Shown here: piece after piece, positions 1 to 30,414 of the stretch
How the letters are laid out: every line of letters begins with the position of its first letter
How positions within the stretch are numbered: position 1 is the first letter of the stretch
Source of the DNA: a virus
IMG/VR virus record: IMGVR_UViG_3300047666_000818
Location: 1 to 30,414 of that record
Length of the DNA: 30,414 nt
Strand: one strand, 5' to 3'
Made by a program: the position numbers and the translations under genes
Notes under the pieces: model-generated
What the model was told of the DNA's origin: nothing
Database searches by the model: none
Seen by the model: the letters and a program-made list of their open reading frames with translations, nothing else

Positions 1-1185
1 CAGCGGCATCCATCCAGTTAACCCGTGATGCTCACCATCAATGAAGGCCATCCACTGTTCCCATTCATTACTTCCAACATTCAAATTCACTTTCCCAGCA
101 TCATCAGCATATTTAGTTGTGTACATCAACCCGGTCAGATGATCAATGAATGTTTCTGCAATGGCGCCTGTGAAACTGTGATCTTTGAAATTTACGTGCG
201 CATGTTTATCTGAACCAACAGCAGCATCAGAAGGGTTTCCAATGGTGTCAGTGAATCTGAATCTGTTTCCATGTTCATTGTCTTCTTCAAGAATAGTTGG
301 CCCTATTTCATCCGTTAGCGTGGTTCCTGTTGCTGGCGTTGAACGCACGTCCGCTTGTGTGGCGTTGTGTTTTATTCTTGGAATAGTAGCCGGAACCGCT
401 GGATCTGTTCGGCGGAAATTACCTGCAAGAAAATTTGAATGGCTGTCACCTGTAGCAAAAGAAAGGTTGAAACTAGGAATTGGCGTATGGTAACAAAAAC
501 CAGAAGGTTCAGCGCCTGCAATCACTGTAATTGAAAGAACGCCGTTTTCTGTTACCGCTGTTTCAATCCCTGCTGAAACTTCAATTTCATTGGCTGCTGC
601 AACTACTGTTTCAACATCTTCACTGTCTGTGATGGTGATGTTTCCAATATTTACAACAGCATTGTTTTCATATACAACAGCTTCAATTTCATCATTCTGA
701 CTGTTGCGAATTGAAACTGCTTGATTTTGCAAATTTATATTTCCGTCAGTAGGGTATGCGCTTATTTGTATTAATGTGTCACCATCTGCATTGATAACTT
801 CAAGCATTGGAAAAGCGCACACATGATTTTTGCCGCCCGCAACAATTGATGTTGAACCATCGACTTCATATATTTCAATATTGTTAAGTACGATTCGCCC
901 CTGGAATGGATAGGCTGTCAATTCATCAAGCTGTTCTTGTGCGCTGTTGGTGATGTACAAAACAAGGAAAAGGATAGTGTAAGCCTCAACAGATGGCACA
1001 GTAATCTGTGCGCCGTTTGGATAGGTCAATGTGATGTCTGGCAAATCAAGGCCAGGCAGTACCGCATTTCCTGAATAAGATCCGGAAGAATTAGTGAATG
1101 GAACCGGAAGCGCTTCACCAGACACAACCCGGTTAAATTCAACACCAACATTCAACTGACGTTCAATAACAACTTCAATGGTCAT
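1..1185 (-). CDS. Tail fibre / tail-tip protein with DUF1566-like end (partial, C-terminus beyond window)
   Basis: I read this open frame directly: an ATG at 1185-1183 opens 395 codons that run off the left edge without a stop. The ATG overlaps the TGA of the upstream gene (ATGA), so the two are probably translationally coupled. The N-terminal part is beta-rich and low in Cys, like tail fibre or baseplate appendage proteins. From about residue 335 it resembles the DUF1566/Lcl C-terminal fold: DHLTGLMYT, then a spaced W..W, then a GLTGW motif where family members usually have GWRLPT. Such domains are lectin-like and would suit a receptor-binding tip. Position last in the leftward late genes also fits. 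The strand and frame are certain; the domain call is a motif impression only, and the rest of the domain cannot be seen. Confidence 0.72.
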   Translation of the reverse strand, partial: MTIEVVIERQLNVGVEFNRVVSGEALPVPFTNSSGSYSGNAVLPGLDLPDITLTYPNGAQITVPSVEAYTILFLVLYITNSAQEQLDELTAYPFQGRIVLNNIEIYEVDGSTSIVAGGKNHVCAFPMLEVINADGDTLIQISAYPTDGNINLQNQAVSIRNSQNDEIEAVVYENNAVVNIGNITITDSEDVETVVAAANEIEVSAGIETAVTENGVLSITVIAGAEPSGFCYHTPIPSFNLSFATGDSHSNFLAGNFRRTDPAVPATIPRIKHNATQADVRSTPATGTTLTDEIGPTILEEDNEHGNRFRFTDTIGNPSDAAVGSDKHAHVNFKDHSFTGAIAETFIDHLTGLMYTTKYADDAGKVNLNVGSNEWEQWMAFIDGEHHGLTGWMPL

Positions 1186-1559
1186 ACCTGGTTGATTGAA
1201 GTTTCTTTGATGTTGCCGAATTCAACCCTTTGAATGGTCACTTGCTGATTGCTTTCGAAGTCATCATTTGGTTCAACCAGCTTGAATTCAATCAAGCAAT
1301 TCCCGCTTTTGAATGATGATGTTTGTGATGCATTCAATCTGATGATGTATTCACCCGTTTGAACACTGAAAACTTCAATTGCGCCAAAACCTGCGGTTGT
1401 TGGATATTTCCATTTTGCAACAATGCTTGACATCTTTTCCAGAAGCAGCACAGTGAATGAAACATCAAGTGCTGTGATATTTATCGCAGTGCCTGATTGA
1501 TCTTTGATCACCAGTTTCAGTTCTTCTGATGCGCCTTGAAATATATCTTCTGAAGCCAT
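1182..1559 (-). CDS. Small tail-appendage protein, BppU-like N-terminal fold (tentative)
   Basis: A 125-aa protein with no signal peptide or membrane segment. The pattern GASEELKLVIKDQSGTAINI followed by alternating beta strands and a T.QRVEF-like end resembles the N-terminal Ig-like domain of phage baseplate upper and tail-fibre proteins (rGdt..l.i.i.D..G...ni). It would be a structural adaptor at the tail tip. It is coupled by a 4-nt ATGA overlap to the fibre gene downstream. A strong terminator (1584-1611) lies just upstream of its start, so it may need read-through or a promoter of its own; I see only a weak TAATTTCA match just before the ATG. The family assignment is inference; the gene itself is well supported. 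Confidence 0.7.
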   Translation of the reverse strand: MASEDIFQGASEELKLVIKDQSGTAINITALDVSFTVLLLEKMSSIVAKWKYPTTAGFGAIEVFSVQTGEYIIRLNASQTSSFKSGNCLIEFKLVEPNDDFESNQQVTIQRVEFGNIKETSINQV

Positions 1560-1583
1560 TTATGTTGAAATTAAAATTGAAAA

Positions 1584-1611
1584 AAACGGTGCTGACGTTT
1601 CAGCACCGTTT
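1584..1611 (-). terminator. Rho-independent terminator after the lipoprotein gene
   Basis: A perfect 12-bp inverted repeat (AAACGGTGCTGA / TCAGCACCGTTT) with a 4-nt loop. On the minus strand the stem runs into a run of seven Ts, so it should end transcripts from the lipoprotein gene. It separates that gene from the two tail-fibre genes. Confidence 0.85.
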
Positions 1612-1645
1612 CTTTAATCGAATGATTTGCTTTGCCCCTTCGGTA

Positions 1646-2449
1646 TTAGCTTTTTGCGCACAATCCATAATGCTGATTCAAGAAAATCAAATCAGTCATA
1701 TTTATCAAATTGTCATTGTTAAAATCCCATTTATAAGTTCCGCCAACAACAAAAGATGCAATTCCGCAATCTGGATCATAATCATAGAAAACGCACTGGC
1801 CGCATAGGTCTATAATATCACAGTCAGGATAATTAGTCAGCTGCACATACGCTGGCCATTCTCTGAACCATGTCTGTTCCTGCCATTGCATTTCAAGCCC
1901 GATTTCAATCACACCATCACAAGGTGAAACATCTGGTATTTTATCGCAAGGAAAATCGAAGCCCTGGTGCGCCAACTGTTCATTCACATACCAATTGAAA
2001 ACCATTGTGGTTGTGTCTCTGGTGAATGTTCCGTTGCTCAGTCTGATTGGTACGCCATCAATGATTGTGAGGTTGTCTAAATATGACTGATCGGCGTTGT
2101 CCTGGTAGTAGTTGTAAAAAGCTGGCGTGACCTGTTCCATTTCTGGATTCAGTGATTCCAATTCACTGCCGTGATTACCAAGGAAATCAAGCAAGTCCAA
2201 TGAATCAAAGCACCCTTTGAAATACGGGTTGCAAATTGATCCAGATGCGCTGGTTGAACTGTTGATTGATGCGAAGGCATCAGAATTCAAAACCATATAT
2301 TCAGAAATCGCAGCTGCTGTGATTTCAATTCCTGTTTCATCGAACACAATCTGTGCGAATTCATCCTGTGGAACAAATTCATCAGACGCGGTGCAACTGG
2401 AAATTGTGCAACACACTAGTATGCACATTAAAATTGAAAAGAGTTTCAT
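1646..2449 (-). CDS. Secreted lipoprotein with a C-terminal dockerin-like calcium repeat
   Basis: 267 aa. The N-terminus is a lipoprotein signal: a basic start, a hydrophobic stretch, and lipobox I-S-S-C with the lipidated Cys at residue 19. The mature protein is acidic and Cys-rich (several CxxC/CDxxxxC spacings), with no recognisable enzyme motif. Residues 242-253 form a single dockerin/EF-hand-like loop (DFNNDNLINMTD) near the C-terminus. Dockerin-like repeats of this type occur in extracellular Bacteroidota proteins, usually as part of longer domains, so this may be a remnant or a calcium site. The gene is a single-gene unit: a long gene-free region lies upstream and a terminator follows. 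A surface lipoprotein of this kind in a temperate phage may act in lysogenic conversion or superinfection exclusion; that is inference. The exact function is unknown. Confidence 0.75.
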   Translation of the reverse strand: MKLFSILMCILVCCTISSCTASDEFVPQDEFAQIVFDETGIEITAAAISEYMVLNSDAFASINSSTSASGSICNPYFKGCFDSLDLLDFLGNHGSELESLNPEMEQVTPAFYNYYQDNADQSYLDNLTIIDGVPIRLSNGTFTRDTTTMVFNWYVNEQLAHQGFDFPCDKIPDVSPCDGVIEIGLEMQWQEQTWFREWPAYVQLTNYPDCDIIDLCGQCVFYDYDPDCGIASFVVGGTYKWDFNNDNLINMTDLIFLNQHYGLCAKS

Positions 2450-2646
2450 ATAAATTATTTTTTGTTTGTACGGTTTGCCCGTGGTTTAGACTAGCAAATT
2501 CAGCATCATTGCCTACATCTTAAAGGACATTAATCAGTAAGTGATTGAAGTGTTTAAAATTGGAATGCAATCATTTTGGCCTTTTGAGTGATTTCAAAAA
2601 AAAAGCATGAAGAAAAAAAAACCGATGCTGAAGGCGGGGAAAGACG

Positions 2647-2785
2647 TCTGACAAAAGGCATAGTTCTCTGACGCTTTTAGGCGAAATTGCCCCATCTCTG
2701 ACAAGCTTCTGACAAGCTTCTGACAAGCTTCTGACGCTTTTAGATAGTTATTGTATTGATTAATAGATATATATACTTTTCTGAC
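2647..2785. repeat. Iteron-like array of seven TCTGAC repeats
   Basis: TCTGAC begins at 2647, 2667, 2697, 2708, 2719, 2730 and 2780. Three units form a perfect 11-bp tandem (TCTGACAAGCT, 2697-2729), and a 14-bp copy TCTGACGCTTTTAG occurs at 2667-2680 and again at 2730-2743. Spacings are 20, 30, 11, 11, 11 and 50 nt, roughly whole helical turns, so bound proteins would face one side of the DNA. An AT-rich tract lies between the sixth and seventh copies. This is the layout of iteron origins and also of multi-site operators. No known initiator is coded next to it; the primase-helicase operon ends just upstream. Confidence 0.7.
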
Positions 2786-2805
2786 AGACAGACAGACGTA
2801 TTTTC

Positions 2806-2813
2806 CAAACATA
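2806..2813 (-). promoter_or_regulatory. Possible -7 promoter element (TATGTTTG)
   Basis: A perfect match to the Bacteroidota -7 consensus TAnnTTTG on the minus strand, upstream of the repeats and of the lipoprotein gene. No TTTG is found at the expected -33 distance, so the call is weak. If used, the lipoprotein mRNA would have a leader of about 350 nt containing the repeats. Confidence 0.3.
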
Positions 2814-2893
2814 TACCCAAGATTGGTTTTTGAATGCTTATTTTCTTGTTTTCGTATGCACGCCTAAAATCAACAATTGGATTCCTATGAATG

Positions 2894-2925
2894 AAAAAAG
2901 GCCCGCATTGCTGCGGGCCTTTTTT
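2894..2925. terminator. Strong bidirectional terminator closing the early operon
   Basis: A 14-bp perfect inverted repeat (AAAAAAGGCCCGCA / TGCGGGCCTTTTTT) with a 4-nt loop (TTGC, 2908-2911). It has T-runs on both strands. On the minus strand it lies 28 nt after the stop of the ASCH-like gene and should end the replication operon. Confidence 0.9.
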
Positions 2926-2952
2926 GTCTGGATGGTGAATGTATTTCTGATT

Positions 2953-3282
2953 CTATAGATCAATTTCATTCCGGGGAATCTCTTTGCCTAGAATCAGCAC
3001 GTTGTAAAGCTCACCTTTAACCGCGCCCCATTCTTCAAGTCCTATTCTATGCGCAAGGTGTTCGCATTGGAAAAACATCTGGCGGCGGTCTTTCCTATAG
3101 CCATTTGAAAAGCAAATAACAACATCAGAAGGATGGTAAAACTTTCCTTTTATCTTTATGTAAGAAGAAAAAATTCTATTCCAGTACGGTGATTTATCAC
3201 GGTATTCTTCGGTTTTATCGCCGCTTTGAATCATGTCGAACCACTTTGTTTTCAAGTTCAAATGTAAAATTGGATTTTTCAT
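2953..3282 (-). CDS. ASCH-like small protein
   Basis: 109 aa. The N-terminal motif LNLKTKWFDMIQSGDKTEEYRD is the hallmark of ASCH/PUA-like proteins (K..WFD.I.sG.Kt.EyRe), and later SYIKIKGKFYHPSDVVICFSNG fits the beta-barrel that follows. ASCH domains are thought to bind RNA or modified nucleotides; phages often carry them in early operons beside methyltransferases. It is the last gene of the early operon, its ATG overlapping the upstream TGA by 4 nt, with a strong terminator just downstream. The family call is by motif; the molecular role here is unknown. Confidence 0.72.
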   Translation of the reverse strand: MKNPILHLNLKTKWFDMIQSGDKTEEYRDKSPYWNRIFSSYIKIKGKFYHPSDVVICFSNGYRKDRRQMFFQCEHLAHRIGLEEWGAVKGELYNVLILGKEIPRNEIDL

Positions 3283-3512
3283 TTATTTCTTTTTTTTAAG
3301 ATGATGCAGACAAAATGACGATCATTTTTCATGATTTCAACATGCGGGTATTTATCAGAAGCATAGTCACTGACTAATCCCATGATTTGTAAATACTTAT
3401 TTTGATTAATCAGATCTTCACCAGTGATCAACACTGTGAAAACGTCACCTTCTTTGCACACTTCAAGATTCCCGAATGCAATCAGTTTGGATTTTAATTT
3501 TTCAAGTAACAT
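3279..3512 (-). CDS. Unknown small early protein
   Basis: 77 aa, with no membrane segment or Cys motif. I do not recognise it. The predicted layout is a short amphipathic helix, then beta strands, ending in a basic KKRNK tail. It sits between the Dam-type methyltransferase gene (10 nt upstream) and the ASCH-like gene, to which it is coupled by an ATGA overlap, so it belongs to the early operon. A run of eight As lies just before its ATG, as is usual for Bacteroidota starts. The gene is supported by packing and coupling rather than by homology. Confidence 0.65.
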   Translation of the reverse strand: MLLEKLKSKLIAFGNLEVCKEGDVFTVLITGEDLINQNKYLQIMGLVSDYASDKYPHVEIMKNDRHFVCIILKKRNK

Positions 3513-3522
3513 GAATTTTTTT

Positions 3523-4332
3523 TTAAGGGTTGAACAATGTTGGTTGCGGATTTAGTTTGCGATTGCACCAAAGGGTTTCTTCTCTGTGCTTCGCACCATC
3601 AGAAAAGGTGTTTTTCGTTGATTTGAACCACCGCTTGAATTTCTTATTATAAAGCGCGTTATCATAGCCTGAAACAATCACAGTTCCTTTGCATTTCAGA
3701 AGTGCATCACACATTTTCACGTGGTCAGCGCGTGACATTTCAAACCGGTATTCATTTGTTTTTTCACCCTTGTGGCGGGTTTCTTTCAGATACGGCGGAT
3801 CGCAGTAGATAAGCGAATCAAAGCAATCATGTTTTTCAATGATTTTCACTGCGTCCTGGTTTTCAATGCAAACGCCTTTCAGCCTTTTGATCAGTTCCGG
3901 AAATGCATCAGCATAGTTGGCGAAATCCACAGTTCCAATTGTTCCATGGCCGCCCGTTCGTGAACGAAAGCCCGTTTGCTTTCCGCAAGCAGATGCAGAA
4001 CCAAAACCAAAGAACGAACGAACTATTGTTCGCCTTGCCTGTTCAATAGCATCATCACTTTTCACGTAGGACAATTCGAATTCCATTCTGGCGAAAGGTG
4101 TCAATTGAAGTTTTTCGAAAAGTTCATTTCCATGGTCACGTGCAACAGCAAAAAGGTTCACAATTTCACCATCCAGTTCATTGAATATTTCAACCCTGGT
4201 GCGCTGTTTTCTGATCAAAACACTTCCGGCGCCGCCAAAAGGTTCAATGTATTTTTTGTGCTCTGGAAAATGACTGATGATCCATGGAGCAAGCAGCCAT
4301 TTCCCGCCGTGGTATCTAAGAATTGGCCTCAT
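3523..4332 (-). CDS. DNA adenine (N6) methyltransferase, D12/Dam class
   Basis: 269 aa, the usual length for the D12 class. The order of motifs is that of alpha-class N6-adenine methyltransferases: RYHGGKW near the N-terminus, the AdoMet-binding PFGGAGSV at residues 31-38, and the catalytic DPPY at 178-181 followed by YLKETRHKG. It transfers a methyl group from AdoMet to adenine in a short DNA site that cannot be deduced from sequence alone. No restriction nuclease lies beside it, so it is best read as an orphan enzyme protecting phage DNA or marking it for regulation. Its ATG overlaps the TGA of the C5 methyltransferase (ATGA), so the two modification genes are coupled. Confidence 0.93.
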   Translation of the reverse strand: MRPILRYHGGKWLLAPWIISHFPEHKKYIEPFGGAGSVLIRKQRTRVEIFNELDGEIVNLFAVARDHGNELFEKLQLTPFARMEFELSYVKSDDAIEQARRTIVRSFFGFGSASACGKQTGFRSRTGGHGTIGTVDFANYADAFPELIKRLKGVCIENQDAVKIIEKHDCFDSLIYCDPPYLKETRHKGEKTNEYRFEMSRADHVKMCDALLKCKGTVIVSGYDNALYNKKFKRWFKSTKNTFSDGAKHREETLWCNRKLNPQPTLFNP

Positions 4333-5414
4333 GATTGAATTTTAAAGAATGAAAAAATGTGTTCGATCACCGGCAATGTCCAACCATCACCAAGCAATGA
4401 AGCGGAATGATTTCTGGAAAGTATATCACAGTATTCATCCGGAAAACCTTGAAGGCGGCATAGTTCAACCTTGTTCAATAGTCTTAAATGACCATCTGAA
4501 ATTCCGTAAAGCGGCTCATTGCCTTTAAAAAGGCAAGGTGATTTTCCTTTCGTTACCCTGCCACGCCTTGTTTTAGATGACGCAAACGCCAAATTCAAAC
4601 AATCATTTTCTGTCAACACATCATATCCTTTGACCGTATTTGTTTGAACCCTGTATTGACCGTCTACAATGGAAACCAACCCTTTTGATTCCAGAACAAC
4701 AGGCAGCATTCCAATTGCGTCTCTTGATTTCGCGTATTTCTGAAACTTCTCTGAATGATAATCCTTGTATTGCGCAGAAGTTGATTGCTTTTCAGCCAGC
4801 GCCGTACATTTTGTCCGGTTGGTTAAACCAGAAACAAGAATTGATTGGAAGGTGATTTTTCTATTTTCTGGCTGCGGAATATCTGTCACCACATCAAACA
4901 TTGTTTGTTTGGTGCGGGCATTGGTCCAGTAGTACCGATCGCGAAGTTGTGCTGTGACCAAAGATGAATTTATTCTAACGGGGTACACACCAAGCGCACG
5001 TGACATGATCCCAATATCAAGTTTTGATGCTGAACCAACATTTTCTTGGAGAAATAGAACCTGCGGATTCAGTTTTTCACAGTGATTAAGAATATCAATA
5101 AACACCCAAAAAAGTTTTGATTTTTCGCCATGTATTCCCGCCCCATTTCCAGCAATAGAAAGATCTTGGCACGGCGAACCTGAAAGCAAAATATCAACTG
5201 ATTTCCAATCAATATCCCATTCGCGCCATTTTGTGACGTCACCAACCTGAATGGTGTCCGGATGGTGATGCTGACAAAGTTTTATTGCATACGGTTTGAT
5301 TTCGCTTGAATAGTATTTTTTGATTTTGAACCCTGCGTTTTCAAGTGCCAGGCGTCCGGTGCTCATTCCATTAAACAATGAAACAGCGGTGATTTTTTTT
5401 CTTTTCATGGTCAT
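4329..5414 (-). CDS. DNA C5-cytosine methyltransferase
   Basis: 361 aa. Motif I (VSLFNGMSTGRLALENAG, residues 11-28) binds AdoMet. Motif IV has the catalytic Cys in GSPCQDLS (Cys82), motif VI is ENV (124-126), motif VIII is QLRDRYYW (156-163), motif IX contains RLQGFP, and motif X is LLGDGW near the C-terminus. All are in canonical order, so the enzyme looks active. The target-recognition region is the stretch between motifs VIII and IX (about 170-325). It lies 3 nt after the primase-helicase stop and is coupled to the Dam-type gene. No nuclease partner is visible. ATG codons at positions 1 and 3 are both possible starts; the difference is two residues. Confidence 0.94.
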   Translation of the reverse strand: MTMKRKKITAVSLFNGMSTGRLALENAGFKIKKYYSSEIKPYAIKLCQHHHPDTIQVGDVTKWREWDIDWKSVDILLSGSPCQDLSIAGNGAGIHGEKSKLFWVFIDILNHCEKLNPQVLFLQENVGSASKLDIGIMSRALGVYPVRINSSLVTAQLRDRYYWTNARTKQTMFDVVTDIPQPENRKITFQSILVSGLTNRTKCTALAEKQSTSAQYKDYHSEKFQKYAKSRDAIGMLPVVLESKGLVSIVDGQYRVQTNTVKGYDVLTENDCLNLAFASSKTRRGRVTKGKSPCLFKGNEPLYGISDGHLRLLNKVELCRLQGFPDEYCDILSRNHSASLLGDGWTLPVIEHIFSFFKIQS

Positions 5415-5417
5415 TGT

Positions 5418-8400
5418 TTAGAATGGCATTTTGTCATCTTCCTTGTCAGCTTCAGACAGGGGCAATTCTGGTGGCTTCACCTCTTCTGGCTTTCCTTCTG
5501 AAGAAACTTGTTCATGAAGGAAAACACCTGTGTTTTCCAGTTCATCATAGTTGATGACAAACACAGATGATCGAACGTCACTGTTCATGCGGTGGCTTTT
5601 AATGGATCCAAGAAAATAGGGCCGGGCCTTCAGATAGCCTTTCAATGACTGCTGATCAATTCCACGCACTTTGAATTGGTTGTAAAATTCTTTCAGGTAT
5701 TCGCCATGAATTCGCTGGTAACGGAAGAAAAGCATCTTGCTGCCTTTTGTATTTCTGTATTCATCCCCCGAATCCATTTTCAGTGGCAAGTGCTGATTCT
5801 TTATTTCGTAATCACGCCCAGGTTGCAGCACACGTGTTTCAACCAGGTTCTGAACAATTTGCCAGTAAGATCCAACGCCTTCAGAATCAACCATAACTTC
5901 ATTTGATTCGCGCATCTTTTCAAGCGCCGTTTTCATCAAACTTTGAAAGGTGAACGGAAGTGGCAGTTCTTTTTTTAGGATTGAAAGTGGTGTCAGAAGT
6001 GCGGCATAATTATCAACCAATCGATCCATTGTTTTTGAACCTTTCAGCGCCGTTCGCAATTCCTTTTGAAGCCTTCGAAACTCTGTGTTCAGTTCCTTTT
6101 TGATTCGTGGTCTGTGTTTGAGAATTTCAACAACCAATGATGAAACGCCTTCTTCGCGTGCCACCTTCAATTTTTGGTATCCATCACGCTGTGAATCTGG
6201 TCTGTCTTCTGGATTAACGGAAAGGAATTCAATCAGAATGCTTCTACTGGTCAGCGAATTGTCATCACGTGCTGAAATGTATTGGCCGCACAAACAAAGC
6301 GCACTATTGACCTTTGATGTTTCTGTTCTGTTATCCCTGGACATGACACCCTTTTCACGCCCTAAACCATTCCAAGCGCCTTTAAGTGATTGAAATCGTT
6401 TATCATCAACCTGGTCATTGAATTCATCAAAGAAGTTCACCACGTTCTTCACACGTGCCATTCTTCGATAGAATCCTACATCTGTACCCGCGTTCAAATC
6501 GTATGGCTGCTGATTGTGAAAGAAAAAGTTCTGCAGCGTCAGCGCAAATTCAGACTTTCCAGATCCTTTTTCACCGTAGCAAAAAAGCAAGGGAAAGAAA
6601 TTGTGCTTTGTAATGAATAGATCCCGAAAACAAGAGGCCACCAAAAATGCAATTCCAAGTTTTGATTTTTCTTCGCGAAACGTCAAATCAAAGAGTGTGA
6701 AATATTCTGAAAGTGAAACATTCGATTCCCGGTATTGAAGCGCCCGTTCATTTTCATAAGGGTCTTCATCAGCGCGAATGCCCTTGTTCATTTTGGAAAA
6801 TGCCGGCAGGTAGTACATTTTATCTTCTGACTTCTTTTCACCGTCCACCGCTTCAAATTCATCCAAGTGTTTAACAATGCCGAAATCATCAATTTTTTCA
6901 AAAACACCTTCTTTCACTATGCCATCAGCGAAGGCAAAAAATCCTTCTGGCTGCTGGCCCAGGGTTGAAAGGTTGTAAACAACAGGCATTGTTTCGCCGA
7001 TGTACATCACAACCTTCATGAAGTGGTGATTGGTGAATTTTGATCTGAACATGAAGTTTCCAGGAATCTGAATCAACTCTTTCTTGAAATCAGTCATTGA
7101 AACAAGTGATGTTGATGGAATATCAATCACCGCTGTTCTGCCATCAATTCGTTCCAGTTGAATCAATCTTCTGTCATCTTGCTTTGAATGAATGTGAAAA
7201 AGCGGTGTCATTGAGAAATTAGAAACACTGAATGCTTTATCATCTGCGGTGAAAAAATAGAATTGCTTATTGGTGATGTAGAAACCGAAATCATCATAAA
7301 AATCCTCTGTTCCAGAAGGAACAGGAATGGCGCCATCTTCCATCTGGCGTTCTGTGCCATCAACAGCCCTTGATTTGCGCACCTCTTGTTTTTTGCGCTT
7401 CTGTTCAATATCTTTTTTGATGCGCTCAAAATCTTTTTTCAGGTTCGTTTTTTTCACGAATGAAAACAGCTTTGCGCATTGGTCCATGTACCATTCACGC
7501 GTGGTTTCAGAACCGATCAACACCAGGTGTTCACAAAACACTTCAATTGCTTTTTCAACCAGCACAGGATCTTTCCCGCCGTCAGCCATCTTTTCAATGC
7601 ACCACAATATTGCATTTTGACACAGACCATTCAATTCATCTTCACTTCCGCCGGCACGAATAAAATCATCCGGATCTGCGCCATCTTCAAAAAACACCAC
7701 TTCACAGGTCAGGCCAGCGCCCAGCACCATTGGTATTGTCTTCATCGCTGCTTTGATTCCGGCTTTGTCACCGTCCATGACCAGTGAAATACAATCAGTG
7801 CTTCTTTTTAGAAGCTTCAATTGTTCCGGCGTGATAGCCGTTCCGCAGGAAGCAACGGTGTTAGTGATGCCTGCGCGGTGGAATGAAATAACATCAAAAT
7901 ACCCTTCAGTTAAAAACACTTTCCCAACCTGCATGATGGCATTTGCGGCCCTGTGATAGCCAAACAGAACTTTGCTTTTGTTGTACAGTTCAGAATCCTT
8001 TCCGTTGATGTATTTCGCCATTGGCTTTGCCTCTAGTGAGCGCCCGCCAAAACTGATGATGTTTCCAAAATTGTCTTCAATTGGAATGGTGATTCGATTG
8101 CGGTATAGGTCAAAGCGCTTTTTTGCTTTTTCGCCCACAATGCCCGTTGCAATGCCTTCATCAATCATGGCGCTTTCTGTGGCCATGTCGGTGATGAATT
8201 GCCATTCTTCGGGGCTATAGCCAAGCTGCCATTCAACAACATCTTCTTCGCTTACGCCTCTCTCTTTTAGCCCTTCGAGAATTTGCGGATTCTTTCCCAG
8301 TTGTTCGCGCCATTGTTTGTTGCTGGCCTTGATAAATAGGCGCATTCTGTCACGCTTTGAAACCAATTCAGATTGCTTTTCATCATCGAATGAATCCTTT

Positions 8401-8687
8401 TCAACGGTGATGTTCAATATTTCCGCCGCAAATTCAATGGCTTCAGGGTAGTTCATGCCGCGCAGCTGCATCAAAAAGCTGATTCCATTGCCGCCCTTGC
8501 CGCTTGAAAAATCCTTGAAAATCCGTTTGGATGGCGAAACAGAAAAAGAAGGTGATTTTTCATTTGACCATGGAGAAAGGCCAACATAATTGGCTCCCTG
8601 TTTCTTCAGCTTCACACCGCAGTGTTCAACCATCTGAACAATGTCCATCTGATCAAAGACATCATCAATTGTTCTTTGTGAAATCAT
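5418..8687 (-). CDS. Fused DnaG-type primase and superfamily-3-like helicase
   Basis: 1089 aa, the replication enzyme of the phage. Residues 20-75 are the DnaG zinc-domain fold, but the zinc ligands are replaced: CPFH is SPWS and CFGC is DFSS, while NEKSPSFSV and GKGG remain. The RNA-polymerase core follows (about 140-220), then the TOPRIM domain with EGYFDV (261-266) and DGDKAG (305-310), whose acidic residues bind metal. A charged linker (about 420-455) leads to a C-terminal ATPase with Walker A GEKGSGKS (705-712) and Walker B NFFDEF (751-756). It would prime and unwind phage DNA. Its start overlaps the upstream gene by ATGA. The zinc-less first domain is, from memory, common in Bacteroidota DnaG. 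The helicase class is less certain than the primase. Confidence 0.92.
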   Translation of the reverse strand: MISQRTIDDVFDQMDIVQMVEHCGVKLKKQGANYVGLSPWSNEKSPSFSVSPSKRIFKDFSSGKGGNGISFLMQLRGMNYPEAIEFAAEILNITVEKDSFDDEKQSELVSKRDRMRLFIKASNKQWREQLGKNPQILEGLKERGVSEEDVVEWQLGYSPEEWQFITDMATESAMIDEGIATGIVGEKAKKRFDLYRNRITIPIEDNFGNIISFGGRSLEAKPMAKYINGKDSELYNKSKVLFGYHRAANAIMQVGKVFLTEGYFDVISFHRAGITNTVASCGTAITPEQLKLLKRSTDCISLVMDGDKAGIKAAMKTIPMVLGAGLTCEVVFFEDGADPDDFIRAGGSEDELNGLCQNAILWCIEKMADGGKDPVLVEKAIEVFCEHLVLIGSETTREWYMDQCAKLFSFVKKTNLKKDFERIKKDIEQKRKKQEVRKSRAVDGTERQMEDGAIPVPSGTEDFYDDFGFYITNKQFYFFTADDKAFSVSNFSMTPLFHIHSKQDDRRLIQLERIDGRTAVIDIPSTSLVSMTDFKKELIQIPGNFMFRSKFTNHHFMKVVMYIGETMPVVYNLSTLGQQPEGFFAFADGIVKEGVFEKIDDFGIVKHLDEFEAVDGEKKSEDKMYYLPAFSKMNKGIRADEDPYENERALQYRESNVSLSEYFTLFDLTFREEKSKLGIAFLVASCFRDLFITKHNFFPLLFCYGEKGSGKSEFALTLQNFFFHNQQPYDLNAGTDVGFYRRMARVKNVVNFFDEFNDQVDDKRFQSLKGAWNGLGREKGVMSRDNRTETSKVNSALCLCGQYISARDDNSLTSRSILIEFLSVNPEDRPDSQRDGYQKLKVAREEGVSSLVVEILKHRPRIKKELNTEFRRLQKELRTALKGSKTMDRLVDNYAALLTPLSILKKELPLPFTFQSLMKTALEKMRESNEVMVDSEGVGSYWQIVQNLVETRVLQPGRDYEIKNQHLPLKMDSGDEYRNTKGSKMLFFRYQRIHGEYLKEFYNQFKVRGIDQQSLKGYLKARPYFLGSIKSHRMNSDVRSSVFVINYDELENTGVFLHEQVSSEGKPEEVKPPELPLSEADKEDDKMPF

Positions 8688-8950
8688 GACCTTTCAGATG
8701 ATTTTATGTGCGTGTATATCAGATAGTTATATTTCAAAATCTTTTTCAATGCATGTTTAAAATCCAGATTTGAAGGTTCCGTGATTTCCAATCCGAATGC
8801 CTCATAAAGAAACCCGTGATTTTTGAAAATCAGCATGAAATCAAAACCAACCACTGTGATTTCAATCACTTCGGTTTTGTTTTGGTGTGATATATGATGA
8901 TGATCCAGGCGGAATTTGAAATTTCCGTCAGGCGTTTTGATGTTTTCCAT
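8684..8950 (-). CDS. Unknown small early protein
   Basis: 88 aa, no signal or membrane segment, a His-rich DHHHISH stretch near residues 16-22 and a helical C-terminal half. I do not recognise it. It begins about 20 nt after a strong terminator hairpin and ends in an ATGA overlap with the primase-helicase gene, so it is the first gene of the segment that depends on read-through of that terminator. A role in replication is suggested only by position. Real coding is supported by the tight coupling at both ends and by the lack of a competing frame. Confidence 0.65.
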   Translation of the reverse strand: MENIKTPDGNFKFRLDHHHISHQNKTEVIEITVVGFDFMLIFKNHGFLYEAFGLEITEPSNLDFKHALKKILKYNYLIYTHIKSSERS

Positions 8951-8971
8951 TGTTGCGAATTATTGAAGATG

Positions 8972-9007
8972 AAAAAAAAGCTGGCGGCGGTTTCTTCCAC
9001 CAGCTTT
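8972..9007 (-). terminator. Terminator inside the early operon
   Basis: An 11-bp stem (AAAGCTGGCGG / CCACCAGCTTT, one G-T pair) with a 9-nt loop, followed on the minus strand by eight Ts. It lies between the 161-aa gene and the primase segment. It would cut transcripts before the replication genes unless antitermination or a further promoter acts. Confidence 0.82.
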
Positions 9008-9072
9008 CGTGCACAGTCATTCAAGGTGAGGACCTAGGAAACCGAATTTGTCCACGTTAGGACATGCGTTTG

Positions 9073-9558
9073 CTACGCTGCTAAGTCAGCCTTTTGGCTG
9101 TTTAGTCTGTTGAGCATCTTCACGTTCATTGTGGCCATGTGGGAAATGAACTGAAGAATGTTTCGAAGCCTGGTTGTATAGGCGGATTTAGGGCGCCCGT
9201 AGTGGTCATTTTCGGAAGGTATTTTTTCCAGTAATTGACCAAAACAATCTTTGATTCTTTGGGGCAATTCATAGTATGTGTAAGGGGTGCCATAAGCCTC
9301 AACCATATAGCACCATAATTCATCACCACCGAATGTTTGAACGCTGCCGCCTCTTGAATAGGCCACAACGGTCATGAAGTCTTCCATCACCTGACACAAA
9401 TAATGATGACAGCCTGAAACAAGGCTGATTTTCGCCTGATCGCGGTCAACTGCTGGAATCACAATGTTGATTTTTTCGCCTCTGTACACAATTGCAATGC
9501 GTGCTTCATAGCCCGAATCTGTTTGCTCTATTGTTGGTGTGATTGAATAGCCTTCCAT
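9073..9558 (-). CDS. Unknown early phage protein
   Basis: 161 aa, soluble. The N-terminal half is beta-rich (YEARIAIVYRGEKINIVIPAV) and the C-terminal half helical and basic (RLRNILQFISHMATMNVKMLNRL). I do not recognise the family. It is the third gene of the early leftward operon, 7 nt after the 88-aa gene, and the last before the terminator at 8972-9007. An inner frame on the same strand (9126-9368) is a shadow. Its place directly behind the early promoter suggests a regulatory or host-takeover role, but nothing in the sequence shows that. Confidence 0.7.
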   Translation of the reverse strand: MEGYSITPTIEQTDSGYEARIAIVYRGEKINIVIPAVDRDQAKISLVSGCHHYLCQVMEDFMTVVAYSRGGSVQTFGGDELWCYMVEAYGTPYTYYELPQRIKDCFGQLLEKIPSENDHYGRPKSAYTTRLRNILQFISHMATMNVKMLNRLNSQKADLAA

Positions 9559-9565
9559 GATTTCA

Positions 9566-9832
9566 CTAGTTGTATTGATGTTTTAGAGCCAGATCAACGG
9601 CGTTAAAAGTTTGTGTGTATGTGTCAATGTTTCGATAGCAATCCATTCTTGATGCGAATGCATCTTCGCAATCACCGGTTTGTTCGAAGCTTTGCAAATT
9701 CATTTTCCAATTGCTGATTTTCACCTTTGATTTGATGCGCAGTTTCTTCAGTGTATTGGCTGTGAAATATTCTACTTTGTACCCGCTTTCAGTTTTGAAT
9801 ACTAGCGGAAGGAGTTGATTTGATGATTTCAT
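9566..9832 (-). CDS. Unknown small early protein
   Basis: 88 aa, basic in the middle (KKLRIKSKVKISNWK), without signal peptide, membrane segment or Cys motif. I do not recognise it. The only early in-frame ATG (9832) overlaps the upstream regulator gene by 44 nt, which is long but tolerated in this tightly packed operon. No second Met occurs until residue 44. The end is followed after 7 nt by the 161-aa gene. Membership of the early operon is certain; the function is unknown. Confidence 0.6.
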   Translation of the reverse strand: MKSSNQLLPLVFKTESGYKVEYFTANTLKKLRIKSKVKISNWKMNLQSFEQTGDCEDAFASRMDCYRNIDTYTQTFNAVDLALKHQYN

Positions 9833-10094
9833 GAAACTGTTTTGCGTTTACGATTTTCTTCAAATTTTCTTCTGTGTAGTGAAGCCCGAATTTGAGCGCG
9901 AAGAACTGCGCCGCAGCTTTTAGAAATGGCCTTTTTAGATGGTCTGTTTCTGCAACTGTTCGCCGCATGGTGCTTTCAGCAATTTCCAATTCATCCCTGA
10001 ATTCTTTCCGTGAATCCATATCCAGGGCCATGTATATTCGATAGATGACCGATTTGATGTTCGGCGGCCTCTCATTTTTGCGTTTCTTTGTCAT
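9789..10094 (-). CDS. Probable small DNA-binding regulator, first gene of the early operon
   Basis: 101 aa, strongly basic N-terminus (MTKKRKNERPP) then an all-helical stretch: MDSRKEFRDELEIAESTMRRTVAETDHLKRPFLKAAAQFF. The ELEIAESTMRRTV segment looks like a helix-turn-helix. It is divergent from the XRE-type regulator at 10197 with about 100 bp between them, the usual place for a Cro-like or early-activator gene. The best promoter of the window (10124-10154) drives it with a leader of about 20-25 nt. The HTH call is by appearance only. Confidence 0.65.
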   Translation of the reverse strand: MTKKRKNERPPNIKSVIYRIYMALDMDSRKEFRDELEIAESTMRRTVAETDHLKRPFLKAAAQFFALKFGLHYTEENLKKIVNAKQFHEIIKSTPSASIQN

Positions 10095-10123
10095 AGTTAT
10101 CAGTTGTGCTCACATTGAGAACA

Positions 10124-10154
10124 TAAATGTATCCTAAAGGGTTACAAATGCAAA
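10124..10154 (-). promoter_or_regulatory. Early leftward promoter, Bacteroidota type
   Basis: On the minus strand TTTG (10154-10151), a spacer of exactly 19 nt, then TACATTTA (10131-10124), a 7/8 match to TAnnTTTG. Transcription should start near 10118, some 24 nt before the ATG at 10094. It lies in the intergenic region shared with the divergent XRE regulator, so repression by that protein is likely. Confidence 0.65.
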
Positions 10155-10196
10155 CCAAAAGTGCGCAGACTTATTAACAATCATATATTGAAAACC

Positions 10197-10532
10197 ATGG
10201 AGATTCAAAAAATCCACGTTGGTCAGTGCGTGAAAAAATCACTGGCAAAACATCCAAACGTTAGTGTTATAACACTTGCAGATCATTTCGGCATGTCGCG
10301 AAACAGTGTGTACAAGATTTTCAAGGCGGAAGACGTTCATTTGAAAAAGCTGCTGAAAATTGCTGATCATTTAGGGGTGACGATCGAAGCCATCCTTGAA
10401 GTGGAAAAGCTTCAGCAGATCAAGGTGACGCCGGGCGAAAAATCAACGGTTTCGAATTTAGAAGATGTGAACCAAAGGTTGACAGGAATTGAAGGAATGC
10501 TTGAAAAAATTCTTTCGTCAACGGCTAGTTAG
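10197..10532 (+). CDS. XRE-type HTH regulator, probable lysogeny repressor
   Basis: 111 aa from the ATG at 10197 (a GTG at 10161 would add 12 residues; the ATG follows an A-rich AAAACC tract and begins at the family's usual point). A helix-turn-helix covers about residues 24-55: VITLADHFGMSRNSVYKIFKAEDVHLKKLLKIADHLGV, the Cro/CI fold. The C-terminal part (DVNQRLTGIEGMLEKIL) is a short coiled coil suited to dimerisation. It lacks a peptidase domain, so it is not a LexA/CI-type self-cleaving repressor. It is on the plus strand next to the integrase and divergent from the early operon, the standard position of a prophage repressor. Its own promoter is not clear. Confidence 0.8.
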   Translation: MEIQKIHVGQCVKKSLAKHPNVSVITLADHFGMSRNSVYKIFKAEDVHLKKLLKIADHLGVTIEAILEVEKLQQIKVTPGEKSTVSNLEDVNQRLTGIEGMLEKILSSTAS

Positions 10533-10578
10533 TGCCGCCCTTGTATAGTGCGGCGGGTGTTTCACGGTTTTGGAACAT

Positions 10579-10599
10579 GAGACAGTAACGAGACAAAAC
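10579..10599 (+). repeat. 21-bp direct repeat, copy 1 (possible integrase arm site)
   Basis: It contains GTAACGAGACAAAAC and is identical over 21 bp to 10752-10772. The 9-bp end AGACAAAAC also occurs inverted at 10653-10661. Confidence 0.8.
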
Positions 10600-10660
10600 G
10601 CGCTATTCTTTACCGTAATTCGCTTGCTAACACTCTAAAAAACAACGTATTGGTTTTGTC

Positions 10661-10691
10661 TGTTAATGAGTTGGACAACGTCTCATTAACA
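10661..10691. repeat. Interrupted palindrome TGTTAATGAG-N11-CTCATTAACA
   Basis: Perfect 10-bp arms and an 11-nt centre (TTGGACAACGT). The size fits a tyrosine-recombinase core site, two inverted binding arms around a short crossover region, lying between the two 21-bp direct repeats. It could instead be an operator of the integrase gene. Confidence 0.6.
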
Positions 10692-10751
10692 TTTTATTCC
10701 GTCTGAAACACTTATCATTGCTACGAAACAGCGTGCACAGTTGTTCGAAGC

Positions 10752-10772
10752 GAGACAGTAACGAGACAAAAC
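10752..10772 (+). repeat. 21-bp direct repeat, copy 2 (possible integrase arm site)
   Basis: Identical over 21 bp to 10579-10599. It lies 28 nt before the integrase ATG. The segment 10764-10775 is the exact inverse of 10650-10661. Confidence 0.8.
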
Positions 10773-10800
10773 CAATTTTTTCACCTCTTACTTCTTCGAA

Positions 10801-11934
10801 ATGATTCACATTAATTACCGCCTTGCCGTGTTCAGCAATGGCAAGGATAAACACGTGTTTTACTATGTACTAAATCCGGCGAAAGGAAAATTGCAACGCG
10901 TCAAAATCCGACTGAATGGCAGGAAAATGTCTGCCAGATACAGAAAAATTAACGCCCAGAACATCATCAATGACATCAACAAAAAATTAATTTCTGGATG
11001 GAATCCCTTCATTCATATGGACGAAGTGCGCAAGTATGTAACAATCAAAGAAGCATTCGAATCAATGATGCGCGAAAAAGAAAAGGATTTAAGGCCCGCA
11101 AGCATTCGCATATACAAACATTATATTGTTAAAATAGGCGGTTACCTGGAATCAATCAAGGATGGCGGAATGTGGGTTTCAAGCTTTTCGCGAATGGATG
11201 CCGTTCGATTAATGGACCACATATCACAGAACAAATCCTTTGCGGCGCGATCCTACAACAGCGCAATTGGTGTTTTCCGCGCCTTCTGGAATTGGCTGAT
11301 GGAAAAAGGCTACACCGAAAAGAACCCTTTCACACACATTTCAAGGCGAAAACAGCCACCAAAAAACCGCATGATAATTCCTGAACATACCAGGATAACA
11401 ATTGAAAAACATCTTTCACGAACAGATCCTTCATTTTTGATGGTTTGCAAACTGCTCTTTTCGTGCTTCATACGCCCGAATGAAATCACACATTTGAAGG
11501 TGCGCAACTTTGACTTTGAAAATTCAACAATCTTCATTTCTTCCACCTTCGCGAAAAACCACAGTGACCGATTTGTGACCATGCCAAACACATTTGCTGA
11601 AGAATTAAAAAATTATATCAGCGAAAAAAAGTGCCCGCAAAACAGCTACCTGTTCGGTCCTGGTAAAATCTTCAACCCAAGCACAAAACAATGTGATCCG
11701 CAGCGGTTTCGTGAACGTTGGTCAGATATGCGCGAAGCACTTTCATTGCCGCCGCAGTTTAAATTCTATTCATTGAAAGATTCTGGCATTGTGGACCTAT
11801 TAAATAGTGGAGTGCCGCCGCAGGATGTAGTCAGACAAGCCCGCCTTTCAGGTCTTCAGATGCTTTCCGTTTATGCAATCCACGTTGATGAAAATGTGAT
11901 TGATCAAATTCTAAAGCATGGAAAATCCTTTTAG
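10801..11934 (+). CDS. int: Phage integrase, tyrosine recombinase with altered catalytic residues
   Basis: 377 aa with the normal layout: beta-rich arm-binding N-terminus (to about 70), SAM-like core-binding domain (about 80-170, TIKEAFESMM to FWNWLMEKGY), then the catalytic domain. The first Arg is R225 (SCFIRPNEITHL), Lys K252 is on the beta-hairpin, and the nucleophile is Tyr358 (SVYAIHV). Box II is unusual: instead of HxLR the sequence is YSLK (Y323, K326), and the usual LGH is ARLSG. Related Bacteroidota integrases with YSWK/YSLK are known to me from memory, so this may be a lineage trait, not decay. It would integrate and excise the phage at an attP probably in 10533-10800. Its TAG shares bases with the TAA of the convergent tape-measure gene. 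Confidence 0.9.
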   Translation: MIHINYRLAVFSNGKDKHVFYYVLNPAKGKLQRVKIRLNGRKMSARYRKINAQNIINDINKKLISGWNPFIHMDEVRKYVTIKEAFESMMREKEKDLRPASIRIYKHYIVKIGGYLESIKDGGMWVSSFSRMDAVRLMDHISQNKSFAARSYNSAIGVFRAFWNWLMEKGYTEKNPFTHISRRKQPPKNRMIIPEHTRITIEKHLSRTDPSFLMVCKLLFSCFIRPNEITHLKVRNFDFENSTIFISSTFAKNHSDRFVTMPNTFAEELKNYISEKKCPQNSYLFGPGKIFNPSTKQCDPQRFRERWSDMREALSLPPQFKFYSLKDSGIVDLLNSGVPPQDVVRQARLSGLQMLSVYAIHVDENVIDQILKHGKSF

Positions 11935-14633
11935 GCCCTAATGTTTGCGATTTTCTTCACAGTGTTTTGCCGATGGTCTGCATCTTCAATTTGGCTGTAT
12001 TTCATCACAACGGTGAATTCACGGTTCCATTTGTTGAAATCGCGTCTTAAACCGCCGATTTCCTGAAGTGCTAGTGTTAATGCTTCCGATTCAGTTGGCC
12101 CGCCTTGGTTTTCTGATTCTTCAAACATTCCGCCCTTTTCCCACTTCATGAATTTGTTGTGACCTTGAAAATCAAATTCCTGAATGCCGCCACTATTTAT
12201 GGCCCGCAGCAATGGCAGTGTTTGCGCATTCACTCTGTTTTTTCGGATAATGAATTCGCCCTGTTCTATTTCCCCAATCTTCGCGCCCGTGTTCGGGTCC
12301 AAAATAGGATTTCCCCCGTTCGCGTGGCTTCTGCCTGAAAGCGGGTTGTAAGTTCCGCCGCTTTCGTACTTCTGCGAATTGATCACCGCGATTTGCGCCG
12401 CCGTTTGTGCAATGATTGCCGGAATAGCGAAAGGAGAAAGCACCCCCGTTTGCGCTGTCACTTTTGTCACCGCCAATGCGCCATTTACAATGGCCTGTGC
12501 TGTGTCGAGCGCTTGTTTTTTCTTGAATGCTTTCTTTGCAATGGCTTCACGCTGCTTTTCAAATTCAGCTTCAGAAATCAATCCTTGATCTTTCTTTATT
12601 TGAAGGCTTTGAATTTCTCGCTGTTCATTCTGCGCAATTTGTCCAGCTATAATTGTGCCAGCAGTATTTGCGGCCAATTGCCACATTTCATTTTTAAAAT
12701 CCTGCAGCTGCCTTTCTTTGTCAAGATCCAGCGCCTGTTGCTTATCGCGTGCCTCTTTATTTTGTGCTGCTACATTATCAAGGAATTCTTGGTTCATATC
12801 CAAACGCGCCGCATTTATTAGCGCTTCAGTTTGCAAAAGATCACCTTCTGCAAAATTATCTTCACCTTCAATTCTTTCAATGGTCTTCATCATAACGCGT
12901 TCACCGCCGCCAGTAGGATCACCATTTTCTTCATCTTTATCATCTTTATCATCAACAACATCAACTGAAGAACTATCATCAACAACAGGTTTCACAGTAA
13001 AAATCCCGTCGAAATTAGCAGCAATTTTTTCTTTGTATTTATCAACGTCCGCTTTCACAACGGGAAGCGGTATGAACGCGCCTTTTATTTTAACGCCGGG
13101 CATTTTATTTATTAGACTAGCAATACCATTGTACCAAACACCAAAATTATTCACTATTTCAACCAGATTTTGCCTTGTTACCTGACGAAGAAAGATGATT
13201 GTATCAATGAACGACGTTAACGCCGCGATAACCAATTTGATTGGCGTAGTCATAGCCCGAAAACTGAGCCGCATAATATCTATCATTTCAATTCCATCTG
13301 TATTCACATCAACAAAACTGAATAGTTCAGTGACTAGTTCAGAAATCGAATCATACAAATCACCAAATAGTGAACCCATTTCTGACAAGAATTCACCGAA
13401 AACAGTTAAATAATCACCAACATGATCAACCAGGAAAACAATGATCCCTTCACCATCTGAGAATTTAAGAATAATCGCATCCCATTTGGCTGAAAGTCGG
13501 CCCATTGCTGAATCAAGATTGTCTGTATTTGTTGCCTGCTGTTCATAGGCTGTGTTGGTTCCTGTCACTGCCTCTGTTAATTCGTCAATCCTGCCAACGT
13601 TTTGTGCTAAAATCTGCGCCGCAACAACATTTTCTTTCCCGAATTTATCCGTCAATGCAACAGAATCATTCATGATTGGTTCCATGTTGGCCAGGGCCTT
13701 GTTCATATCGAATTGGCCATCAGTATAGTTCCCAACGTCTTTTTGAAGTTCCAAAAGAATGTTTCTGAAATTTGTTCCAGCCGTTGACGCTTGCGGAATT
13801 CCCTTTTCACCAAGCGTTTCCATGATTGCAATCTGTTGTTCAATTTCAATGTTTGCTGATTTCGCAGCTGGCCCAACTTTTTCAAGCGCATCAGAAAGAA
13901 AGCCAACGGGTTTTGCTCCTTTCTGCGATCCCGCCGCCAGTGCGTTGATATACCTTTCAGCTTGCGCGGTTTCAGCGCTATTTGCGGCCATTATGTTTGT
14001 CAAAGAAGCAACCGTTGGCCCTAATTCATCTTTTGTGGCCTGTGAAAGAACAATTGCTTTCTGTGTGAAATCAGTCAAAGCAGCGCTGTTTTGAAGCAAC
14101 TGGGGCCGCGCAGAACCGACAAGTTTGTAGGCGTCAACAATGGCCACCGCCGACATTCCAACCGCTGCACTGGTTTCAAGCGCTTTTGCTTTGTACTTGG
14201 TTATTTCATCACCGTTGGCGCCTGTGATAGCCTGCAATTCATCCAGTGCAACGTTGAATTCACGCGCCTTTTGAACGCCAGAAACAAACCCGCCAATCAG
14301 CGCACCAATGCCCGCCGCCGCTAACCCAACAGGACTAACAAGCGCACCAAGTGAAGATTTCAACCCGCCGCCCAGCATAGAGCCAAAACCGCCCGCGCCC
14401 TTTGTTGCGCCCCTATATTCATTTTTCACACCTCGTATTTGTGCGCGGTGCTGATCAAGAATGCCTTTTGTCCTGGCTAATTCAGCAACCTTTCTTTTAT
14501 ATTTATCAGTTCCAATTTGAAGGCCGTTCAACTCTTTACGCTGCGAACGGTAAGATCTGTTTATTGATGCAATTGTGTTGGTGACTTCTTTTCCATTGAT
14601 GACAATGGTGACGTTCCTTTTCTCTTCTGACAT
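11931..14633 (-). CDS. Tail tape measure protein
   Basis: 900 aa. The N-terminal region (MSEEKRNVTIVINGKEV, then a charged coiled coil to about 75) is followed by a glycine-rich hydrophobic segment (GGFGSMLGGGLKSSLGALVSPVGLAAAGIGALIGG) and by the TP901-type tape-measure domain: AREFNVALDELQAITGANGDEI, MSAVAIVDAYKLVGSARPQL, and GIPQASTAGTNFRNILLEL. A central hydrophobic segment (about 400-520), an acidic linker (DDKDDKDEENGDPTGGG) and a long coiled coil (about 640-720) follow. It sets tail length; 900 residues imply a tail somewhat over 100 nm by the usual rule, consistent with a siphovirus. It lies downstream of the distal-tail and hub-like genes, opposite to the usual order. The stop overlaps that of the convergent integrase. 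Confidence 0.92.
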   Translation of the reverse strand: MSEEKRNVTIVINGKEVTNTIASINRSYRSQRKELNGLQIGTDKYKRKVAELARTKGILDQHRAQIRGVKNEYRGATKGAGGFGSMLGGGLKSSLGALVSPVGLAAAGIGALIGGFVSGVQKAREFNVALDELQAITGANGDEITKYKAKALETSAAVGMSAVAIVDAYKLVGSARPQLLQNSAALTDFTQKAIVLSQATKDELGPTVASLTNIMAANSAETAQAERYINALAAGSQKGAKPVGFLSDALEKVGPAAKSANIEIEQQIAIMETLGEKGIPQASTAGTNFRNILLELQKDVGNYTDGQFDMNKALANMEPIMNDSVALTDKFGKENVVAAQILAQNVGRIDELTEAVTGTNTAYEQQATNTDNLDSAMGRLSAKWDAIILKFSDGEGIIVFLVDHVGDYLTVFGEFLSEMGSLFGDLYDSISELVTELFSFVDVNTDGIEMIDIMRLSFRAMTTPIKLVIAALTSFIDTIIFLRQVTRQNLVEIVNNFGVWYNGIASLINKMPGVKIKGAFIPLPVVKADVDKYKEKIAANFDGIFTVKPVVDDSSSVDVVDDKDDKDEENGDPTGGGERVMMKTIERIEGEDNFAEGDLLQTEALINAARLDMNQEFLDNVAAQNKEARDKQQALDLDKERQLQDFKNEMWQLAANTAGTIIAGQIAQNEQREIQSLQIKKDQGLISEAEFEKQREAIAKKAFKKKQALDTAQAIVNGALAVTKVTAQTGVLSPFAIPAIIAQTAAQIAVINSQKYESGGTYNPLSGRSHANGGNPILDPNTGAKIGEIEQGEFIIRKNRVNAQTLPLLRAINSGGIQEFDFQGHNKFMKWEKGGMFEESENQGGPTESEALTLALQEIGGLRRDFNKWNREFTVVMKYSQIEDADHRQNTVKKIANIRA

Positions 14634-14683
14634 GAAAAATGCTTTGAAACAAAAATGCTTTCAAATCAGCACCGAAAAAAGGA

Positions 14684-15061
14684 CTATTTCAGCACGTTGC
14701 GAACTGACACATCAGCACAAATTTCATTGGCTTTGTCTGCTATTTTACCAATATGCCTTTCGTGTGCTAAATCTAGGAACCCGGAACCAGGTAATGTTCT
14801 CATATATCCATTCGGGCGCCTGGAATCCCCTAAATACTTTTTGCGTTCATGGCCACGGTTCAAAATATAGGATTGGCGCATTGATTTAAACCGAATCAAA
14901 CCCCAGCCATCAGCATCAACCTTTATTGATGGCGAAAATCCACGCGCCAATTTCCCTGATCTTTTTTTATAGATTGATCGCGCACTAGCACGAAAATCAT
15001 CACGCAGATCATTCACTTCAGGTTTCAGCCCAATTTCAAGCTTTGTTGCTAAATCAATCAT
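14684..15061 (-). CDS. HK97gp10-like / tail completion candidate
   Basis: 125 aa, basic, no membrane segment. The pattern of an N-terminal amphipathic helix (VNDLRDDFRASARSIYKK), a beta-hairpin region (IKVDADGWGLIRFK), and a C-terminal region with GSGFLDLAHERHIGKIADKANEI resembles the HK97 gp10 / tail-completion family, whose members join head and tail. Placement between the hub-like gene (ATGA overlap upstream) and the tape measure supports a tail-assembly role. The family assignment is tentative; a different minor tail function is possible. Confidence 0.6.
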   Translation of the reverse strand: MIDLATKLEIGLKPEVNDLRDDFRASARSIYKKRSGKLARGFSPSIKVDADGWGLIRFKSMRQSYILNRGHERKKYLGDSRRPNGYMRTLPGSGFLDLAHERHIGKIADKANEICADVSVRNVLK

Positions 15062-17145
15062 GAAACTGGTTTTTTGCGCAGCTTCAATTCAATTGGTGAT
15101 TCTTGATCACTAACTGTGCGCACCGCAGATTCAAGCATGTATTCTTGATTGTTCAATAGGATGATTCTATTCCCTGCCTCTTCCATATCCAATTTCCCAA
15201 CAAACGTTTTTGAAAGTGTCTGAATGGATTGCATTATTGTTTTCCAATTTCCATAAAGCACACTACCAATTCCATCAACATCTTCCATCAAAAATGACCA
15301 TTCAGAAACCGTGTTTCCATTCATGTCAATGTTGCTGGTGGACGCAAAAGGATAATTCCCAACGGAACCGGCTTTCAGTCCGTGGTAGAAGCCCAACCGC
15401 AGTTTTCCATCTTTTATGCCTAGATCGTAGGTGTCACCGCTGCCAGCTTCATCAAAAACGGGCACAACTTGCAGTGCGGCTAATTCATCAAGAACTTCCA
15501 TTCTAACCAGTTCACCTGGAATTGAAATTGTCACCTGTTCACCTTCACCAAAGCTGAATTCAGTGTTTGCAAGCGCAAAAAAGCGCCAACGAAGCGCATC
15601 TTCAGTTTCGTTGATATCAAAAATGTAATAAGATGCCAAATTTCGAACCATGGCCACTTGTTTGCTGAGTGCGTCCGGCAAATCATCAAGTGTGTTAAAC
15701 TCACCAATGAAATCATCTTGATTCCATTCAAAAGTTTGATTCGATAATGAAACAGTGAATTGCTTTTTGCGTACAAATTCAATTGGCTGACTTTCTGAAA
15801 TTTCACCCGTTAGAATAAAAGGATCATTTGTCAGAATTTGTTTTATGAATTCAAAGTTCAATGATTTGGTGATTGGGTCCATTGTGATCTTCAAATTCAA
15901 CCAATTTCGCACCGCAACCAGGAATTCACCAACGCCCATTTTCGGAACGCAGTTTTTCGCGTTGAAATTCTTAGGTATCGAAAAAGCGCTGCTTTCCGTG
16001 ACGTTGATTCCTTTGAAAAGTGTATTTGTTAAAATTTCAATATTCTGACCACCCGAATCAATCAAACAACCTAGTGAATCACCAATGTCAGATGTTGCAA
16101 ACGTGTGTTCCTGATCAATGACAATCACCTGATTTCCGGAAGGAATAGCAACTTCAAAACCTTCACCAGAAATACCACCCGTTTTGACGTGCAAAGTGGC
16201 GGCGCCCGCCGCAATATTTCCAATCACCAATTCAATGTGGAATTGATGTATGCCACGTTCACCGATTTCATAAGGCTGCGGGCCTGTTACAATTGTTCCA
16301 TCTTCATCTTCAATGATTTCATCAAAAAAAACATATCCATTGGTAATGTCTTGATCACTAGTTTTGCGCAGAATTCCCAAATATCCATTCCGGTTTTTTT
16401 CAATCCCATAATTGGAAAACAGAATGACTTTTTTCATTTCTGCTGTCAACAGCGCTGCGCCACCAATTGACCAACCAGTGAATTCAGAAATCCTTTCCAG
16501 TACGTATTTCAAATAAAGCGTTGGAACGTATGTGTATTCGTTTGAATAGTATGAATTGCCCGTTTCCAGCACGCCCGTTTGAATCTGCAGCTGTGCACTT
16601 TGCAACCAAGGGTTGATGATGCCGTTGAAAGCAGTGTTTTCGCCGCCATAGTGTTTTGTGTTAAGCATCACAGGAAAAGCGCACGCGTATTGATTAGAAT
16701 CCCCTTCATTCATGAATTTGATTTGATCATAAACACCGCCAGCGCCATCACCAATCAAAACAGTTTTATCACAAACTTCGCGCAATGTTTTCCCTTGAAT
16801 CAAACTGTTGAAATCGCTTGCAATTATTGAGCAGTCAAAAAAATCTGAATCCGTTTTATATGCTGATTCTTCAATGAACAATTGTCCATTGATCCGGGGC
16901 TGATCATCCACAAACCCGCGAATTTGAAAAAGAGAATCACCACGCGTTGTTTCAACGTGGTGTGACTGCTTCAGCGCTAATTCATTCCCTTCAATTGGTA
17001 TTTTTACATCAAGGCTGATTTCAGATGGTATTTCCGAATTTGAAAGCGCTGGATTGAACCATTCAAAATCAGTGCTAAACCCTTCAGGCAAAAAAAGACG
17101 AATTAAATCATCACCATCAACCACATACAAAGTGAAACCTGTCAT
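15058..17145 (-). CDS. Large tail protein, baseplate hub / tail-tip candidate
   Basis: 695 aa, beta-rich with evenly spread charge. The N-terminus (GFTLYVVDGDDLIRLFLPEG...WFNPALSNSEIPSEISLDVKIP) and the ending (NNQEYMLESAVRTVSDQ, IELKLRKKP) are typical of the large tail-tip proteins of Bacteroidota siphophages, which appear to play the Dit/Tal or hub role at the distal tail. No peptidase or lysozyme motif is visible. It overlaps the preceding tail gene and the following small gene by ATGA junctions, so all are made from one message. The role is inferred from family style and position; detailed domain limits cannot be seen. Confidence 0.7.
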   Translation of the reverse strand: MTGFTLYVVDGDDLIRLFLPEGFSTDFEWFNPALSNSEIPSEISLDVKIPIEGNELALKQSHHVETTRGDSLFQIRGFVDDQPRINGQLFIEESAYKTDSDFFDCSIIASDFNSLIQGKTLREVCDKTVLIGDGAGGVYDQIKFMNEGDSNQYACAFPVMLNTKHYGGENTAFNGIINPWLQSAQLQIQTGVLETGNSYYSNEYTYVPTLYLKYVLERISEFTGWSIGGAALLTAEMKKVILFSNYGIEKNRNGYLGILRKTSDQDITNGYVFFDEIIEDEDGTIVTGPQPYEIGERGIHQFHIELVIGNIAAGAATLHVKTGGISGEGFEVAIPSGNQVIVIDQEHTFATSDIGDSLGCLIDSGGQNIEILTNTLFKGINVTESSAFSIPKNFNAKNCVPKMGVGEFLVAVRNWLNLKITMDPITKSLNFEFIKQILTNDPFILTGEISESQPIEFVRKKQFTVSLSNQTFEWNQDDFIGEFNTLDDLPDALSKQVAMVRNLASYYIFDINETEDALRWRFFALANTEFSFGEGEQVTISIPGELVRMEVLDELAALQVVPVFDEAGSGDTYDLGIKDGKLRLGFYHGLKAGSVGNYPFASTSNIDMNGNTVSEWSFLMEDVDGIGSVLYGNWKTIMQSIQTLSKTFVGKLDMEEAGNRIILLNNQEYMLESAVRTVSDQESPIELKLRKKPVS

Positions 17146-18719
17146 TTTCTTCTGTTTTCTAGAAAGGATAAAGAATAGCTTTGAAAATGTTCACCATCCC
17201 TTCCGCGCTTTGCCATTTGGTATTCACCAGGGGCCAAAACAACACCGATTGGATTGCTTGCATTTGTTTCATTAAACAGCCAATGAAGCTTTGACATTAT
17301 TAAATCCAAAACACCATTCATTTGATCATGCTGAATTGGGCCTGTTGAAAGTTCAACGGCGCCATCAGTGAAGACATTGAACGCTAACTTGTCAGAATCC
17401 TGAAGTTCACCAGATGCCGCCAGCCCAACCCGTAAAACAGCCCTTGAAACTGCAATTTTTTCTGATCTGTTCCCTGAAAGCACCATTGTTTCAAAAAGGC
17501 CGAAACTATTCCTGAAAGCCACTAAATACAGAAATGTTGATGGCGTTATGATGTGAATGGTTTTCTTTTTCACAACACTGTATTGGATGGCAGAACTTTC
17601 AACCCAAATTTCATATTTATAGGGAGTTTTCAGCGGTTCAAGGGTGTTCAATCCATTTTTAGAAAAACCGTATTGGCATCGGTAAAGCGCTCCTTGAATA
17701 GAGTTTTCAATACTTTGAATCCCCGTTGTTGAATCTGTGCCATCAGTGTAGTACACTTTCGCTTTAACAATTATGTTTTCACTTAGCAAATCAGTGTTCC
17801 AAGTTTGCATGAAGTGGAAAACACCAAAGTGAATTGAAGAAGGAATTTCAACCAGCCCTGTTTGATTAGTTAAAAACTGCCTACTGTCAACCAAGCTTTG
17901 AAAATCAACAGTGGAAATGTTGCCGTGTTTTTTACGGGTAGAACCTTTCAACAGGCTGATTTGATCACTGGCTGTTCCTGGATGAATAAAAGGTTCCGCA
18001 CCGAAATAATCAGCGAAAATCACATAAAACCGCCGCATTGATTTAGTGTCAATTTCGGCGCCTTCAAACCCGAAATCAGATGGAACGCCCAGATCACCAA
18101 ACAGTTCATCTGCCTTTCCGCCTAAATCAACAGTTAAAGATTGGTCAATGTTAGGAGTGAAGAAAAAATTGGAAGATTCAATAAAAACACCACGGCCAAA
18201 TTCTGTTTCCAGGAATAGTTTCGCGCGTATTTTGAAACCCTCAACAACAACAGCATCAACACCAATTGAATTCACACTGTCATCAATATCCCAATTCACG
18301 CCTGAAAAAATAGTGAAAGATGATTCAACACCGCTTTGACGCGCTTCAATCACAAGTTCATCACCTATTCTGTTGATTGTGTAGTGCAAATCAAGAAGGC
18401 TGTTTGCGCGAAAATTCGGAATCAGATGTTCATCAATCCAATCTGCTGTTGTGGCATCCGTTGGCCGTATTCTTAGCGCTTCACCAGTGTTTGAAACAGT
18501 GACAGCAGAAACAAAAGTTAATTGCAGGTAAGGATCAGCGCCAATCACGTTTGAATTGATTCGTAAATGATCACCCAGGTTTGGTTCATCCCCAAAAACC
18601 AAAGTGCGCTTTGCTTTTACGCCGGCGGTCTGAATGAATCCATCTGTTTCAACGGAATAAATCAACGGATCTTGCGAAAGACTGAATTGATTTGGTTCTT
18701 GGTTTATTGTTATTGCCAT
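17142..18719 (-). CDS. Distal tail / fibronectin-like tail protein
   Basis: 525 aa. It begins MAITINQEPNQFSLSQDPLIY, a start I associate with a recurring Bacteroidota phage tail family, followed by an Ig/FN3-like region (YLQLTFVSAV...LRIRPTDAT) and further beta domains. There is no coiled coil, signal or catalytic motif. It would form part of the tail tip with the 695-aa protein, whose gene it overlaps by ATGA. The upstream 166-aa gene overlaps its start by 10 nt. I considered a capsid protein because none is otherwise seen, but the beta-sandwich style and the position within tail genes argue against it. Confidence 0.7.
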   Translation of the reverse strand: MAITINQEPNQFSLSQDPLIYSVETDGFIQTAGVKAKRTLVFGDEPNLGDHLRINSNVIGADPYLQLTFVSAVTVSNTGEALRIRPTDATTADWIDEHLIPNFRANSLLDLHYTINRIGDELVIEARQSGVESSFTIFSGVNWDIDDSVNSIGVDAVVVEGFKIRAKLFLETEFGRGVFIESSNFFFTPNIDQSLTVDLGGKADELFGDLGVPSDFGFEGAEIDTKSMRRFYVIFADYFGAEPFIHPGTASDQISLLKGSTRKKHGNISTVDFQSLVDSRQFLTNQTGLVEIPSSIHFGVFHFMQTWNTDLLSENIIVKAKVYYTDGTDSTTGIQSIENSIQGALYRCQYGFSKNGLNTLEPLKTPYKYEIWVESSAIQYSVVKKKTIHIITPSTFLYLVAFRNSFGLFETMVLSGNRSEKIAVSRAVLRVGLAASGELQDSDKLAFNVFTDGAVELSTGPIQHDQMNGVLDLIMSKLHWLFNETNASNPIGVVLAPGEYQMAKRGRDGEHFQSYSLSFLENRRK

Positions 18720-19210
18720 TTTTCAGAATTGAAAGTGATTGTACCGGAAGAAACAATTGGAAAAGAGAATTCCCAACCAATAAATGATTGTGTAGGTGCA
18801 ACCATTCCCATTTGTACAGTTTCATTTTTGAGTTTGCCAAAAATGGATGGACAATCATCGCTTTCGATGTCTTTAATTATTTTCGAAATAACCTGCAGCC
18901 CAACCAGAAGCGTTTCATTCATCACTTCTTCTTCAGCTTTGAAATCATGGTGACTTGTAAAAGGCTGAAGAATCATGAACCCTGCTTTGTATTTCAGTGG
19001 CCGCCATTGTCCATTCATTGTTGCTGAAGCTGAAAGATTAGACAAAACCATGATGTTTTTGGTTTTGAAAAGCTTCATCACATCGGCAGAAAGTTCAACG
19101 GCGTTCAAACCAAAGAAACCTTTCTTGCTTTTCGAATCATGTTTGATGTCAACATTAGAAGCGGCAAGCCCTTCCATGTATCCGGAATAAGTCAGAAAAT
19201 CTAAATTCAT
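18710..19210 (-). CDS. Tail-associated protein (first gene of the tail module)
   Basis: 166 aa, soluble, mixed alpha/beta. Features seen: MNLDFLTYSGYMEGLAASNVDIKHDSKSKKGFFGLNAVEL at the start, a GMVAPTQSFIGWEFSFPIVSSG beta region near the end. I do not recognise a named family; minor tail or tail-terminator proteins of this size precede the tip genes in many siphophages. It overlaps the 525-aa tail gene by 10 nt and follows the membrane-protein gene by 27 nt. Structural role by position only. Confidence 0.6.
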   Translation of the reverse strand: MNLDFLTYSGYMEGLAASNVDIKHDSKSKKGFFGLNAVELSADVMKLFKTKNIMVLSNLSASATMNGQWRPLKYKAGFMILQPFTSHHDFKAEEEVMNETLLVGLQVISKIIKDIESDDCPSIFGKLKNETVQMGMVAPTQSFIGWEFSFPIVSSGTITFNSEKWQ

Positions 19211-19237
19211 GAAACGAAAATCAACGGTTTCAGCGAA

Positions 19238-19648
19238 TCAAAAAAGGACAATTGCACACCAAATGATTGAAAAAACAAGTGGAGCAGCAACGCCCAGGAA
19301 GAAAAGAACCTTCCTGAATTTATCAGGAAGCATTCCAAAATATTTATCAGTACCGTTCACACTCACATAGGCAAAAGGTTTCCCGCGCAAATAATTCAAC
19401 CGCGAACTGAAGATAAATTGTCTTGCAACCATGCCCATCAGAAGAACATGCCATTCAACACCAATTGTGAAAAGAAGAAAATAAACGAGAATCCAAAATC
19501 TAAAGAAAAGGTGATGCCAGTTCCTGTTCCAGTGCGGTTTGTCTGGTGATTGGCCATTTATTATTGCGTAGTGAACAGCAGCTTCAAAAAAGTGAATCCA
19601 GATGATCAGCCACGGAAGCGCAGAAATTGCGAATAAAGTGAAATCCAT
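19238..19648 (-). CDS. Three-helix membrane protein of unknown function
   Basis: 136 aa from the ATG at 19648 (MDFTLFAISALPW); an upstream in-frame start at 19696 would add a hydrophilic stretch lacking sense and a longer overlap. Three hydrophobic segments are visible: about 3-28, 46-74 and 113-135, with Trp/His-rich loops (SPDKPHWNRNWHH). I do not recognise it. It overlaps the preceding two-helix gene by 43 nt. With the secreted protein further upstream it forms an envelope-directed trio between the accessory and tail regions, possibly a superinfection-exclusion or second lysis set; this is inference. Confidence 0.62.
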   Translation of the reverse strand: MDFTLFAISALPWLIIWIHFFEAAVHYAIINGQSPDKPHWNRNWHHLFFRFWILVYFLLFTIGVEWHVLLMGMVARQFIFSSRLNYLRGKPFAYVSVNGTDKYFGMLPDKFRKVLFFLGVAAPLVFSIIWCAIVLF

Positions 19649-19815
19649 GTTGCAGTGATTACGGCCCCGCCAAAGAACCAAATTGTGATGGTCCACGCAG
19701 GGTGATTATTAATAGATAAATGAATTATGATTGCAGACATCACCGCAGTCAAAAAAAGAGTTGAAACGGAATGCGTCCGTGCGTGCCTGGTGAAAATGTA
19801 AGTGAAAAAATTCAT
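19606..19815 (-). CDS. Small two-helix membrane protein
   Basis: 69 aa, short basic N-terminus then two hydrophobic segments (about 17-36 and 40-62: VSTLFLTAVMSAIIIHLSI, WTITIWFFGGAVITATWI). The size and topology match a class II/III holin or a small inner-membrane accessory protein, but a lysis cassette already exists at 24510-25920. Its ATG overlaps the TGA of the secreted-protein gene (ATGA). The downstream gene overlaps its 3' end by 43 nt, so one of the two starts may be later than given. Confidence 0.6.
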   Translation of the reverse strand: MNFFTYIFTRHARTHSVSTLFLTAVMSAIIIHLSINNHPAWTITIWFFGGAVITATWISLYSQFLRFRG

Positions 19816-20618
19816 CTGATCAGTCTGTTCATGATGTCATAGGTGACAAAATCCAAATTGCTTTGGTGAACACGTAGTTCAATTCCTTTCCCATTGAACA
19901 CTTTTTCAGCGTATGGATAAAGCACCGGTTTGTTTTCTTCTGCTGGCGCTTGATCCATTTCAAAAGGCGCCATTGAAAGCATCACCGCGCCCCCAAATTC
20001 AACGCAAATTTCACCATACGTGTGATTCTGTGAAACGCAACTTGCGGAAGGCCACAAAGCAAACCAGTACTGATGGCCAGCCTTTAGATTGAATTCAATG
20101 GTGTAATCTGAGACAGGATAATTCCAATCAGGTTCAGACAATTGGCATTGCCATTCCAGCGGCCATGTATAGGGCGAAGCGAAAAAACAGGATGATTCAA
20201 TGAAATCTGATTCACCGCCGAAATCATCCCAGCATTCACCGGCAGGATTCATGCAGTTGCAAGGGTACGAAATCACCTTTCCGCTATCTAGCGGGCACGC
20301 ATCAAAAACGCCGTAATATATCGACTGCTCAACAGAATAATCACCAAGCCAGTTGAACGCCTCTGAAATTACTTCCATCTGTAGAATATTATCTGTGATA
20401 GGGTTGAAAACAAACCAATGTGGTTCAATCATGCAATTCCAACATCCCCTTTCATCATCCAACATGCCGAAAGGGTTTTCAATGAAACCTGTCTGACCAG
20501 CTTCAACGGTCCAGCATTCTGCATGTGGTAAAATATCAACAACAACCGCTTCGCATTGCGCGGTGGATAATAGCGGCGCAATTGCAACAGCGCCAATGAA
20601 CAAGATTGTGTTTTTCAT
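19812..20618 (-). CDS. Secreted Cys-rich protein with a T9SS-tail-like C-terminus
   Basis: 268 aa. Residues 1-20 are a Sec signal peptide with a likely cleavage after STA (position 20). The mature part is rich in Cys and Trp (ECW, RGCWNC, CNCMNPAGECW), suggesting disulphides in an extracellular fold. The last about 35 residues (LYPYAEKVFNG...LDFVTYDIMNRLIR) resemble the type IX secretion C-terminal signal, where YPNP, a beta-strand and IYDxxGRxV-like motif are usual; YDIMNRLIR fits loosely. If real, the phage would be delivering a host-style surface protein in lysogens. No enzyme motif is seen. Start chosen at the only Met before the signal peptide. It follows the small HTH gene by 51 nt. Confidence 0.65.
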   Translation of the reverse strand: MKNTILFIGAVAIAPLLSTAQCEAVVVDILPHAECWTVEAGQTGFIENPFGMLDDERGCWNCMIEPHWFVFNPITDNILQMEVISEAFNWLGDYSVEQSIYYGVFDACPLDSGKVISYPCNCMNPAGECWDDFGGESDFIESSCFFASPYTWPLEWQCQLSEPDWNYPVSDYTIEFNLKAGHQYWFALWPSASCVSQNHTYGEICVEFGGAVMLSMAPFEMDQAPAEENKPVLYPYAEKVFNGKGIELRVHQSNLDFVTYDIMNRLIR

Positions 20619-20669
20619 GCTTCAATGATCGCAATGATGTTGAATTGATGAAAGGACATTCCGCGCGTA

Positions 20670-20849
20670 TCATTTAGCACTCATTCGTTCGAAAACAACA
20701 ATTGCCAATTTCAACCACCTTGGCAAATCCTTTTTTGGCTGCGTGGTGCTTTTTACAGAATCAGAAGTGTTGCCAATTATTTCGGCGATGTCCGCGTTTG
20801 TTAATTTCAAAACTGACTTCATTTTTTTATATCTACTATGCCAATCCAT
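20670..20849 (-). CDS. Small helix-turn-helix protein
   Basis: 59 aa from the ATG at 20849 (overlap of 14 nt with the gene upstream); an ATG at 20822 preceded by AAAAAA, giving 50 aa, is also possible, while a TTG at 20864 is less likely. The core LTNADIAEIIGNTSDSVKS is a helix-turn-helix, followed by LPRWLKLAIVVFE, a pattern I know from very small regulators in Bacteroidota phages. It is the second gene after a promoter carrying a palindrome (21032-21051), so it may autoregulate this unit. AT-rich coding differs from the tail genes. Confidence 0.65.
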   Translation of the reverse strand: MDWHSRYKKMKSVLKLTNADIAEIIGNTSDSVKSTTQPKKDLPRWLKLAIVVFERMSAK

Positions 20850-21024
20850 TAATGATTTTTTCAATTTGATTGAAATGATAGTATTCCTTTTTACCCTTAT
20901 TACATACCACTAATGGCTTTAATTGACAATCAGTTCTGATTTCTAAAACCACAACTTTTTCATTGTTCCAAGTGATTAATTCAGAACCAATGCTGATTTC
21001 TTCGATGTTTATTTTGATTTCCAT
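20836..21024 (-). CDS. Unknown small protein
   Basis: 62 aa, AT-rich, with an all-beta look (IKINIEEISIGSELITWNNEKVVVLEI, then PLVVCNKGKKEYYHFNQIEKI), like a small SH3/KOW-type barrel. I do not recognise it. The -7 promoter element (21029-21036) ends 5 nt before its ATG, so its mRNA would be leaderless or nearly so. It overlaps the small HTH gene. An AT-rich, separately promoted pair of this kind suggests a moron. Confidence 0.6.
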   Translation of the reverse strand: MEIKINIEEISIGSELITWNNEKVVVLEIRTDCQLKPLVVCNKGKKEYYHFNQIEKIINGLA

Positions 21025-21028
21025 GAGA

Positions 21029-21059
21029 CAAATGTAAACATAAATTTACATATGGCAAG
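21029..21059 (-). promoter_or_regulatory. Accessory promoter, Bacteroidota type
   Basis: On the minus strand CTTG (21059-21056), 19-nt spacer, TACATTTG (21036-21029), a perfect TAnnTTTG -7 box. The predicted start of transcription falls on or next to the ATG at 21024, implying a leaderless message. A palindrome overlaps the spacer. Confidence 0.6.
21032..21051. promoter_or_regulatory. Palindromic operator candidate
   Basis: ATGTAAA-N6-TTTACAT, perfect 7-bp arms, lying across the spacer and -7 element of the accessory promoter. The small HTH protein coded just downstream is the obvious candidate to bind it, giving autorepression. Inference from position. Confidence 0.55.
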
Positions 21060-21081
21060 GGTGTTCCATGGTTTTTTTTAA

Positions 21082-21118
21082 TAAAACACCCGCCACATGC
21101 AGAACGGCGGGTGTTTTA
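21082..21118. terminator. Terminator after the 165-aa gene
   Basis: A 13-bp perfect inverted repeat (TAAAACACCCGCC / GGCGGGTGTTTTA) with an 11-nt loop. On the minus strand the stem ends in TTTTATT. It lies 26 nt after the stop of the 165-aa gene and ends the accessory transcript just before the next promoter. Confidence 0.8.
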
Positions 21119-21144
21119 GGGTAAGCGCCGGACAAGCAATCACC

Positions 21145-21642
21145 TCACCTTGATTGCTTTGTTTTTAAGTATCTGCGCTGATTCCCTGGAATCATTGATG
21201 ATGCCACCAGTGTTTTTCGCGTTACGAATGGCGGAATTGGATCTTTTTTCAAAATCCAAATTTCATTGTGCGGAATGTTCGGTTCACCTTCACATTCTTT
21301 GAGAACCACAAAAACACCATGATGTTTGTGGTCACGTTTCATTTGTGAAAATCTGCTGATTTGTTCCTCGGTTGGCGGTTCTGTTTCATTCCAGAAAGCA
21401 TTGAAAACAGTTGCCCTTTCCTTTTCAGTGAGCAGACCAAAACATGTGAGTGTTTCAGCTGTGAAAACACTCAGTTTGTCAACTGGTATCCAATTTAAAC
21501 ATTGGTTTTTGCAAAATATGATGTTTTCATCATCAAGGTTTCCATCATCAAAAACAACATGCGCCTTGCCACCTGATTCACCACCTGGTATTTTGTAAAG
21601 TTCAATGATTTTGGAAAGTGTGATTTTCATTGCTTGATTCAT
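21145..21642 (-). CDS. Unknown accessory protein
   Basis: 165 aa, soluble. The N-terminal half has an acidic loop FDDGNLDDENIIFC and two Cys near residues 44-48; the middle is helical and charged (EEQISRFSQMKRDHKHHG), and the C-terminus is basic. I do not recognise a family. Two in-frame ATGs (residues 1 and 5) are possible starts. It is the last gene before the terminator at 21082-21118 and follows the Cys4 protein gene. Position in the AT-rich accessory stretch suggests a variable cargo gene. Confidence 0.62.
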   Translation of the reverse strand: MNQAMKITLSKIIELYKIPGGESGGKAHVVFDDGNLDDENIIFCKNQCLNWIPVDKLSVFTAETLTCFGLLTEKERATVFNAFWNETEPPTEEQISRFSQMKRDHKHHGVFVVLKECEGEPNIPHNEIWILKKDPIPPFVTRKTLVASSMIPGNQRRYLKTKQSR

Positions 21643-21670
21643 AGTATAGTTTTAGTCAGTTTTTAAATGC

Positions 21671-21874
21671 TTAGTTTATAGATACCAAGTCATGAAACAT
21701 TTTCATGCTTTCATCACATATACATTCCTTTCTAAAAGGAAATGTGCTGTGATCAGAAGCCCATTTTGAAAAATCTGCATATGTTACTTTTTCCTTCGCT
21801 CCAAAACTCATTTTTGTAATCTCGCCACACTTTCTACACTTAATATCGTATTCGTGATTTTCTTTGGTACTCAT
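21671..21874 (-). CDS. Small Cys4 zinc-ribbon-like protein
   Basis: 67 aa from the ATG at 21874 (MSTKENHEYDIKC). A longer frame starting at 21931 would add a fortuitous hydrophobic stretch that lies inside the cassette-end hairpin, so I reject it. Two Cys pairs, CRKC (about 13-16) and CIC (about 56-58), 40 residues apart, suggest a zinc site, though the second pair is CxC, not CxxC. I do not recognise the family. It directly follows the right boundary of the methyltransferase cassette. Confidence 0.55.
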   Translation of the reverse strand: MSTKENHEYDIKCRKCGEITKMSFGAKEKVTYADFSKWASDHSTFPFRKECICDESMKMFHDLVSIN

Positions 21875-21882
21875 GATTTCAG

Positions 21883-21948
21883 TTGTTAAGGCGTGAATTA
21901 AAAGTAGAAATATTAATACCAGGTTACACATATCCGCTTGTTATGGGC
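21883..21948 (-). repeat. Cassette-end hairpin, downstream copy
   Basis: On the minus strand this begins GCCCATAAC at the methyltransferase stop codon and ends CGCCTTAACAAC, with inner pairing (GCG..GTGTAA / TTCACGC). The 9-bp GCCCATAAC (21940-21948, minus) is the exact inverse of the copy at 22618-22626 on the other side of the gene. It has the layout of attC-like recombination sites, with conserved ends and a variable middle. Confidence 0.45.
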
Positions 21949-22597
21949 AATTACCAAAAAGGCCCGTTTGTAATACATTGTTTTGTTCGTATATATTTAA
22001 GGCACTTTCTAATATTGCTAATCCTATTTTTGGAGGTACGCAATTTCTTAAAAGTTTATCTTTATTAGGGTAATTGTATTTATCTAAATTAAACCCTAAT
22101 TCTTTTAAATTCTCTTTTTTATCACCTCGACTCCCATCCTTTAATTTGTCCATCCTTCCAATTTTAACACCCTCCATTTTTGGGATGTTAAAGTTTGCCC
22201 AAAATAAATGCCTTCCGCTTTCTTGTGCTTCAATTAATGGCTTATAATATGGCTTTACGTTTTCAATAACATATTTACCTTTAAAGAATGTTTGCAGTAA
22301 TATAATCTCACCGTAAAGATTCATATCAGGGTATCTTCTTACACCTTGAGCATTTAAAAAATGGTTTGTTACGGAATGCGTTGGGCAAGGTGGAGAAGCC
22401 CATATAAAATCATATTCCCCATAGTGGTTAAGTAAGTATTCGTGAGCATCCCCAATAATCATTTTATCATTAGGGTACAAATCCTTATAAATGTTTGCTA
22501 TACGCTCATCAAACTCAATGGCCGTAATCTCGTGTTCTTGGCCATTCCATAATTTACGGTTGCCGCCAATGCCACTATATAAATTTAATATCTTCAT
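21941..22597 (-). CDS. Minimal C5-cytosine methyltransferase-like enzyme
   Basis: 218 aa, much shorter than ordinary C5 methyltransferases (300-400). Motif I is NLYSGIGGNRKLW (5-17), motif IV SPPCPTHS with the catalytic Cys at 71, motif VI IENVKPYY (111-118), and the C-terminal NCVPPKIGLAILESAL corresponds to motif X. A separate target-recognition domain is lacking; only a short stretch lies between. It is clearly different from the 361-aa enzyme at 4329. The gene is AT-rich and is bracketed by inverted 9-bp GTTATGGGC/GCCCATAAC ends within hairpins, pointing to recent acquisition as a cassette. The target base is inferred from the Cys motif. Confidence 0.85.
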   Translation of the reverse strand: MKILNLYSGIGGNRKLWNGQEHEITAIEFDERIANIYKDLYPNDKMIIGDAHEYLLNHYGEYDFIWASPPCPTHSVTNHFLNAQGVRRYPDMNLYGEIILLQTFFKGKYVIENVKPYYKPLIEAQESGRHLFWANFNIPKMEGVKIGRMDKLKDGSRGDKKENLKELGFNLDKYNYPNKDKLLRNCVPPKIGLAILESALNIYEQNNVLQTGLFGNCP

Positions 22598-22617
22598 AAT
22601 TTTGTATCTAAATAAAA

Positions 22618-22681
22618 GCCCATAACACTGGTTATAGTGCAGTTGCGAAAAGCAACCGACACCATACCCTAACCGTTGTGC
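22618..22681 (-). repeat. Cassette-end hairpin, upstream copy (attC-like)
   Basis: A 64-nt imperfect palindrome: GCCCATAACACTGG...GTTGC-GAAAA-GCAAC...CCCTAACCGTTGTGC (plus strand). Pairing runs through GGTTA/TAACC, TAGTG/CACCA (one mismatch) and the GTTGC/GCAAC tip. It starts exactly after the stop of the 149-aa gene (22682). From memory, ends of this type (GCCCATAAC ... TAACCGTTGTG) recur around accessory genes in Bacteroidota genomes; I could not check this. Confidence 0.5.
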
Positions 22682-23131
22682 TTAATAGGATTGCGCATAT
22701 CTACGGTGTGGATATACATGCAATTCATATTCAGTTTTAAACCTTCCTAACACCGCTTTGATGATGTTTGATCCGCCTCTGACAACCTTGATTTTCTTGA
22801 AAACAAATTGCATTTTCAGTTCTTGTTGGCATAGATCCATCAAGAATTGAAAGTCTGCTGATTTCGAATGCCTGTGGCCAATGATGATTTTTGTTGTTCC
22901 ATCACCTTTGAAACCCGTTAATTTCAGGCGTAGAGTGCGCAACATGATGTTTTGAACAGGGTTGATGTTTTTCCCGAATGAATATTTTCCATTGCAAAAA
23001 CTATGATGGCGCAATGTTATTTCAGCACATGAGACGCGAAAGGCGTTGTGAAACTTGTCTTGATGCATGTCTGTTGCTTTGAGTGAAGATGAAACAATGA
23101 ATGGATTGCGAAAAGGACCTTTGAGCATCAT
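22682..23131 (-). CDS. Unknown basic protein
   Basis: 149 aa, strongly basic and rich in His, Phe and Lys (NGKYSFGKNINPVQ, GHRHSKSADFQFL, HVYPHRRYAQSY). No membrane segment or known motif. I do not recognise it. The start codons ATGATG overlap the TGA of the 112-aa gene. Its stop lies directly against the methyltransferase cassette. It belongs to the unit controlled by the structured region at 23467-23748. A nucleic-acid binding role is possible from the charge alone. Confidence 0.6.
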   Translation of the reverse strand: MMLKGPFRNPFIVSSSLKATDMHQDKFHNAFRVSCAEITLRHHSFCNGKYSFGKNINPVQNIMLRTLRLKLTGFKGDGTTKIIIGHRHSKSADFQFLMDLCQQELKMQFVFKKIKVVRGGSNIIKAVLGRFKTEYELHVYPHRRYAQSY

Positions 23132-23466
23132 CTAAGTTCTGAAAGGTGCGCAACTTGTTTGTTTGCTTCAGCTTGTGACATGTACTGTGCGAACTCTGAC
23201 AACCTTTCCAGCTGTTGAACGTGATCATCATCAACACTGGTTTGATCAGAAATTCGAAGGTTTGAAATCAGTGCTTTCGAAATTAATCCTTGCACAACTG
23301 GCCAATCAACAGATTGCGAAAGTTCCAGCGCAACGATTGGACATTGCCAATTTTTAGATGATTTCAGTAATTCCGCAATTTGGAGCAATCGCGGCATTGG
23401 AATTGAATGAAAAAGACCAACAATTTTTTCTTTGTGGCTGACAGACAAATTGTCTTGGTTTGACAT
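23128..23466 (-). CDS. Unknown helical protein, first gene after the structured control region
   Basis: 112 aa, all-helical, with FHSIPMPRLLQIAELLKSSKNWQCPIVALELSQ and a Gln/Glu-rich C-terminus (QLERLSEFAQYMSQAEANKQ) that could form a coiled coil. I do not recognise it. Its ATG lies 16 nt after a stable hairpin with a UUCG-type loop at the end of a predicted 165-nt leader, so its translation is probably controlled. It is coupled to the 149-aa gene by overlapping ATG/TGA. Confidence 0.6.
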   Translation of the reverse strand: MSNQDNLSVSHKEKIVGLFHSIPMPRLLQIAELLKSSKNWQCPIVALELSQSVDWPVVQGLISKALISNLRISDQTSVDDDHVQQLERLSEFAQYMSQAEANKQVAHLSELR

Positions 23467-23748
23467 AATTCATTGAATATCGCACCCCCGAAGGGTGCAC
23501 ACATTCACGTGAATCACAATGATCCTGTTTGAATAGTCCGCAGCGTATTTCTACCTGTGAAACTCCGGGGGTGCTAAAATTCGTGTGTAATTGGATTTGA
23601 AGGTGTCATTGTTTTGATTCCATAAATGTGTGCACTGCAAATGTAACATTGAATAATTGATTTTTCCAAATCTTTCTTCAATCAGTAAAGAACGCACACA
23701 TTCAATGCTTTAGTATCCGAAAGACTGAAAACTGTAACCCGTAAGGCT
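23467..23748. promoter_or_regulatory. Structured control region of 282 bp between two gene groups
   Basis: No gene. On the minus strand it carries a promoter (23638-23670), then a leader of about 165 nt with three competing pairings: A, 23626-23635 with 23495-23504 (10 bp); B, 23566-23574 with 23482-23490 (9 bp); and C, a local hairpin 23493-23498 / 23482-23487 with a UUCGG loop. A and B cross, so together they would make a pseudoknot, and C excludes both. The 11-mer GCACACATTYA occurs at 23497-23507 (+), 23623-23633 (-) and 23694-23704 (+). A 12-bp palindrome ATTCACGTGAAT is at 23503-23514. Confidence 0.6.
23638..23670 (-). promoter_or_regulatory. Promoter for the 112-aa/149-aa unit, Bacteroidota type
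   Basis: TTTG (23670-23667), 21-nt spacer, TACATTTG (23645-23638), a perfect -7 box. Transcription would begin near 23632, inside the R2 copy of GCACACATTYA, and give a leader of about 165 nt. Confidence 0.6.
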
Positions 23749-24513
23749 TCACGCCTTTTTCCGCTGTTGCATTTCGGCTTCTTTCATGCGCTCAAAATTC
23801 TGTTCGCATTTGACCATTATTTCATAGAAACGTTCCTTTTTCACCTCGCTTGCCTTGCCAAATTCGGCGCCAGCCATCGAAACAAAAAGGCCAATCCAAC
23901 CGAAATCTGAACCTTTGCTTTTCCTTTTGGTGTGCGTTTTAGGGAATTTCTTCACGTAGGCATTCCGGATGCCCCAAAATTCATAAAACACCACTTGTTT
24001 GAAGCGCTGCGGAAGGAAGCGCATGAACTTCATTTGAACGTCTGCAATCCGCCCGTTGAATGGCAATCCGAAAGGTGTGATCAGGCAAGCGCACATTTTG
24101 TTGAATTTCTCCTGTGATTCCTTTTTTTCGCCCTTTTTAACCGCTTCACAGTATTTTATGAATGCTTCATCAGTCATGCCGTATTGCAGCGCCGTGACGT
24201 TGTACAGTGCTGTTTTCGGGCCTCTGAAGATAAACCACCAGCCAGCCGCCGTTTGCATGTGTGATGGCGGTTCTAGCGCCCAACCAAAAGTGGACATTAG
24301 CGCTTGAATTTCAATGTCTGTGATGCTTCGAATGGTGCGTTTCGGAATCTTGCATGTGACATTCAAAAACCTGCGCAATTTCAACTGTTCTAGGTTGTTC
24401 CCGCGTAACAATTCGCAAACAGAAAAATACATTTTGCGGTCACATTCATCCCATTTGGAAGGAACATTGATTTCAAATTTCTTTTCGCCGTGTGTTAATG
24501 TGATGTTATTCAT
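23749..24513 (-). CDS. Unknown phage protein, possible tail-assembly chaperone
   Basis: 254 aa from the ATG at 24513, which overlaps the TGA of the spanin gene (ATGA); a longer frame from 24576 would add a Cys/His-rich stretch overlapping that gene and is unlikely. The N-terminus (MNNITLTHGEKKFEINVPSKW) is beta-rich and the rest helical, with AGWWFIFRGPK in the middle and a basic KKFPKTHTKRKSKG segment before a helical C-terminus. The overall pattern resembles chaperone-like proteins near tail genes in Bacteroidota phages, but no frameshift site or partner frame is seen. Low confidence in function. Confidence 0.6.
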   Translation of the reverse strand: MNNITLTHGEKKFEINVPSKWDECDRKMYFSVCELLRGNNLEQLKLRRFLNVTCKIPKRTIRSITDIEIQALMSTFGWALEPPSHMQTAAGWWFIFRGPKTALYNVTALQYGMTDEAFIKYCEAVKKGEKKESQEKFNKMCACLITPFGLPFNGRIADVQMKFMRFLPQRFKQVVFYEFWGIRNAYVKKFPKTHTKRKSKGSDFGWIGLFVSMAGAEFGKASEVKKERFYEIMVKCEQNFERMKEAEMQQRKKA

Positions 24514-24938
24514 GATCTGTTTTGGCGTGGTATGAATTGGATGATGATAAAAACAGCCATTGCAATCAACGCCCAATTTCGCCAGTTGGTTTTGCGGTCA
24601 ACAACTTCAGGCCGCAGAACTGTTTGTTCAAGAATCACTTCTTTCCAAACGGTATCAGCCTGGCATTCGATTTCAACAAAGATTTCTTTCAGTAAGGTGT
24701 CAACAACCACTATTGCGCGGCCCCGGCCTTTTTCAATTCTGATGGTATCTGTTGTGAATTTCACAACAGTGTCATGAAGCACATTTTCTGTTGTCAAAAA
24801 AACTGTGTCGCGGATTTCATTGATCACCATTCCTTCCTTTAGAATGGAAGGCTTTTTTGCAATTGCTTTTTTCAAATGCCAGTTTGCTGAACAGGATGAA
24901 AAGAGAACTACAATAACACTATACAATACCAACTTCAT
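24510..24938 (-). CDS. Predicted u-spanin (lipoprotein with C-terminal membrane anchor)
   Basis: 142 aa. The N-terminus is a lipoprotein signal with lipobox F-S-S-C, Cys at 16, followed by ANWHLKKAIAKKPSIL. A beta-rich periplasmic part (about 40-115) leads to a single C-terminal hydrophobic segment (about 121-136, NWALIAMAVFIIIQFI) and a short basic end. An outer-membrane lipid anchor plus an inner-membrane helix in one short protein is the architecture of u-spanins such as T1 gp11, which fuse the two membranes at the end of lysis. It overlaps the amidase gene by 20 nt, completing the lysis cassette. Assignment is by architecture and position. Confidence 0.75.
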   Translation of the reverse strand: MKLVLYSVIVVLFSSCSANWHLKKAIAKKPSILKEGMVINEIRDTVFLTTENVLHDTVVKFTTDTIRIEKGRGRAIVVVDTLLKEIFVEIECQADTVWKEVILEQTVLRPEVVDRKTNWRNWALIAMAVFIIIQFIPRQNRS

Positions 24939-25380
24939 TGGTCCATTTTTTAACGTCGAAACTGGGGCAAAGCTTCAACCATTCATTTCTTTGAATTATT
25001 CCGTCACCGTTTTTGTCTGGTGACAAATCACGATGGCCAACCACCGGAAGTGCGCCAAGTTGGTCTTCACTTCTGATTTGATTCAAGCACACTTGCAGCG
25101 ACATCATTTGATTGTTTGTGAAATCAAACACGCCTTTTCGCCCGCCAATCAATGCAATGTTCAGAAGGTTCGCGTTTTTGCCTTTCACGCCGTTTGAAAC
25201 CTTGCCAAATGGATGAACCATGTGAATGAAGCCTTCAGCATCAATTATGATGTGATATCCTGGCGAACGCCATCCTTTGCTGTTTTTAAAATAGTCAAGG
25301 ATCTGTTTCACTGAAGCATTCAATCTTGATGCAGTGCAGTGAATCACAATCTTGTTGATTTTTCTTCCGTAGTCTTTCAT
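24919..25380 (-). CDS. Endolysin: N-acetylmuramoyl-L-alanine amidase with EF-hand loop
   Basis: 153 aa, Amidase_2/T7-lysozyme type, cutting the bond between MurNAc and the stem peptide. Zinc ligands in the expected order: H14 (IVIHCTA), H116 (VVGHRDLSPD) and C138 (KLCPSF); GYHIIID (41-47) gives the conserved Tyr and His. Residues 122-133 (DKNGDGIIQRNE) are a perfect EF-hand loop with D1, N3, D5, G6, I8 and E12, inserted between the second and third ligand. Calcium binding would order the active-site loop. No signal peptide, so it needs a holin. The gene overlaps the membrane-protein gene (ATGA) upstream and the spanin gene by 20 nt downstream. Confidence 0.92.
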   Translation of the reverse strand: MKDYGRKINKIVIHCTASRLNASVKQILDYFKNSKGWRSPGYHIIIDAEGFIHMVHPFGKVSNGVKGKNANLLNIALIGGRKGVFDFTNNQMMSLQVCLNQIRSEDQLGALPVVGHRDLSPDKNGDGIIQRNEWLKLCPSFDVKKWTNEVGIV

Positions 25381-25715
25381 ACATCAATTTGCTCTGGATC
25401 TGATTCATCTTCAAAATCTGTTCCTGGTTGATTTTCAATTGTTGATTCTGCACTTTGCGCCGCTGCTTCTTCTGAACTTGGTCCATCTTTCTGCCAGAAC
25501 TTCTTTTCAACTTGATTTGCGGCATAATACGCCGCCAAAATCACGCTGTTCGAATACGCAAACCACTGCGCCGAATTCAGAAAATCAGAAAATGAAACCA
25601 TTGCAGGGAAACCCTTGAAAAACACAATTGTGTTCAGCAGAATTAGCAAAATGCAAACCGTGTACTTCCTTGATGCCTTTATCAATTCCGAATGTTTATA
25701 CCAGATTCTTTTCAC
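25377..25715 (-). CDS. Holin candidate, two-helix membrane protein (GTG start)
   Basis: 112 aa. The first codon is GTG at 25715, preceded by a purine-rich AAAAGAAAAGAA; the next in-frame ATG is residue 39, inside a helix region. Two hydrophobic segments (about 18-35 and 55-66) are followed by an acidic tail (SSEEAAAQSAES...FEDESDPEQ). Two helices with a charged C-terminus are normal for holins. It sits directly upstream of the amidase (ATGA overlap). Whether this or the 74-aa protein is the holin, the other being an antiholin, cannot be told from sequence. Confidence 0.65.
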   Translation of the reverse strand: MKRIWYKHSELIKASRKYTVCILLILLNTIVFFKGFPAMVSFSDFLNSAQWFAYSNSVILAAYYAANQVEKKFWQKDGPSSEEAAAQSAESTIENQPGTDFEDESDPEQIDV

Positions 25716-25920
25716 TTCTTTTCTTTTTTAGAATTTTCACCACTTGAATCAATTTTAAAATAAATGTCAGCAGCGCAATGCCGCAAGCCAGTACAAGTGA
25801 CGCCCAACGAAAAACGGGCGTTGTTGAATCAATCAAACTTTCAATTGATTGGCTTTCGATAAAGGTCCACGCGGCCATCACAAACCCAAAAACAGGATGG
25901 TTTTCCAGCCATTTAAACAT
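25696..25920 (-). CDS. Small membrane protein, holin/antiholin candidate
   Basis: 74 aa with one weak (about 11-22) and one strong hydrophobic segment (about 36-62, FRWASLVLACGIALLTFILKLIQVV) and a highly basic C-terminal tail (KILKKKRSEK). The charge and size are those of a holin or antiholin. It is the first gene of the lysis cassette, overlapping the connector-candidate gene by 8 nt and the 112-aa holin candidate by 20 nt. Confidence 0.65.
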   Translation of the reverse strand: MFKWLENHPVFGFVMAAWTFIESQSIESLIDSTTPVFRWASLVLACGIALLTFILKLIQVVKILKKKRSEKNLV

Positions 25921-26914
25921 GCAGCCCGAATCCTGGATAAATTCCCCCTTCGCTTGATGCTTCCGGCTGAATCACTCCTGTTGAATTGTAAAGATCTGAC
26001 GCTGCATAAAGCGTGTACAAAGAAGGATTTGAATCAAGTTCCTGTTTCAGCTTCGTTTGCCATTGTGATGAGACATCCAAAAGCATCTTTGACATTTGTT
26101 CCTTTTCTGAAAAAGCAGTTGCGCGGCTTCTTGATGTTGTGTTTTGTTCACGCCACACCAAGAAAACACCCTGTGAAGGCGTTAAATCAACTGAGTTTAA
26201 CACTAGTAGGTCAGAAAGCGATTGATTTGCCACAATCCGTTGAATCATTCCAATTGCTTTGCTGTAAGCGCTTACATCTTCACGGTTCTTTATTTTGTTG
26301 CGTAGGTCATCAAAAAAGGCATCAGAAATGATTGGACGAATCAACATTTCTTCTACAGTGTCTAATGTTGGCCGTATCTGATCAATTAGCCATTCACCAA
26401 GCTTGTGTTGAACTGATTTGTTCCATTCTGGCGCCTGGTTGATGAAATTGGCGAATCTTCGCTGTGGAATTCCGCTGTCTCTGTACTGCGTGAACACATC
26501 TGATTTTTCATCCAGATAGCTGATCACATTATCAAGGTGCAATTGTGCTGATCTGCCAAGTTGATCACGCAATTCATTCACCCTTGATTGTGATGCGGGC
26601 TGCGTTCTGTCATCAGCATTAACCGTGAATCCACCCTGGCGAATGTTGATGTTCATGTGTGGCAATGCCTTCAGGTAGCCAAGTAAAGAAAGCGCCTTTT
26701 TTGCCCTTTTTTCAAGTTCTTTGAACTCCACGTTTCCGATTTCAGCGCTGGCAATTGATTCTTCCAGCAATTCAAATTCCGCTTCGCTGATGACCGGATT
26801 CAAAAATTCATCTTGCGCTTCTTGCATGTAAGATTTCAAGAATAGCCAATCAGCCCCCGTGTTGAAAGGCAAGTTCGCATTCAGATCATCTTCATTTTTC
26901 AAAAGTAGTTTCAT
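25913..26914 (-). CDS. Head/connector-associated protein candidate (DUF6712-like)
   Basis: 333 aa, largely helical, soluble, many charged heptads (LLEESIASAEIGNVEFKELEKRAKKALSLL, RSAQLHLDNVISYL). It follows the portal gene with a 1-nt TGATG overlap. I associate this length, position and helical style with an uncharacterised Bacteroidota phage family (DUF6712), which I could not verify. A connector, head-completion or scaffold role is suggested only by being next to the portal. The C-terminus (SSEGGIYPGFGLHV) is short and flexible. I do not think it is the major capsid protein: an HK97 fold would show more beta structure and lacks this repeated helical pattern. Confidence 0.65.
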   Translation of the reverse strand: MKLLLKNEDDLNANLPFNTGADWLFLKSYMQEAQDEFLNPVISEAEFELLEESIASAEIGNVEFKELEKRAKKALSLLGYLKALPHMNINIRQGGFTVNADDRTQPASQSRVNELRDQLGRSAQLHLDNVISYLDEKSDVFTQYRDSGIPQRRFANFINQAPEWNKSVQHKLGEWLIDQIRPTLDTVEEMLIRPIISDAFFDDLRNKIKNREDVSAYSKAIGMIQRIVANQSLSDLLVLNSVDLTPSQGVFLVWREQNTTSRSRATAFSEKEQMSKMLLDVSSQWQTKLKQELDSNPSLYTLYAASDLYNSTGVIQPEASSEGGIYPGFGLHV

Positions 26915-28254
26915 CAGACTGTTGCGTTTGGTTTTGTCGCTTCCGCGCCAGTGTCAAGTGTTGTGATTAATGATGTGCGCATTCTCCATTCAATTGTTTC
27001 ATCCCATGCGTTGAATTCTGAAATCACAGACAGTGGCCAAAGAATGAAATCTTGAATTGGTTTCGCCATTCCAACGCGCTGATTGAACGCAACGCGGTTT
27101 CCGGAACCTGAACCAGCACCCATTGTTGATCCTGGCACAGAACCCATCAATTCACTGTGTAAACCAAGCGCGGCCATCTTGTGTTGTGATGCCTCTTTTG
27201 AATCTTCGATGTACACACCGTCTTTATTGAATTTCGATCCGATTTCATTAATGGTGATGTGATCCCAGGTTTCCTGCGGCAGGTGATCACGTGCCCCTAA
27301 TGAAGTCATCAGCGTGTTTCCCGCGCCTTTTGCGCCTTTGAAAAAGTCATTGAAACTTGTCAATTCGGCTTCCATTGCAGATTTCATTTCCACAGGTGAC
27401 ATCTTTTCCCATGCGGGGCCGAATCTTGATGGCCAGTACAAAGGGTGAACCGTAATATGGTACTTTATGGTCATTTGATTTTCAAGGATATAGCTTTTGA
27501 AAAGTGCTATTTGCTTTGAAATGTTCAACCACTTTGAATTGCGTGCTGATTCCCAATCTGGCATTGGGTAATATTGGCGCCCGGTGTCAATGTTTTGAAT
27601 CACAAACGCGAAGGTGCGCGGCTTTTTTGTCTGCAGCCATTCGAGCGAATCATCTTCTGGGACCACGCTATATGAAACTGAATTTTCTGCTTTGTATTCC
27701 GTTGTTCCAAAATCAGGATTCACGAAAACCTTTTCAATTTGCCCGAATTTATTTTTTCTTCCAAGCCTGCAATTCTTCGCGCGGGAAATGTTCGATTTGT
27801 ATTTAGTGATCAAACGTCCATCATTCGACATTGCGCAAAGAACAACGGCCCATCCAAAATAATTCACATCATACATTGAAGTGTAAATCTGTTTTCCTAA
27901 TTGATTGCGCTTGATGAATTTCTGTATCACAGGATCGCGGTAATGCTCAAAAGATTCTTCACCATCATCCGGTGTGGTTGTTACTTTGCCGTAAACCACG
28001 CCGCCGCCATACTGCAGATTTGAAAGAAACCGAATACCTGGATGAATCACAGTGTCCTGTTCGCCATCAGAAACAAGCGCTGTTGCGTAGTTGTTGCCCT
28101 TTCCCCATTCAACATATTCAATTGAACGGTTGGTGTCTTCTGTTAGCGGTTGGCCCTGTTTGAAAGTGTTTGCAAGTGCTCCCACATCAAATATTGCGCT
28201 GCCCGTTCTGAAGCCAATCACACCGCCGTGTTGAATTATTTTTTCTTCACTCAT
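26914..28254 (-). CDS. Portal protein
   Basis: 446 aa. The N-terminal part contains YVEWGKGNNY (47-56), the W-G-x-x-N motif seen at the start of many Bacteroidota portals, followed by the stem/clip region; a later segment is rich in charged helices, and GSVPGSTMGAGSGSGNRVAFNQRV (about 366-390) resembles the glycine/serine-rich region before the C-terminal helix of portals. It would form the dodecameric gate for DNA packaging, with the terminase coded two genes upstream. Start and stop overlap with neighbours by 1 nt each (TAATG, TGATG). The assignment is by motif plus position after the terminase. Confidence 0.82.
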   Translation of the reverse strand: MSEEKIIQHGGVIGFRTGSAIFDVGALANTFKQGQPLTEDTNRSIEYVEWGKGNNYATALVSDGEQDTVIHPGIRFLSNLQYGGGVVYGKVTTTPDDGEESFEHYRDPVIQKFIKRNQLGKQIYTSMYDVNYFGWAVVLCAMSNDGRLITKYKSNISRAKNCRLGRKNKFGQIEKVFVNPDFGTTEYKAENSVSYSVVPEDDSLEWLQTKKPRTFAFVIQNIDTGRQYYPMPDWESARNSKWLNISKQIALFKSYILENQMTIKYHITVHPLYWPSRFGPAWEKMSPVEMKSAMEAELTSFNDFFKGAKGAGNTLMTSLGARDHLPQETWDHITINEIGSKFNKDGVYIEDSKEASQHKMAALGLHSELMGSVPGSTMGAGSGSGNRVAFNQRVGMAKPIQDFILWPLSVISEFNAWDETIEWRMRTSLITTLDTGAEATKPNATV

Positions 28255-28580
28255 TAGTTGTACACCATTTCTGAATTTACTTTCATAATCAGTCTAATAT
28301 GAACCGTGACTGGATGCGTTGAATCACGGGTGCTGATTGTCACTGTTCCATTCTCCATTTCATCATGATTTGAACCACTTCTGAAGCAATTCTTCAGCAC
28401 AATCAATTTGCCACCTGTTTCACGTCTTTTGTCATAGGACATGAATTCAATGTTGAATCTATTTCGTGAATCCTTTTTACAATCACGTATTGTTTTCAAT
28501 GCCTCAATCAGAACCATAATCAAAAATGCATGATGCAACCAAGTTCTGAAAGGACATATTTCTGAAACCGTTGGTACCAT
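28254..28580 (-). CDS. Unknown small protein between terminase and portal
   Basis: 108 aa from the ATG at 28580 (preceded by AAAAAACC); a TTG at 28601 would add seven residues. Features: a Cys/Trp-containing N-terminus (ICPFRTWLHHAF), a helix (IMVLIEALKTIRDCKK), and a beta-rich end (GTVTISTRDSTHPVTVHIRL). I do not recognise it. The TAA overlaps the portal ATG by one base (TAATG), so it is coupled to a structural gene. Its place suggests a head-assembly accessory role. Confidence 0.62.
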   Translation of the reverse strand: MVPTVSEICPFRTWLHHAFLIMVLIEALKTIRDCKKDSRNRFNIEFMSYDKRRETGGKLIVLKNCFRSGSNHDEMENGTVTISTRDSTHPVTVHIRLIMKVNSEMVYN

Positions 28581-28601
28581 TGGTTTTTTCGGTGTTTTCA
28601 A

Positions 28602-28715
28602 TCATCGGAAACGCGAATTAACTGCTTGAAAATCAACTTTTTGATTTTTTCGGCGGCTTCTCATTTCTTTGTCACGCGCTGATCCGCACGCCTTGCCGTG
28701 TTCGTGCACTCGCAT
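28602..28715 (-). CDS. Possible 37-aa basic peptide
   Basis: A short frame (MRVHEHGKACGSARDKE..., ending SRFR) opens with ATG at 28715 and stops at 28602, directly before the TTG at 28601. It is basic (several RR/KK pairs) and fills most of the 179-nt gap between the terminase and the next ATG. Nothing else supports it; it may be chance. Confidence 0.22.
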   Translation of the reverse strand: MRVHEHGKACGSARDKEMRSRRKNQKVDFQAVNSRFR

Positions 28716-28759
28716 TCTCTTAGTGAATTACACGTTATATGATACGGGTGTTTGAGTTT

Positions 28760-30414
28760 TCAGCCCATCATAGCGCCACCAGGAGCAGCGGCGGTGTATG
28801 AACGGCGGAATTCGATGTGACCAAACAGCAAACTGTCACCTGCATCACTCAGGTGTGTTGCCTTTACCTGCGGCGTGGCATAGGAACCATCTGTTGTCAG
28901 TGTTTTTTCTGATGATTTTATTTTCTCGGTTCCATTGCGCCCTTCTTTTGCTGGTGCATTGAAACAACTTGTTGACCATTCTTCACAATTAACTTTGTGA
29001 TACCTGAAGCGCGGATACCTTTCATCTGTTCCATCAAGGATCGCTTGCCATAGTTTGAAGCGCGTTTCATAGCCTGGCTGCTGGCCAATGTAAATTGGTT
29101 TCACAGTCCATGCGCCAAACATATCTGGCGCGTCATCCTTCAACAGCTTCATCACCTCTGTTGCATAGGTATCCACTGAAAGCGCATTCGTGCCTATTGA
29201 AGTGTGGTCATAATAGAACGTTACCACCTTGCATTCATGGTGCTGATAGTACTGTTTAAACAATAGCACAACATCTTTGATTTTCTTCGGGTAATCCACA
29301 TGAAAGTTATTGATGAACCTGAAATCAAATGGCCAGCGCTGGCCGGTCACAATACAATTGAAGCTGCCGCCATAGTCCATGGCTATTTCAAGCGGTGTTT
29401 TCGGGTCACAGTCAAGATCCTGACGTGAATCAACAACTTCCAGTTCTTCAAAATCATGGTTCTTTGATTGTAAGAACTCATAGTTGTATTCCGTGTAAGC
29501 GTGCACGGCCTCTGACAGTGAAGGATAGAAGCTATTCCGCACTTTCTTGCGCCGTAGGTTCAGTATAGATGAATCAAAACTGTCTTTTGAAAGGTTTCTT
29601 TGTTGCTTTTTAAACCAGGAAGCCTGAAGCACTTCAACGTTTTCAATACTTCCAGCCTCGCTGTAATATATTGAAGAATCAACACCGTTTTCCGGGTTGC
29701 CCTTTCTCACCAGGTTCAATTCTTTCATCAGTGATGAACATTCCTGTTCATATCGGCGGTATGTTTCTTCAGATAGCGTTCCAGATTTCAGCGCTTCAAA
29801 CTTCGTGTGCAATTGCTGCTGAATGAACACAATCAAATCAATCCTGTTCTGATTCATTTCATGTTCTTTTTCCAGTATCCATTCACCTGAAGGCATTGTT
29901 GGCATATCTGTAGCAAAAAGAACTGATTGATGAACTGAAAGGTGTCCGAATTTGTCAAAATTCCCACGCATTGCGGGCATCACTTCATTGTCAAGTCTGT
30001 CTTTATTTAAGAATTTCGCCTCATCACCCGCAACCCAATCCAGTGAAAGGCCGTTCCCTGATCCTGGCCGGTCTTGGGAAATCAATACAATTCCAGCGCC
30101 TGTTCTGAAGTGAATGAAATATTCTGTTTTCAGGGGCATGAAATACGGCAGATCCCATCCCCAATTTTTAGGCGCCGTGCGGCCAATAAACCAATCACGA
30201 TCACGCTTTAGCCCTAAACTTTCCCACCCGCGAACAATGGCTGGAAGCGTGCGTGTAAGATGCTGCTGATAGGTGGCAGCAACCAACCCACCAAGACTGC
30301 GCGGCATTTCGTTCATCAGAACAAATGTGCGCGGCGCAATCAACCCTTCACTTTTTCCCGTACCACGCCCCCAAACGGCAAATTCTTCATTTGCTTGAAT
30401 CAATGCTGATTTCC
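28760..30414 (-). CDS. terL: Terminase large subunit (start beyond window)
   Basis: 550 codons are visible and the frame is open to the right edge, so the extreme N-terminus is outside. Numbered from the first whole codon: Walker A GRGTGKS (15-21), Walker B LDWVAGDE (124-131), coupling motif VLFATDMPT (164-172), then the RNase H-like nuclease with metal residues D346 (AMDYG), D402 (YYDHT) and D523/D526 (HLSDAGD). All ATPase and nuclease residues are present, so it looks active. It pumps DNA into the procapsid and cuts it at headful or cos sites. It is first in the right-to-left late order, 158 nt before the next long frame. No small subunit is in the window. Confidence 0.95.
   Translation of the reverse strand, partial: KSALIQANEEFAVWGRGTGKSEGLIAPRTFVLMNEMPRSLGGLVAATYQQHLTRTLPAIVRGWESLGLKRDRDWFIGRTAPKNWGWDLPYFMPLKTEYFIHFRTGAGIVLISQDRPGSGNGLSLDWVAGDEAKFLNKDRLDNEVMPAMRGNFDKFGHLSVHQSVLFATDMPTMPSGEWILEKEHEMNQNRIDLIVFIQQQLHTKFEALKSGTLSEETYRRYEQECSSLMKELNLVRKGNPENGVDSSIYYSEAGSIENVEVLQASWFKKQQRNLSKDSFDSSILNLRRKKVRNSFYPSLSEAVHAYTEYNYEFLQSKNHDFEELEVVDSRQDLDCDPKTPLEIAMDYGGSFNCIVTGQRWPFDFRFINNFHVDYPKKIKDVVLLFKQYYQHHECKVVTFYYDHTSIGTNALSVDTYATEVMKLLKDDAPDMFGAWTVKPIYIGQQPGYETRFKLWQAILDGTDERYPRFRYHKVNCEEWSTSCFNAPAKEGRNGTEKIKSSEKTLTTDGSYATPQVKATHLSDAGDSLLFGHIEFRRSYTAAAPGGAMMG

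Follow-up and report, generated by a model that had tools for sequence, protein, structure and literature searches.

A predicted bistable 5′ leader as a plausible cis-regulatory element upstream of orphan phage genes

INTRODUCTION

Does the 282-nt gap upstream of a 112-aa orphan ORF in the virus record IMGVR_UViG_3300047666_000818 encode an RNA leader that acts on the genes behind it, or are its complementary segments better explained in some other way? The preliminary description of this DNA (30 414 nt, the whole stretch analysed, hereafter the window) read the gap as a minus-strand leader with three mutually exclusive pairings, A, B and C, and suggested a possible switch or attenuator. We have analysed the promoter, the alternative folds, their standing against shuffled sequences, the predicted access to the start codon and the relationship to known RNA families. 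Features are listed in Table 1.

Table 1. Features of the locus and of the leader
Feature	Positions	Strand	Description
Leader gap	23467-23748 (282 nt)	minus	between the 275-aa late gene and the 112-aa ORF; holds the Bacteroides-type promoter
275-aa conserved late gene	23749-24576		borders the gap on its upstream side
112-aa orphan ORF	23128-23466	minus	downstream of the leader; ATG at 23466
149-aa orphan ORF	22682-23131	minus	overlaps the end of the 112-aa gene
Putative sigma-ABfr-type promoter	23638-23670	minus	TTTG (23670-23667), 21-nt spacer, TACATTTG (23645-23638); predicted from sequence
Long-range hairpin A	23495-23635	minus	~28 pairs; outer 11 bp perfect (GTGCACACATT/AATGTGTGCAC)
Alternative helix B	23482-23574	minus	12 bp, GCACCCCCGGAG (23574-23563)/CUUCGGGGGUGC (23493-23482)
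Short hairpin C	23482-23498	minus	GCACCC-UUCGG-GGGUGC
Inner irregular hairpin	23531-23565	minus	inside the A loop; GAAA tetraloop, CAGGUA-GAAA-UACGCUG (fold)
D, third copy of the A-arm motif	23694-23703	minus	GAATGTGTGC; about 50 nt upstream of the −7 box

RESULTS

Genomic setting of the leader

The nearest annotated terminase was that of Microcystis phage Mea-Yong924-1 (39.5% identity), and the TerL alignment brought together 60 distant phages. In two related phages (L054 and L068) tail genes stand directly after the homologue of the 275-aa gene, and a third related phage (L057) has no comparable leader; because of this gene order and of the leader's absence from L057 we place the leader at the start of an inserted accessory block of ~4 kb. 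The best explanation of the setting is that the phage is temperate and of Bacteroidetes type, and that the block is a moron-like accessory operon inserted between conserved late genes.

The first gene of the block, the 112-aa ORF, matched no Pfam or PADLOC family, had no significant PHROG hit and gave no homologue; its AlphaFold model was poor (pLDDT 50) and all-helical. For the 149-aa ORF no relative was detected in the collections searched, and the models of both proteins were of too low quality for use. Further along the minus strand a 218-aa protein (21941-22597) resembles C5 cytosine methyltransferases, its match to the Pfam profile being confined to the N-terminal portion. Another promoter of the type seen ahead of the leader (minus strand, TTG at 21058, TACATTTG ending at 21029) follows an inverted repeat of 13 bp whose tail is T-rich (21118-21082), and lies upstream of two small ORFs (62 and 64 aa); we read this arrangement as a second accessory cassette.

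Promoter and pairings

The promoter elements named in the preliminary description, TTTG and TACATTTG on the minus strand, are indeed present at 23670-23638, directly upstream of arm A. For Bacteroidetes-type promoters the consensus TAnnTTTG/TTTG has been described (PMC7366714). A scan with the pattern TTG-N17-23-TANNTTTG returned four minus-strand sites in 30 kb. With transcription starting near 23635 the predicted 5′ UTR is ~169 nt long. In Bacteroides thetaiotaomicron 13.5% of mRNAs have leaders of >100 nt, a class suggested to hold cis-regulatory RNA (PMC7366714), and by its predicted length the present leader would belong to such a class. Inside arm A there is a minimal ORF on the minus strand (23606-23623, ATG GAA TCA AAA CAA TGA), for which a role as leader peptide is conceivable but unsupported.

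All three pairings exist exactly where they had been described. The core of A joins GTGCACACAT (23635-23626) with ATGTGTGCAC (23504-23495); in the predicted fold A is longer, joining roughly 23635-23601 to 23495-23526 in a stem that contains small bulges and two U-G wobbles, and these two U-G pairs maintain the stem on the minus strand only. The core of B joins GCACCCCCG (23574-23566) with CGGGGGTGC (23490-23482). Hairpin C does lie next to the start codon, at a distance of 15 nt from its end to the ATG rather than the 16 nt given earlier.

Alternative folds

The mutual exclusivity claimed for the three pairings stood in part. B and C exclude each other completely; A and C, on the other hand, share only four nucleotides and can coexist, their joint fold being predicted at −49.2 kcal/mol and the best fold at −51.8 kcal/mol. 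It had also been suggested that A and B, if both formed, would make a pseudoknot. Geometry argues against it: the linker (23494-23491) would need to span most of the ~28-bp helix, and because 4 nt are too short for a full-length A helix, A and B are in practice alternatives, with no pseudoknot. The folds containing them are predicted to be near-isoenergetic (A, −51.8; B, −48.6). To that extent ‘possible switch’ was a fair description, but the features through which a switch usually acts are absent.

When transcription is taken to start at 23635, the Boltzmann ensemble gives A a probability of 0.95 and B one of about 0.01; with 75 nt of the real upstream sequence added the B state reached 0.90, and some other transcript ends gave mixed ensembles. 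At first sight copy D, which could pair with A5 in a read-through RNA or could be a third operator, appeared to be the specific cause of this refolding. This impression was weakened by a control: since shuffled upstream sequences gave B >0.5 in 152 of 300 cases, the origin-dependent shift is not specific to D. As modelled, the shift to B would be mostly a consequence of two nearly equal folds. With respect to retained pairing, the locus was within the lowest 2.7% of random loci.

Copies of the A-arm motif around the promoter

Could the repeated motif act as DNA rather than as RNA? Exact copies of AATGTGTGC occur at 23694-23703, 23624-23634 and 23495-23506; they are the only three in the window and all fall within 212 bp around the promoter. 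The A arms carry AATGTGTGCAC, and the only other 11-mer in the window that matches the A-arm motif with one mismatch is AATGTGAGCAC at 10106-10116. This site is located in a 66-bp gap (10095-10160) between a divergent 101-aa gene and a gene for a C1-like HTH protein (10161-10532), a lysogeny-switch gap where operators are expected, and on its position and letters it is a candidate repressor operator.

One could suppose that the phage repressor or a local regulator binds the AATGTGTGC copies, one of which lies upstream of the promoter, one at it and one downstream; with two of these sites oppositely oriented, the RNA pairing would then arise as a side effect. The clustering of the copies and the lysogeny-switch site speak for it; nevertheless, the inverted repeat continues to ~28 pairs, past the shared 11-mer, and contains U-G wobbles when read as minus-strand RNA, B and C are left unexplained, and by our own estimate a one-mismatch match would turn up by chance in 30 kb about half the time. 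We regard operators as an unlikely explanation, albeit one that deserves serious attention. A mobile element with terminal inverted repeats was considered as well and rejected, as no target-site duplication was present at the ends.

Comparison with shuffled sequences

A simpler possibility is that an AT-rich promoter gap happens to contain complementary segments with no regulatory role. Folding was better than in shuffled sequences, with a z-score of −2.3 for 196 nt and of −2.9 to −5.0 for 150-nt windows in register (30 shuffles). The plus strand folded about equally well, as any inverted repeat does on both strands. Arms of 10 bp were reached by only 2.2% of local shuffles. In the duplex energy ranking of the minus strand of the 30 kb, A was fourth (−38 in register, −35.9 on the scan grid) and the B site sixth (−32.5); the best duplexes of shuffled genomes had values of −33 to −40. 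Two such high-ranking duplexes sharing one intergenic gap is above what is typical but not overwhelming: moderately unusual, not compelling.

Several counts point the other way. Exact arms of at least 10 bp within 150 nt numbered 8 in the window versus 8.25 in shuffles, and long-loop helices of at least 20 pairs were equally common in shuffled genomes. The frequent refolding with shuffled upstream sequence and the failure to find a homologue (see below) also favor chance. Given the in-register z-scores, the ranks of A and B within the same gap and the rarity of 10-bp arms in local shuffles, we consider a chance origin rather improbable, though still a serious rival.

Start codon accessibility and transcript ends

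Hairpin C has no U-tract (the letters that follow it are GATATTCAATG), and no terminator was called at 23498-23482. The predicted accessibility of the start region (−20 to +15) was 0.41-0.46 for local starts and about 0.3-0.5 for read-through RNA; it was about equal in the A and B folds (mean unpaired about 0.3-0.5), and neither fold clearly hid the ribosome binding site or the start codon. A classical terminator or attenuator is therefore unsupported, C having no U-tract and the start codon not being clearly hidden by either fold.

The same data bear on the idea that the locus produces an independent small RNA of ~155 nt, in which A would close the 5′-end and C would form the 3′-end. Such an RNA would have its 5′ arm at the expected transcription start, C on its 3′ side and a compact inner hairpin with a GAAA loop. 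Yet C ends in no U-tract and is not called as a terminator, the 112-aa gene begins 15 nt after it, and no Rfam family was found at the cut-off. We think a small RNA of this kind quite improbable.

Search for relatives

Homologues of the leader and of the 112-aa and 149-aa genes were not found in the collections searched; hunts with the leader, the 112-aa, 149-aa and 275-aa proteins and the portal gave nothing or only distant matches. The leader was absent from the 60 distant TerL-related phages. A covariance model of the leader alone had the leader as its sole match when run against 1 Mb of related phages, and no match among 395 genomes.

We observed a single similarity of another kind: the start of a 366-aa ORF (L120, 1501-1543) aligns with the leader around 23627-23587 at 86% identity over 44 columns. 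With one such match in 395 genomes and the sequence being A-rich, the similarity is probably due to chance. By eye, the product of this ORF may resemble AbiC-like abortive-infection proteins.

Rfam gave no match in the window at the gathering cut-off. The best sub-threshold match of the region was to DUF3800-I (RF02969), with 21.5 bits against a cut-off of 44.2 bits and an E-value of 0.4 for 321 nt, a level at which matches are expected by chance across window and library. It reflects 17 nt of the inner hairpin that are identical to the first DUF3800-I hairpin, an identity we judged to be chance. A scan of viral and genome contigs with this 17-mer recovered genuine DUF3800-I loci, mostly from Firmicutes. 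The TTAAG core (GTTTAAG-type), invariant in 21 genuine members, is absent from the window, as are the U-tract and the 5′-terminal position of the hairpin. A model built from these 21 sequences gave the leader 28.2 bits versus at most 13.9 bits in 1 Mb of other phages, a score biased in favor of the leader as the sequences had been picked for the shared 17-mer. No DUF3800-I RNA above cut-off was present in 395 genomes on the Bacteroidota side, and no DUF3800 gene among the proteins scanned. With core and U-tract missing and the score far under the cut-off, we rejected the leader as a member of this family; that the phage carries a diverged DUF3800-I RNA here, e.g. as a decoy for a DUF3800 system, is highly improbable, the leader's top Rfam match and its score with the 21-sequence model notwithstanding.

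DISCUSSION

Our best account of the locus, held tentatively, is a promoter followed by a structured, predicted-bistable 5′ leader of an accessory phage operon. We favor an A/B bistable leader because a promoter-like sequence lies upstream, the fold is better than in shuffles and both A and B belong to the most stable duplexes of this strand; the account is weakened because no homologue was found and the accessibility of the start hardly differs between the folds. Weighing a genuine switch, repressor sites and partly chance pairing together, we consider a cis-regulatory leader plausible.

If the leader works as predicted, a transcript from about 23635 would form hairpin A (~28 bp) at its 5′-end and hairpin C immediately ahead of the start region, while RNA polymerase arriving from the upstream late genes would make a longer RNA able to form the D:A5 pairing and the B helix. 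Helix A may be a substrate of RNase III. The likely effect would be on the stability and processing of the leader, and through these on how strongly the 112-aa and 149-aa genes are expressed. The analysis itself shows the pairings, the match to the promoter consensus and the bistability as a prediction; that the region is transcribed, processed by an RNase and has a regulatory effect is inferred. One could go further and speculate about a leader that senses the transcription start: RNA from its own promoter would keep the long hairpin, late-gene read-through RNA would be refolded by the upstream arm copy, and expression of the accessory genes would differ between lysogeny and lytic growth with no ligand or protein involved. 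We give this specific scheme little credence.

Leaders with start-site-dependent hairpins are known from T4 gene e, soc and I-TevI (PMC3014915, PMC2988022). As in these cases, the promoter is placed so that local and read-through transcripts could fold differently before the gene. In T4, however, the hairpin of the read-through RNA hides the ribosome binding site or the AUG, which neither fold clearly does here; furthermore, here it is the local transcript that keeps the large hairpin, and the evidence for the folds is computational. Aeromonas phage 25 has a stable hairpin ahead of its seg43 gene (PMC2988022). The present leader likewise places a strong hairpin shortly before, rather than on, the start region of an accessory gene, but a bistable partner helix was not described for seg43, and the phage lineage and the gene are different.

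Transcription attenuators combine competing long-range and short hairpins in the leader with intrinsic terminators that carry a U-run. The present leader shares with them the competing hairpins, unlike them it has no U-tract after C, and its short ORF (23623-23606, the only one considered) has no run of regulatory codons. With DUF3800-I RNA it shares 17 nt of the first hairpin and a GC-rich hairpin downstream, and it differs in the missing TTAAG core, U-tract and 5′-terminal hairpin.

There is no categorical novelty here. At present the leader is a single locus with no relatives found, and the searches made returned no described counterpart in Bacteroidetes-type phages. If real, it would represent control of an accessory gene by RNA folding in a Bacteroidetes-type phage and would extend to such phages the start-dependent logic of the T4 type.
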